Source: an uncultured Rubrobacteraceae bacterium
Lineage (GTDB): Bacteria > Actinomycetota > Rubrobacteria > Rubrobacterales > Rubrobacteraceae
Assembly (NCBI GenBank): GCA_902806085.1
Contig: CADCVH010000020.1
Span: 1 to 49,937, forward strand
DNA: 49,937 nt
Direction of reading: 5' to 3'
Under the pieces are notes generated by a model that worked only from the letters and a program-made list of their open reading frames with translations, was not told the DNA's origin and ran no database searches. The first letter of the stretch is position 1. Every line of letters starts with the position of its first letter. This document shows positions 1 through 49,937 of this stretch, one piece after another. Position numbers and translations under genes: made by a program.

Positions 1-219
1 AACGCTGGCGCCGCCGGAGCCGGGGGCGATCGTTACGAGGTTCGGGCCGAGCTCGTCCAGTTGGCCGGTTATCTGGCTCTGGACCCCGGCGCCCAGGGAC
101 ATGATCAGGATGACAGCCGCCACCCCGATGACGACGCCTAAAGTGGTGAGCAAGGAGCGCGCCCAGTTGCCGAAGAGGGCCGACAGGCTCATGCCCGCTA
201 TCTGCAATGCCTTCCTCAT
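1..219 (-). CDS. MacB/FtsX-type ABC transporter permease, N-terminal part
   Basis: This is the start of an ABC exporter permease; the gene continues past the left edge. About 73 residues are visible, beginning MRKALQIAGMSLSALFGNWA. A hydrophobic segment at roughly residues 23-44 (LLTTLGVVIGVAAVILIMSL) is the first transmembrane helix, and the GAGVQSQI stretch after it is typical of MacB-like permeases, where the periplasmic or extracellular domain begins. The ATG at 219-217 overlaps the TGA of the ATPase gene (216-218) in an ATGA arrangement, so the two are translationally coupled. Together they would form an efflux system of the MacB/LolCDE/SalX group; the substrate cannot be read from this piece. 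Confidence 0.85.
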   Translation of the reverse strand, partial: MRKALQIAGMSLSALFGNWARSLLTTLGVVIGVAAVILIMSLGAGVQSQITGQLDELGPNLVTIAPGSGGASV

Positions 220-983
220 GACGCGACCCCTGTCTTCTCGTCGGTTTTGTTGCCGTCGTGCGTTCTGTCGTCCGCGACGATCAGGCCGTCGCGTACCTCG
301 ACGATCCTCTCGGCCCGCTCGGCCACGTCCGTGTCGTGGGTGACCATGATCAGCGTCGTGCCCTCGGCCTTGAGCTCCCCGAAGAGTTCCAGGATGCCCT
401 CCCCGGACTTCGTATCCAGGTTGCCTGTGGGCTCGTCGGCCAGCACGATGGCCGGGCTGTTGACAAGGGCCCTGGCTATGGCCACCCTCTGCTTCTGCCC
501 GCCGGAGAGCTCGGGCGGCTTGTGGGACGCCCGGTTGGAGAGCCCGACCCTCTCGAGGGCCTCCATCGCCCGGCTCTTGCGCTCCGCGCCGCGCACCCCG
601 GCGTAGACCATCGGCAGCTCCACGTTCTTTAGGGTGCTCTCGCGGGGCAGGAGGTTGTAGGACTGGAAGACGAAGCCGATCGTGTCCCTTCTCGCCCTGG
701 TCACCTCCCCGCCCTTTAGCCCGGAGACCTCGCGCCCGTCGAGCACGTAGGAGCCGCTCGTCGGCCGGTCGAGGAGCCCTAGCAGGTTCATCAGCGTGCT
801 CTTGCCGCTCCCCGAGGGGCCCACGATGGAGATCCACTCTTCCCTCTGGACCTTCAGGCTCACACCCGCCAGGGCCTCGACCCGGCCCTCGCCCTCACCG
901 TAGATCTTGGTGAGGTCCCGGACGCTTATCGCCTCTTGTGCGATCTGCGCCTCGCGCCCTTGCCTATCTTCTAACGTCTCCAC
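216..983 (-). CDS. ABC transporter ATP-binding protein (MacB/LolD type)
   Basis: This 255-residue ATPase powers the permease encoded immediately downstream. Walker A is GPSGSGKST (residues 55-63), the signature is LSGGQKQR near 159, and Walker B plus the D-loop are in VLADEPTGNLD near 180. The NLD ending and the RATIFVTHD-like switch His (LIMVTHDTDVA) are typical of the MacB/LolD subfamily. The start is GTG at 983, with GGAGG six bases upstream (990-994). The first 17 residues form a charged extension before the ATPase domain. No membrane-fusion protein gene is seen upstream, so this may be a two-gene exporter, as is common in Gram-positive bacteria. Confidence 0.95.
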   Translation of the reverse strand: METLEDRQGREAQIAQEAISVRDLTKIYGEGEGRVEALAGVSLKVQREEWISIVGPSGSGKSTLMNLLGLLDRPTSGSYVLDGREVSGLKGGEVTRARRDTIGFVFQSYNLLPRESTLKNVELPMVYAGVRGAERKSRAMEALERVGLSNRASHKPPELSGGQKQRVAIARALVNSPAIVLADEPTGNLDTKSGEGILELFGELKAEGTTLIMVTHDTDVAERAERIVEVRDGLIVADDRTHDGNKTDEKTGVAS

Positions 984-1241
984 TTTCTGCCTCCATCCTT
1001 CTCTTTCGTCCTCTCTGTGTCTTCTGCGTGGGCCCCGCGCCCCCTACATGGCCTCTCCCTTCCGCCCGGCGCAAGAGGCCGGAGCCGCGGCGGGGCCCTC
1101 CGTTCGTCGCGAACGCCCCAATCTCATCCACAACCCCCGACGCCCTCGCCGTGTCTCGCCAACTGGTTTACGTCGGCTCCTTCTTGAACGGCGTTTCATT
1201 GCTGAACTAAGTTGGGTATCGGTCGAAAGGGTAGGCCTCGC

Positions 1242-1580
1242 CTAGCTCGCGACCCCGTCGGCGGCCTCGTCCACGAACGCGACCTCGTAGAGGTCGGGCT
1301 CGTACCCCTCGGCGATCCCGGCGGCCTCCCGCATGTGCGGGGCCGCCTCGGGGTCCTCTAGCATCGCCTCGAAGTCCCCCACGCTCTCCCACTGCACGTA
1401 GTTGGTGACCTTGGTGCCGTCCAGGCTCTTGTGGAGGTTGGAGGAGACGTAGCCGTGGATGGTCTTCATGGTCGCCGCCGCCTGCGCGAGCACGCCCACG
1501 AGGCGCTGCTGGTCCTCGGGCCTCACGGTGAAGACGTTGATCAGCGTCACCACGTCCTGTTCGGTCGAGATGGTTGTCAC
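1242..1580 (-). CDS. Antibiotic biosynthesis monooxygenase (ABM) family protein
   Basis: This 112-residue protein belongs to the ABM/dimeric alpha-beta barrel family. The ferredoxin-like pattern is clear: LINVFTVRPEDQQRLVGVL as strand-helix, then GYVSSNLHKSLDGTKVTNYV and the QWESVGDFEAML helix. Members are small cofactor-free or haem-degrading oxygenases, and many act on quinols or reactive aldehydes. The start is GTG at 1580, supported by AAAGGAG (1588-1594) seven bases upstream. A perfect 14-bp palindrome lies about 50 bp upstream of the start, so it is probably controlled by a dimeric repressor. The substrate is unknown. It stands alone: the next gene on this strand is the ABC transporter beyond a 258-bp gap. 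Confidence 0.85.
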   Translation of the reverse strand: MTTISTEQDVVTLINVFTVRPEDQQRLVGVLAQAAATMKTIHGYVSSNLHKSLDGTKVTNYVQWESVGDFEAMLEDPEAAPHMREAAGIAEGYEPDLYEVAFVDEAADGVAS

Positions 1581-1630
1581 TTGTTTTCTCCTTTGCTTTC
1601 AAATTAGTCGATCTTGTATCGGGTACGGCC

Positions 1631-1644
1631 AATAACTAGTTATT
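1631..1644. promoter_or_regulatory. Perfect 14-bp palindrome, candidate operator
   Basis: AATAACTAGTTATT reads the same on both strands. It is AT-rich in GC-rich surroundings and lies 51-64 bp upstream of the monooxygenase start, where a TetR or MarR dimer could bind. No regulator gene lies next to it. The assignment rests on symmetry and position only. Confidence 0.45.
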
Positions 1645-1842
1645 AGCTTTCGATGTTCATGCGCGCGCTTCTGCGGATCCGACGATCCCCCACCGGGCGA
1701 CAACCGGGACATCAGCGTCGATCTCCATATTGGTCACTCCTTCGTTTCGGTTGTGTGCCTGCCGGATGGCCACGGGCCCCGGGTCGTGTCTTCCTCACCC
1801 TTCCTGATGCCCGAAGTCCGTAACTTCCGATCTGTGAACAGT

Positions 1843-1870
1843 ATAATAACTTAGTTAAGTAGATTGTCAA
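1843..1870 (-). promoter_or_regulatory. Sigma-70-like promoter with an inverted repeat in the spacer
   Basis: On the minus strand a consensus -35 TTGACA (1870-1865) is followed after 16 bp by TATTAT (1848-1843). The spacer holds ACTTAGTTAAGT, an inverted repeat (ACTTA/TAAGT) that could be an operator. It points towards the monooxygenase gene about 260 bp downstream and is one of the few AT-rich spots in this region. Confidence 0.5.
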
Positions 1871-1974
1871 CGCCTCCCTCGAAATCTTCGCCGCTTTTGG
1901 TGCGGCAGAGTAGCTACACTCGGTGAAGGCGAATTTTCCAGCCGGGCGGGGGCGTGCCTTGCCCGGCTTCCGGG

Positions 1975-2230
1975 TGGGAGAGACGTTGGCGGGGCGGACC
2001 ATGATCCTGACGACCTGCTGCCCGTCCTCCGCGAGCACGGAGGTGTAGGCCGGCTCGAAGAAGTCCTGCGTCCAGATGTCCCCGTGGGGCCCCCTGTAGT
2101 CGCTGGAGACCCCCGGGCGTGCCGACCCCCCTGAGGGTGGACCGGAGATCGCGGGCGGAGTTCCCTCGCCCGCGGCGAAGAGCTTCACGTACTCCTCGTT
2201 AGCGTCCTCCTCGCCGGAGGTTCGCCGGGC
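1975..2230 (-). pseudogene. Protein-arginine deiminase fragment
   Basis: A reading frame on the minus strand contains GDIWTQDFFEPAYTSVLAED followed by VVRIMVRPAN. This resembles the core of bacterial protein-arginine deiminase family proteins, where a GDIWxQDxxE stretch carries a substrate-binding Asp. The resemblance begins near 2230 (EEDANEEYVKLF) and fades after about 1975. There it runs into low-complexity sequence and then the promoter at 1843-1870. No N-terminal domain and no C-terminal catalytic Cys/His region are present, so this is read as a gene relic. The identification is from memory of the family motif. Confidence 0.4.
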
Positions 2231-2565
2231 TCCGGGGCCGGCGGCCTTCGAGGGCGCCCGCTCCAGCCCTTCGGGGAGTGCTCCCTCCGCGCCGACGGCA
2301 TTCTGGGGGAGCGGGGCCGCGGCGCCCTAGGCCGAGGCTTCCGGCGCCGCGCGCCCCGGTGGGGGAGACGAGCAGAGGCACGGTCTCCTCCGCCCCGGGA
2401 GGCCGGCGCTCCACCTCTTTCCCATGGACGCCTTCCGGCGCCTCACGGACAGGGTGTTGAGGCGCGGGGCCCTGACCGGCGCGCGTCTTTGCCGCCGGCG
2501 CGAATGGCCGCACCGGGTCCGCCGCCATCCGCGAACGGGTCAACGCTGCTACGATTCCGCGGACC

Positions 2566-4905
2566 ATGACTCCACTACAGGCACATCCGATTCGGCTACT
2601 CGGCCGCGAGAACGACCTGGAGGCGATAGGGGAAGTGCTGGGTAGTGGGAAGGTTCGCTTGCTCACGCTCACCGGACCGGCCGGGGTGGGCAAGACCAGC
2701 CTCTCCATCGAAGCGGGCAACCGCGTCTCCAGTGAAGTCGCCCAGGATGTGGTGTTCGTAGATCTCTCGCCGGTACAAGATACTTCTCAGGTGCCTCCGG
2801 CACTCGCGCGGGGCGTGGGCCTGCAGGACGTGGAGGGCCCGCGTCTTCAAGAGCGACTCCTGGCGTATCTTCGGGAGCGGAGCTCCCTCATCATCCTGGA
2901 CAACTTCGAGCAAGTTCTACCCGCCGCGGGATGGCTCTCAGACCTCCTGGCAACTTGCCCTTCGATCACGCTGCTCGTCACCAGCAGGGAGGCACTTCGC
3001 CTGCGCTGGGAGCAGATCTACCAGGTCCCCTCCCTCGCGCTTCCCGACCTCGAACATCTCCCGCCCCTCGAGGAACTGATGCAGGTGCCCGCCGTGGCCC
3101 TTTTTGTGGAGCGCGCTCGGGCGCTCGATCCCGGCTTCGCGCTCGGCGAAGAGGACGCCCGGACGGTGGCCGAGCTGTGCGTGCGCCTCGACGGGCTTCC
3201 GCTGGCGATCGAGCTTGCCGCAGCGCGCACGGGCGTGCTCTCGCCGCAAATGATCCTGGACCGTCTCGGGCAGCGGCTCTCGCTGCTGCGGTGGGAGGCC
3301 CCCGATCTTCCCGAGAGGCAGCGCACGTTGCGCTCCGCCATCGACTGGAGCTACGAACTCCTGGACGCCGATGAGCAGGCGCTCTTTAGGCGCCTGGGCG
3401 TCTTCGCCGGAGGTTTCACGCTGGAGGCCGCCCAGGCCATAGCTTCTTCAAACAGCGCGGATGCGGGCGTCCAGCCGGCACCGGAGGAAGTACTCGACGG
3501 CGTAGCGTCGCTTGCGGGCAAGAGCCTGGTCCAGGTGGATGGTCGGGGCGCGGGAGACCTCCGTTACCGCTTGCTGGAGAGCGTGCAGGAGTACGCCCTG
3601 GAGCAACTAGAAGTTCAGGAGGAGGTCGAGGCGACCCGCCGCTCCCACGCGCTCTACTTCCTGGATCTGGCGGAGCGCGCCGAGCCGGAGTTGATCGGAG
3701 GCGAACAGCGTACCTGGTTCCTCCGGCTGGAGGCCGAGCGCGGTAACCTCCGCGCCGCCCTTTGGTTGCTCTCTCGTCGGGGCGAGGACGCGCTGGCGTT
3801 GCGCCTGGCCGCCGCCCTGGGCTACTTCTGGTGGATACACGGCCATATTGCCGAGGGACGGCGCTTCCTCGAACACCTGCTAGAGCGCGTGCCCGAGGGG
3901 GTCGCCGATCCGCACACGCGCGCCAGCGCGCTCCGGAGCCTGGGCATCGGGCTTCTTCTCCAGGGAGAGGTAGAGCGAGCGCGGAGGGCGCTGGAGGAGG
4001 GACTCGCCGTGGCTCGCTCGACGGGGGAGGCGCGGAGCATCGCTTTCTCCCTGGCCTGTCTGGGACGGTACGAGACACTCGTCGGGAAGCCAGAGGAAAG
4101 CATATCCTTTTCGGAGGAGGCGCTGGCCCGCTCGCGCGAGGCCAATGACACGTGGAGCACCGCCCGAGCGCTGCACGAACTTGGGATCGCCGCACTCCAC
4201 GCCGGGGACTACGGGCTGGCACAACAGCTCCTGGAGGAGGCAAGCGCCGGGTACCGGCGGGTCGGAGACGAACGCAGCATGGCGGAGGCTTTCGTGTGGC
4301 TGAGCCCGGCGGCGCGAGAGCGCGGCGACGCCTCCCGTGCGGCCGCTCTCGTCAGGCAGTCTCTCGAGGTGAGCCAAAGGTTGCAGGACCGGCGTTTGCT
4401 CAACATGGGCACCGACACCGTCCTGTGGCTGATCCGGGAGGAGGCGGACCCCGAACAGGTTACGCGCCTGATAGGTGTGATCGAGGCGCTGCACCAGATT
4501 ACGGGTCTCGCGCACAGCACGTGGGAGCATACCGCTCTGGCCCCCACTATCGGCGAACTCGGCGCCCGGCTGGACGAGGAGAGCCTCGCGGCGGCGCGCA
4601 GAGAGGGGCACACCCTGTCCCTGGATCAGATCGCGCAGATGACGCTCGCGGCGCTGGACGAGTGGTCCGAGTCCATCATGCATCGCAGCAGGCCGAAAGA
4701 AGGGGCCGCGCCCGGCATTCTCAGCGGGCGGGAGTCGGAGGTTTTGGGTCTGGTCTCGGAGGGCCTCTCCAACCAGGAGATCGCGGGTAGGCTGTTTATC
4801 ACCGAGCGCACCGTCCGCTTCCACCTCAGCTCCGTCTTCGCCAAACTCGGCGCCCACAACCGGACCCAGGCCGCCGCCCTCGCCAGGCGGCGAAACCTCC
4901 TGTAG
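2566..4905 (+). CDS. NB-ARC/TPR transcriptional regulator with LuxR HTH
   Basis: This 779-residue protein is a signal-transduction ATPase with a DNA-binding end. An NB-ARC/AAA-type NTPase opens with Walker A GPAGVGKT (37-44) and has LIILDNFEQ as Walker B (about 110) and the GLPLAIELAAARTGVLS block typical of the family. The middle (about 370-660) is helical TPR-like sequence, which usually senses a ligand or partner. The C-terminus holds a LuxR/GerE HTH: LSGRESEVLGLVSEGLSNQE to KLGAHNRTQAAALARR. Such regulators often control neighbouring genes, and the oxidoreductase genes downstream are possible targets. The start ATG at 2566 has no clear Shine-Dalgarno site, and a leaderless transcript is possible. 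Confidence 0.92.
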   Translation: MTPLQAHPIRLLGRENDLEAIGEVLGSGKVRLLTLTGPAGVGKTSLSIEAGNRVSSEVAQDVVFVDLSPVQDTSQVPPALARGVGLQDVEGPRLQERLLAYLRERSSLIILDNFEQVLPAAGWLSDLLATCPSITLLVTSREALRLRWEQIYQVPSLALPDLEHLPPLEELMQVPAVALFVERARALDPGFALGEEDARTVAELCVRLDGLPLAIELAAARTGVLSPQMILDRLGQRLSLLRWEAPDLPERQRTLRSAIDWSYELLDADEQALFRRLGVFAGGFTLEAAQAIASSNSADAGVQPAPEEVLDGVASLAGKSLVQVDGRGAGDLRYRLLESVQEYALEQLEVQEEVEATRRSHALYFLDLAERAEPELIGGEQRTWFLRLEAERGNLRAALWLLSRRGEDALALRLAAALGYFWWIHGHIAEGRRFLEHLLERVPEGVADPHTRASALRSLGIGLLLQGEVERARRALEEGLAVARSTGEARSIAFSLACLGRYETLVGKPEESISFSEEALARSREANDTWSTARALHELGIAALHAGDYGLAQQLLEEASAGYRRVGDERSMAEAFVWLSPAARERGDASRAAALVRQSLEVSQRLQDRRLLNMGTDTVLWLIREEADPEQVTRLIGVIEALHQITGLAHSTWEHTALAPTIGELGARLDEESLAAARREGHTLSLDQIAQMTLAALDEWSESIMHRSRPKEGAAPGILSGRESEVLGLVSEGLSNQEIAGRLFITERTVRFHLSSVFAKLGAHNRTQAAALARRRNLL

Positions 4906-5094
4906 TTCGCCGCCGTCCCGACTCCCTCCCGGCGCCCCTGTCGTGTGCGCCGGGTCCGCGCCGGAGCGGGAAAACTGTCGCCCCCTCCGGTGTTGTGCCG
5001 GCCCGTCGCCGGATACGCTCCTAGAGAAGTACCCGGAAAAGAGCAGCACGGTGAGTAACAACCAGTACCGTCCACAGAGAAAGGAACGACCATC

Positions 5095-5151
5095 ATGGCC
5101 TACGAACTGCCTCCACTACCCTACGACTCACGGCACGGGAGGAAGCGATGA
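5095..5151 (+). pseudogene. Superoxide dismutase 5' end, now an 18-codon leader
   Basis: The short ORF at 5095 begins MAYELPPLPYD, matching the very conserved first residues of Fe/Mn superoxide dismutases (MAYELPPLPYDYDALEP-type). It is preceded by AGAAAGGA in normal Shine-Dalgarno position. After 11 residues the match stops abruptly, the frame continues SRHGRKR and ends at 5151. Its TGA overlaps the ATG (5148) of the next gene. It looks like the translation start of a sod gene whose body has been replaced. Confidence 0.6.
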
Positions 5152-5771
5152 AGGTTGTCGTTTTCGGCGCCGCCGGCAAGACCGGCCGAGCCGTCATTGA
5201 TCAAGCGAAGGCCGCCGGTCACACCGTGACGGCGTTCGTCCGTAACGCGGGCGACTACGACGTGCCCGACGTCGAGGTGCGGGAGGGCGACGCCACGGAC
5301 CCGGCCGCCGTGGACGCGGCGCTCGCGGGGCAGAACGCGGTGATCGACACCATCGGCGGCAAGACGCCGTACGAGGCCACCACGCTGGAGTCGAGCGCGG
5401 CCCGGACGATCATCGCCTCGATGCGGCGTCGGGGCGCGCGCCGGCTCGTGGTCACCTCGATGATCGGCGAGGGAGACAGCATCGCGAACATGCCGGTCGA
5501 CCAGCGTCCCTTGCTCACCACGTTCCTGCGGGGCGCGACCCCCGACAAGGCGCGGATGGAGGAGGCCGTCGCGGCCAGTGACCTGGACTGGGTCATCGTC
5601 CGGCCGGCGATCCTCGACGACGACCCGGCCACCGGAAACGCCCGCGTCTACACGCCCGAGACCGGGGACGAGGCGCACAGAATCGCCCGCGCGGACCTGG
5701 CCTCGTTCCTCGTCGCGCAGCTGAGCACGGACGAGCACCTCCGACACGCCGTCACCATCGCCAACGGCTGA
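5148..5771 (+). CDS. NAD(P)-binding Rossmann protein (atypical SDR, NAD(P)H-binding family)
   Basis: This 207-residue protein has the atypical short-chain dehydrogenase/NmrA-like fold. The nucleotide-binding motif is GAAGKTGRAV (residues 8-17). VEVREGDATD then marks the adenine-ribose binding strand, followed by NAVIDTIGG and RRLVVTSMIGEG. DLDWVIVRPAIL is characteristic of the NAD(P)H-binding/BVR-B-like family. Members are flavin or biliverdin reductases, or redox-sensing proteins without a catalytic Tyr-Lys pair; no YxxxK motif is seen here. The start ATG at 5148 has GGAGG upstream (5138-5142) and overlaps the stop of the superoxide dismutase leader, so expression may be coupled to that leader. 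Confidence 0.88.
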   Translation: MKVVVFGAAGKTGRAVIDQAKAAGHTVTAFVRNAGDYDVPDVEVREGDATDPAAVDAALAGQNAVIDTIGGKTPYEATTLESSAARTIIASMRRRGARRLVVTSMIGEGDSIANMPVDQRPLLTTFLRGATPDKARMEEAVAASDLDWVIVRPAILDDDPATGNARVYTPETGDEAHRIARADLASFLVAQLSTDEHLRHAVTIANG

Positions 5772-6177
5772 GAAGTGGAGCGGACTCGCCCCATGAACGC
5801 GACCTCGCACCCTGCCGAGCAGACACCGACTCGCGGGACGAATAGCGCTCGGCGACGATCTCTGCGGAGGCCCGGTCCGTGCCCCCGGGGGAGTTCTTGA
5901 TGCACGCCGTTGGCGCGGTGGCGGACGACGAGAGCCGCGCCGCCTCTCTCCGGGACGGACCTCGACCCCGGACGCGCCTTTGGCCTCCCACGGCCCCTCG
6001 CGGAGCCCCCGAAAGCGGACCCCGTATCCACGTTCAAGCAGAGGGATGAGCGAGCCGAAGAGAGAGGACCCGGGCGGAAGACCGTCTACCGATGATGGTC
6101 GAGGGGGCCGAATACGAAGCTCTCGCAGGAGGGAGTCGGTGCCCGGAGCAGAGAGACAGCATGCGCAGTAAAAGGAT
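5772..6177. other. Intergenic stretch without a convincing gene
   Basis: About 400 bases separate the Rossmann protein from the beta-propeller gene. Both strands hold short open frames, but none has a recognisable domain together with a ribosome binding site. A minus-strand frame (5752-5991) contains KNSPGGTDRASAEIVAERY, which looks protein-like and may be a relic, but the family is not recognised. No strong hairpin or promoter stands out. Confidence 0.5.
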
Positions 6178-7251
6178 ATGGCCGATCACGCAGAAGCGGG
6201 AGATGTAAGGATGCGCACGATACATGCCGCGATGGAGGACGGGCTACTCGTAATCGAAGGCGTGGAACGTCCTCGGACCGAACGCCGACTGGAGAACCGC
6301 AAGCCCCGGTGCCTCGCGGTGGACCCTCAACGGCCGGGGACCCTCTACTGTGGCACCGCCGACCGGGGGCTGTGGCGCAGCGCCGATGCCGGGGCTTCTT
6401 GGGATCCCGTCGGCCGGGGCATCTCCCACACGAACGTGACGGCGCTTGCCGTAAGCGGCACGGAGCGGGTGGGCGCAAACGCGGTCGTCTACGCGGGGAC
6501 CGAGCCGAGCGCCCTCTTCCGCTCCGAAGACGGTGGCGACTCCTGGCGGGAGCTCGAAGGGATGCGCCAGTTGCCCTCCTCGTCGGGATGGAGCTTCCCG
6601 CCCAAGCCACAGACCAGCCACGTGCGCTGGATCTCCCCCGATCCCACTCAGCCCGGGCGCCTGTTCGTCTGCATAGAGGCCGGCGCGCTTGTACGGAGCC
6701 GCGATGGAGGAGAGACCTGGGAGGACAGGGTAGACGACGGCCCCCTCGACACCCACACCCTGGCCCTCCACGAAGACGCGCCGGGTCGCCTCTACTCGGC
6801 GGCGGGTGATGGGGTTCTCTCTGCAGGACGCGAATACTCGCAGAGCCCCGACGGGGGGGCGACGTGGGAACGGCTCTCCGACGGACTCGGCCACCACTAC
6901 CTGTGGGGGTTGGCCGTAGACCCGGCAGACCCGGATACCGCGGTAGTCTCCGCGGCGAGCAGTCCCTTCCACGCACACTTCCCGGGAGTCGCCGAGTCAA
7001 CCCTCTATCGCCGAGAGGGTGGAGGACCGTGGCACGAGGTGCGCGGCGGACTACCGGATCCGGAGGGAACCCTCGTCTCGGTGCTGGCATCCAGTGGGAA
7101 AGAGCCCGGCGTTTTCTACGCGCTCAATAACCATGGCCTGTACCGCTCGGTGGATGCGGGCAAAGGGTGGGAACGCCTGGAGGTGCCCTGGCCGGAGCGC
7201 TACCTTCGCCAGCCTCCGCAGGCTCTACTGGTCACGGAAGATGCCCGATAA
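6178..7251 (+). CDS. Sortilin/BNR-type beta-propeller protein
   Basis: This protein of 346-357 residues carries repeated Asp-box/BNR units of the form (L/W)RSxDxGxSW: GLWRSADAGASW, ALFRSEDGGDSW, LVRSRDGGETW, SQSPDGGATW and GLYRSVDAGKGW. At least five occur, spaced as blades of a beta-propeller like those in sialidases, sortilin and YCF48-type proteins. No signal peptide is seen, so it is probably cytoplasmic. There is no sialidase catalytic set, and an enzymatic function cannot be assigned. Two starts are possible: ATG at 6178, or ATG at 6211 with GGGAG about ten bases upstream; the later start leaves the first blade intact. It may be co-transcribed with the rhodanese and MFS genes. Confidence 0.85.
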   Translation: MADHAEAGDVRMRTIHAAMEDGLLVIEGVERPRTERRLENRKPRCLAVDPQRPGTLYCGTADRGLWRSADAGASWDPVGRGISHTNVTALAVSGTERVGANAVVYAGTEPSALFRSEDGGDSWRELEGMRQLPSSSGWSFPPKPQTSHVRWISPDPTQPGRLFVCIEAGALVRSRDGGETWEDRVDDGPLDTHTLALHEDAPGRLYSAAGDGVLSAGREYSQSPDGGATWERLSDGLGHHYLWGLAVDPADPDTAVVSAASSPFHAHFPGVAESTLYRREGGGPWHEVRGGLPDPEGTLVSVLASSGKEPGVFYALNNHGLYRSVDAGKGWERLEVPWPERYLRQPPQALLVTEDAR

Positions 7252-7359
7252 GCCTCTGCGAATACTGCCGGGACGTATAGAAGACCCGACGAGCATGGAC
7301 TATCCGGATCACAAGAACCACGGAGAAAGGAACGAGCAATCAACCTGCGTTACGAGTTC

Positions 7360-7575
7360 GTGGATGAGTCCGAAGAGACGCTGCGCTCCGAGAAGAGAGC
7401 CGAGATCGTCGTCTACTGCATGAACGAAGGGTGTGGGTCATCCAGGGAAGAGGTACGGGAGCTTACCGATATGGGCTACAAACACGTCCGGCACCACGCC
7501 GGCGGAGAGCAGGAGTGGGTAAAGGCTGTGCTGCCGATAGAAGGCAAACGTCCGTCGGATAGAGAGATCGGGTGA
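7360..7575 (+). CDS. Small rhodanese-like domain protein
   Basis: This 71-residue protein matches the second half of a rhodanese-like domain: AEIVVYCMNEGCGSSREEVR is the active-site strand and Cys loop, followed by LTDMGYKHVRHHAGGEQEW and a final hydrophobic LPIEG. The likely persulfide-carrying residue is Cys20; a second Cys follows five residues later, as in a known subgroup. The first half of the fold is missing or very short. The GTG at 7360 lacks a clear ribosome site. The frame stays open upstream, and CTG at 7345 after GGAGAAAGGAACG is an alternative start. The stop overlaps the GTG of the MFS gene (GTGA), which ties the two together. Confidence 0.72.
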   Translation: MDESEETLRSEKRAEIVVYCMNEGCGSSREEVRELTDMGYKHVRHHAGGEQEWVKAVLPIEGKRPSDREIG

Positions 7576-8804
7576 CGGGGACCGGGACGGGTACCGGGGA
7601 AGCCAACGCGAGCCGGTCCCGGCTGGTACTGGTAACGCTGCTGCTCGCCAGCACCCTGACCATCATGAGCGGGGCGACTATCTCTCCGTCTCTGCCGGGC
7701 ATCCAGGAGCAGTTCTCCGGAACGCCGAACGCGGAGCTACTGACGCGGCTGGTCTTGACCATGCCCGCCCTTTTCATAGCGATCTGCGCTCCCCTGGCCG
7801 GGACGCTGGTAGACCGGCTGGGCCGCAAGCCGGTGCTGCTGGTCTCGGTCGTCCTGTATGGGCTGGCCGGCGGCTCGGGGTTGGTACTCGGCAACCTGTA
7901 TACGATACTCGTCGGCCGGGCGCTCCTCGGCATAGCCGTCGCAGGCGTTATGACGAGTGCTACGACGCTAATCACGGACTACTACTCGGGGCAGGAGCGC
8001 TCCCGGGTCCTCGGGATACAGGCGGCTTTTATGGGTCTTGGCGGGGTTGCTTTTTTGACCTTCGGCGGCTTCCTGGCCGGAGTCGACTGGCGGGGGCCGT
8101 TCGCCATCTACCTGATCGCTCTGCTACTCGCGCCCCTGGTCGCGCTGAGGCTGGTAGAGCCTTCGAGGTACGCCTCGGAAGAGGGCTCGAAAGAGGGCGG
8201 GGATGACCACGGAGGGCAGGAGCCCACGGGCACTGCCCGGTTGCTGGCCGTTATCTACACTCTGGCTATCGTCGGCATGATCGTGTTCTACATGGTTCCG
8301 ACCCAGCTACCGTTCTACTTCGAGAACTTGCTCGGTATCGGGGCCACCGGAAGCGGCCTTGCCATAGCGCTGCTCTCCCTTTTTCAGTCCTTTACCTCCC
8401 TGTCTTACGGCAGCTTGCGTGCCAGGCTCGGCTACCGGACCGTGGCGATCATCACCTTCGCCCTGATCGGGGTCGGCTACGCCCTTATCGGGCTCGCGGG
8501 CAGTCTCCCTCTCGCCCTCTTGGGACTGGTCGTCGGCGGCTCTGGGGTAGGGTTGCTCCTGCCGAACCTGAACAACTGGGTCTCCTCCGGCACGCCGGTT
8601 GCCGTGAGGGGCCGGGCGCTGGGGGGCTTGACCTCCACGATCTTCCTGGGCCAGTTTCTTTCGCCGCTCCTCAGCCAGCCGGTCGGCGGAGCCTACGGAT
8701 TCGGGACCGCCTTTCTGGTGGCGGCGTTCATTTCGGTGGCCCTCATGGTCTTCGTGGCCGTAACCGGCAGGCAGAAGAGCTCCAAGCCAGCCACCGAGAC
8801 TTGA
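7572..8804 (+). CDS. MFS transporter
   Basis: This 410-residue inner-membrane transporter of the major facilitator superfamily has about twelve hydrophobic segments. The loop between helices 2 and 3 carries LVDRLGRKPVLL, the classic MFS motif A. The acidic-to-neutral central loop (SEEGSKEGGDDHGGQEPTG) separates the two six-helix halves. LVGRALLGIAVAGVM is like helix 4 of drug-proton antiporters, so multidrug or metabolite efflux is the most likely role, but no substrate can be named. Translation starts at GTG 7572, overlapping the rhodanese stop. The pairing with a sulfurtransferase hints at sulfur-compound or xenobiotic export but proves nothing. Confidence 0.93.
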   Translation: MTGTGTGTGEANASRSRLVLVTLLLASTLTIMSGATISPSLPGIQEQFSGTPNAELLTRLVLTMPALFIAICAPLAGTLVDRLGRKPVLLVSVVLYGLAGGSGLVLGNLYTILVGRALLGIAVAGVMTSATTLITDYYSGQERSRVLGIQAAFMGLGGVAFLTFGGFLAGVDWRGPFAIYLIALLLAPLVALRLVEPSRYASEEGSKEGGDDHGGQEPTGTARLLAVIYTLAIVGMIVFYMVPTQLPFYFENLLGIGATGSGLAIALLSLFQSFTSLSYGSLRARLGYRTVAIITFALIGVGYALIGLAGSLPLALLGLVVGGSGVGLLLPNLNNWVSSGTPVAVRGRALGGLTSTIFLGQFLSPLLSQPVGGAYGFGTAFLVAAFISVALMVFVAVTGRQKSSKPATET

Positions 8805-9062
8805 AGGGAGTACGCCCCGGGGTGGCGCTCGGTACGGTGTCGGCGAGCGATACTCGGGGCTTCTTCGGGCACTGCGGCTACCGTTCGATAGATCGACCAC
8901 CATGACATACGCTCCAGGCCAGCAATAATGCACCGTAGAGCTGCGGCGGAGCTTGACAGTAACGTTGCGGAATCTCGACCGTTAGTTGGTTTCTAGGGTC
9001 ATCGAGATCGATGAAGTGTCAACATCGTGTCAGAACAAAACGAAGCCGGAGAGGAAAGCTAG

Positions 9063-9995
9063 ATGCCAAAGGCAGTCAGGTTTGAGGAGTACGGCGGGAT
9101 CGACGTCCTCTACGTCGCGGAGGTGGAGCGGCCCGTTCCCGGAGCGGGGCAGGTCCTCGTAAGAGTAAAGGCCGCCGGGATCAACCCGGGTGAGGCGACC
9201 GTCCGCCAAGGGACGTACGACAGCATGTTCCCCGATGCGTTCCCTTCGGCCTTCCCTCTCGGTCAGGGTAGCGACCTGGCCGGAATCGTGGAGGAGATCG
9301 GCGAGGGGGTAGACGGTTTTGCGGTGGGCGACGAGGTCATAGGGTTCGTCAGCAACAGATCCAGCCAGGCCGAGCTAGTGGTGGCCGAGGCCGGAGATCT
9401 CATCCCGCGCCCTGATGGCGTCCCGTGGGAAGGGGCCGGCGCCCTGTTCGTGGCCGGGACGACGGCGTACGCGGCGGTGCGGGCCGTGGCCGCCGGCGAG
9501 GGCGACACCCTGGTCGTCTCGGGTGCCGCGGGAGGGGTCGGCTCGATAGCCGTGCAGTTGGCGAAGCGCGCGGGAGCCACGGTCATAGGGCTCGCCAGCG
9601 AAGCGAACCACGAGTGGCTGCGCTCCCACGGCATCATCCCGATCGTCTACGGCGAAGGTCAGGCCGACCGCATCAGGCAAGCTTCCGGCGGCGAGGTGGA
9701 CGCCTTCATCGACACTTTCGGCTCGGGCTACGTCGAGCTCGCGTTGAACCTCGGCGTCCGGCCCGAGCGTATAGACACGATCATCGACTTCGCGGCGGTG
9801 GAGAAGCACGGGGTCAAGGCAGAGGGAGCCGCCTACGCGGCGAGCGCCGACGTGGTGGCAGAGCTCGCGGGCATGATCTCCGAGGGAGATCTGGCGGTCC
9901 CGATTGCCCGGGTCTATCCCCTGGCCGAGGTCCAGGACGCCTACCGGGAGCTCGAAACGCGTCACACCAGGGGCAAGATCGTGCTCCAACCGTAA
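9063..9995 (+). CDS. Zinc-independent medium-chain dehydrogenase (quinone reductase-like)
   Basis: This 310-residue MDR-superfamily oxidoreductase is of the NADPH:quinone reductase type. The N-terminal GroES-like domain has VLVRVKAAGINPGEATVRQG and GQGSDLAGIVEEIGEGVDGF. The Rossmann domain has VVSGAAGGVGSIAVQLAKRA (AAGGVGS, nucleotide binding). The catalytic zinc ligands of alcohol dehydrogenases are absent, as in quinone reductases. It ends with the usual YPLAEVQDAYRELETRHTRG block. The start ATG at 9063 has GGAGAGGAAAG upstream. The 258-bp gap before it holds a TTGACA-like site near 8954 but no gene. It probably detoxifies quinones or unsaturated carbonyls. Confidence 0.92.
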   Translation: MPKAVRFEEYGGIDVLYVAEVERPVPGAGQVLVRVKAAGINPGEATVRQGTYDSMFPDAFPSAFPLGQGSDLAGIVEEIGEGVDGFAVGDEVIGFVSNRSSQAELVVAEAGDLIPRPDGVPWEGAGALFVAGTTAYAAVRAVAAGEGDTLVVSGAAGGVGSIAVQLAKRAGATVIGLASEANHEWLRSHGIIPIVYGEGQADRIRQASGGEVDAFIDTFGSGYVELALNLGVRPERIDTIIDFAAVEKHGVKAEGAAYAASADVVAELAGMISEGDLAVPIARVYPLAEVQDAYRELETRHTRGKIVLQP

Positions 9996-10302
9996 GCCCC
10001 GGCCACGGACCCCATCCCACCCGCTCGACATATGAGGAACGGTGATCCCGACGCCCGCTGAGGCGCGCGTCCTGGTCCCGGACGGGTGGCCGGAGGGCCG
10101 CTCGTGCGCAACGGTGGTGGCGACGTGCAAAAACGAACGGAGCTCTCAACGCAGGTTGTGAAACGCCCAGTTGTTGGGCTCCGAGCGACGGCGACGTGCG
10201 GTCGTCGGCTTTTTCGCCGAGTGTCATCGATCAAACCCCGCAAGAATCGCCCTCGTCACGTCCGGGCAAGCACGGTCTCAGAGCGATTTCGGGGCAACCG
10301 CA
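9996..10302. other. Gene-free stretch between convergent genes
   Basis: About 300 bases separate the dehydrogenase (plus) from the TetR gene (minus). Open frames here have no family resemblance or ribosome sites. A GC-rich segment ending in CGGCTTTTTC near 10207-10216 could serve as a weak terminator for the dehydrogenase, but its stem is imperfect. Confidence 0.45.
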
Positions 10303-10929
10303 TCATCGCGAAGGCGCGCGCAACCCGCCTTGAATCAAGGAGGCAAACGCCTCGGCAGCTTCTGCCTCGCTGCAGTCGCCCCGCACCATCGCGGCCGAGA
10401 GCGCCTCACCCGCGCCGACCAGGCCGACGCAGCGCCGTTCCAACTCGGCCGGCGACAGGGTGCTGTGCGGCTTCAACACCGATGCGAACAACCGGACGTA
10501 GCCGTCGAGCAGTTCCTGGTACACCATGGCCTTCTCCTCGCTGCCCGCCAGCGCGGCGCCCACCGCGTGCCATTCGCCGCTCGTATCGGCAGAACAATGG
10601 ACGTAGGCGGCCGCGAGGGCCTCAACGGTCTCTTCGAGGCCCCGCTCGCCGGTGGTCAACGCGTTCCGAAGCGCGTCCGCCTGCTCCCTGTCGATCGACT
10701 TGTAAAGCTCGATCAGCAACCCCGACCGCGTACCGAAGTGATCGTAGGCGACCGGCTTGGACACCCCGGCGCGCGCGGCCAGATGCCCCAGGGTCAGCCG
10801 ATCCGCACCCTCATCCCGGACGATCACGAGCGCCGTGTCGAGCAACTGACGCCTCCGCTCCGCCTTCGAAAGCCTCCGCGAGGCCGGCCTCTCGATCATG
10901 CCTTCCAGCTCGCTTCTCATGATTATCAC
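10303..10929 (-). CDS. TetR-family transcriptional regulator
   Basis: This 208-residue dimeric repressor has an N-terminal TetR HTH at residues 20-70: RRQLLDTALVIVRDEGADRL, then LAARAGVSKPVAYDHFGTRS and LLIELYKSID. The C-terminal part is a helical ligand-binding domain with a loosely conserved TetR_C-type sequence. It is divergent from the reductase/hydrolase/ankyrin operon starting at 11018. Two 13-bp repeats lie in the 88-bp gap, so it probably represses both itself and that operon. The inducer is unknown but may be a substrate of the reductase or the alpha/beta hydrolase. The gene begins at ATG 10929. Confidence 0.93.
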   Translation of the reverse strand: MIIMRSELEGMIERPASRRLSKAERRRQLLDTALVIVRDEGADRLTLGHLAARAGVSKPVAYDHFGTRSGLLIELYKSIDREQADALRNALTTGERGLEETVEALAAAYVHCSADTSGEWHAVGAALAGSEEKAMVYQELLDGYVRLFASVLKPHSTLSPAELERRCVGLVGAGEALSAAMVRGDCSEAEAAEAFASLIQGGLRAPSR

Positions 10930-10948
10930 CTTCCCTTGCGGACCTATC

Positions 10949-10988
10949 CTACTAATGGTAGCTTAGTGGTGTAAGTTACTCATGGTAG
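10949..10988. promoter_or_regulatory. Twin operator-like repeats between TetR gene and its operon
   Basis: CTACTAATGGTAG (10949-10961) and TTACTCATGGTAG (10976-10988) are 13-bp copies differing at two positions and starting 27 bp apart. Each is a partial inverted repeat (TAC...GTA). They fill the divergent promoter region and are the obvious binding sites for the neighbouring TetR protein. Confidence 0.65.
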
Positions 10989-11017
10989 GTTTTAGCACGA
11001 GACAAGGAGGCTTAGCA

Positions 11018-12025
11018 ATGTCAACGGATCCCATCCTGCTCGTCGGCGGTTCCGGCGTCGTCGGTCGCAAGACGGCGCGGTTCCTGCGCGACGCCCACCC
11101 CGACGCGCCGCTCCTGGTCGGCGGGCGCGACCTCGCCAGGGCCGAGGAAGCCGCGGCCGAGATCGGCGGTGCGGAGGGCGTGGCGCTCGACCTGGCCGCC
11201 GACGACCTCGGCCTCGGCGGGCGTCCGGTAAGCGCCGTCGCCGTCCTTCCGAAGGACGACAGGATCGCCGGGCTCCGCTTCGCCCAGGCACGCGGCGTGC
11301 CGCACGTCAGCATCTCCGGAGGCATCGACGAGATCGGCCCCGAGGTAGCGGCCTACGTGCACGAGCCGGATGCCGCGCCGGTCGTCCTCGGCGCCGAATG
11401 GCTCGTGGGCGCCACGACCGTCCCCACGCTCGAGTTCGCCAAGGCGTTCGGCCGGGTCCACGACATCGCCATCGGAGCGCTGCTCGACGAGCAGGATACC
11501 GGCGGTCCGACGACGGCCGTCGACCTGGAGCACCTGAGGAAAACCACGTCGGCTGCGCTCACTCGTCGCGACGGCGCCTACTTGTGGCGTGTTGGCGACG
11601 ATGCCAAGGCCGGGTTCCGCGCCGCCGACGGCACCGAGATGGAGGCCTTCGCCTTCACCCCCTATGACGTCGTCGGCCTGGCGACCGCGACCGGCGCGCC
11701 GAACGTTCGGTTCGATCTCGCGATCGGGGTGAGCTCCACCCGCCGCCGCGGCGAGCCGATGTCGACCGAGATCGTGATCGAACTCGCCGGGGAGGATCGT
11801 GCGGGCCGACCGCTCAGGACGCGTCACGCGGTCGTCCATCCCGACGGGCAGATGCCGCTGACCGGGCTCGGGGTCGCCATGGTCCTCGAACGGCTCGTCG
11901 GGCTCGACGGAGATCCGGCGACCCCGCCCGGGCTCTACTTCCCGTACCAGCTGCTCGAACCCGCCGCCTATCTAGCCCGCCTCGAGCAGATCGGTGGAGC
12001 GGTCCTGAACCTGGAGGTGCTGTGA
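11018..12025 (+). CDS. Saccharopine dehydrogenase-like NAD(P)-binding protein
   Basis: This 335-residue reductase-like protein has an N-terminal Rossmann domain: ILLVGGSGVVGRKTARFL carries the GGSGVVG dinucleotide motif, and PLLVGGRDLARAEEAAAEIG the second strand-helix. The remainder resembles saccharopine dehydrogenase-like/trans-acting enoyl reductase proteins with no clear catalytic residue. The start chosen is ATG 11018, because AAGGAGG (11004-11010) sits seven bases upstream. An in-frame ATG at 10982 lies inside the operator region and is unlikely. The stop overlaps the next gene (TGATG). It is the first gene of the TetR-controlled operon, and the substrate is unknown. Confidence 0.82.
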   Translation: MSTDPILLVGGSGVVGRKTARFLRDAHPDAPLLVGGRDLARAEEAAAEIGGAEGVALDLAADDLGLGGRPVSAVAVLPKDDRIAGLRFAQARGVPHVSISGGIDEIGPEVAAYVHEPDAAPVVLGAEWLVGATTVPTLEFAKAFGRVHDIAIGALLDEQDTGGPTTAVDLEHLRKTTSAALTRRDGAYLWRVGDDAKAGFRAADGTEMEAFAFTPYDVVGLATATGAPNVRFDLAIGVSSTRRRGEPMSTEIVIELAGEDRAGRPLRTRHAVVHPDGQMPLTGLGVAMVLERLVGLDGDPATPPGLYFPYQLLEPAAYLARLEQIGGAVLNLEVL

Positions 12026-13050
12026 TGCCTGGCGATATTCGGCAGGCTTCGGCCGACCCGTTCCCGATACGCCGAGCACAGGTGCGGGCGAACGGGGCGT
12101 CGTTCCACGTGATCGAGCAGGGTCAGGGACCCGCCGTCCTGTTCTGCCACGGCTTCCCCGACACGGCGGAGACCTGGCGCAGCCAGATGCGCGCCGTCGC
12201 GGGGGCGGGCCACCGTGCTGTTGCGCTCGACATGCGCGGCTTCGGCGCGAGCTACGCCCCGTCCGACGTGGGCCTTTACAGCGCGCTTCATACCGTGGGC
12301 GATCTGGTGGGCGTGCTCGACGCGCTCGGCATCCGGTCCGCCGTCCTCGTCGGCCACGACTGGGGCGCGGACGTCGCCCAGCGTGCCATGGTGATGCGGC
12401 CCGACCGTTTTCGCGCGATGGTCAGCTTGAGCATTCCTTTCCAGCCCCGCGGCGAGATCAGCACCTGGGACGAGCTTCGCCGGCAGGGTCTCGGTGATCT
12501 CTACTACGCCTTCGGCATGATGAAGCCGGGTGCCAAAGCGCACTTCGAACCCGCCGAGAGGACGATACCCAGCATCCTGTACTGGCTCTCGGCCAGCCCG
12601 CCACCAGGCACTGGATGGGACCCTGTCGATCCGGCCCGGCACATGCTTCGGCCCTCTCCCGTGGCCGTGCCCAGTTGGGCGGACCCGGATTACGTTCACC
12701 ACACGATCCGCTCGTTCGAGAAGACCGGGTTCCATGGCGGGCTCAACTACTACCGGGCCGCCCAAGAGACGTTCGATCTCATGCCGGCGTTCAAGGGTGC
12801 GCTGATCCGGCAGCCGTCGCTCTACGTCTGGGGCGCCGCCGACGGCCTCTGCCAGTTGTTCCACCCAACGCCCCCCACGCCCGAGGAGCTTCGGCGCCTG
12901 GCGCCCGGCCTGGTCGACGTCGTCCGCCTGGAAAATGCGGGCCACTGGCCCCAGCACGAGGCCGCCCGCCGCGTCAACGCCGAGCTGGTGAAGTTCCTCG
13001 GCAAGATCGGATCGCCGCGAGAGCCTGACGTGGCCGGGCGCAATGGCTGA
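12025..13050 (+). CDS. Alpha/beta hydrolase, epoxide hydrolase-like
   Basis: This 341-residue hydrolase resembles soluble epoxide hydrolases and haloalkane dehalogenases. The oxyanion-hole motif is FCHGFPD, and the nucleophile elbow is GHDWGAD, where Asp takes the place of Ser; this is the hallmark of epoxide hydrolases and dehalogenases. The catalytic His is in ENAGHWPQHE near the C-terminus. A cap region lies between (about 150-240) and includes LNYYRAAQETFDL, a segment that often supplies the lid tyrosine. The start is ATG 12025, with GGAGG (12013-12017) seven bases upstream; it overlaps the preceding stop. The end overlaps the ankyrin gene by 8 bases. Together with the reductase it may handle an epoxide or similar reactive compound. 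Confidence 0.9.
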   Translation: MPGDIRQASADPFPIRRAQVRANGASFHVIEQGQGPAVLFCHGFPDTAETWRSQMRAVAGAGHRAVALDMRGFGASYAPSDVGLYSALHTVGDLVGVLDALGIRSAVLVGHDWGADVAQRAMVMRPDRFRAMVSLSIPFQPRGEISTWDELRRQGLGDLYYAFGMMKPGAKAHFEPAERTIPSILYWLSASPPPGTGWDPVDPARHMLRPSPVAVPSWADPDYVHHTIRSFEKTGFHGGLNYYRAAQETFDLMPAFKGALIRQPSLYVWGAADGLCQLFHPTPPTPEELRRLAPGLVDVVRLENAGHWPQHEAARRVNAELVKFLGKIGSPREPDVAGRNG

Positions 13051-14104
13051 CGCCCAGCCGACCGCACCCACCCCCATCGAAAGGGGATACGACGTGACAC
13101 TCGAAGCCTCGATTCGGGCCGGCGATCTCGCGGCCGCGATCGACCTCCTTCGCTCGGGCGCGGACGCGAACCGCCGCGGCCCCGAAGGGTTCACCCCCCT
13201 GATGATCGCCTCCGGCCTCGGCCAGTCGCAGATGGTGGATCTCCTGCTCACGGCCGGGGCGGACGCGCTCGCGGTCGAGCCGCGCATGGGCGCGACGGCG
13301 CTCCACAAGGCGGCGCAGTCCGGCAACGCCGACGTCATCGGGCTGCTCCTCGACCACGGATCCTTCGTCGATCAACAGTCCCCTGTTCTCGGGAACACGC
13401 CGCTCATGGACGCGGTCCTGCACAAGCACGGGGAGGCGGTCCGGCTGCTCCTGAAGCGCGGCGCCAGGACGACGATCAGGAACCACTGGCGGCAGACGGC
13501 GCTCGACCTCGCGCAACTCGACGGCCTCGACACGATCACGCGTATGATCGAGGCGCGGAACGAGACCGATGCCGGGCAGGTCCGTGCCCTGACCCTGATA
13601 ACGGCGATCAAGGCGGGTGACCTCGGCGAGGTCGAAAGGCTCATCGCGGCCGGAGCCCGCGTCAACGAGCGGGTGCCGATCGTGGGTAGCCTCGACGACG
13701 ACTACACCCCGCTTGGCATCGCCGCGCGCGAGGGGCGCGCCGACCTCGTTGGCGTGCTGCTCGACGCGGGCGCGGACCCTCGCCGGGTAATCGGACTGAT
13801 GAAGGGTACGCCGGTCCACGAGGCCGGCTTCTTCGGCCACGCCGACGTCCTCGTGGCGCTTACGGAAGAGCGCGATCGTCCCGGTACGCCGGCGCCCGAG
13901 CTTGATGCGCAGGGTTCCTATAACGGACTGACGGCGCTGCACGACGCGGTCTGGCACGGGCATCTCGAAGCGGCGCGGGCGCTGATCGATGCCGGCGCCC
14001 GCCTGGACCTGAAGACCCACGCCGGCCTGACGCCCAGAGAGCTGGCGCTGCTCTACGGCTACGACGATCTCGCCGGTTTCCTCGCGGAGGCTGGGCGGGA
14101 GTGA
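13043..14104 (+). CDS. Ankyrin-repeat protein
   Basis: This protein of 336-353 residues is made almost wholly of ankyrin repeats. Typical units are GFTPLMIASGLGQSQMVDLL, GATALHKAAQSGNADVIGLL, GNTPLMDAVLHKHGEAVRLL and GLTALHDAVWHGHLEAARAL; about eight can be counted. Ankyrin proteins are binding scaffolds, and no catalytic domain is present. It overlaps the hydrolase gene by eight bases (ATG 13043). A GTG at 13094 behind AAAGGGGA is an alternative start that would remove the proline-rich leader. The compact operon with the reductase and hydrolase suggests it binds one of them. Translation ends at 14104. Confidence 0.9.
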   Translation: MADAQPTAPTPIERGYDVTLEASIRAGDLAAAIDLLRSGADANRRGPEGFTPLMIASGLGQSQMVDLLLTAGADALAVEPRMGATALHKAAQSGNADVIGLLLDHGSFVDQQSPVLGNTPLMDAVLHKHGEAVRLLLKRGARTTIRNHWRQTALDLAQLDGLDTITRMIEARNETDAGQVRALTLITAIKAGDLGEVERLIAAGARVNERVPIVGSLDDDYTPLGIAAREGRADLVGVLLDAGADPRRVIGLMKGTPVHEAGFFGHADVLVALTEERDRPGTPAPELDAQGSYNGLTALHDAVWHGHLEAARALIDAGARLDLKTHAGLTPRELALLYGYDDLAGFLAEAGRE

Positions 14105-14116
14105 TGTTCAAAGCGT

Positions 14117-14230
14117 ATGGACGTTATCCAAGAGCGAATGGTTTCCGGCCTTTCTGAAGACGAGAGACAGGAGTTACTCGGGTTGCTTCGAGGGTGTTCC
14201 CCGGCTCTCCAGCAAGCACAGGCCGCGAGA
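14117..14230 (+). pseudogene. MarR-family regulator C-terminal remnant
   Basis: A short frame begins MDVIQERMVSGLSEDERQEL and continues LLGLLRGCSPALQQA. This matches the C-terminal dimerisation helices of MarR regulators (LxxGLSxEERxxLxxLLR). The winged-helix DNA-binding domain is missing, and the frame then drifts into unrelated sequence before the tRNA. It is probably a relic. The start at 14117 is only 12 bp after the ankyrin stop. Confidence 0.4.
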
Positions 14231-14340
14231 ATTGCATGGTCAGCTATCGTCGTGTCCGCGTATGCTCAAAGTCCGACCATAGTTTTGACCATAACCCCAC
14301 GGGGGTCGAGGGGGGTCCAGAGGGGTCTACCGAAACTCCG

Positions 14341-14368
14341 AAAAGCAAAAAGCCCCGCAAAACGGGGC
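14341..14368 (-). terminator. Rho-independent terminator of tRNA-Gln
   Basis: On the minus strand, just after the tRNA, GCCCCG-TTTTG-CGGGGC forms a perfect 6-bp GC stem with a 5-nt loop (14368-14352). It is followed by TTTTTGCTTTT. This is a textbook intrinsic terminator. Confidence 0.9.
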
Positions 14369-14378
14369 CTTTGGGGGG

Positions 14379-14449
14379 CTGCCGGACCAGGATTCGAACC
14401 TGGACTAAGTGATTCAGAGTCACTCGTGCTGCCGTTACACCATCCGGCA
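14379..14449 (-). tRNA. tRNA-Gln (anticodon CTG)
   Basis: The minus strand folds as a complete cloverleaf. The acceptor stem is TGCCGGA (5') with TCCGGCA (3') and a G discriminator, as expected for Gln. The anticodon stem AGTGA/TCACT encloses the loop CTCTGAA, giving anticodon CTG, which reads CAG. The T arm is CCAGG-TTCGAAT-CCTGG. The 3' CCA is not encoded. An intrinsic terminator follows directly. Confidence 0.95.
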
Positions 14450-14499
14450 AAATACAGCGGGGCGTATTGTAACGCGTGGTCCCGCCCGCGTCGAGGCGT

Positions 14500-15450
14500 T
14501 TAGCCGGCGCTTTGGGCCGGGCCGCCGGTCTCCATGGTACGGAGAAGTTTGATCCTCTCCTCTATCGGCGGGTGGGTTGAGAAGAGGCCCTTCGAGCGTT
14601 TCTCGAACTTCTTTATAGGGTTGGCGATGTACAGGTGCGCCGTGGCGCGGTTGGCGACCTCGAGGATCTCCCGGTCGCCGCTTATCTTCGCCAATGCGTC
14701 GGCGAGGCCGTCGGGGTTGCGGGTGAGGCGGACGGCGGTGGCGTCGGCGAGGTACTCGCGCTGGCGGCTTATGGACATCTGGAGGAGGCGGGCGAAGAGC
14801 GGGGCGAGGATGGCGAGCACTACCGCCACGACCATCATTATTATCTGGACGTAGCCGCCGCCCTCCCTGCTACGGCCGCCGCCGAACCAGAGGCCGCGCA
14901 GGAAGAAGTCCGAGATCAGGACGGTGGTTCCCACGAGGATGCCGACGAGCATGGCGTAGCGGATGTCGTAGTTGCCGACGTGGGCCATCTCGTGGGCCAT
15001 CACACCCTGCAGCTCGTCCCGGTTCAGCTTGTCGAGCAGGCCGCTCGTGACGGCGACGGAGGCGTGCTCGGGGTCGCGGCCCGTGGCGAAGGCGTTTGGG
15101 GCGGTGTCCCGGATGATGTAGACCTTCGGCATCGGGAGGCCGCCGGCTATGGACATCTCCTCGACGACGTTGAAGAGCTGGGGGGCGTCTTCGTGCGTGA
15201 TCTCCTTCGCCCTCGAGGCGGCGAGCACCATCCTGTCGCCGGCGAAGTAGGAGACGAGGCCGGTGATCGTGCCGACGACGAGGGCGAGGGCGAGGCCGAA
15301 GAGGGCGCGCCTCGGGTCGCCTAGCCAGGCGTAGCCTATAACGTAGCCGAGCACGAGGACGAAGACGAAGAAGGCCAGGATCAGGAACAGGCTGTTGCGC
15401 CGGTTGACGCCGATCCGGTCCCGGAACGTCCCCTGGTTGCCGGCTTCCAT
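14500..15450 (-). CDS. htpX: Membrane zinc metalloprotease HtpX (M48)
   Basis: This 316-residue M48 peptidase has N-terminal membrane helices (about 20-42 and 46-70), a second hydrophobic pair (about 165-185 and 195-225) and the zinc motif HEMAH at 153-157. A downstream Glu (REYLADATAVRL) supplies the third ligand. HtpX degrades misfolded membrane proteins, with its active site facing the cytoplasm. It lies 7 bp behind lemA on the same strand; lemA-htpX pairs are widespread and probably form an operon. The C-terminal FSTHPPIEERI is the conserved M48B ending. Length and domains are complete. Confidence 0.95.
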   Translation of the reverse strand: MEAGNQGTFRDRIGVNRRNSLFLILAFFVFVLVLGYVIGYAWLGDPRRALFGLALALVVGTITGLVSYFAGDRMVLAASRAKEITHEDAPQLFNVVEEMSIAGGLPMPKVYIIRDTAPNAFATGRDPEHASVAVTSGLLDKLNRDELQGVMAHEMAHVGNYDIRYAMLVGILVGTTVLISDFFLRGLWFGGGRSREGGGYVQIIMMVVAVVLAILAPLFARLLQMSISRQREYLADATAVRLTRNPDGLADALAKISGDREILEVANRATAHLYIANPIKKFEKRSKGLFSTHPPIEERIKLLRTMETGGPAQSAG

Positions 15451-15457
15451 TCCTCCC

Positions 15458-16015
15458 CTAGTCGTAAGAGACCGTGACGGACTCCCGCTCGGGCCCTTGC
15501 GCCTCGAAGTACTCCTTCTCCGTGAAGCCCATCGCCCGGGCGAAGAGCACCGCCGGGAAGCTCTGTATCTTCGTGTTGTAGGAGCCGACGGAGTCGTTGT
15601 AGTGCTGCCTCGCGAAGGAGATCTTGTTCTCCGTCGAAGACAACTCCTCCTGGAAGTCCACCAGCACCCGGTCGGAGCGCAGCTCGGGGTAGCTCTCGGC
15701 CACGGCGAAGAGGTTGCCGATGGCGCCGCTTAAGCGCGACTCGCTCTGGGCCTGCTCCCCCACACCCTGGGGTTGCATCGCGCGGGAGCGGGCCTGGGTG
15801 ACCTGCGTCAGGACCTCCTGCTCCTGGCGGAAGTACTTCTTCACGCCTTCGAGGAGGTTGGGGATGAGGTCGTAGCGGCGCTTGAGCTGGACGTCTATCT
15901 GGCGGTACGCCTCCTCGGTCTCGTTCCTGCGCCGCACCAGACCGTTGTACGTGACGATGGCGAAGATCACGAGCACCACCAGAACGATTACCAGGATGAT
16001 CGTCGCGATGCCCAA
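15458..16015 (-). CDS. lemA: LemA family protein
   Basis: This 185-residue membrane-anchored protein has one N-terminal helix (IATIILVIVLVVLVIFAIVT) followed by a long helical domain on the outside. Conserved LemA features are visible: YNGLVRRRNETEEAYRQIDV, QLKRRYDLIPNLLEGVKKYF, AVAESYPELRSD and the ending FPAVLFARAMGFTEKEYFE. The function of LemA is not settled; it is linked to envelope stress and commonly paired with HtpX, as here. Its ATG is at 16015, and a region with a strong inverted repeat lies upstream. Confidence 0.95.
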   Translation of the reverse strand: MGIATIILVIVLVVLVIFAIVTYNGLVRRRNETEEAYRQIDVQLKRRYDLIPNLLEGVKKYFRQEQEVLTQVTQARSRAMQPQGVGEQAQSESRLSGAIGNLFAVAESYPELRSDRVLVDFQEELSSTENKISFARQHYNDSVGSYNTKIQSFPAVLFARAMGFTEKEYFEAQGPERESVTVSYD

Positions 16016-16123
16016 AAGAGACCTCCGTGAAAGGTGTACGTCGGACGAATTATAGCTACGCAGTGCGCAGCGTGAGGTTTCGGATGGAAGGCTCCCAGGT
16101 TCGAGGTCGCCCGCTCCGCGGGC

Positions 16124-16192
16124 TTTTAGGCTCTAGGTGCGGGTTGTCGGGACCCCGTCGCGCAAACCACCCCTAGAACCTAGAGCCTAAAA
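16124..16192. repeat. 15-bp perfect inverted repeat, reading into a gene end
   Basis: TTTTAGGCTCTAGGT (16124-16138) and its exact reverse complement (16178-16192) are 39 bases apart. The right arm also encodes the last residues (FLGSR) of the VOC protein. A related sequence, AACCTAGAACC, appears at 18531-18541 beside the next minus-strand gene end, so this may be a dispersed element that forms transcript ends. Confidence 0.7.
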
Positions 16193-16553
16193 ACCTCCGT
16201 TCCATAAACTCCGGCCTGTTCCCGAACGGGTCCTCCCCGTAGAACCGGCGCCGCGGCGCGAGCTCTTCGTCCCACCCGACCGTAAAGCCGGCGGCCTCCA
16301 TCGACCCCGCCAGCCCGTCCAGAGAAGAGACGACGAACGCCGGGTGGGCCTTCTTGCTCGCGCCGAAGGGCTCATCCACGCCGAGGTGAAGTTGCCGGCC
16401 GTCCGGCAGGGCGAACCAAGCTCCGCCCCTCCCGGCGAGCGGGGTGGGTTTCTCGAGCTCCTCCAGGCCGAGCAGGCCGGAGTAGAAGCCGCGCGCCGCG
16501 TCCTCCCCGCCGGCGGGCGGCGCCACCTGGGCGTGATCCAGGGCCTCTATCAT
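16173..16553 (-). CDS. VOC (glyoxalase/bleomycin-resistance) family protein
   Basis: This 126-residue protein has a vicinal-oxygen-chelate fold. It has two beta-alpha-beta-beta-beta units: IEALDHAQVAPPAGGEDAAR with FYSGLLGLEELEKP, and HPAFVVSSLDGLAGSMEAAG with RRRFYGEDPFGNRPEFMER. His in DHAQV and Glu in RPEFMER sit at usual metal positions. The second half matches small glyoxalase-like proteins of unknown substrate. The ATG at 16553 is preferred over 16568 because GAGGAGG lies six bases upstream. The C-terminal residues RFLGSRF are written by the right arm of the inverted repeat at 16124-16192, so the original C-terminus may have been replaced. Confidence 0.85.
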   Translation of the reverse strand: MIEALDHAQVAPPAGGEDAARGFYSGLLGLEELEKPTPLAGRGGAWFALPDGRQLHLGVDEPFGASKKAHPAFVVSSLDGLAGSMEAAGFTVGWDEELAPRRRFYGEDPFGNRPEFMERRFLGSRF

Positions 16554-16616
16554 AGAACCTCCTCGCAAAGCCTTAGCACCGCCCGCAGGCTATCATGGGC
16601 GCCGAAAGGAGCCATT

Positions 16617-17360
16617 TTGTCCGAGTACGACCTCCTGGCCGACCTCTACGACCTCGAGTACGTCCACGGCCACGACGTCCCCTTCTGGTTGGCCCTCGCC
16701 GGCCGCGAGAACGGCCCCGTCGTCGAGTGGGGCGCCGGAACCGGGCGCATCGCCGTGCCCCTCGCCGCCGCCGGCCACGACGTGACCGCGGTCGAAGTAT
16801 CTGGGGCAATGGTCGAGAGGGGCGGGAAGAAGGCCGGGGCCGTCGAATGGGTGGTCGGCGACATGCGAACGGCGAAGCTCGACCGCCGGTACGGCCTCGC
16901 CGTCTGCGCCTTCAACTCGTTCCTGTGCCTGCTCTCGGTAGACGACGCCCTTGCCTTCCTGCGCAACGCGCGCGAGCACCTGGAACCCGGCGGCCTGCTC
17001 GGCATCGAGGTCTCGGCCTTCTCGCCGGAGGAGCTCGCGGAAGAGCCGGGGGGGCCGTCGCTGCGCCACGACCTCACCCGCGACTTGCCAGGCGGCGGGC
17101 GGCTCGACCGCTTCTCCCTCTCCCGCTACGACGCGGCCACGCAACTCATGCAGATGCGCCTCTTCTACGAGGTCTCCGGCGCCCCTGGCGAACAGAAGAG
17201 CAGTCGGGCGCACGACCTGGAGATCAGGCTCACCAACCGCGACGAGCTGCTCCTGATGCTGCGCCTCGCGGGCTTCTACGTCGAGGCCGTCTGCGGCGGG
17301 TTCGACGCGGAACCGTTTACCGCCGGGAGCGACCACCTCGTGGTCCTGGCGAGGAGATAG
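16617..17360 (+). CDS. Class I SAM-dependent methyltransferase
   Basis: This 247-residue methyltransferase begins with the usual YDLLADLYDLEYVHGHDVPF. Motif I is VVEWGAGTGRIAVPLAAAGH, VTAVEVSGAMVERG is motif post-I, and VVGDMRTAKL is motif II. FNSFLCLLSVDDALAFLRNA follows. The C-terminal half has the beta-sheet insert (LEIRLTNRDELLLMLRLAGF) typical of Methyltransf_25/CypM-like enzymes. The acceptor is unknown. The start is TTG at 16617: AAAGGAG (16605-16611) lies five bases upstream and the frame's conserved part starts there. The upstream frame extension on the same strand is antisense to the VOC gene and is discarded. The gene is divergent from the VOC gene. Confidence 0.9.
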   Translation: MSEYDLLADLYDLEYVHGHDVPFWLALAGRENGPVVEWGAGTGRIAVPLAAAGHDVTAVEVSGAMVERGGKKAGAVEWVVGDMRTAKLDRRYGLAVCAFNSFLCLLSVDDALAFLRNAREHLEPGGLLGIEVSAFSPEELAEEPGGPSLRHDLTRDLPGGGRLDRFSLSRYDAATQLMQMRLFYEVSGAPGEQKSSRAHDLEIRLTNRDELLLMLRLAGFYVEAVCGGFDAEPFTAGSDHLVVLARR

Positions 17361-17416
17361 TCCTGAAACCCTCCGGCGCCGGAGACGGGCTGTCCGGGTG
17401 GCCCGTCGTCCTACGC

Positions 17417-18127
17417 CTACGGGGCGGCAAACCAACCCACTGCCTCGCGCGCGATCCCGGGCGGGACCACGTGCGGGCCTTCGAACTCCCGGTAGCGCAC
17501 CTCGTAGCCCGCCCTCTCGAGCTCGGGCACGAGCCTGCGGCTCGTTCTATCGATCGGGAGCCAGCGGTCGCGCGTGCCGTGGGAGACAAAGAAACGCGGG
17601 GTGCCCACCCGTCCGCCCGGCGCCATAAACCCCGGCGAAAACGCCAGGACGTGGCCGAAGAGGTCGCCGTTGGAGATCCCCAGCGAGAGCGCGTAGGAGG
17701 CGCCGTCGGAGTAGCCCCCCACCGCCACGCGCCCGGGGTCCACGGCGTAGGAGGAGAACGTCCGCCCCAGGGCCTCGTCGATGGCGGCGACGTCCCGGCC
17801 GTACCGTCCGCGCCCGAGGATGAGGTCCCAGGTGGGCCCTTGCGAGCTGGGGGCGAGCAGGATCAGCCCGGCCCCGTCCGCCTGCTGCCGCAGCAGGGCG
17901 AGGCCGTCGCGCGCGTCCTCGCCCGCGCCGTGCAGCAGCAGCACCAACGGCGCGGGACGGCCCGCCCTGTAGCCCGCCGACACGTAGAGGTAACCCCCGG
18001 CGGCCGCATCGAGTTCCAGCGGTCGCAAGCCAACCGGCGCCTCCCCGCCCGTCCCCGACGGACGGGCCCGCAGACGCCCGCTCGCGTATCCACCCTCTGC
18101 CACCATACGCTCCGGTATTCCCCACAC
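17417..18127 (-). CDS. Alpha/beta hydrolase (phospholipase/carboxylesterase type)
   Basis: This 236-residue serine hydrolase is of the small esterase/LpqC-like family. The oxyanion region is LVLLLHGAGEDA, the nucleophile elbow is GGYSDGASYA (Ser within GYSDG), the acid is in SHGTRDRWLPID, and the catalytic His is in EFEGPHVVPP. The triad order Ser-Asp-His is complete. The N-terminus (about 40 residues) is Gly/Arg-rich with no clear signal peptide; an ATG eight codons downstream is an alternative start. Related enzymes cleave phospholipids, short esters or poly(3-hydroxybutyrate) oligomers. It is convergent with the methyltransferase gene, the 56-bp gap holding no clear terminator. Confidence 0.87.
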   Translation of the reverse strand: MWGIPERMVAEGGYASGRLRARPSGTGGEAPVGLRPLELDAAAGGYLYVSAGYRAGRPAPLVLLLHGAGEDARDGLALLRQQADGAGLILLAPSSQGPTWDLILGRGRYGRDVAAIDEALGRTFSSYAVDPGRVAVGGYSDGASYALSLGISNGDLFGHVLAFSPGFMAPGGRVGTPRFFVSHGTRDRWLPIDRTSRRLVPELERAGYEVRYREFEGPHVVPPGIAREAVGWFAAP

Positions 18128-18196
18128 CTCGCCCCGCTACACCCGGCGACGCGCCGGTGCTAGGATCGGGCCCGGGGACACCGAAGAGGGAGGCGC

Positions 18197-18382
18197 ATGG
18201 ACCGGGAGAGGCTTCTGGAGGACATGAGGTGGCTCGCGGAGGGCAACCCGCAGTACGCCGCCACCGACGAGGAGGGCCGGCAGAACCCGGAGGTCGCCCA
18301 CCTGATGGCCGACGACCTCCTACTGGCTTACATAGACGATGAGGAGATCACCGCCCTCTTCAACCGTGTACGCAAGGAGTGA
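18197..18382 (+). CDS. Small acidic conserved-looking protein of unknown function
   Basis: This 61-residue protein is rich in Glu and Asp (MDRERLLEDMRWLAEGNPQY, ending EEITALFNRVRKE). It is predicted helical, with no membrane segment. AGAGGGAGG lies just upstream of ATG 18197, a good ribosome binding site, and codon use fits the neighbours, which supports a real gene. No family is recognised. A 158-bp gap follows, before the convergent methyltransferase-like gene. Confidence 0.7.
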   Translation: MDRERLLEDMRWLAEGNPQYAATDEEGRQNPEVAHLMADDLLLAYIDDEEITALFNRVRKE

Positions 18383-18540
18383 TCCCGGCGAGGAAGCAGG
18401 TTCCGGGACTCGGAGGCGTGGTTCGGGGCCTGGGCGCGGGATCCCAGACCTTATCCGGAGTACGACGGGGCCATCGTTGCGGCGCCGAAGAACCGCCGAC
18501 CGGAGAAGAGCAGTTCTCTAAAGCCCCGAACCTAGAACCT

Positions 18541-19272
18541 TTATTCCAGTTCCGCCCGGCCCACGGGCCCGAGCCTCGGGACGAAGCGCGGCACGGCCTC
18601 GCAGTAGCGGCGGTAGGGCCGGCCGAAACGCTGGCGCAGCTCGCGTTCTTCGAGGGGAAGTTGGAGGGCGAGTTGGGCGGCGTAGAGGAGGGCGAGGAGG
18701 ACGAGGAACCAGTTGGAGGTGAGGAGCGCGGTGCCCAGGAGCAGGGCGAAGTCCGTGCCGTAGAGGGGGTTCCTGACGTACCTGTACGGCCCTTCGAGGA
18801 CGAGCCTCTGCGGCACGTTGTTCTCTTCGGCCCCTGCCCCCGGCGGGAAGAGGGCGCCCGCGAACAGCAGCCGGGCCCAGCCCATCTTCGCCACGGCCCA
18901 CGTCCCCACCGCGGCGACGGCGAGCACGCCGCCGACCATCCGCGTAAAAAGCGCACCGTCCCAGATCCACCCGAGCCAGGCCGGCGAAAGGGCGATGAGC
19001 AGCACCGTCGTCCCGCCCCAGAGGACGCCCACCTCGACCAAATACCACGCCACAAGGCCGCGACGCCTGAGCCAGCCGCGCCAGAAAGAGAGGACAGGGT
19101 AGGTCACCAGGTCTATGACGATCATGCCGCCGTAGAAAGCCGCCACGAACAAGGGCAACATCACCCACCGTCCCAACAACGCATCCCCGACCACACACAG
19201 GACGAAAGAAGCCGCCCACAACACCGCGGGCACCACGTGACGCTCGCCGCTCGCTCCGATCCTTACCCCCAC
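18541..19272 (-). CDS. Isoprenylcysteine carboxyl methyltransferase (ICMT/PEMT)-like membrane protein
   Basis: This 243-residue multi-pass membrane protein has about six hydrophobic segments. The catalytic signature of the ICMT/PEMT family is present: LVLEGPYRYVRNPLYGTDFA (GPYRYVRNPxY), followed by the C-terminal LPLEERELRQRFGRPYRRYC and EAVPRFVP. These residues bind SAM and the phosphate or carboxyl substrate. Bacterial members methylate small molecules or lipids, and the substrate is unknown. The C-terminus ends at 18541 beside a short sequence (AACCTAGAACC) similar to the inverted repeat at 16.1 kb. The ATG at 19272 has no close Shine-Dalgarno site. Confidence 0.88.
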   Translation of the reverse strand: MGVRIGASGERHVVPAVLWAASFVLCVVGDALLGRWVMLPLFVAAFYGGMIVIDLVTYPVLSFWRGWLRRRGLVAWYLVEVGVLWGGTTVLLIALSPAWLGWIWDGALFTRMVGGVLAVAAVGTWAVAKMGWARLLFAGALFPPGAGAEENNVPQRLVLEGPYRYVRNPLYGTDFALLLGTALLTSNWFLVLLALLYAAQLALQLPLEERELRQRFGRPYRRYCEAVPRFVPRLGPVGRAELE

Positions 19273-19482
19273 GCGGGCACGTTAGCACGGCTCCTCCCTT
19301 CGGTGGTCGCGCACGCTCCGGCTATCGCCTACGCTTTCAGCCAGTCGTCTGTATGTATGCGTTATGCCTCTCGACCTCGGACCGCTACGCGAGGCGCGGC
19401 CCGGTTGGGCTTTTGACGGCGGAAAGCTGAAAGCGCAGGCCGGAGGCTGGAGCGGGCTGAAAGCCCCCGAGGGAGGCGTGCT

Positions 19483-20256
19483 CTACGCCACTTCTCGCGC
19501 CGGTGCGGGGAAGCCAAAAGACTCCCTGACGAGCGCCCTGACACCGTTCAACGCTCTGTAGAGTTCCGGGGCTCCGTCCGTCAGGATGCGCGCCACGCAG
19601 AGCCCGGGGGCCGGGGCGCTGGCCGAGGCGAGCGCCCCGGAGAGGCCGGCCAAAAGATCGTGCAGTTCCTCCGCGAGCGGTCCGAGATCTCCCGCCGCCA
19701 GGATGTAGACCGCCGCCGTGTACGAGTAGCCCCCGAACCTTTCGTCCCCACCGGCAAGGTCGAGGCCGTCCATCGCTTCTGTCCTGCCGTCCCGAGAAAT
19801 GCCCGTCCTGGCGCGGAGTCGGTCGAAGGCGAACCTCTCCCCCCGCGCCACGCGTCCGGCGGAGAACGCGTCCCACGCGAGTAGCGTGGCGTCGGGGGCC
19901 AGGTGAAAGGTGGTCTCCTGACTGTAGTTCGAGCCGGCGTAGGGGATGAGGTGGTGGGGCAGGTATTCCAGGAAGGCGTCCTCGCCGACGCGGAAGACCG
20001 CCTTCTGAGACGCCTCTACCCCCCTGTAAGCCTTGTTCGCGGCCTGGGTCAGCACGGTGGCTGGAGAGCCGGGCGCGAGGTGTACCTCGGCCCCCAGGCG
20101 GTCGCCGCCGAGGGTGCCGCCGGAGGGGTTGGTGATCTGGACCTCCGGGATGCCGGATCCGTCCGGGTAGTTGGCCTTCACCGCGCCGAACGGGGCCGAG
20201 GCGTGCCGTTCGGCCAGAACCGTTCTGCCTCCCCATCGCTCAAAGGAGATCCGCAA
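19483..20256 (-). CDS. ureD: Urease accessory protein UreD
   Basis: UreD of 257 residues is the scaffold that joins UreF and UreG to apo-urease for nickel insertion. Family features are visible: LRISFERWGGRTVLAERHAS, then VQITNPSGGTLGGDRLGAEV, TVLTQAANKAYRG and LEYLPHHLIPYAGSNYSQET. The last gene of the operon, it starts 23 bp after the ureG stop. The start is placed at TTG 20256, which gives the usual beginning (xRISFERWGG). The open frame extends upstream inside ureG and that part is discarded. There is no perfect ribosome site, so translational coupling is likely. Confidence 0.92.
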   Translation of the reverse strand: MRISFERWGGRTVLAERHASAPFGAVKANYPDGSGIPEVQITNPSGGTLGGDRLGAEVHLAPGSPATVLTQAANKAYRGVEASQKAVFRVGEDAFLEYLPHHLIPYAGSNYSQETTFHLAPDATLLAWDAFSAGRVARGERFAFDRLRARTGISRDGRTEAMDGLDLAGGDERFGGYSYTAAVYILAAGDLGPLAEELHDLLAGLSGALASASAPAPGLCVARILTDGAPELYRALNGVRALVRESFGFPAPAREVA

Positions 20257-20278
20257 GCGGCCACTTTGCCCCGGCTCC

Positions 20279-20968
<690 letters not shown>

Positions 20969-20999
20969 AGTCTCTGCCTCCCTCTGCGACACGATCCGT

Positions 21000-21677
21000 C
21001 TAGGAAATATACAGCCTCGTACGCTGCCGTTCGTGCAGCATCGAGCGCGCGTCGATGGTGGGCGCGAAAGCGTGCATCTCGTCGACCACCGTGTTCTCGC
21101 TGGTCTTCGCGGCCCACTCCATCTCCTCCCCCAGCGCGTAGAGTACGCGCTGCGCCGCGCCCCCGCCGAGGGGTACAAGCTTCTGGCCCGCCGCCACGAG
21201 CGACGAGGAAGCCGAGTAAAGGTAGGCGCGCAACGCATCCTCGGCCCCGACCCCGAGCACCGGCGCCGCGACCCCGTACGCGACGGCCAGGTTACCCGGC
21301 GATGCGGCCCCCCGAACGGCGTTCGTGAACGCCCCGAACGTCGCCCCTTCGGCCCCGAGCGCGGCGACGCTCAACAGGAACCGTTTGCCCGTGGAGGCAT
21401 TCGCCTGCCTCAGTTCCCGCGTAAGCTTCGTCGCGGATAGCAGACGGTCCACCCGGAACGCCTCTTCGAGCTCCGCCCCGTACGATGCCCGGAGCGCGAC
21501 GCAGTCCGAGGTCGCAAGGGTGGAGAGGTGGAGCCCGACGACTCGCCCCAGGTCGTCCGCGTCGCGGAGTTCGCCGGCCTCGTGAAACGCCTCCAGCGAC
21601 ATCGAGTGGGAGAAGGAGCCGGTCGGGAAGGCGGAGTCCGAGATCTGGAGCAGACGCAGCAAGGCGGCGCTCTCCAT
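21000..21677 (-). CDS. ureF: Urease accessory protein UreF
   Basis: This 225-residue helical protein is the UreG-activating/gating partner. It begins [20 protein letters not shown], the standard UreF opening, followed by [11 protein letters not shown]. Later comes a typical helical core with [20 protein letters not shown]. The ATG at 21677 shares its A with the ureC stop (TGATG), so the two are coupled; a TTG three bases earlier is also possible. UreF, UreG and UreD bind urease in sequence, and their order here (ureF-ureG-ureD) is the common actinobacterial one. Confidence 0.94.
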
Positions 21678-23383
21678 CAAAACAGGAAGTACCGCTGGGC
21701 CAGGGGAAGCTCCGCCGCCGGCTCTGAGGTTATCCGTTCCCCGTCAACGCGAACTTCGTAGGTCTCCGGGTCTACTTTTACGTCGGGGAGTAGGTCGTTG
21801 TGGATCAGGTCCCCCTTGCCCAAAGCGCGCGTGTTCCGTACGGGAACGAGGGCCTTCCGCAACCCCAGGCTCTCACCCAGGCCGTTCTCCGCGGCGTGGC
21901 CCGAGACGAACGTCAGCGAGGTCGCGGCGGGTGCTGCGCCGTAGGCGCCGAACATCGGGCGACCGAAGACCGGGCCCGGGGTTGGGATGGAGGCGTTCGG
22001 GTCGCCCATCTGGGCCCAGGCTATGAGGCCGCCCTTGAGCACCAGCTCCGGCTTTACCCCGAAGAAGGCGGGGCTCCAGAGGACGAGGTCGGCGAGCTTG
22101 CCGGCCTCGACGGAGCCGACGTGGCCTGAGACGCCGTGGGTAACGGCCGGGTTGATGGTCAGTTTGGCGATGTATCGTTTCACCCGGCTGTTGTCGTTGC
22201 GGTCGGTGTCTTCGGGAAGGGGGCCGCGCTGGGTCCTCATCTTGGAGGCGGTCTGGAAGGTCCTGATCCAGACTTCACCGACGCGCCCCATCGCCTGCGA
22301 GTCGCTCGACATCATGCTCAAGGCCCCGATGTCGTGCAGGACGTCTTCCGCCGCTATCGTCTCGGCCCGGATGCGGCTCTCGGCAAAGGAGACGTCCTCC
22401 GGCACCTCGCGGCTGAGGTGGTGGCAGACCATGAGCATGTCCAGGTGCTCGTCCACGGTGTTGGTCGTGTACGGACGGGTCGGGTTGGTGGAACTCGGCA
22501 GCACGTTCGGCTCGCCGCAGAGCTCGATGATGTCGGGGGCGTGGCCGCCGCCTGCCCCCTCGGTGTGGTACGTGTGGATCGTGCGCCCCCCGAACGCGGC
22601 GACCGTGTCTTCGAGAAAGCCGGCCTCGTTCAGGGTGTCGGTGTGGATGGCGACCTGCACGTCCATCTCGTCGGCGACGGAGAGGCAGGTGTCGATGGCC
22701 CGCGGCGTCGTCCCCCAGTCCTCGTGCAGCTTGAGGCCGCACGCGCCCGCTTTCACCTGCTCCCGCAGGGCTTCCGGGTTCGAGGAGTTGCCCTTGCCCA
22801 AGAAACCAAAGTTCAGCGGCAGGTTATCCGTGGCCTGGAACATGCGGGCGAGGTTCCAGGCTCCGGGGGTGCAGGTCGTGGCGTTGGTGCCGGTGGCCGG
22901 GCCCGTGCCGCCCCCGATCATGGTGGTTATGCCCGACGCGACCGCGTGCGTCGTCTGTTGGGGAGAGATAAAGTGGATGTGGGTGTCGATGCCGCCGGCG
23001 GTGAGCAGCTTGCCCTCGCCGGCGATGACCTCGGTGGAGGCCCCGATCTCGACCGTCACCCCGTCCATGGTGTCCGGGTTACCGGCCTTGCCGATGGCGG
23101 AGATGCGCCCATCTCTGACCCCGATGTCGGCCTTGAAGATACCTGCGTGGTCGAGCACGAGCGCGTTCGTAACGACAAGGTCCACGGCACCTTCTTCGCG
23201 CGTGGCCTTCCCCTGCGCCATGCCCTCCCTTATGGACTTCCCGCCCCCAAAGGTCGCCTCCTCACCGGCGAGCGTCAGGTCTCGTTCGACCTCCACGATG
23301 AGCGAAGTGTCCGCGAGCCTCAGCCGGTCGCCGGTCGTGGGCCCGAACATCCCACCGTAGCGTCGCCTGGAGATCCCGCCCAT
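21677..23383 (-). CDS. ureC: Urease alpha subunit UreC
   Basis: This 568-residue catalytic subunit hydrolyses urea to ammonia and carbamate at a di-nickel centre. All key residues are present one position later than in Klebsiella: His135 and His137 (GIDTHIHF), carbamylated Lys218 ([12 protein letters not shown]), His220, His247, the flap Cys320 and His321 (MLMVCHHLS) and the metal-binding Asp ([10 protein letters not shown]). The start sequence [20 protein letters not shown] is also standard. Length is full, with no frameshift, so an active enzyme is expected. It lies 24 bp after the cupin gene and overlaps ureF by one base. Confidence 0.98.
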
Positions 23384-23407
23384 CGCGCCTCCCTCCCGGA
23401 GCGGTCG

Positions 23408-23773
23408 CTAACGGCTCTCGTAGTAGTCGTTGCCCCTAGAGAACTCGACGAACACGCACGGCTCTTCGCCGACCGTCCAGGCGTCGTGGCCGGGGGGCAG
23501 CATCATGACGTCCTGCGGGCCGTACAACTCCTCGGAGCCGTCGTCCATAACGACCTTGAGATGCCCGGACTGGACGAGCGCCACGTGGGGAAGCTCGCAA
23601 CTGTGCGTGCCGGCGTAATCTTGCAAATCCTCAGACCACCGGGCCCCGACGCCGAAGGTGACGCGGGTGACGCTCACCGCGTCCAGGGTAACGGTCTCTT
23701 TCTGTATCCTGCCGTGTACGTCCACCTCGGACCCGCTGTCGAGGTTCTTTTTCTGCATCGTGGGCAATGCCAT
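23408..23773 (-). CDS. Cupin-domain protein inside the urease operon
   Basis: This 121-residue single-domain cupin has WSEDLQDYAGTHSCELPHVA, LVQSGHLKVVMDDGSEEL (motif 1 region) and YGPQDVMMLPPGHDAWTV, where GPxDVxxxPPGHDAW is a recurrent motif of small actinobacterial cupins. Several His and Glu residues (HSCELPH, PGHDAW) could bind a metal. It is co-directional with the urease genes, 43 bp after ureB and 24 bp before ureC, so it must be on the same transcript. A role in nickel handling or urea/cyanate sensing is conceivable but unproven. It is not a standard urease gene. Confidence 0.87.
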   Translation of the reverse strand: MALPTMQKKNLDSGSEVDVHGRIQKETVTLDAVSVTRVTFGVGARWSEDLQDYAGTHSCELPHVALVQSGHLKVVMDDGSEELYGPQDVMMLPPGHDAWTVGEEPCVFVEFSRGNDYYESR

Positions 23774-23816
23774 GGGCCTACCACCTCTCTCGTCTTCCGA
23801 CCGCTTTTACACGAAG

Positions 23817-24185
23817 CTACACGAAACCGCGCTCTCCCGCCCGCCGGAGCGCGGCATTCCTAACCTCCGGGTCGTCCAAAGCGCCCTCGGTGAGGCCGTT
23901 CAGCCCTTTGACGATCCGTCGCCCCCCGATGGCGACGAGGCCGACCTCGCGCTCGTCGCCGGGCTCGAAGCGCACGCTCGTTCCGGCGGGAATATCCGGG
24001 CGCATACCGTAAGATCGTTCCCGGTCGAAGCGCAGCGCTTTGTTCGTCTCGAAGAAGTGGAAGTGGCTGCCGACCTGTATGGGGCGGTCGCCGGTGTTGG
24101 AGACGGTGACCGTCGCGGTCCGGCGGTTCTCGTTGAGTTGGACGTCGCCCGCGTTCGGCAAGAATTCGCCCGGGATCATGACCAT
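23817..24185 (-). CDS. ureB: Urease beta subunit UreB
   Basis: This 122-residue structural subunit has the conserved [20 protein letters not shown] beginning and [18 protein letters not shown], the diagnostic UreB block, then [20 protein letters not shown] and [15 protein letters not shown]. The N-terminus overlaps the end of cynS by 10 bases (ATG 24185; a second ATG at 24179 overlaps the cynS TGA as ATGA). The last residues ([19 protein letters not shown]) match the usual helical tail of fused or separate UreB proteins. It forms the (UreABC)3 enzyme with ureA and ureC. Confidence 0.97.
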
Positions 24186-24619
24186 TCGTAGGGGAGGAAC
24201 TTGCCCTCGTAGGTGATCTTCACGCGGTCGCCCTTCTCGTTCTCGACCCGCTCGATGTCCATGTTGAAGTTGATGGCGCTCATGATGCCGTCGCCGAACT
24301 CCTCGTTGATAAGCGCCTTTATCGTGGTGCCGTAGACCTGCGTGATTTCATGTATGCGGTAGATCGTGGGGTCCGTCGGGACGTCGGTTTTGAGGGCCCC
24401 GCGCATCGGGATCTCCTGCAGGGCCCTCGATACTTCGGCGTCGAGACCGAGCAGGTCTACGACGATTTCGGCCACCTCTTCCGGCATCGGGTGCTGGCCC
24501 ATGAGCGCCGCCGTCGTCCAGACCTTGTGCCGTCCGACCTTGTTGGCGACGACCTCGAAGGTCAGGCCCTTCTCCTTCTTCGCTTCGAGTACAAGCTCCG
24601 TCGCCTCTTCACGGATCAC
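24176..24619 (-). CDS. cynS: Cyanate hydratase (cyanase)
   Basis: This 147-residue cyanase catalyses the bicarbonate-dependent conversion of cyanate to ammonia and CO2. The catalytic residues Arg88, Glu91 and Ser114 have exactly the spacing of Arg96, Glu99 and Ser122 in E. coli ([13 protein letters not shown], then [11 protein letters not shown]). The N-terminal helical domain ([20 protein letters not shown]) is also typical. It is slightly shorter than the 156-residue E. coli protein at the N-terminus. It sits between ureA and ureB and overlaps ureB, so it is made with the urease subunits. Urea in solution is in equilibrium with cyanate, which gives the pairing a plausible logic. Confidence 0.96.
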
Positions 24620-24699
24620 CGCGTCTCCCTCCTCTGTGTTGCTTCAGGCTAACAGTATCCGAACCGGCGTTCACCGGCGACCCCCAAGAATCCTATCCC

Positions 24700-25002
24700 C
24701 TAGACGATGGGATCATGGACGGTGACGAGCTTGGTGCCGTCGGGGAAGGTGGCCTCTATGGCTACCTCGTTTGCCATCTCCGGGACGCCCTCCATCACGT
24801 CCTCGCGGGAGAGGATGGTGGCGCCGAAGCTCATCAGGTCGGCGACGCTCCTGCCGTCGCGGGCGCCTTCGAGCAGGTCGGCGCTTATGATGGCGACGGC
24901 CTCGGGGTAGTTGAGTTTCAGGCCGCGTTCCCGGCGGCGGCGGGCCACCTCGGCGGCGGTGAAGATCATGAGCTTCTCCTGCTCCATAGGCGAGAGCTTC
25001 AC
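24700..25002 (-). CDS. ureA: Urease gamma subunit UreA
   Basis: This 100-residue structural subunit has the typical sequence [20 protein letters not shown], then [20 protein letters not shown] and [18 protein letters not shown], ending in VTVHDPIV. It is the first gene of the operon. The GTG start at 25002 has GGGAGG five bases upstream. The cyanase gene follows after an 80-bp gap, which could hold an internal ribosome site but shows no terminator. Confidence 0.97.
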
Positions 25003-25154
25003 GGCGCCTCCCTTCTGGTCGTTGCGGGCCGGTTGAGCACAAACCAGTCAGCACTTGGAAGGCAACTACAGGATCCGCACGGTGGTGGCATAATGCCTGC
25101 CGCATGTCGGCAACGTAAGGGAGGCCCCCCCGGCATGGATCGTATCGATCCCGA

Positions 25155-25721
25155 GTGCGGGCTTGCCCCGTGATGCTGGTCGACCCTGAACCCGCCTTGA
25201 CCGACGGGACCGTTGTGCTGCGTCGCTGGACCGTGGCCGATCTCGGGTGCGTCAGGGCCGCGAGCGAGGAGGGTCGTATCCACGAGGCCACCTCCGTCCC
25301 GGAACGGTTCACCGAGAAAGCCGGGATGGCCTGGATACGCCGGCAGCAAGCACGGATCCGAGCCGGTCAGGGATGGTCGTTGGCAATCTGCGACGCACGG
25401 ACCGCGGAGGCTTTTGGCTGCGTGGTGTTGATGCCCCGGCCGCAGGCGAGGGTCGCAGGTATCGGGTACTGGCTCGTCCCGGAAGCCCGGGCTCGTGGCT
25501 ACGCGACCAAGGCCGTGAGGCTGTTGACGGCGTGGGGCCTCGAAGCAGAAGAGTTGGACAGGATCGAGGCGTGGGTCGAACCCGGCAACGACGCCTCCGT
25601 CCGGGTCTTATCCAGGTGTGGGTTCGAATACGAAGGCCGATTGCGGTCCTTCCTCCAGTTCCCGACGCGGCGCGCGGACGCCCTCGTGTTTTCGCGCACC
25701 CGGGGATCGGGACCCCGGTAG
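25155..25721 (+). CDS. GNAT-family N-acetyltransferase (RimJ/RimL type)
   Basis: This 182-188-residue acetyltransferase_3 protein begins with TDGTVVLRRWTVADL, has IGYWLVPEARARGYATKAVR as the acetyl-CoA pyrophosphate-binding motif (RARGYA), and ends with IEAWVEPGNDASVRVLSRCG plus FEYEGRLRSF. These are the standard RimJ/RimL features. It could acetylate a ribosomal protein N-terminus or a small amine; the substrate is unknown. GTG 25155 and ATG 25173 (followed by LVDPEP) are both possible starts. It is divergent from ureA with a 152-bp gap. A 12-bp perfect hairpin covers its stop codon. Confidence 0.9.
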   Translation: MRACPVMLVDPEPALTDGTVVLRRWTVADLGCVRAASEEGRIHEATSVPERFTEKAGMAWIRRQQARIRAGQGWSLAICDARTAEAFGCVVLMPRPQARVAGIGYWLVPEARARGYATKAVRLLTAWGLEAEELDRIEAWVEPGNDASVRVLSRCGFEYEGRLRSFLQFPTRRADALVFSRTRGSGPR

Positions 25722-25736
25722 CCGCCGATCCCCGGG
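25699..25736 (+). terminator. 12-bp perfect hairpin over the acetyltransferase stop
   Basis: CCCGGGGATCGG (25699-25710) and CCGATCCCCGGG (25725-25736) pair perfectly around a 14-base loop that contains the TAG stop (25719-25721). There is no T tract, so it may work as a processing or rho-linked end rather than an intrinsic terminator. Confidence 0.5.
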
Positions 25737-25898
25737 AGCATCGGTCCTGCTGGCCCCTACTCCGCCCCGGCATCGCACGGTCTTAGCGAGGTTCTCTTCG
25801 GGACCCGTAGTCATCGAGCAGTCGTCGAAACCGTGCCGGCGGGCGACGGAAGAGAACATGATTTCTCAGCCTTCGGCTTACCCATACCGAATCAGAGA

Positions 25899-25944
25899 GG
25901 GTGACCGACGGGGCTCGAACCCGCGACCTTCGGAGCCACAATCC
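25899..25944 (-). other. 3' part of tRNA-His, probable attachment (att) site
   Basis: The minus strand from 25944 to 25899 reads as the 3' 46 nt of a tRNA. GGA-TTGTGGC-TCC is an anticodon loop with anticodon GTG (His), followed by the T arm CGGGTTCGAGCCCCG and the 3' acceptor strand CGGTCAC with C discriminator. Nothing 5' of it (above 25944) forms the D arm or 5' acceptor, so it is not a functional gene. Truncated 3' tRNA copies are the usual mark left when an element integrates into a tRNA gene. Since the cut side faces right, the element should lie at higher coordinates. Confidence 0.7.
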
Positions 25945-26192
25945 CCGCCCCCGCGTCCCGTTACGTCCTGACCCGACGGAGATAACCCTTTAGATATGCG
26001 CGATCCGGCGGCGTTGCCGCCGGCCGGTCTCCCATTGTGTCCCGGTCCGTTCCGATCCTACTGCTGCCGCGCTGCTGCCACCACGGGAGTTGCTGGCACT
26101 CCCCAGAAATAAGTACGCATATGCCCATTTGGGTACCGTTTCGAAAGGTTGCTTCTATATACACAAGCCCAAGAGACGGAAAGGCGGTCGGG

Positions 26193-26387
26193 ATGGCCCA
26201 AGGCGACAGAGAGTGGATGAAGGTACCGGAGGCCGCGGCGTACTTCAGGATCCCGAGGAGCAGGATGTACGAGCTTATCCAGTGTGGGGAACTGCCCGCC
26301 GTGCGCATCGGGGTGAAGAGCATCCGCGTGAACCGCCGGGAAGTGGAGCAGTTCCTGCGGGAGAACAGCCCCGCGGGGCCACGGTAG
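26193..26387 (+). CDS. Excisionase/MerR-like HTH DNA-binding protein
   Basis: This 64-residue protein is a single HTH_17-type domain: MKVPEAAAYFRIPRSRMYEL, then IQCGELPAVRIGVKSIRVNR and REVEQFLREN. This 'helix-turn-helix, wing' pattern is found in excisionases (Xis/AlpA-like) and in transcription factors of integrative elements. The start is ATG 26193, with AAAGG about ten bases upstream; a longer open frame starts at 26037 but its first 52 residues have no domain. It is the first gene of the element next to the att remnant, which is where an xis gene is expected. Confidence 0.82.
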   Translation: MAQGDREWMKVPEAAAYFRIPRSRMYELIQCGELPAVRIGVKSIRVNRREVEQFLRENSPAGPR

Positions 26388-26544
26388 ATCCCGAAGCAAC
26401 CGGCGCACGGCTCGTATTGGTGCGTCGACTTCTTGGCGAGATTGGACGATCGGGGACAAAGAAGCTGGTCCGGGCACCCGAAGACGAAACGAGCGTCTGC
26501 CGGCAACTGCACCGCGAAACAGCCACATGAATGGAGGTAACGGT

Positions 26545-27123
26545 ATGGCGGAGGGTGGAGAGAAGGTTTCATATTACGCGGTGGACGGGCTGCGGGCCTG
26601 CCGCTATGCCGCCGGTTTCACGCAGAAGGAACTTGCGGAGGCGGTCGGCAGCCACCAGACTCACATAGCCGAACTGGAAACCTTCCTCAACGCTACGGGC
26701 GACATGTTCGATCGCTTGTGCGAGGCGCTGGGGGTTTTCGTCGACGACCTTTTGTACGGGCGTGGATCGAGGGGTTGGGCGAGGCCGGATAGCCAATGGT
26801 GGCATGCAGCCGATCCGGCGGAGCTCGCCAGGTGGGAGAGGCACCTCCAGGTAAACCGGATCAAGGCCCGCGGGAAGTTCGGCAACGCCCCCGGCACGGC
26901 GCTCCTGCGCGGGCTGAAGGACTGCCGGGAGGCGTCTGGCCTCACCCAGCGCGAAGTGGCGCGGAGGATCGGCAGCAACCAGTCGACCATCGTGAAACTC
27001 GAGAAGCGGTACGCGCCGCGCGGCGCCTATATGAAGACTATCCGGAAGCTCTGCCTCGCCCTCGACGTGTCGCCCGCGGACCTGATGTGCGGCCCGGAGA
27101 ACGAAGGCAGGCGACCCGGATGA
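26545..27123 (+). CDS. Protein with two XRE (Cro/CI) HTH domains
   Basis: This 192-residue protein has two separate Cro/CI-type HTH domains. The first (about 10-65) reads GLRACRYAAGFTQKELAEAV with GSHQTHIAELETFLNA. The second (about 120-180) reads GLKDCREASGLTQREVARRI with GSNQSTIVKLEKRYAP. A linker carries charged residues and SQWWHAADPAELARWERHL. A double HTH in one chain would let a monomer bind two half-sites. It is probably a regulator of the element. ATG 26545 is chosen for GGAGG (26533-26537) at seven bases; an upstream in-frame ATG at 26527 would place that site inside the gene. Confidence 0.85.
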   Translation: MAEGGEKVSYYAVDGLRACRYAAGFTQKELAEAVGSHQTHIAELETFLNATGDMFDRLCEALGVFVDDLLYGRGSRGWARPDSQWWHAADPAELARWERHLQVNRIKARGKFGNAPGTALLRGLKDCREASGLTQREVARRIGSNQSTIVKLEKRYAPRGAYMKTIRKLCLALDVSPADLMCGPENEGRRPG

Positions 27124-27261
27124 CCAGGACTCGGCCCGTCGAGAGGACCAAGCACGGTGCCGTAAGCGCCGCCGCGACACCGGTTCGCGCCCGCGGTGCC
27201 GCCGCTGTCACACCCTTTCGCACCTCGTCTTTAAGGAGAACGCCAGTACGAGGAGGCAAGA

Positions 27262-27537
27262 GTGCACCGGGCCCCACGGAAGGAAGACCGAGAAGGATGC
27301 CGAGGCAAGGGCATACCCCTCCCCGCGCTGCGGGCGGCGAGGCGGGACGCGGCGCTCAGCCAGCGTCAGCTCGCGGAGCGGGCCGCCGTCTCTCCCAATA
27401 CCGTTCGTTTGATCGAGACCGGGAGTCGAGGCTGCTACCCGTCGACCCTGCGCAAGCTTGCCTTTGCCCTCGGCGTGGAGCCGGCGACGCTCGTGCGAGG
27501 GCGCCGCCCCGAGCGGCAGGATCGGCAGGACACATAA
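27262..27537 (+). CDS. Small XRE-family HTH regulator
   Basis: This 91-residue single-domain XRE regulator has the HTH at about residues 23-75: LRAARRDAALSQRQLAERAA and VSPNTVRLIETGSRGCYPST, then LRKLAFALGVEPATL. The start is GTG 27262 with AGGAGG five bases upstream (27251-27256). It is 138 bp downstream of the double-HTH gene. A perfect 12-bp hairpin follows its stop codon. Probably a repressor of element functions. Confidence 0.85.
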   Translation: MHRAPRKEDREGCRGKGIPLPALRAARRDAALSQRQLAERAAVSPNTVRLIETGSRGCYPSTLRKLAFALGVEPATLVRGRRPERQDRQDT

Positions 27538-27542
27538 GAGTA

Positions 27543-27586
27543 GGGCCCCGTCGGTCGACACGGACCAGGTGACGCCGACGGGGCCC
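27543..27586. terminator. 12-bp perfect hairpin after the XRE gene
   Basis: GGGCCCCGTCGG (27543-27554) pairs perfectly with CCGACGGGGCCC (27575-27586) around a 20-base loop. It starts six bases after the XRE stop and ends 63 bp before the primase start. No T tract follows, so it could be a terminator or an operator controlling replication genes. Confidence 0.5.
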
Positions 27587-27649
27587 CGAATCCCCCGCCC
27601 CGGTACCGACCTAGCGAAAAGGGAGCACCGGGCAACACGGAGGAAGGTT

Positions 27650-28576
27650 ATGTTAAACCAAGATAACTCGTCCGTGCGGGAGCCCGCGCGGCACCTCGCC
27701 ACCCTGCACCCCTACCCGCGCCCCGAGGAGCGCGTCGAGATCCGCTTCAGGCCCGCCGACGCTGTGGGCCCCATGCGCCAGGAGTTCCACCAGAGCGCCG
27801 AGGCGGCGGCTCACCGCTCCGCCGCCCTCGCCCCGACCCACGACGTCTATATGGGTGTCGCGCCACGCTCGGGAGAGGTCGGCACGAAGGCGGGCGTCCC
27901 CCGGGTCCAGGCAATCTGGGCCGACCTCGACGCAAAAGGCGGCCGCACCCGCGAGGGCCGGCTCGCGCAGCTCGGTGGCCTCCCCTGCCAGCCCTCGATG
28001 CTGGTCTGGACCGGCGGCGGCTACCACGCCTATTGGCTGCTCGCAAAGGCGGCGGAGGGCCCGGAGGAGATGGCCCTGGCCGAGACGGCCATGCGCCTGC
28101 TGGCCGCCGGGCTCGGAGGGGATTCCGTGCACGACCGCCCTCGCGTCCTGCGGGTCGCGGGCACCCTGAACCACAAATACGGGGAGCCGCGCCCCGTCGT
28201 GCTGGAGCGCTGCGAGCCGGAGCTCCGCCACGACCTCGAGGCCCTGCTGAAGATGGCCGAGTCGCTACCCAGCGCCCCTGACTCCGGCATGGACGGGTCC
28301 GGCTCCGCGCCGCGCGACGTCCTCGCCGGGCCCATCCGGGATGGCGGGCGCAACGTCGCGCTTGCGAGCGTCGCCGGTTCGCTCAGGGACCGCGGCCTCG
28401 ACGCCGGGACCATCGGCGTGGTGCTGCTGGAGGTGAACGGCCGCAGGTGCGCGCCCCCGCTCGAAGACGAGGAGGTGCTCGGCATCGCGAGGTCCGTCGG
28501 GCGCTACCGTCCGGGCAAGCCCAGGTACGCGCGGTCGCCTGTCCGGCGCGTCCGCGACAACAAGGAAGGGCGGTGA
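27650..28576 (+). CDS. Archaeo-eukaryotic-type primase-polymerase with PriCT domain
   Basis: This 308-residue replication protein has a catalytic half with the acidic motif WADLDAK (90-96, DxD), a TGGGYHAYWLL strand and HDRPRVLRVAGTLNHK, the pattern of RepB/prim-pol (AEP) primases of plasmids and phages. The C-terminal third (VASVAGSLRDRGLDAGTIGV and EDEEVLGIARSVGRY) matches a PriCT-1 domain. It would make primers for the element's replication. The start is ATG 27650 with GGAGGAAGG upstream (27640-27648). The open frame extends 192 bases further up but has no domain there. The stop overlaps the helicase GTG (GTGA). Confidence 0.82.
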   Translation: MLNQDNSSVREPARHLATLHPYPRPEERVEIRFRPADAVGPMRQEFHQSAEAAAHRSAALAPTHDVYMGVAPRSGEVGTKAGVPRVQAIWADLDAKGGRTREGRLAQLGGLPCQPSMLVWTGGGYHAYWLLAKAAEGPEEMALAETAMRLLAAGLGGDSVHDRPRVLRVAGTLNHKYGEPRPVVLERCEPELRHDLEALLKMAESLPSAPDSGMDGSGSAPRDVLAGPIRDGGRNVALASVAGSLRDRGLDAGTIGVVLLEVNGRRCAPPLEDEEVLGIARSVGRYRPGKPRYARSPVRRVRDNKEGR

Positions 28577-31500
28577 TTGGGGTGGCCGAAACCAAGTACT
28601 ACGAGGTCGAGGGATTCCGTTTCGGGTTCATCCCCGACGGCTCCCCCATGAGGGGGACGCTCAGGACCGAGTGCCCGGAGCGCGAGCCCTACGCCGCTTA
28701 CCTCCACCTAGCCAAGGCGCGGGAGAGGGAGCGCTACGCCAAGGAGGCGGCGGAGCGCCTCGGCGAAAACGCCGAGCGCGTGGCTGGGGTCATAGCCGAC
28801 CTCTGCTCCGCGAGGTTCGAGGAGGTTGCGGCGGCAACGGGAGCCGAGGGCGATGACGAGGAAGCTGCTCCAGGGATACCCTACCGACAGACGCCCTACG
28901 GCCTGGTGCTTGAGAAGCCCACGAAAGACGGCCTGGTGGATGTCCCGCTTACTAACTTCAGCGCGAGGATCGTGGGCGACGTGGTCGAGGACGACGGGGC
29001 CGAGCAGCGGCGCTCTTTCGAGATCGAGGCCGAGCTCCGCGGCAGCGGGTCGTCGTTCTCGGTCCCGGCCGAGCGGTTCTCGGTCATGGCATGGCCCTCG
29101 GAGCACCTCGGGGCCTCCGCCATCGTGTACCCGGGCTTCGGGACCAAGGACCACGCGCGGGCGGCGATACAGATGGTGTCGGGAGATGTTCCCCTGCGCC
29201 GGCTCTATGCCCATACAGGCTGGCGCCGGATCGGCGAAGAGTGGGCCTACTTGCACGCCGGCGGGCCGATAGGGTCGGAAGGGCCGCTGACGGGGGTAGA
29301 GGTCTCTTTGGGCGATGGCCGCCTCGGCGACTACTTGCTGCCGGCTCCACCCTCCGGTGACGATCTTGTAAGGGCCGTTTGTGCCTCGCTGCGGTTCCTG
29401 GAGCTAGCGCCCTTGCCGATCACCGTGCCCCTGCTTGCGGCCGCCTACCGCGCCCCCCTCGGCGAGGCGGCGCCGGTGGACCTCTCCCTTGCCCTGGTCG
29501 GCCCCACGGGCACGCAGAAGACGGAGCTCACGGCCATGGCCCAGGCCCACTACGGGGCCGCCTTCGACGGCCGATGCCTGCCCGCCAACTGGACCTCCAC
29601 GGAGAACGCCCTGGAGAAGCTGGCCTTCGCGGGCGAAGGACGCCCTCCTCGTCGTGGACGACTTCGCCCCCGGCGGCACCCTCTACGACGTGACGCGGCT
29701 GCACAGCAAGGCCGACCGGCTGCTTCGGGCGCAGGGCAACAGATCGGGCCGGGGCCGGATGCGGGCGGACACCACCCTGCGAGCAGAGTATTACCCCCGG
29801 GGCTTCATCGTCTCAAGCGGCGAGGACGTACCCCGGGGTCAGTCCCTGAGGTCCCGAATGCTCGTCCTCGAGGTCTCCCCGGGCGACGTGGACCTGGACG
29901 TTCTGACCAAGGTGCAGCTGGCGGCGGCACAGGGCCTGCTCGCCTCGACGATGAGCGCATACCTCCGCTGGCTCGCTCCGCGGATGGGCGACCCTCAGGC
30001 GAACCTGCCGATCCGCCTGAGGGATCTCAGAGCGGAAGCCGCCGGCGCGGGCGCGCACGCCCGCACCCCCGACGCCGTGGCGAGCCTCGTCCTGGGTTTC
30101 GAGTCGTTCTTGGAGTTTGCTGCGCAGTCCAGGGCCATCACGGACGCCCGGGCAGAGGAACTGCGGGCCAAGGGCAGGGAGTCGCTCTTGGAGGCGGCGA
30201 ACGCGCAGGCAGAGCACCAGTCCGGCGAAGAGCCGACGCAACGGTTCCTGGAGCTCCTCGGGGCCTGCATCGTGGCCGGCGAAGCCCACGTCGCCGCCAA
30301 GACGGGCGAGAAGCCCGAAGATCCCGGGCGCTGGGGGTGGCGCGAGATCGTCACGGTGACGGACGAGTACGAGCGCTCGGAATGGCGGCCGCAGGGTAGG
30401 TGCGTTGGTTGGCTAGAGAAGGACGGCTCCCTGCTGCTCGAGCCCGAAGCCTCCTTCGCGGCCGTCCAGCGGATGGCGCGAGAGCAGGGCTCCGGCCTGC
30501 CCATCACGCAGAGCACGCTCTGGAAGCGCCTGGCGGAGAAGGGACTGCTCGCCTCGCGGGACGCCGCGAGGGGCCGCAACAAAACCCGCGCCACCATCGC
30601 CGGGGAGCGCAAGACGGTCATCCACCTCGTGGCAGGCGCCTTATCCCCCGAGAACGGCCCTATCGGCCCCAACGACCCCACGCCCCCAGAAAACGGTCCC
30701 TCGGGCACGTCCTCGCGGGCCGATTCTTCCTCGCCCTCGACGGAATCGGCCCGCGAGGACGGCCCGAAGCCCGCGCAGACCGCACCCTCCGGGCCGGATG
30801 GGCCGGTAGGGCCGTTTACCGGAGGGGGGCAAGCCAGTAGAGGAGCGCAGGCCGCGCGGGAGGACCCGACCCGCGACTCCGAAGAGGGCGAGGATGTTAG
30901 CACTCCCTCGCGCGTGGAGGACGAGTTCCTGTTCGGGGACGACCACGATGACGGCCCCGAGGAAGAGGAGGTGGACCACTCCGGGGAACTCTTCGCCCTC
31001 GGCTGGCGCCGGGCGGAGACTTCCTTCATCTCCGCGGAGGGTGCCCAAGATGCCGGGAAAGAGGATCCAGTCGCCCGCAAACTGCGCTATGGGGTCGGCA
31101 TCTACAAGGACCGGAAGTGGTGGTCAGACGACATCGGGCATCCGACCCCCTTGGCTCTTACAGCTAAAGACCTCTGCGAGGCGGGGCCACCAATCGGGGA
31201 TGATGGTAAGCGCAGTGATGTTCCTTGGCCGGCGGCCGCGGAGGAAATGTCCCCCCGCCTGCGCCAAGCGGTCTCCTACCTGCAGGCCGAGAAACGCAGG
31301 TTCTGGGACCCGGGGTACAGCGCTTGGTGCGCCAGCATGCGCATCAACCACCCGCGCGATATGGAGAAGGCCTGCAAGGAGGCCAACCTTCACGCCGAGC
31401 TCTGGATCAACGAGGGCGCTGGCGAGGAGATCTGGGCCTTCGTCGCGCTCAGAGAGGGTTGGTACGTGCCCGACCGGGCCATCGAGGAGGCCGTCTGGCT

Positions 31501-31597
31501 GCGGGCGACCTCCGCCCGCAGCCCGTGGGCCGAGCCCGAACTCCTGCCCGACACCGTCGCCCCGCCCCTCGACGATCCACCCGAGCCCCGGGGGTGA
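28573..31597 (+). pseudogene. Primase-helicase (DUF927/SF3-like), frameshifted
   Basis: This large replication protein is split by a +1 shift. Frame one runs from GTG 28573 to about 29633 and has Walker A GPTGTQKTELTAMAQ near residue 309. From 29634 the sequence continues in another frame with Walker B ALLVVDDFAPGG, sensor-like GFIVSSGEDVPRG and a helical region (to about 30,640). After it comes a Pro/Ser/Asp-rich linker and a C-terminal domain of about 200 residues. One extra G in the GGG at 29631-29633 (GCGGGCG versus GCGGCG) explains the shift exactly. It could be a sequencing error or true inactivation; the rest of both halves shows no stop codon, so decay is recent if real. Confidence 0.8.
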
Positions 31598-31878
31598 CGG
31601 TCAGAGCAAGGAAGAACGGGGGCGGGGCGACCCCGCACCCCGGCGAGGCCGACGGGGTCTTCGGGTTCTGTACGGGAGTGAACCCCTCGGGCCTTCGAGC
31701 CCGACCCCGAGCGCTCCACGGAGACCGGCGAACCGGGCATCCGCAAAGGTGCACATCCGTCTACCGCCACACCTGGCGACGCCCCGTATCCGTCAGGCCG
31801 GCGGGAAGCGGCCCGGTCCCAGTCTCACGAACCCGATCGTTCAGGATTTTGGATGTGGACTTCGCGGAACAACCCTTC

Positions 31879-32109
31879 GAAACTGTCTGAAAAGGGGTAT
31901 TTGCGGGCTTACTCGGTACTCTAGCATTCATGAGAAGACTGTACTCGACCGATCTTTCCGATGCCGAATGGGCATGCCTTGAAGAGCACCTGCCGTCTCC
32001 GGAGAACGATGGGCGACCTCGGGTCCATAGTTTGCGTGAGATACTCGACGCCGTCTTCTACGTCGTCAAAAGCGGCTGCGCTTGGCGGCTCTTGCCCCGT
32101 GACTTCCCG
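31879..32109 (+). mobile_element. IS5-type element, left end and transposase N-terminus only
   Basis: GAAACTGTCTGAAAAGGG (31879-31896) resembles the terminal inverted repeat seen at 49.1 and 49.8 kb. The transposase starts at ATG 31930: MRRLYSTDLSDAEWACLEEH, LREILDAVFYVVKSGCAWRL and LPRDFPP are the N-terminal (DUF4096-type) domain of IS5/IS1182-like transposases. After PRDFPP (32109) similarity stops and no DDE domain follows. The element is a truncated remnant that marks the right limit of the foreign segment. The 32110-32278 stretch that follows holds no recognisable gene. Confidence 0.8.
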
Positions 32110-32278
32110 CCCTCTTCGTCCTTGAGGCTCTCTACGCCGCGTGGTCGGAGCGGCGCCAGCGCAAATCCCGCCTCGCACGGGCGCGAGAGTGAGCCGAGGA
32201 GCACCGCTACGAGCCGGTCCCATAGGGCAAGGACTTCCCCGAACCGCTGGGCGTTTTTCGTGGTCCGCCTTCGTGGTT

Positions 32279-33223
32279 TTATGCTGGCGAGCCCACACCA
32301 GTTCTCGCACTCTCTAGTCGGCTCAGAAAAAGTTCTTCGAAGGCTTCGGCTTGAACCCCCAAGGCAACCCGCGCGCCTAGGAACTCACCCTCCGCAAGGG
32401 TGCGAAAAAGCGTGGCACCTGCAGCGTGCCGACCTTCCAGTTCCACGTTCACCATCAGTTCTCGCATACTGAGGAGCTCGGGCGACACCAGGGCACCTAC
32501 CGCCAGCGGATCGTGCAGAAACGTGTAGCCCTGCTCCGCGAATCGGGGGTACAGTTCGACCTGCCTCCCCACTGCCTCGTGGAAAGCAGTCCCACCCGCG
32601 CGCACGCGGTCCACTCCGTCCTGGGTGATCTTGACTTTCGTCGTGACGTCAAGCGGAACGAGCGTCGTGGGCGCGCCGGAAGATAGGACCACGTGGGCCG
32701 CCTCCGGGTCGCACTTTACGTTGTGCTCCACGTAGGGAAGATGGAGGTCCGAAGCCCCCCTGGCCGCCCCGGCCATGATCGTCAGGTGTGCGAGCTGCTT
32801 AGGGAGGCGCGGCTCCTTCAAGAAGGCGAGAGCGACGTTGGTAAGCGGGCCGACGGCCACGAGGTGGATCTGACCCGGGTTCTCGGAGACCGTCCGCACG
32901 ATGAAATCCACGGCGTGCTCCTCATCCGGGGTTAGCTTTTCGTCGGCGGGCTCTAGCAATCCTACGCCCTCATGCCCCGGCCAGTATACGGACCGAAGCC
33001 CCAACAGGGGCTCGCGGGCGCCTACGGTTACCGGGACGGGCAGATGTCCGTGTAGCCGTAGCAGCTTGAGTGCCATGCGCGCCCGCAGGTCCACGTCACC
33101 GTAGACGCACGTTACGCCCTCCAGTGAGACCTCGGGGGAAGAGAGGATGAGCGCGAGCGCCAGGACGTCGTCCACGTCCGTGCCCATGTCCGTATCGAAA
33201 ATGATCCGTTGAGTCTCTTGCAT
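32279..33223 (-). CDS. Inosine/uridine-preferring nucleoside hydrolase
   Basis: This 314-residue enzyme splits ribonucleosides into base and ribose. The calcium-binding N-terminal signature is IIFDTDMGTDVDDVLAL (residues 7-23). Other features are VAVGPLTNVALAF, the TIMAGAARG region and VEHNVKCDPEAAHVVLSSG (NxxxDPEAA), with the C-terminal HDPLAVGAL (catalytic His/Asp). All are standard for the IunH/RihABC fold. It ends a minus-strand operon behind two permease genes and is separated from the second by one base, so it is co-transcribed. Together with the ribokinase it indicates the operon takes up nucleosides. Confidence 0.95.
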   Translation of the reverse strand: MQETQRIIFDTDMGTDVDDVLALALILSSPEVSLEGVTCVYGDVDLRARMALKLLRLHGHLPVPVTVGAREPLLGLRSVYWPGHEGVGLLEPADEKLTPDEEHAVDFIVRTVSENPGQIHLVAVGPLTNVALAFLKEPRLPKQLAHLTIMAGAARGASDLHLPYVEHNVKCDPEAAHVVLSSGAPTTLVPLDVTTKVKITQDGVDRVRAGGTAFHEAVGRQVELYPRFAEQGYTFLHDPLAVGALVSPELLSMRELMVNVELEGRHAAGATLFRTLAEGEFLGARVALGVQAEAFEELFLSRLESARTGVGSPA

Positions 33224-33224
33224 G

Positions 33225-34079
33225 CTACTCCTTCAGTCCTTGGCTGGATACAGAGCGAACGAAGTAAGGCTGGAGCGAGAGCAGGATTACCGCGGGTATG
33301 AGCGAGACTACCGTGGCCCCCGCGAACAGCGCCCCGAAGTTAAACTCGTACTGCCCCACGAACTGCGACAGTGCGACAGGCGCCACCTGCATACTCGGCT
33401 CCGTAATTATCAAGAGCGGCCACAAGTATGCTTGCCACTGACCCAGGAAGAGTATCAGGCCGGCTCCTATGAGCGCGGGCTTTGAGAGCGGCGCGTAGAT
33501 GCGCCAGAAGATCGTCCACCATCCCGCGCCGTCCACCCGGGCGGCCTCTTTCATCTCTTGAGGAATACCCATAAAGAACTGCCGCAGCACGAAGATGGCA
33601 AGCCCGTCGCCTATGGCGGGCAGCACCAGGCCGGCGTAGGTGTTCTGCAGGCCGAGCGTTCTGAACGTATCGGCGAGAGGGATGGCGATGGCGTCGAAGG
33701 GAATCAGGAAGCTCACCACGACCACCGCGAACACCGCAGAACGGAAGGGAAAACGCAGGACGCTAAGCGCGAAGGCCGCCGCAGAGCAGATCACGAGTCC
33801 GATAGTCACAGTCAGTACCGTGATCAGGACCGAGTTGAAGACGTTTCTGCCGAGCCGTCCGCCGAACAACTGGGCAAAGTTCTCAAGGGTTAGGGTCTTC
33901 GGAATTAGGGCGTACGGGGAAAGCGGCGACAGGAAGGCGAAGATCTCCTCCGCCGGCCTGAAGGCGCTGCTCACCATCCAGAAGAACGGTAAGAAAAACA
34001 TCAGGGCCACGACGGCGGCCAGCACGGTGAGCACGTAGCGTAAGAGAAACCTGCCGAGACCGCGTCCTTTTCGGGCCAT
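33225..34079 (-). CDS. Carbohydrate ABC transporter permease (MalG type)
   Basis: This 284-residue inner-membrane permease has six helices. The EAA loop that contacts the ATPase is EMKEAARVDGAGWWTIFWRI (EAAxxDGAxxxxxFxxIxxP family). FLPFFWMVSSAFRPAEEIFA is the standard MalG opening. The start is ATG 34079, inside a longer open frame reaching back into the preceding gene; the MalG-like sequence begins exactly there. It pairs with the permease upstream. No ATPase gene is in this operon, so a shared MsmX/MsiK-like ATPase must serve it. Confidence 0.93.
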   Translation of the reverse strand: MARKGRGLGRFLLRYVLTVLAAVVALMFFLPFFWMVSSAFRPAEEIFAFLSPLSPYALIPKTLTLENFAQLFGGRLGRNVFNSVLITVLTVTIGLVICSAAAFALSVLRFPFRSAVFAVVVVSFLIPFDAIAIPLADTFRTLGLQNTYAGLVLPAIGDGLAIFVLRQFFMGIPQEMKEAARVDGAGWWTIFWRIYAPLSKPALIGAGLILFLGQWQAYLWPLLIITEPSMQVAPVALSQFVGQYEFNFGALFAGATVVSLIPAVILLSLQPYFVRSVSSQGLKE

Positions 34080-34084
34080 ACCGC

Positions 34085-35008
34085 TCAGGCCCTTCCGTCG
34101 GCCGACAGGAGCCGGAACTGCAGTATCACTATCGACAGCATAATAATCAACAGTATCACCACCTGTGCCGAGGCCGTGGCCCGGTCGCCGACGACGAACG
34201 CGTTCTGATAAGCATCGAACATGATCAGGTTCGTGGACCGCCGCGGCCCCCCTCCTGTCAGCACCTGAATCGGTGCGAAGAGGATAAAGTTCGCGACGGT
34301 GTTGGCGACCAGGACGAAGGCGAGGGGGCGCCGCATAAGGGGCAACACTATGTGCCAGAACCTGTGCCACCAGTTTGCCCCGTCGATGGCGGCGGCCTCG
34401 AGGTACGTGTTCGGGATATCCTGCAGGCCGGCTATCAGGAAGACCATCCAGTACCCGACACCGATCCAGGACACGACAAGCATGATCGAGGGCAGCGCCT
34501 GGGTCGGCGAGGTGAAGAACGGCTGCGTGCCTATCCCAGCCGCTACCAACGCCGAGTTGACTATGCCGTCAGGGCGCAAAGCGGCCCCCCAAATTAGAGG
34601 GGAGATTCCCAGGGGAACGGAGAATGGCAGGAAAAGGAATAGACGCCAGGCCCGCGCCAAGGGTATCTTCTGGGTAAGGAGTACTGCCAATGCCAGAGCC
34701 GCGGCGGTCTGTGCCGGAACTACGATTGCGACGAACAGCAAAGTGGTCTTCACTGACCCCCAGAACTCCGAGGAGGTAAGCAGGGTCTTGTAATTGTCTA
34801 GCCCCGCGAAGGAACTGGAGACGCCGACGAGCACCACCGAGTTTTTGAGGCTCGTCACTAGCGCCGACGCTGCCGGCACGATCCGGAACAGGGCCAGCGC
34901 GACGAGCGCCGGGGCCAGGAACAGCAGCGCCGCCAGCACCTCTCCTCGGTCGAACGAGTCGAAGCGACGGCGCTTAGTCCGCCGCGGGGGCGTCTTTGCG
35001 TCGGTCAT
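34085..35008 (-). CDS. Carbohydrate ABC transporter permease (MalF type)
   Basis: This 307-residue permease has an N-terminal basic tail (TPPRRTKRRRFDSFDRGEVL) and six hydrophobic helices starting at about residue 28. The EAA loop is YLEAAAIDGANWWHRFWHIV, followed by LPLMRRPLAFVLVANTVANF. The gene lies 18 bp behind the binding-protein gene and five bp before the partner permease, all on the minus strand. The two form the membrane channel of a sugar-type importer whose ligand is probably a nucleoside or its sugar. Confidence 0.93.
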   Translation of the reverse strand: MTDAKTPPRRTKRRRFDSFDRGEVLAALLFLAPALVALALFRIVPAASALVTSLKNSVVLVGVSSSFAGLDNYKTLLTSSEFWGSVKTTLLFVAIVVPAQTAAALALAVLLTQKIPLARAWRLFLFLPFSVPLGISPLIWGAALRPDGIVNSALVAAGIGTQPFFTSPTQALPSIMLVVSWIGVGYWMVFLIAGLQDIPNTYLEAAAIDGANWWHRFWHIVLPLMRRPLAFVLVANTVANFILFAPIQVLTGGGPRRSTNLIMFDAYQNAFVVGDRATASAQVVILLIIMLSIVILQFRLLSADGRA

Positions 35009-35026
35009 GGTGCGTCCCTCATCAGC

Positions 35027-36382
35027 CTATCCCTGCTTCAGGGCGCGACGCAGGGGCTCGAGCTCACGTCCGAGCTCCTCTGAGGCCCGCCGCAAGGTCG
35101 GCACCACGTCCGCGCCGGTCGAGATGTCGTCGAACGCCGTATTCAGGACCTCCTCAAATTGCACGTAGCCGATCGTGCGTGGCCTATGCACCGCCGTGTT
35201 CTCCAGTTCGTAGTCAATAAGATCGGCTACCCCGTCGGGCTCGGTGGGCTCGGTCCGGATCTGGTCGAGGTACTCGCGGAAGGCTTCATTTTGTGCGGGG
35301 AGAACCGGAACATTCTGCGCTCCTTGCAGGGCGCCCTTCTTCGTTAGCGCCACGTACTTGAGCCACTCGAGTGCGGCCTCCTGATCTTCCACGAACGGGT
35401 TTATCCCCCAGGACCACGAGTCCGTGGGCGTGACGGCCTCGCCGCCCTCGAAATACGGGTGCGCCCCGATCCCCCAGTCAAGCTGTCCATTCTCCTTTGC
35501 CTCCCCGATCGTGGGGTCGGACGGTATCCCGACGTAGAACGCCACGTCGCCAGCCGCGAAGAGCGCGGCGTTCTGCTCCGGTGGGACGCCGCGCGGTGAC
35601 AGTCCTTCAGCGAAAGTCCTGCGGTACCACTCGAACGCCTCGACCCACGCGTCGTTGGTGATGTCGGGTTCCAAGAGGTCGGGCCCGCGCAGGCCGGGCC
35701 CGCCACCCAGGGACTCGGGCAGCGGCTGCAACTGGTAGTATCGGTTGACCTGCGAGAAGACGAGGCCCCATTTGGCCTCTGAGCCCTGTGCCTCCTTGGC
35801 AGCCGAGAATGTCTCCTCCCACGTCCAGCGTTTCTCGGGATCAGTGCCAGGCGGCTCGATCCCCGCCTTCTTCAAGAGGGCGGTGTTGTAGTAGAGGACC
35901 TGCTCGGACGTCCAGATCGGCAGCGAGTAGAGCTTGCCATCGTACTGCGACGCCTCGTAGGCGGTCGGCAAAACCTGTCCTTTAACATCGCCCACCCGAT
36001 CCGTGAGGTCGGCTAGATACCCCCTAGCCGCGAACGCCGGCACGCGGGGCTGGTCAACAGCGAAGCAATCGAAAGTGGTGTCCTCCGATTGCAGCCGCGA
36101 TTGCAGCACGCTGTTGAGCTGGTCGAAGGGGTAGTTATTGTAGGCCACAGTGATTCCTGCGTGCGCATCCTCGAAGCCTCCGATTACCTGCTTCCAGACG
36201 GAGGGCTCGTCCGTCGCGATAAAAGTGATTTCGCCACTGCCGCCCTCCTGGCCTCCCCCGCAACCCGCCAGCAACGCGCCCGCCGCACTCAATGAGATGC
36301 CCGCGCCGACGGCGCGGGCAAGAAAGTCCCGGCGAGAATACTCAACTCGAGACGCGACCACATGACGCCCTTTCACTGACAC
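35027..36382 (-). CDS. Extracellular solute-binding lipoprotein (family 1), Tat-exported
   Basis: This 451-residue substrate-binding protein has a twin-arginine signal (SRRDFLARAVGAGISL, Arg17-Arg18) and a lipobox ending ALLAGC, with Cys41 as the lipidation site. It is thus exported folded and anchored. The mature part is a typical family-1 binding protein: ITFIATDEPSVWKQVIGGFE and FAAGDVAFYVGIPSDPTIGE are visible. The start is GTG 36382, because GGAGGT (36390-36395) lies seven bases upstream. The longer frame from 36439 would run over the LacI-type operator and promoter, and is rejected. Tat export fits a lipoprotein that folds or binds a cofactor in the cytoplasm. Confidence 0.92.
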   Translation of the reverse strand: MSVKGRHVVASRVEYSRRDFLARAVGAGISLSAAGALLAGCGGGQEGGSGEITFIATDEPSVWKQVIGGFEDAHAGITVAYNNYPFDQLNSVLQSRLQSEDTTFDCFAVDQPRVPAFAARGYLADLTDRVGDVKGQVLPTAYEASQYDGKLYSLPIWTSEQVLYYNTALLKKAGIEPPGTDPEKRWTWEETFSAAKEAQGSEAKWGLVFSQVNRYYQLQPLPESLGGGPGLRGPDLLEPDITNDAWVEAFEWYRRTFAEGLSPRGVPPEQNAALFAAGDVAFYVGIPSDPTIGEAKENGQLDWGIGAHPYFEGGEAVTPTDSWSWGINPFVEDQEAALEWLKYVALTKKGALQGAQNVPVLPAQNEAFREYLDQIRTEPTEPDGVADLIDYELENTAVHRPRTIGYVQFEEVLNTAFDDISTGADVVPTLRRASEELGRELEPLRRALKQG

Positions 36383-36422
36383 TGTAGCTACCTCCTCGTT
36401 CGCCTTCCCGTTTTCCTCCAAA

Positions 36423-36467
36423 TGTAATCGTTTACTCACCCTATCAGTTACCTGTGCGAGATGTCAA
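36423..36467 (-). promoter_or_regulatory. Promoter and LacI-type operator for the ABC transporter genes
   Basis: On the minus strand -35 TTGACA (36467-36462) is followed 18 bp later by TAGGGT (36443-36438) as a possible -10. TGTAATCGTTTACT (36423-36436) is a near-perfect LacI-family operator (consensus TGTAAACGTTTACA-like) placed right after the -10, where repressor would block initiation. The neighbouring LacI gene is the obvious regulator. Confidence 0.7.
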
Positions 36468-36478
36468 GGGCCTCTCCT

Positions 36479-37390
36479 TTAAAGAAGCGGTTGCAAGGCT
36501 TCGGGCGTCGGCAAGGCGGCCTGCGCGCCTTCACGGGTGACGGCCGCCGACGCAGCTCGGACGGCATACGCGACGGCGTCTTTGAGCCGGTCGTCGCCGG
36601 CCAGTCTGCGGGCCAGTGCCCCGACGAAGGCATCGCCGGCGCCTGTGGTGTCGATGACAGGCACCATTGGTGCGGGATAGTGCTCGGTTTGGTCTTCCGT
36701 GGCGACGACAGCGCCGTTGGCGCCGAGCGTAACCACTACCGAATGCGGGCCCAGCGTCATCAGTTCTGCCACCGCGCCCAGACCTCCCCTTGCCCCCCCG
36801 TCTACCGGTCGCTGCAGCAGCACGGAGGCCTCATGCTCGTTCACCACCAGGGTGTCGACCATGCGCAGGACGGATCTGGGCAACTTCGAGGCCGGAGCAA
36901 GATTCAGTATCGCCCGCGTCCCGCCAGCGTTTGCGACCGCCAAGGCGCGCACCACGGTGGCCGTCGAGATCTCCATCTGGACCACCAGGATGTCGGCGCT
37001 TGCGATACCTTCGGAGGCATCCTCCACGTCTTCGGGCGTCAGGAGCGAGTTCGCACCGCCGGCGACGATAATGGCGTTCTCTCCGTCCGGTGTCAGAGTG
37101 ACAAATGCCGCCCCCGTTTGAGCGTCGGCAAAGACCTCGACGCAGGACGTATCGACTCCTTTATCTTGGAGGTTACGCAGCAGAGCCTTCCCGAAGGGGT
37201 CTCCCCCGACACGCCCGAGCATGGTCACGCGGGCTCCAAGGAGGGCGGCGGCGACGGCCTGATTGGCCCCCTTCCCTCCCGGGTGCGAGAAGAGGTCAGC
37301 GTCGGTCACCGTCTCGCCGAGTCCTGGGCGGCGCGAGACTTTCAGCACGAAGTCTTGGTTGACCGACCCGACCACGAAAACCTTGTCCAA
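36479..37390 (-). CDS. rbsK: Ribokinase (PfkB family)
   Basis: This 303-residue sugar kinase phosphorylates ribose (or deoxyribose) released by the nucleoside hydrolase. Family motifs are HPGGKGANQAVAAALLGARV (PfkB motif 1) and VPVIDTTGAGDAFVGALARR (PfkB motif 2 with catalytic Asp). VFVVGSVNQDFVLKVSRRPG opens the protein. The start is TTG 37390: AGGAG (37398-37402) is seven bases upstream and this gives the normal N-terminus; an ATG at 37426 adds 12 charged residues. It lies between the LacI gene and the transporter promoter, so it may be transcribed from the LacI promoter. Confidence 0.93.
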   Translation of the reverse strand: MDKVFVVGSVNQDFVLKVSRRPGLGETVTDADLFSHPGGKGANQAVAAALLGARVTMLGRVGGDPFGKALLRNLQDKGVDTSCVEVFADAQTGAAFVTLTPDGENAIIVAGGANSLLTPEDVEDASEGIASADILVVQMEISTATVVRALAVANAGGTRAILNLAPASKLPRSVLRMVDTLVVNEHEASVLLQRPVDGGARGGLGAVAELMTLGPHSVVVTLGANGAVVATEDQTEHYPAPMVPVIDTTGAGDAFVGALARRLAGDDRLKDAVAYAVRAASAAVTREGAQAALPTPEALQPLL

Positions 37391-37436
37391 CCCGAGACTC
37401 CTCTCTCGATGCTTCCGGGGAAGCACGCGCAGGCTG

Positions 37437-38459
37437 TTATTGGGAAGCAGGTGGGGGACCGCACGAGTCCCTAACGATAAGCTCCGCCTCGATGATCAGG
37501 GACTCGGGCTCGCGCGCCTTCTCGATCATGCCGAGGAGCATCTCCGCGGTAGCGTTCCCGAGCTCACGGACGGGCTGCGCAATAGCCGTGACTGGCGGTT
37601 GTGTGAGCTCGAACCACACGATGTCGTCGAAGCTCGCAATCGACACGTCCTCCGGCACCCTGACATCGGTCTCCTTGACAGCTTGCAGGGCGCCGAGGCA
37701 CATGAGGTTGTTGGCAGCGAAGACCGCCGTCGGCGGGCAGCGTAGCCGAAGGAGCTCACGCATAGCCTGCCGGCCGCTCTCCCTTCGGAAGTCGCCGAAC
37801 CTCACGTACTCTTCGGGAATTTCGGCCCCCCGTTCCGCGGCGCAGGCGAGGAAAGCCTTTAGCCGGTCTCCACCCGGTACCGTTTCCGGCGGGCCCGAAA
37901 TTACGGCCAAGCGTTCGTGTCCCAACTTCAAGAGATGCTCCACCAGCTCTTCGATGGCCTTCCTCCCGTCGACGCGGACGGTCGGTATCCCGAGGTCCTC
38001 GATCGTGCGATCCACAAAGACCACGGGCACCCCGGAAGAAACGAAACTCTGCAACTGAGGCGAACTTGTACGCGCGGGGCTTATTATGAGTCCGTCCACC
38101 CGCTTCTGAAAAAGGACATCCAAATAGGATGCCTCTTTGTCCGGGCTCTCATCCGCGTTGCACAAGATGACGCTGTAGCCCTTTTCGCTCGCTGCGTCCT
38201 CTACCGCCCTGGCCACAGCGGTAAAAAACGGGTTCATCACGTTGGAGACTACGAGGCCCAAGGTCTTCGAGGTCTCCTCTCTCAGCGAACGGGCGAGCGC
38301 GTTGGGGCGATATCCAAGGCCCTCTACAGACGACAGAACCCTGTCCCGCATCCGCATACTCACGGTGTCCTTGCCACTCAGCACCCGCGATACAGTAGCC
38401 GTGGAAACGCCGGCCTCTAGGGCCACATCTTTGATGGTAACGCTCATAGATGGCGGCAT
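37437..38459 (-). CDS. LacI-family transcriptional repressor
   Basis: This 336-340-residue regulator has the LacI HTH (VTIKDVALEAGVSTATVSRV and LSGKDTVSMRMRDRVLSSVE) and hinge helix (YRPNALARSLREETSKTLGL), followed by a periplasmic-binding-protein-like domain with the ribose-type pattern VVSNVMNPFFTAVARAVEDA. The ligand is probably ribose or a nucleoside. The start may be ATG 38459 or 38447 (MSVTIKDVA). Neither has a Shine-Dalgarno site, and the first directly abuts a 26-bp palindromic operator, so the transcript may be leaderless and autoregulated. Confidence 0.94.
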   Translation of the reverse strand: MPPSMSVTIKDVALEAGVSTATVSRVLSGKDTVSMRMRDRVLSSVEGLGYRPNALARSLREETSKTLGLVVSNVMNPFFTAVARAVEDAASEKGYSVILCNADESPDKEASYLDVLFQKRVDGLIISPARTSSPQLQSFVSSGVPVVFVDRTIEDLGIPTVRVDGRKAIEELVEHLLKLGHERLAVISGPPETVPGGDRLKAFLACAAERGAEIPEEYVRFGDFRRESGRQAMRELLRLRCPPTAVFAANNLMCLGALQAVKETDVRVPEDVSIASFDDIVWFELTQPPVTAIAQPVRELGNATAEMLLGMIEKAREPESLIIEAELIVRDSCGPPPASQ

Positions 38460-38485
38460 TGTAAAGCTTTACGTAAAGCTTTACA
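38460..38485. promoter_or_regulatory. 26-bp perfect palindrome, double LacI operator
   Basis: TGTAAAGCTTTACG joined to TAAAGCTTTACA is one perfect 26-bp palindrome containing two overlapping GTAAAGCTTTAC sites. It begins one base upstream of the first possible LacI start codon. The sites resemble the operator at 36423-36436, which supports autoregulation by this LacI protein, probably with two dimers bound side by side. Confidence 0.75.
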
Positions 38486-38705
38486 AAAGAGGTCTGTCGC
38501 TTCTCTTCTCAAGGATCAGAGGCCCGAAGGCACAGACGAGAAGGGTCCGCCCCTGCTGTTGTGACCGGATACGATTCCCAACGAGACCGGTAGGGGCGAG
38601 CCCAGCAATATGTGCGGGCGGAGGCTCGGCTGTGGACTTGTGGTGGGCCGACGGCGGCGGCCTCGCGCCATGGTCCCATCCTAGTACCCGCTGGCGCCGA
38701 TCTCC

Positions 38706-38746
38706 ATAGCCCGTTCGGTGCAACCCGGCTACACCGAATGGGCTAT
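38706..38746. repeat. Long hairpin, 14 of 15 bp paired
   Basis: ATAGCCCGTTCGGTG (38706-38720) and CACCGAATGGGCTAT (38732-38746) pair at 14 of 15 positions (one G-T) around an 11-base loop. There is no T tract. It sits alone between the LacI operon and the gene-poor region, and may be a transcript end, a protein-binding site or a repeat-element copy. Confidence 0.6.
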
Positions 38747-39399
38747 CTTCGGGCCAGGCGCCGCCCCGGTCCGACGCAAAGCGGACTTTTTAGAACCCCC
38801 TTTCTGGGCACCGGTCGACCGATGACGGACACGCCGGATAAACCGCTCGCCTTTCGGGGGGCGCGGTCGCGCGGTAACCGAGAAAGGCCCGCTAACCGTC
38901 GGGTTTCTAGCGCGCGGCAGGAGTTCGCGCAATACCGCGCGATGCGCGCAGTCCCCGCCCGCGCGATAGAAAGTGGTAGTTTGCAGGTATTCTACGCCAC
39001 CGCGCTACCGCTCATCGGAGAAAGGACTCGATTAAGATCGAGAATTTCTTGGGCGGCCTCAAGCGATCGCCCGGTTAGCACGCATCGGGGAGTCAGGGGA
39101 CACCCGCGCCGCTACCGGCGCCCGGGCGCGTTCGGCGCGAGGTAGGGAAAGTCCAACAACGTCATCGGACGAACCGTGGACGGGGCGAGGACCGGCGCCA
39201 TCGCTCGCTAAAGGTGCCTTGAAGGTCGTTCAAGCCGTCCCGGTGTCCTGACCGGCCCACCCGCCCAACCACGCCCGCCGGCTCCTAAGAACCATCCTTC
39301 CGCGCCGTCGCGGGGCGGCCCGGGGACCGACCACCGAGGCCACTGCCCCTCATCGGAGATCCTCGTCCGGGGGAGCGGCGTGCCGCCGTTAAACGGGCT

Positions 39400-39620
39400 T
39401 CGCTTTTCTGGTACCCCGCTGAACACGCGGGTCTCGCGGAGATCGGCGTCGAGGGGCTCAACGGGCTTATCTGGATGTATTTCCACATGCCCCCCCGGGT
39501 CCCTCACGAGGTCCGCACGGAGCCGGCGCGGGGCGCCAATGGGGTCGGCAATGCTCATACGCCCCCCGCGGCCTACTGTCCTCGTCTGCAGTATCGTCGT
39601 CATCACTACCTTCCACGTCA
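39400..39620 (+). pseudogene. Possible decayed TrmO/TsaA-like gene
   Basis: In one plus frame, FWYPAEHAGLAEIGVEGLNG is followed by LIWMYFHMPP, similar in pattern to the YPEYAEGLxGIEGFSHLxVLYWFH core of TrmO (tRNA t6A methyltransferase). Further on, in another frame, IRPPRPTVLVCSIVVI is like the RPNPIGLSVVRL block. Frames change and the N-terminus and C-terminus are missing. The similarity is weak and could be chance. Confidence 0.25.
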
Positions 39621-39795
39621 GCGCCCCTTACCCTCTAGCCTCTTTCATCCGTGATCAGGCGGCCCCGCGGCGGGTCCGTTCGGCGTGCCGTCACCGTCTC
39701 GGTCGCAGGGCTTCCAGGTCCACTGCCTCGCTTATCGGTCCGCGGTGAGGTCGTACCCTCCTCTAAGGTGGGACCGGATTCAGCGCGGGATGCCT

Positions 39796-41430
39796 TTACT
39801 GCGCGGCCACGAACTCCTCGTAGGAGAGCTCGGGCATGAACAGGTCGTACTCCTCCTGACCGAACCTGTGCTGCCAGGTGCCGTCTTCCTGCACGAAGTA
39901 GGTCGTTCGCGTCGAGGTCGAGCCGTCCCCGTAGGTGAGGGTCAGCGTCACCTCCACCACGAGCTCGCCGTCGGTTCCTACGCTCTCCGCGGAATCTATG
40001 TGGTAGACCACCGAGCCGTTGTCCGCGAACCACTGGTTCTTCTGGAACCACTCCTCCTCGGTGAACAGCGCCTGCGTCTCGGAGTCCAGGTTCTCGTAGG
40101 TGTAGGCCCAGTCACCCACCCCTGCGGCCCGGTAGTACTCCCCCGCCGCCGCTTCCGCCTCGGCCACGGGGTCCCCGGCGCCGGGGCCGGAAGAGTCCGT
40201 AACCTCGACCATGCTGGAGAGGGCGCGCCGAGCCATCTGTCCGAGGGTTCAGGCGTCGCCGATGGACCGGGCGACCCCTCGGGGGCCGGTTGCCCGCCCG
40301 CAGCCAGGGGACCGGCGGGCTGGGCGACGCCCGAGGAGGGGTCGGCGAACAGGACGGGCAGGCTCGCGAGCACGAGCGCCCCGCTGACAAGCGACGCGGC
40401 GACGAAGGCGCGGCCGGGGCGCGGGGCCGGGAAGGCATCTCCTCCGGAGAGGAGTCCCCCCAGGGCGCCGAGGACGGCGCCTACCGGCACGAGCAGCAAG
40501 AGCCAGGCCAGGGACGCCCGGAACGCCACCTCCAGGCTCGCGGCTCCCGCCAGCGTCAGGTCGGCGCTCGCCCCCACGAGCACGGCCGTAAGCAGGGCTA
40601 TCGCGGCGTAGGGCAGGGCGACCAGCGCGCCCTGCCGCCACCGGGTCCCCGGCGGTGCCCCGCGCGCGGCGACCAGCCCACCCACGAGGAGGCCGACGAT
40701 GGGGCCGAGGAGGAGCAGGCGCCACGCGCCGCCCCACGGCCAGTCGCCGAGGAGGGCGACCCGCAGCGGGACGTCCGAGAGCGCCCGACCGACCATCGGG
40801 ATGCCGGACAGGTCCGGCGCGTTCTGGAAGCCGACCGGAACGCCGTGCGCCAGCAGCCACAGGTTCCCCAGGGCCACCGGGAGCAGCGCGAACACGGCGC
40901 CGATCGCCCCGAGCACCTCGCCTATGGATCCACCTCCGAGGCTAGGCCGCGGCAGCGCTTGGGGCGCCTGCCGGGCCGGCTCCGGCGCGCCGGAGCCCTG
41001 CGCGAGCCCCACCACTACGGCGAGCACGAGCGCGACGGCGAGGGAAACGCCCACGGCCCAGAGGGCGCCGCGGAGGACCTGGCGGGCCCAAGCCGCGAGC
41101 AGGGGACCCCGGGTAGGCCGCCGCCCCGATCGCCGACCCGAGCCCCACCCACAGGAAGCCGCGCAGGGCGGCAGAGACCGGGTCGGGGGCGAAGCGGACC
41201 GTGACGTCGCCGGTCTCGGAGGAGGCGGCCCCGAGCAAGGCCAGCAGCGCGAGCAGTAGGGCGTAGGCGAGTGCCGCGGCGATCGCGAAGAGGGCCGCCG
41301 TCCGCGCATGTCGCCCCAAGAGCCGCCCCGCGAGGAGCGAGAGTAGGAAGGGGACCAGCGCGAAGGAGGTGATGGGCAGCCCGAGCCGGACGGAGCCGCC
41401 GATGCCCAAGAGCGCGGGGATGGGCGGCAC
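39796..41430 (-). pseudogene. Multi-pass membrane protein with C-terminal NTF2-like domain, two frameshifts
   Basis: Three consecutive minus-strand frames read as one gene. From GTG 41430, MPPIPALLGIGGSVRLGLPI begins a polytopic membrane part. Near 41110-41130 the coding frame changes and continues LLAAWARQVLRGALWAVGVS through several more helices (LPYAAIALLTAVLVGASADL) to about 40250. A second change leads into a 146-residue end with AEAEAAAGEYYRAAGVGDWA and YENLDSETQALFTEEEWF, an NTF2-like/DUF4878-style extracytoplasmic domain that stops at 39796. Both shifts lie in GC-rich runs, so sequencing error is a real alternative. The family is not known to me; the domain order suggests envelope sensing or transport support. 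Confidence 0.65.
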
Positions 41431-41657
41431 GTCCAGGGAGGCGCCGCCCCCGTGCAGGAGGGTAAACGTCCCTTCAAGCGGAGAAGCCTACGGGACCGAG
41501 GCAAGGGCCCGCCGAGGTGCCGGGCGGCCTTAAAACGACGCTCTAACGAGGATCGTTGCTTTCCGCCGCTCTTAAGGGAGGGGGTTGCGGCGGAACGATC
41601 TCTTGCGATTAGCTGGCCTTATGCGCGCGCCGCTTGGTCTCCTATACGCCGGGCGCA

Positions 41658-42452
41658 TCAGCCACCGGCTTCGACCCTTATCTCGGACCCTAGCGGGGGC
41701 TGCCCGAACTCCTCCCAGGCGCTGCCACCGCGCAGGAAGAACTCCATCCACACCGTCTCTCCGCCCGACGCGCTCCTCCAGCCGCTGCTCCCGGGGGCGA
41801 AGGCCAGCTCCCCTTCCCCCACCCCGAAGGTGCCGTCGCTCGCCTTGGCCGTGAGCTCCTCCCCGCCGATACGCACCCGCACGGCCGCGCCGGGCTCGAT
41901 GCCATGCGCGCCGCTCCCGATGGTGGTCTTGAGGTTGCCGTAGCCATCGACGTAGGCGAGCCGGTTCTCGGGGACGCCCGGAATCTCGGCTGGGTCCATC
42001 TCCTCGCCTATAGCGCCGGGGCGGCCGAGGGCGATGTCGGCGGCTGCCTCGGGGAAGAGGTCGCGGGAGCGGAACTGGGAGCCTTCGGCGGAAACGGGGG
42101 CCCACCTGAGGTCCACGGCCTCGTCGCGCACGAAGGAGAAGGCGTAACCGGCGTTCACCCCGACCACGCGCACCCCGTTCGGCAGCAGCGCGTAGGCCAG
42201 CCGCTCCCCCTCGTTGCCCTCGCGGGCCTCCCCCTCGTCCTCGCGGGGCGCGACGTTGTGGTAGACGACGGTTCCGGGCGGGGCGGGGTTCAGGCCGAGC
42301 TGCGCCACGCAGAAGCCGGCGGCGAGCGTGGCGAACGGCGGCACGGCCACCAACACGGGCTCGGCGTCGGGGAGGTGGAGCTTTATGCGCCCGACGACCT
42401 CGGCGAACGCCAGGTCCCCGTGCCCGTAATCTGCGACTATGTGGACCAGCAT
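41658..42452 (-). CDS. SAM hydroxide adenosyltransferase (DUF62)
   Basis: This 264-residue protein belongs to the SAM hydroxide adenosyltransferase family, relatives of fluorinase that hydrolyse SAM to adenosine and methionine. Visible family features are the N-terminal VHIVADYGHGDLAFAEVVGR (the DxG motif region), PPGTVVYHNVAPRE and VVGVNAGYAFSFVRDEAVDL. VDGYGNLKTTI (conserved D-x-F/Y-GN) opens the C-terminal barrel domain. The start is ATG 42452 with GGGAGG five bases upstream (42458-42463); the longer frame from 42764 crosses into the DtxR gene region and is not used. Its role is probably regulation of SAM levels. Confidence 0.88.
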   Translation of the reverse strand: MLVHIVADYGHGDLAFAEVVGRIKLHLPDAEPVLVAVPPFATLAAGFCVAQLGLNPAPPGTVVYHNVAPREDEGEAREGNEGERLAYALLPNGVRVVGVNAGYAFSFVRDEAVDLRWAPVSAEGSQFRSRDLFPEAAADIALGRPGAIGEEMDPAEIPGVPENRLAYVDGYGNLKTTIGSGAHGIEPGAAVRVRIGGEELTAKASDGTFGVGEGELAFAPGSSGWRSASGGETVWMEFFLRGGSAWEEFGQPPLGSEIRVEAGG

Positions 42453-42675
42453 CACAGCCTCCCGGCCTCGTCGGCGTCCTTCCTCCGGTTGGACTGTACC
42501 CCGGGGGCCCGAAGAGCGCCACCGCACGGACCGCTCGTCGTTGGGCACCCAGGCCGTGTTGTGGACGGCGCTCGGGGCCGTCTTCGGCGCGCTCTGCGAG
42601 CGGGCAAACCGTAAGCAGCCGCTCTGACCTTCTAAGGAGACTCTGCGGCTTCCCGAACGCCGCGCGATCACCTGC

Positions 42676-43353
42676 CTACGAGCCCTGGACCAAAACCGAA
42701 GCCGCCAATACGCCCCCCAGCGCGTGGGAAACCCCGTCTTCGTCCTCGACGGTGACGACGCCATCGAGGGCGCGGACTTCCTCCACTCTTAGCACCCGAC
42801 CGGGTACGAGCCCGCGAGCTTCCAGGTAGGCCAAGGCGGGCGCATCCTCGCGGCCGACCCGCAAGATGCGGACGCGGTCGCCGACCGGGGCCCCGCTCAG
42901 GGGACGGGAGTCTTCCCGCGCCAGGGTGCCGTCGGCCCCCGGGATGGGAGCCCCGTGTGGGTCGCGATCGGGATGCCCCAGAAGCTGCGCCACGCGCTCG
43001 GTGAAGTTGTCGGAGACGGCGTGCTCGAGCCTCTCGGCCTCCTCGTGCACCTCCTCCCACGGGTACCCGAGGTGCTCCAGCAGGAACGTCTCGATCAGCC
43101 GGTGCCGCCGCACCAGCCTGAGGGCCTCCGCGTGCCCCTCCTCGGTGAGCGATGCCCCGCGGTAGCGTTCGTATTCGACGAGGCCCAGCTCCTGCAACCG
43201 CCTGAGCATTTCGGTGACGGAAGCCGAAGAGACCGAAAGCCGCGAAGAGAGGTCCTTGGGCGCGGCGACGCCGTGCCCGGCAAGCCCCCACACGGCCTTC
43301 AGGTAGTCGCCTACCGAGGAAGAGAGGGGCTGAGACATCGTGGGTTCGACCAT
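42676..43353 (-). CDS. DtxR/MntR-family metal-dependent repressor
   Basis: This 225-residue metalloregulator has an N-terminal winged helix (VGDYLKAVWGLAGHGVAAPK, DLSSRLSVSSASVTEMLRRL and GLVEYERYRGASLTEEG), a dimerisation and metal-binding domain (HRLIETFLLEHLGYPWEEVH with EAERLEHAVSDNFTERV) and a C-terminal SH3-like/FeoA domain (GDRVRILRVGREDAPALAYL to VTVEDEDGVSHALGG). It uses Fe(II) or Mn(II) as corepressor. It is divergent from the plus-strand locus at 43467. A TAGG-CAAA-CCTA box lies over that locus's promoter. The start is GTG/ATG at 43353. Confidence 0.93.
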   Translation of the reverse strand: MVEPTMSQPLSSSVGDYLKAVWGLAGHGVAAPKDLSSRLSVSSASVTEMLRRLQELGLVEYERYRGASLTEEGHAEALRLVRRHRLIETFLLEHLGYPWEEVHEEAERLEHAVSDNFTERVAQLLGHPDRDPHGAPIPGADGTLAREDSRPLSGAPVGDRVRILRVGREDAPALAYLEARGLVPGRVLRVEEVRALDGVVTVEDEDGVSHALGGVLAASVLVQGS

Positions 43354-43402
43354 CGCGCGAGGATTCTAGCAGAACGACCTTTCCACCAAGATCCGCACCC
43401 TC

Positions 43403-43448
43403 TTGACTTTTGGGTACCCTATATCGTATTTTAGGCAAACCTAGAAAA
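43403..43448 (+). promoter_or_regulatory. Promoter with DtxR-like box
   Basis: -35 TTGACT (43403-43408) and -10 TATTTT (43427-43432) are 18 bp apart. TTTTAGGCAAACCTAGAAAA (43429-43448), an imperfect palindrome centred on TAGG-CAAA-CCTA, overlaps the -10 and start site. It resembles half-sites (TTAGG/CCTAA) of DtxR/IdeR boxes. The divergent DtxR gene next to it is the likely regulator. Confidence 0.55.
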
Positions 43449-43466
43449 TCTTTAAGGGGAGCTTAT

Positions 43467-43640
43467 ATGGAGCGGTCGAGAGAGGCCTTGCGGGTGGCGG
43501 CGGGGCTGTCGCTGGTGGCGGCCCTGGCGCATGTCTGGGCGATGCCGGAGCACTTTGCGGAGTGGTGGGGCTATGGGGGGTTCTTCCTGGTCGTCGCCGT
43601 CGCCCAGGGTCTCTATGTGCAAGCCCTCCCGCACACGTAA
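43467..43640 (+). CDS. Small membrane protein, 57 residues
   Basis: This protein has two hydrophobic segments (LRVAAGLSLVAALAHVWAM and GGFFLVVAVAQGLYVQALP) joined by PEHFAEWWGYG. Both helices carry His residues, and the pattern is like the first two helices of larger conserved actinobacterial membrane proteins, so it may be a truncated copy. The start is ATG 43467, with AAGGGGA about seven bases upstream. It is the first gene behind the DtxR-like box. Function unknown; metal handling is suggested only by position. Confidence 0.7.
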   Translation: MERSREALRVAAGLSLVAALAHVWAMPEHFAEWWGYGGFFLVVAVAQGLYVQALPHT

Positions 43641-43661
43641 ACCCGGCAAGGAGGAAAGGAA

Positions 43662-43952
43662 ATCGCACACCCGCGCATAATCCGCCAACCCGACGGCTCG
43701 TACGAGCCCCCGACGGCGTACGAGCCGTCGGGGGACGCGCCAGGTTCCGGGTTCGAACTCGTGGTCGCCGGTAACGTGGCCACCTCCCCGCAGGTTCACC
43801 TGCTCGGCCTCCTGACGGGACGCGGCCTCGGCGTGACCGTCCGCGGCGATAGCCTGAAGGTACGGCGCCCGGGGAGCGTTTTTGGGCTTCCGGCGTTCCC
43901 GGTCGGGATAGATGGGCGCCCTAACCGGGGAACGCGCGGGAGGAGGCGATGA
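43662..43952 (+). CDS. Small protein of unknown function, possible ATC start
   Basis: This is a frame of 96 codons reading ...RQPDGSYEPPTAYEPSGDAP to GSVFGLPAFPVGIDGRPNRG. No ATG, GTG or TTG occurs near the N-terminus; the first GTG (43761) has no ribosome site. A perfect AAGGAGG (43648-43654) lies exactly seven bases before ATC 43662, so initiation at ATC is possible. The stop overlaps the ATG of the stress-protein gene (ATGA), which supports a coding role. The middle section (FELVVAGNVATSPQVHLLGL) looks like a beta-strand-rich domain. No family is recognised. A 16-bp perfect hairpin lies inside its 5' part. Confidence 0.6.
   Translation: MAHPRIIRQPDGSYEPPTAYEPSGDAPGSGFELVVAGNVATSPQVHLLGLLTGRGLGVTVRGDSLKVRRPGSVFGLPAFPVGIDGRPNRGTRGRRR
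43689..43732. repeat. 16-bp perfect inverted repeat inside a small gene
   Basis: CCCGACGGCTCGTACG (43689-43704) pairs perfectly with CGTACGAGCCGTCGGG (43717-43732) around a 12-base loop. It lies in the first third of the 96-codon frame, about 27 bases after its presumed start. A stem of this strength in an mRNA would affect translation, or it could be a protein-binding site. Confidence 0.7.
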
Positions 43953-44737
43953 GCTTCGTCGACAGGTACTGGGAGTGGAGGCGCGGGCGCGCCCTTGAGG
44001 CTTCCTTGAGAGCCTCGGAACGTGCCCGCGGGCTGGCGCTCGTCGCGGACGTCCTAATGGATCGCCGCGGCATCCCGCGACGCCCGGCCGACCAGGAACA
44101 GGGGCTGCCGGTGGGCGAGGCCGCCGCGGCAGCCGCCCGCCCCGACGGCGTCCCCTCGAACCGGCGGGCAAGAGCGCAGACGCTCAAGACGGCGCTCCCT
44201 CCCGACCGCGACGCCCGGCCGACGGTCCTGGCGGCCGTAGACGGGAGGAGGTCCTCCGCGGAGGTCGGTCGGTACGCCGTGCGCCTGGCAGAAGGCCTCG
44301 GGGCGAACCTGTTCGTGTTGAGCTTCATCAGCGTGGCGCCCGCCTCGCGCGCGGGCGTCCAGCGCCGCCTGGCCCTCGCGGAGCTGAAGCGGGATAGCGA
44401 CGACATGGTTAAGCAAACAGAGAAGCTGGCCGAAAGAAGCGGCGTCGAGTGCGCGGTGCGGCGGACGCTCGACCCCTGCCCCTCCCGGGCCGTGGTCGCA
44501 GCAGCAGAGGAGGTGAGAGCGTACTGCGTCGTGATCGGCTCTTCCAGCGCCTCGGTGGTGGATCGCCTGCTGGACCGGGCACTCGGGGGGGTGCACGAAA
44601 AGGTGCTCCGCCGGGCCGGGTGCCCCGTGCTGAGCGTCCGTCAAGGAACCGCCGCCACGGTGGCCCGGGCACAAGCGCCCGCCCCCGGGGGGGACCCCGG
44701 TGGGGACCCCGGTCGGAAAACGGCGGGCCCATGTTAG
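43949..44737 (+). CDS. Universal stress protein-type protein (UspA domain)
   Basis: This 262-residue protein has a UspA domain at about residues 90-235: ARPTVLAAVDGRRSSAEVGR opens it, LAEGLGANLFVLSFISVAP is the second strand, and YCVVIGSSSASVVDRLLDRA and GCPVLSVRQG end it. The ATP-binding pattern is incomplete (GSSSAS with one Gly), so nucleotide binding is uncertain. The N-terminal 85 residues are basic and unlike Usp, and the C-terminus is a Gly/Pro repeat (PGGDPGGDPG). It overlaps the small gene upstream. It probably protects against stress at this metal-linked locus. Confidence 0.82.
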   Translation: MSFVDRYWEWRRGRALEASLRASERARGLALVADVLMDRRGIPRRPADQEQGLPVGEAAAAAARPDGVPSNRRARAQTLKTALPPDRDARPTVLAAVDGRRSSAEVGRYAVRLAEGLGANLFVLSFISVAPASRAGVQRRLALAELKRDSDDMVKQTEKLAERSGVECAVRRTLDPCPSRAVVAAAEEVRAYCVVIGSSSASVVDRLLDRALGGVHEKVLRRAGCPVLSVRQGTAATVARAQAPAPGGDPGGDPGRKTAGPC

Positions 44738-44859
44738 ACCTCACGGGGCATGTCTGTTTAGAGGAGTGACGGGTTCTTCTACAACCTTTACGCGGTTTGC
44801 GGGATACCAGTAGACTTAAGCTCGTAATGTAAACACCGAGTTAACGGAGGAGGTACGGG

Positions 44860-45147
44860 ATGGCTCTCGAAGACTACCTGGAGTCCGAGGTGGTGGTGGC
44901 CGTTGCGGCGACCGCGGCGGTCCTTTCGCCGCGGGTGCGTAGGGTGCTGCGGCGCGGTGCGGTCTACGGGCTGGCGGGGGTGCTCAGGGCCGGGGACGCG
45001 ATCTCTTCGGCGGCCCCGGCCGTCAGCCAGGGCGCCCAGCAGGCCGCCGCCTCGGCCGCGGGCACGGTCCAGGACGTGGCCGGGCAGGCAAGGGCGGCCG
45101 CGGAGGGCGCCCAGACCGCGCGAAGCAACGAAGACCAACCCCGGTGA
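44860..45147 (+). CDS. Small alanine-rich membrane-associated protein
   Basis: This 95-residue protein has a hydrophobic N-terminus (SEVVVAVAATAAVLSPRVRR), a basic patch (RRVLRRG) and an Ala-rich helical tail (SQGAQQAAASAAGTVQDVAG). Layout and size resemble the DUF5132 and PacL-like small proteins often found in front of P-type ATPase genes, which act as membrane partners of the pump. No metal-binding His/Asp tail is seen. GGAGGAGGT lies just upstream of ATG 44860. The stop overlaps the next gene by four bases. Confidence 0.75.
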   Translation: MALEDYLESEVVVAVAATAAVLSPRVRRVLRRGAVYGLAGVLRAGDAISSAAPAVSQGAQQAAASAAGTVQDVAGQARAAAEGAQTARSNEDQPR

Positions 45148-45527
45148 GCGAGGACCGGGGCGGCCGGCAGAGCCGGCCGGCGACGGAGCGGGCCGAAGAG
45201 TTGGTGGATCGTGCGGGGGAAAGCGTAGGGTATCTCGCCTCCCTGGCCGGCTGGCGTCTCCTCAGGGCCGCGGCCTTCGTGCGTGAGGGGGCCGAGGACG
45301 TGTGGGCCGAGGCGCAGAGCGTTCGGCGCGCGCAGAGCGTGAGCGCCGAACGCCAGGAGGAGCGTTACGCCGGGACCGTCGGTGCCACGGAGCCTATCAA
45401 GGCCACCGACGTTGCCCGCCGGGTGGCCGAGGACCTGAACGTGGATCTGCGAGAGGTCACGGGGACCGGGGTGCACGGCCGGATCACCGCCGGCGACGTG
45501 AGGAGAAAGAGCAAAGAGGGCGCGTAG
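45144..45527 (+). CDS. Protein with stand-alone E3-binding (PSBD) domain
   Basis: This 127-residue protein has a C-terminal peripheral-subunit-binding domain: KATDVARRVAEDLNVDLREV and TGTGVHGRITAGDVRRKSK match the pattern that in 2-oxoacid dehydrogenase E2 proteins binds dihydrolipoamide dehydrogenase (E3). No lipoyl or acyltransferase domain is present. The N-terminal half is helical (RAEELVDRAGESVGYLASLA, then GWRLLRAAAFVREGAEDVWA). It overlaps the previous gene and lies 99 bp before the P-type ATPase. A PSBD apart from E2 could bring a flavoprotein or its own partner to the membrane proteins of the locus. Confidence 0.82.
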   Translation: MSEDRGGRQSRPATERAEELVDRAGESVGYLASLAGWRLLRAAAFVREGAEDVWAEAQSVRRAQSVSAERQEERYAGTVGATEPIKATDVARRVAEDLNVDLREVTGTGVHGRITAGDVRRKSKEGA

Positions 45528-45626
45528 ACCCGGGGTCGGCGCAGTGCTATGCCGGCCCCTACGGTGCTGCCCAGAACGCGTCGGAAGAATGAGAGGGGTG
45601 CTCGTGACAGAGACGCCGGGGGTTAG

Positions 45627-48300
45627 ATGAGCGCGGCCGTGGTCGAGGGGGTCGGCCTCGTCCATGCCACCCCCGGGCGGGTGCGGGTGCGCCTGCCGGG
45701 GTGGTCGGGACGCGGGCAGCGCGGGCTGGAGGCGCGGCTGCGCCGGATACGGGGGGTGCTCGGCGCGCGGGCCAACCCGCTGACCGGCAACGTCCTGATC
45801 CGGTTCGACCCGGCCGCGACGGACGAAGGGTCCGTCCTCGCGTCGCTGGAGGAGTTGCGCCCGGAGCTCGGCGGTCTGCCCGAGGACGGGCCGGAGCCCC
45901 CGCCCGCGCAGAGCGAGCGTCGCGCCCGCGACGGGCAAGGGCTTACCGGGAGGGCGCGCATAGCGGTGCGCGGTCTGGACCGCGACCCGCGGCTGGCCCG
46001 CCACGTTGTGGAGCGCCTCGGGTCCCGACCGGGGGTGAGGCGGGCGATCGCGAGCCCGCTCACCGGCCGCGTGCTGGTGGAGTTCGCCGAGGACGAGGTG
46101 GCCCTGGAGGACCTCCTCGCCGAGGTCTCCGGCCTGGAGCTGCCGGCGTCTCCCCACGAGGACCGCCCGGCCCACCCGCTCGAGCCCGGACGGGCGAGGC
46201 AGGGCGCGACCCGCGCGGCCGGCGCCGGTCTCGGGCTCGGTCTGCTCGCCGCGCGGCGGCTGGCCGGCCGCGCGGGACCGCCGGTGGGCAGTGCCGTCCC
46301 CGCGGTGGCGGGCGGCTTGATTGGCATCCTGCAAGGCTTTCCCGTGCTGCGCGACGGGCTGCGCCGGCTGCTCGATAGGGACACGGCCGACCTCGTACTG
46401 GGCGCGGCCGGGATAGCCACCCAGGTCCTCTCCGGCAGCCCGATCGGCCTGGTGCTCGGCGGCGCGGAGGCGCTTTTCCTGCTCTCCGAGGTCCGCTCGC
46501 GCAGGGCCGCCTGGCGCCACTACGAGGAGGAGACCGAGAACGCCCCGCCGCCGCATCCTGGGGCGGTGGTACGCCTGGAGGCCGGGGAGAGGACCCCGCT
46601 CGCCGCGGAGGTCATAGAGGGCACCGGCACCGCGACCGCCCGCGACGGCCTGCCCACGCCGATCGCGCCGGGCGCCGTCGTCGGCGCCGGCTCGCGGCTC
46701 CACGGCGGGCCGTTCGTGCTGGAGCTGCGCGGCGCCGGGCCGTTCACGCCGGAGCCCCGGACCGCCCCGGCCGCCCCGACGCTCTACGACCGGTACCTGC
46801 GGGGTGTGGGCCGGGTCGCGCTGGTGTACGCCGCGGCGACCGCCCTCCTGACGCGTTCCCCCTCCCGGGCCCTCAACGCCCTGCTGCTGGTCAACCCCCG
46901 CGCGGCCATCGTGGGCGCCGAAGCCGCCGGTTCCGGGGCTTCCGCGCGGGTGCTGCGCTCGGGAGTGACGGTGGTGGGTACGCGCCCGGAGCGGGGCGTG
47001 CGCCTGCCGGGCGTCCTGCTGCTCGACGGGCCCCGCGTGCTGACCGACGGCCTCGACGTCGGAGACGTCCTTCCCCTGGCCGATACCCACGACAACTCCG
47101 GCATCCTCGCGCGGGCGGCGTCCGTCGCTGCTGCGGCCGGGTCGCCGTGGGGGGACGCCTTCCGGAAGACGGGCACGATGACGGCCACCGACGGAAGCTT
47201 CGACGGCGAGGTGGCGACAGCCCGGATCGCCGGCGCGGGGTACTCGCTTCGGCCCGTCGGGGATCGGGACCCGGTGCCACCCGCCGCGCGCCTCCGGAAC
47301 CGGGGAGATCACCTGCTGTTGCTCCGCGACGAGCGCGGGGAGCCCCTCGGGATAGTCGCGCTGCGGCCCCGACTCGCGCCGGGCGTCGCAGAGATGGCCC
47401 GGGTTTGCCGGCTTCACGGGGTGGAGGTCGGGCTGCTCGCCGCCGGCGATCCCGTGTCGTCCGCGGCGGTCGCCCGCCGCGCGGAGGTGCCGCTGGTCGC
47501 GGACGGCGACGCCGTTGGGAGCATCCGGGAGAGGCAGGAGGGAGGAGCACGCGTCGCCTTCGTCTCGGACAACGCGGGCGCCGCGGCGGCGTTTGAGGCC
47601 TGCGACCTGGCGATAGGCCTCGCGGACGGCCGCGCCCACCTGCCCGCCCGCGCCGACCTGCTGGCCCCCGACCTCGACGGGGTCGCCGCCATCGTGGAGG
47701 CGGGCGCGCGGCGCGAGAGGGCGGTGCGGGACTCGGTCGCGCTCTCGGCGCTCGCCGACGCCGTCGGCGCGGCCTGGGGCCTCCGCGCCCGTCCGGGGGT
47801 AGAACGTTCCGGCTTGCCGACCAGCATCTCCGCCCTCGGCGCCCTGGCGGCCGGGTGGGCGCGGCTCCGCGGTGGTGGGCGGCCACGCTCGTCCGCCCCG
47901 CAGGTGGCGGACCCTCGCCCGGAGCGCTGGGGGCGGCTCGGTACGGATGAGGTGCTGCGCGCCCTGGACGCCACGGATGAGGGCCTCTCGAGCGCCGGGG
48001 CCGCGGAGCGCCGCCGACCGGAGCCGACGCCCGTGCGCGCCAACAGGTTGCTGCGCGCGATCCTGGACCAGCTCCGCTCCCCGCTTACCGGGGTCCTCGC
48101 GGCCGGCGCGGGCCTCTCGCTCGTCCTCGGATCCCCCGGCGACGTGGCCATGATAAGCGCGATGATCGTGGCAAACGCCGCCGCCGGCGTCTGGCAGGAA
48201 CGCCTGGCTGACCGTACCGCCGAGGCGCTGGAGCGCATGGGCACCGTCAACGCGGACGTCCTGCGCGACGGAGCTGACTCGACGGTGCCGGCGGAGGAGG
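45627..48300 (+). pseudogene. Large CtpI-like P-type ATPase, truncated by an IS remnant
   Basis: About 891 codons remain. The N-terminus has two HMA2-like domains; the first has HATPGRVRVRLPGW (HxxPGRxRxR motif) and the second GLTGRARIAVRGLDRDPRLA. A degenerate ATPase module follows: LLLDGPRVLTDGLDVGDV replaces DKTGTLT, and FVSDNAGAAAAFEACDLAIG corresponds to the GDGxNDAPAL hinge. From about residue 770 a second module begins with a cation-ATPase N-domain and first helices (DQLRSPLTGVLAAGAGLSLV). It stops after VLRDGADSTVPAEE, at the transposase remnant. This two-module layout is like mycobacterial CtpI. The canonical phosphorylation site and later helices are gone, so transport is not expected. 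The frame runs on as nonsense to 48920. Confidence 0.85.
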
Positions 48301-49129
48301 CCGCCCCCGAACAAGCGAGGACGACCGAGGGCTCACGCCGCTCGCGAGATACTCGATGCCATCTTCTACGTGCTCAAGAGCGGCTGTCCCTGGCGACTCT
48401 TGCCACGCGACTTCCCGCCCTGGGAGACCGTCTACCGGTGGTTCGGGAGGTGGCGCGCGGACGGCACCTTCGAGCGGCTCGACGCCGCGCTACGCGAGCA
48501 GCTGCGAGCCCGGTCGGGCAGAAACCCGCTGCCCAGCGCGGGTATTGCCGACTCCCAGACGACCAAGACCACAGGGGTCGGCAGAGAACAGAGAGGCTAC
48601 GACGGCAACAAGAAGGTGAGGGGCAGAAAGCGCCACCTGCTGGTGGACACGGAAGGCTTGGTCCTCAAAGCCAAGGTCCGCAGCGCCAAGGTGCCCGACC
48701 AGGACGGGCTGAAGCTGCTGCTGGGGTCGGCGCGGGGCGGGCTCTCTCGCCTCAAGCACCCGTGGCTGGATGCCGGCTACCAGGGCAGGGGCAAGAGGTG
48801 GGCCGAGGAGGTTTTGGACCTGAGCGTGGGGGTGGTGCGCAAGCCGCCAAAGCCGGTACCCGAGAAGGTGGCCAAGAGGTGGGCGGAGGAACGGGCCAAG
48901 GCGGAGGGCAAGAAGCTTGACTGGCAGAAGTTCATGACGCCGCGGGGGTACGTAGCATTGCCGAGGAGGTGGGTGGTGGAGCGGACCTTCTCGTGGCTGG
49001 GCCAGAACAGGCGGATGAGCAAGGACCACGAGCGGCCGTGCGCCAGCGCGGAAGCGTTCGTCTACGCGGCCATGATCCGGCTGATGGTGAGGAGGTTGGC
49101 ACGTGCTTGAGGATTTCCAAACAGTTTCT
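48301..49129 (+). mobile_element. IS5-family element, 5'-truncated, with transposase remnant
   Basis: Transposase sequence runs from 48301 to the stop at 49110 (269 residues): PPPNKRGRPRAHAAREILDA, FYVLKSGCPWRLLPRDFPPW, GIADSQTTKTTGVGREQRGY (DDE Asp region), GRKRHLLVDTEGLVLKAKV and WVVERTFSWLGQNRRMSKDH (catalytic Glu region). The N-terminal 20-40 residues and the left terminal repeat are missing, replaced by the ATPase. GGATTTCCAAACAGTTTC (49111-49128) is the right inverted repeat. The DDE core looks intact, but the missing left end prevents movement. Starts such as GTG 48370 are inside the domain and not the native one. Confidence 0.85.
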
Positions 49130-49245
49130 CCACGCACTCGAGTGAATAGGCACGGAAATAGCGCGTTTGGGTGATACGCCGATCCCCCTCCTGCCCTACG
49201 ATGCCTTTATTGCGTGCGAGTTGCTTGCGAGCGAGGAGCGTGGGC

Positions 49246-49746
49246 GTGGTGAGGACCGAGAACAACGGGGGCATCTTCGTCGGCCCGGCCGACGGCAAGG
49301 ACCTCACCAACCCCATCGGCGGGGCGATGGTGGTCAAGGTTCGGGACTCCGACACCGCCGGCGCCTACTCCGTCCACGACAACACCATCCCCGCCGGTGC
49401 CCCGGGCCCCCGGCCGCACCTCCACCGGGACCACGAGGAGGCCTTCTACGTCCTGGAGGGGGAGCTAACCGTGCGCGTGGGCCCGCGCAGGATCGTGGCC
49501 CCGGCCGGCTCCTTCGTGGTGGTGCCGCGGGCAGTGGCGCACCGGCCCTCCAACCCGGGGCCGGAACCGACCAGGGTGCTGCTCATCTTCTCCCCGGGCG
49601 GGATGGACCGCTTCTTCGAGGAGACGGCCGAGGGTCGCGTGCCGCTGGCGGGACCGCCGCCCACGGATCCGGAGGTGTTGGCGAGGCTCGGAGCCTTGAC
49701 AGAGAAGTACGGCTACGAGTTCGCGGAGCTGCCGCCTGAGGAGTGA
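49246..49746 (+). CDS. Cupin-domain protein
   Basis: This 166-residue single-domain cupin has RPHLHRDHEEAFYVLEGELT (cupin motif 1, HxH...E...G) and FVVVPRAVAHRPSNPG (motif 2 with His). The two His, one Glu and one His of a mononuclear metal site are all present. The C-terminal tail GPPPTDPEVLARLGALTEKY is helical. GTG 49246 is chosen because GAGGAG (49233-49238) is seven bases upstream; several GTG codons nearby make this uncertain. The gene stands right after the IS remnant. It may be a dioxygenase, isomerase or binding protein. Confidence 0.85.
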   Translation: MVRTENNGGIFVGPADGKDLTNPIGGAMVVKVRDSDTAGAYSVHDNTIPAGAPGPRPHLHRDHEEAFYVLEGELTVRVGPRRIVAPAGSFVVVPRAVAHRPSNPGPEPTRVLLIFSPGGMDRFFEETAEGRVPLAGPPPTDPEVLARLGALTEKYGYEFAELPPEE

Positions 49747-49747
49747 G

Positions 49748-49795
49748 GTTTGCCCACACGGGCGAACTTCGTAGACCCCCTCAAGGCGAAGTTCG
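49748..49795 (+). terminator. Two overlapping hairpins after the cupin gene
   Basis: GTTTGCCC-ACAC-GGGCGAAC (49748-49767) forms an 8-bp stem with one G-T pair. CGAACTTCG (49763-49771) and CGAAGTTCG (49787-49795) form a second 9-bp stem that shares bases with the first, so only one can form at a time. No T tract; terminator function is tentative. Confidence 0.4.
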
Positions 49796-49810
49796 GGGAA
49801 CGTCCCTTCT

Positions 49811-49830
49811 AGAGACTGTCTGGAAAATCG
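49811..49830 (+). repeat. Terminal inverted repeat of another IS5-type copy
   Basis: AGAGACTGTCTGGAAAATCG matches the reverse complement of the right repeat at 49111-49128 (AAACTGTTTGGAAAT) and the repeat at 31879. It probably begins a further IS copy that continues past the right edge; the 107 bases after it show no gene yet. Confidence 0.55.
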
Positions 49831-49937
49831 GAATAGAGCCCGAATCGAGGCTCCGAGGGCCACCAGGAGGGGACAAAGGACCCTGGATTTGGCCACTTCT
49901 TGCTGCCAAAGTCCCCTCGTCGAGAAGCCTTCGGGCA

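What the first reader, a model, noticed from the sequence alone, without database searches (positions are those of the whole stretch)
42676..48300. Possible metal-handling locus: DtxR box, PSBD protein and HMA2/P-type ATPase
A DtxR-type regulator is divergent from a plus-strand series with a DtxR-like box over the first promoter. The series is: small membrane protein, small ATC-start protein, UspA-like protein, Ala-rich small membrane protein, stand-alone E3-binding-domain protein, and a double-HMA2 P-type ATPase with an HxxPGRxRxR motif. This motif and the small membrane partners recall iron-compartment (ferrosome, fez) and PacL-type metal systems, as far as I remember them. The PSBD protein as a possible adaptor is new to me. 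The ATPase is broken here, so intact relatives would show the real system.
Basis: partly seen in the sequence, partly recalled or inferred. Interest (0 to 1): 0.7.

Follow-up and report, generated by a model that had tools for sequence, protein, structure and literature searches.

The report
MntR-linked metal pump with scaffold partners
Next to a manganese-type regulator this bacterium carries a decayed copy of an operon that, in intact relatives from several phyla, pairs two small proteins with a giant, never-characterised P-type ion pump, so its likely metal and its partners can now be tested.

Summary
A DtxR-family regulator with the metal ligands of Mn sensors (MntR type) lies beside a box (43429-43446) over the only promoter-like site nearby. 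The pump is cut at about codon 891 by an IS5 remnant and its catalytic half is missing from the assembly. Intact relatives occur in Rubrobacteraceae, Solirubrobacterales, Chloroflexota, Armatimonadetes, Gemmatimonadetes and Planctomycetota, nearly always preceded by the same two small genes. The pump is not a P1B/fez ATPase. It belongs to the uncharacterised CtpI/CtpH group (FUPA24): a degenerate ATPase half fused to a catalytic half with a complete Ca/Mn-type (P2A) ligand set. The PSBD is only a Rubrobacteraceae tail; the conserved part is a motif, REEAEDIWAEAQ, resembling the pump-stabilising segment of PacL/DUF6110 scaffolds. In one relative the unit follows a TroA-type importer operon with a similar box at its start. 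Best reading: an MntR-repressed, Mn2+ (or Ca2+) handling pump with a split PacL-like scaffold. Metal, direction and complex formation are inferred. UspA, the ATC-start ORF and the first membrane protein are not conserved parts. New variant of a known kind.

The parts
42676..43353 (-). DtxR-family regulator of MntR type (D16, E107, E110, H111 ligands; FeoA-like C-terminal domain)
   Evidence: Pfam; closest NCBIfam models are MntR/DtxR below cut-off; PDB alignment to ScaR/SloR/MntR; ligand columns
43403..43432 (+). Promoter-like site TTGACT-18-TATTTT of the plus-strand genes
   Evidence: 1 found, 0.1 expected in shuffles
43429..43446 (.). DtxR/MntR-like box TTTTAGGCAAACCTAGAA overlapping the -10; a second palindrome-like site lies at 43409-43421
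43467..43640 (+). Small hydrophobic protein (57 aa); homologue in the near sister genome G003 and a weak one in L065; not a general member
43662..43951 (+). ATC-start open frame; no family, absent in sister genome; doubtful gene, not part of the system
43949..44737 (+). UspA-like protein; not conserved at this place
   Evidence: Pfam Usp
44860..45147 (+). Partner 1 ('AlaMP'): conserved N-terminal segment EDYLESEVxVAVAATAAVLSPRxRxVLRRGAVYGLAGVLxAGD, then Ala/Gln-rich tail
45144..45527 (+). Partner 2: conserved AEDxWAEAQ helix (PacL/DUF6110-like) plus a PSBD tail found only in Rubrobacteraceae
45411..45503 (+). E3-binding (PSBD) domain of partner 2
45627..48300 (+). Truncated FUPA24/CtpI-type P-type ATPase: HMA_2 domains, degenerate ATPase half and the first part of the catalytic half; most of the catalytic half (DKTGT, later membrane helices) missing (end approximate)
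45657..45827 (+). HMA_2 domain with HATPGRVRVR
47025..47045 (+). Degenerate phosphorylation site DGPRVLT (DKTGTLT in the catalytic half of intact pumps)
48300..49152 (+). IS5-family transposase remnant, left end missing, fused to the broken pump gene (ends approximate)

Best explanation
The window holds a decayed copy of a conserved unit: two small membrane-associated proteins followed by a FUPA24/CtpI-type P-type ATPase, here next to an MntR-type regulator. In intact copies the pump is a tandem of an inactive, degenerate P-type ATPase half and an active half with a full P2A (Ca2+/Mn2+) ligand set, preceded by HMA_2 domains. Inferred mechanism: when Mn2+ is sufficient, MntR-Mn binds the box over the -10 and represses; when Mn2+ is scarce the unit is expressed, in one relative probably together with a TroA-type importer. 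The two small proteins act like a split PacL scaffold: partner 1 anchors and clusters in the membrane, and partner 2's AEDIWAEAQ helix stabilises the pump, possibly by docking on the HMA_2 domain. The pump moves Mn2+ (less likely Ca2+), by homology from the cytosol outward or into a membrane compartment. Shown here by computation: conservation, adjacency, domain content, ligand residues, box position. Inferred: Mn2+ as substrate, repression, direction, scaffold and docking. In this genome the catalytic half is lost, so the unit is probably non-functional.
For: Gene pair plus pump kept across several phyla; partner 2 missing or displaced in a few loci. In 396 actinobacterial genomes partner 1 occurs in 7, each with the pump; the two pump-only cases are contig edges. 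Catalytic half closest to LMCA1 and SPCA1; PE(G/S)LP, N..E and N..(T/S)D kept in all 17 intact pumps. N-half is a degenerate P-type ATPase (hhalign P 1.2e-9 over 452 columns). MntR-type ligands. MntR adjacent in Rubrobacteraceae and Chloroflexia loci, the only recurring neighbour family recognised apart from importer genes in a few loci. Same-strand troA-ABC-permeases-partner1-partner2-pump-ZIP order in L033, MntR divergent, box at the troA/mntR junction; importer is TroA-like. Partner 2 has DUF6110 as its most frequent Pfam hit (7 of 20, sub-threshold) and its median score against a PacL+DUF6110 profile exceeds the 99th percentile of shuffles. The cytoplasmic Glu/Ala region of PacL1 is needed for pump levels (PMC9374683).
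Against: MntR is not linked in the Ktedonobacteria, Solirubrobacterales or single loci of other phyla, so Mn is supported only in two lineages. P2A ligands fit Ca2+ as well as Mn2+. Repression together with an importer fits poorly with plain efflux. Partner 2's similarity to DUF6110/PacL is below curated thresholds and rests on about 20 residues (hhalign P 5.8e-4); partner 1 shows no significant homology (best scores about 10 bits). Structure models of both partners are low confidence. The box is variable in relatives, and no box was found in the Chloroflexia loci.
Confidence: 0.5

Rival explanations
1. A Ca2+ (or other alkaline-earth) pump with the same split scaffold; the MntR linkage is lineage-specific and says little about the cargo.
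For: Closest solved pump is the Ca2+ ATPase LMCA1, ligands are SERCA-like; most non-Rubrobacter, non-Chloroflexia loci have no MntR. CtpI and CtpH were grouped in silico as alkali/alkaline-earth pumps (PMC3573892).
Against: MntR linkage in two separate lineages, and the troA-type importer operon running into the unit in L033.
Confidence: 0.22
2. A Mn2+ detoxification exporter that MntR-Mn activates, like mntP or mneP.
For: P2A pumps move cations out of the cytosol; bacterial MntR can activate exporters (own knowledge).
Against: The box overlaps the -10 rather than lying upstream of the -35; in L033 the unit follows importer genes on the same strand.
Confidence: 0.12
3. An uptake pump, as shown for CtpE and Ca2+ in Mycobacterium smegmatis.
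For: Association with importers (TroA-type ABC, ZIP) and a repression-type box position; an importing bacterial P-type ATPase exists (PMC5615198).
Against: CtpE lacks the TM6 Asp (PMC10654040), which is invariant here.
Confidence: 0.1
4. A ferrosome/fez-type iron system.
For: HMA_2 HxxPGRxR motif and a DUF6110-like partner, as in P1B6 loci.
Against: TM4 is PEGLP, as in P2 pumps, not a P1B signature; double-length pump; Mn-type regulator. FezC (DUF4405) was not looked for systematically.
Confidence: 0.04
5. The PSBD protein ties the pump to 2-oxoacid dehydrogenase E1/E3.
For: Good PSBD match (E 3.4e-11 in Pfam; nearest PDB entries are E2 PSBDs).
Against: PSBD absent from the partner outside Rubrobacteraceae; about ten ORFs with PSBD in this genome, some on a phasin-like and a PhaE-like protein.
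Confidence: 0.02

Closest known systems
CtpI/CtpH group, FUPA24 (TC 3.A.3.24)
   Same: Double-length P-type ATPase with catalytic motifs in the C-terminal half and PEGL/PEGM in TM4; profile similarity to CtpI/CtpH-like pumps (E 1e-48 to 1e-63)
   Different: Has HxxPGRxR HMA_2 and an adjacent partner pair; the partners were undetected in the three CtpI/CtpH-like loci examined, and the HMA_2 profile matched those pumps weakly or not at all
PacL-Ctp effluxosomes (DUF1490 with CtpC, CtpG, CtpV)
   Same: Small membrane-associated protein encoded just before a P-type ATPase with an HMA_2-like N-terminus; related (A/E)D(I/V)xAEA motif
   Different: Scaffold split in two genes, no C-terminal His/Asp metal-binding motif, P2A-type rather than P1B pump, MntR link
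DUF6110 plus P1B6 ATPase loci (fez-like)
   Same: HMA_2 HxxPGRxR start of the pump and DDIVAEA-type partner motif
   Different: Pump family, TM4 motif and regulator class differ
P2A Ca2+/Mn2+ ATPases (LMCA1, SPCA1, SERCA)
   Same: PEGLP, TM5 N..E and TM6 N..TD ligands in the catalytic half
   Different: Extra degenerate ATPase half and HMA_2 domains; tightly linked small partners
MntR/ScaR/SloR Mn-dependent regulators
   Same: D and E ligands at the Mn-selective positions, FeoA-like C-terminal domain
   Different: Below NCBIfam MntR/DtxR equivalog cut-offs; adjacent to a P-type pump

Membership tests
FUPA24 (CtpI/CtpH-type P-type ATPase) | About twice normal length with functional motifs in the C-terminal half | tested here: met
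   Intact relatives 1559-1800 aa in open frame, DKTGT at about residue 1068-1245
FUPA24 (CtpI/CtpH-type P-type ATPase) | PEGL-type TM4 motif, ten-helix P2-like C half | tested here: met
   PE(G/S)LP in 17 of 17; Cation_ATPase_C 2.2e-20; helix number itself not tested
FUPA24 (CtpI/CtpH-type P-type ATPase) | Sequence similarity to CtpI/CtpH | tested here: met
   Pump profile hits CtpH/CtpI-like ORFs of three actinobacterial genomes, E 1e-48 to 1e-63; genomes unnamed, and a KdpB-like locus scores 8e-32, so part of the signal is general
P1B ATPase / P1B6 (FezB-like) | P1B-type TM4 motif (CPx/SPC or SCA), no P2 motif | tested here: not met
   TM4 is PEGLP
PacL / DUF1490 | Pfam DUF1490 over cut-off, TM domain plus C-terminal metal-binding motif | tested here: not met
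   No DUF1490 match for either partner; no C-terminal His/Asp motif in alignments
DUF6110 (PacL-like) | Pfam DUF6110 over 26-bit cut-off | tested here: not met
   Best 17.1 bits, E 0.006; 7 of 20 members match sub-threshold
Ferrosome (fez) | P1B6 FezB with FezA/FezC and iron granules | tested here: inconclusive
   Pump type not met; granules not testable, FezC not searched systematically
MntR (Mn-type DtxR) | Asp and Glu at the positions that are Met and Cys in IdeR/DtxR | tested here: met
   D16 and E107; IdeR has M and C; L074's copy departs
MntR (Mn-type DtxR) | Mn-dependent DNA binding | not testable with these tools
   needs biochemistry
E2 component of 2-oxoacid dehydrogenase | Lipoyl and catalytic domains besides PSBD | tested here: not met
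   E3_binding is the only significant domain in 127 aa

The most novel reading that the evidence does not exclude
A Mn-starvation-induced pump plus two-part scaffold builds a membrane platform or compartment that stores or delivers manganese, a manganese counterpart of the ferrosome; and HMA_2 domains and AED(I/V)xAEA helices form a docking pair used by three different P-type ATPase families.
Probability: 0.12. Interest if true: 0.88.

Novelty: new variant of a known kind. Interest (0 to 1): 0.58.

Why it matters
CtpI and CtpH form an isolated branch of P-type ATPases with no known cargo; a 2023 review says it is not known whether they work as pumps (PMC10654040). Relatives with a linked Mn-type regulator, an importer neighbour and tightly linked small partners give this group a concrete cargo hypothesis, and cultured carriers exist (Dictyobacter, Ktedonosporobacter). 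The parallel HMA_2 plus AED-motif pairing suggests that PacL-like scaffolding reaches beyond P1B pumps.

Tried and rejected
Iron/ferrosome membership: rejected on pump type and regulator ligands. PSBD as conserved adaptor: rejected, lineage-specific tail. UspA, ATC-start ORF and first membrane protein as members: rejected, not kept in relatives (UspA-like genes lie near a few other loci but not in a fixed place). Riboswitch control (yybP-ykoY): Rfam found none in the pump loci tested; only an unrelated c-di-GMP-I aptamer in L033. Homology of partner 1 to DUF6110/DUF1490: hhalign not significant. First hhalign run of partner 2 used a wrong motif filter and was redone. Genome-wide regulon by box: only one other site, 2 mismatches, beside unrelated genes, and the reversed control pattern gave as many hits. 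Rest of the pump gene elsewhere in the assembly: not found.
Full report
Setting. The window is one whole contig of a 4.4 Mb, 133-contig assembly. Its nearest relatives by the pump gene are uncultured Rubrobacteraceae, so the source is taken to be a Rubrobacteraceae genome (inference).

What is in the sequence. On the minus strand lies a DtxR-family regulator (42676-43353). On the plus strand follow a 57-aa hydrophobic protein, an ATC-start open frame, a UspA-like protein, an Ala-rich protein (partner 1), a protein with a PSBD tail (partner 2) and a P-type ATPase fragment. The pump matches its relatives up to about 48300 and then runs into an IS5-family transposase lacking its left end. A search for the missing half finds only other P-type ATPases in this assembly. 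Other IS5 copies are at most about 87% identical over long stretches, which makes an assembly join between copies unlikely but does not exclude it.

What relatives keep. Ten neighbourhoods from the family and 38 named loci from genome contigs, some of them the same contigs, show partner 1, partner 2 and the pump together in Rubrobacteraceae, Solirubrobacterales/Conexibacter, Thermomicrobiales and other Chloroflexia, Ktedonobacteria, an Armatimonadetes, a Gemmatimonadetes and a Planctomycetota MAG. Exceptions: L084 shows neither partner, L091 has the partner-2 motif only downstream of the pump, L087 has it divergent upstream and again downstream, and L095-L097 are distant pump relatives without partners. 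In 396 actinobacterial genomes partner 1 is found in 7, all with the pump; the two genomes with pump only have it at a contig edge. The unit is patchy even inside Rubrobacteraceae (9 genomes of those sampled). The 57-aa protein is kept in the sister genome and weakly in L065; the ATC frame and UspA are not kept in place. Some of these MAG assignments could be binning errors.

The pump. Intact copies are 1559-1800 aa as open frames. Their C-terminal half has E1-E2_ATPase, Hydrolase and Cation_ATPase_C domains, is closest in the PDB to LMCA1 and then SPCA1, and in 17 of 17 sequences keeps PE(G/S)LP in TM4, N..E in TM5 and N..(T/S)D in TM6. By established knowledge of SERCA these are the Ca2+/Mn2+ ligands. 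The N-terminal half aligns to the C-terminal half over 452 columns (hhalign P 1.2e-9), with the DKTGTLT site read DGPRVLT in this family, so it is a degenerate ATPase copy. Mycobacterial CtpI and CtpH are described as double-length pumps of the same kind, are classed FUPA24 and have no known function (PMC3573892; PMC10654040).

The small partners. Partner 1 has an almost invariant segment around SPRxRxVLRRGAVYGLAGVLxAGD and a variable tail, Ala/Gln-rich in Rubrobacteraceae; its model is helical with low confidence. Partner 2 has the core REEAEDIWAEAQSIRR in almost all members; the PSBD is present only in Rubrobacteraceae, and Ktedonobacteria mostly carry two copies of the core module. DUF6110 is its most frequent Pfam hit, 7 of 20 members, all below the cut-off. 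A profile built only from PacL and DUF6110 proteins ranks several partner-2 proteins at the top of 8667 ORFs, and their median score (7.4 bits) exceeds the 99th percentile of the scored shuffles (6.1), though single shuffles reach 11.3. I read this as probable but unproven kinship. Boudehen et al. report that PacL1 needs its cytoplasmic Glu/Ala region for CtpC levels and that DUF6110 proteins sit beside P1B6 pumps (PMC9374683).

A shared HMA_2 start. A profile of the HxxPGRxR domain of these pumps matches PacL-linked pumps (1e-13 to 3e-10) and DUF6110-linked P1B6 pumps (7e-9 to 5e-6), less clearly two CtpI-like pumps, and not the CtpH-like pump. The three CtpI/CtpH-like loci examined show neither partner. 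HMA_2 with PGRxR and an AED(I/V)xAEA neighbour therefore go together in three pump families. The P1B6 and PacL loci were picked through the partner, so this is suggestive only.

Regulation. The regulator has Asp and Glu at the positions that are Met and Cys in IdeR, as in ScaR, SloR and MntR. It is adjacent or near to the unit in the window, L040/L060, L033/L063, L037/L079, L038, and in Chloroflexia L065, L075, L090 and, with a divergent sequence, L074; no other recognised family recurs beside the pump, apart from importer genes in a few loci. In L033 the order on one strand is TroA-type binding protein, ABC ATPase, two permeases, partner 1, partner 2, pump and a ZIP transporter, with MntR divergent and a box TTTAGGCAAGACTAAA at the junction. 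In the window the box overlaps the -10 of the only promoter-like site. This position suggests repression (inference). Whether the pump shares the importer transcript in L033 is inferred from strand and spacing. No box was found in the Chloroflexia loci.

How it most likely works. See best explanation. Expression in Mn scarcity with an outward-type pump is a real tension. It is eased if the pump supplies Mn to extracytoplasmic enzymes or a compartment, as PMR1/SPCA does in eukaryotes (own knowledge) and as Fur-repressed ferrosome genes do for iron storage; or if the cargo is a competing cation such as Ca2+; or if the pump imports, like CtpE.

Novelty. Each element has a known relative, but the combination (a FUPA24 pump with a split PacL-like scaffold, linked to MntR) was not met in the papers searched (the library lacks most subscription journals). 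Hence: new variant of a known kind.

Noticed in passing
L155:3830-4855(-) and L152:3852-4952(+) (own genome, contigs C79 and C51): PSBD tails also sit on a PhaE-like protein next to a PhaC-like gene and on a phasin-like protein with two PSBDs; about ten ORFs of this genome carry PSBDs, some clearly not E2 enzymes. A PSBD tail may be a granule or assembly module in Rubrobacteraceae.
   Followed up: partly
L152:1519-12491: Cluster of related proteins with long EDVGSGAG or AQQAQDAAG repeats, PSBD-like tails and a ParA-like protein beside them; function unclear.
   Followed up: no
L073, L080, L081, L083 (Ktedonobacteria), about 7500-8500: A second, divergent partner-2/partner-1 gene pair lies upstream of the unit, with no second pump recognised in the stretch held.
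   Followed up: no
L041/L061 (G003): The sister genome has a second copy of the unit beside a TroA-type importer, with what looks like a fragment of a DtxR gene.
   Followed up: partly
L033:19013-19094(-): c-di-GMP-I riboswitch aptamer next to a gene that looks like a subtilisin-type protease.
   Followed up: no
window 41658-42764(-): ORF resembling the SAM hydroxide adenosyltransferase (DUF62) family by eye; not tested.
   Followed up: no
window 32035-32113: Short fragment 85% identical to the IS5-family element that ends the pump gene.
   Followed up: no
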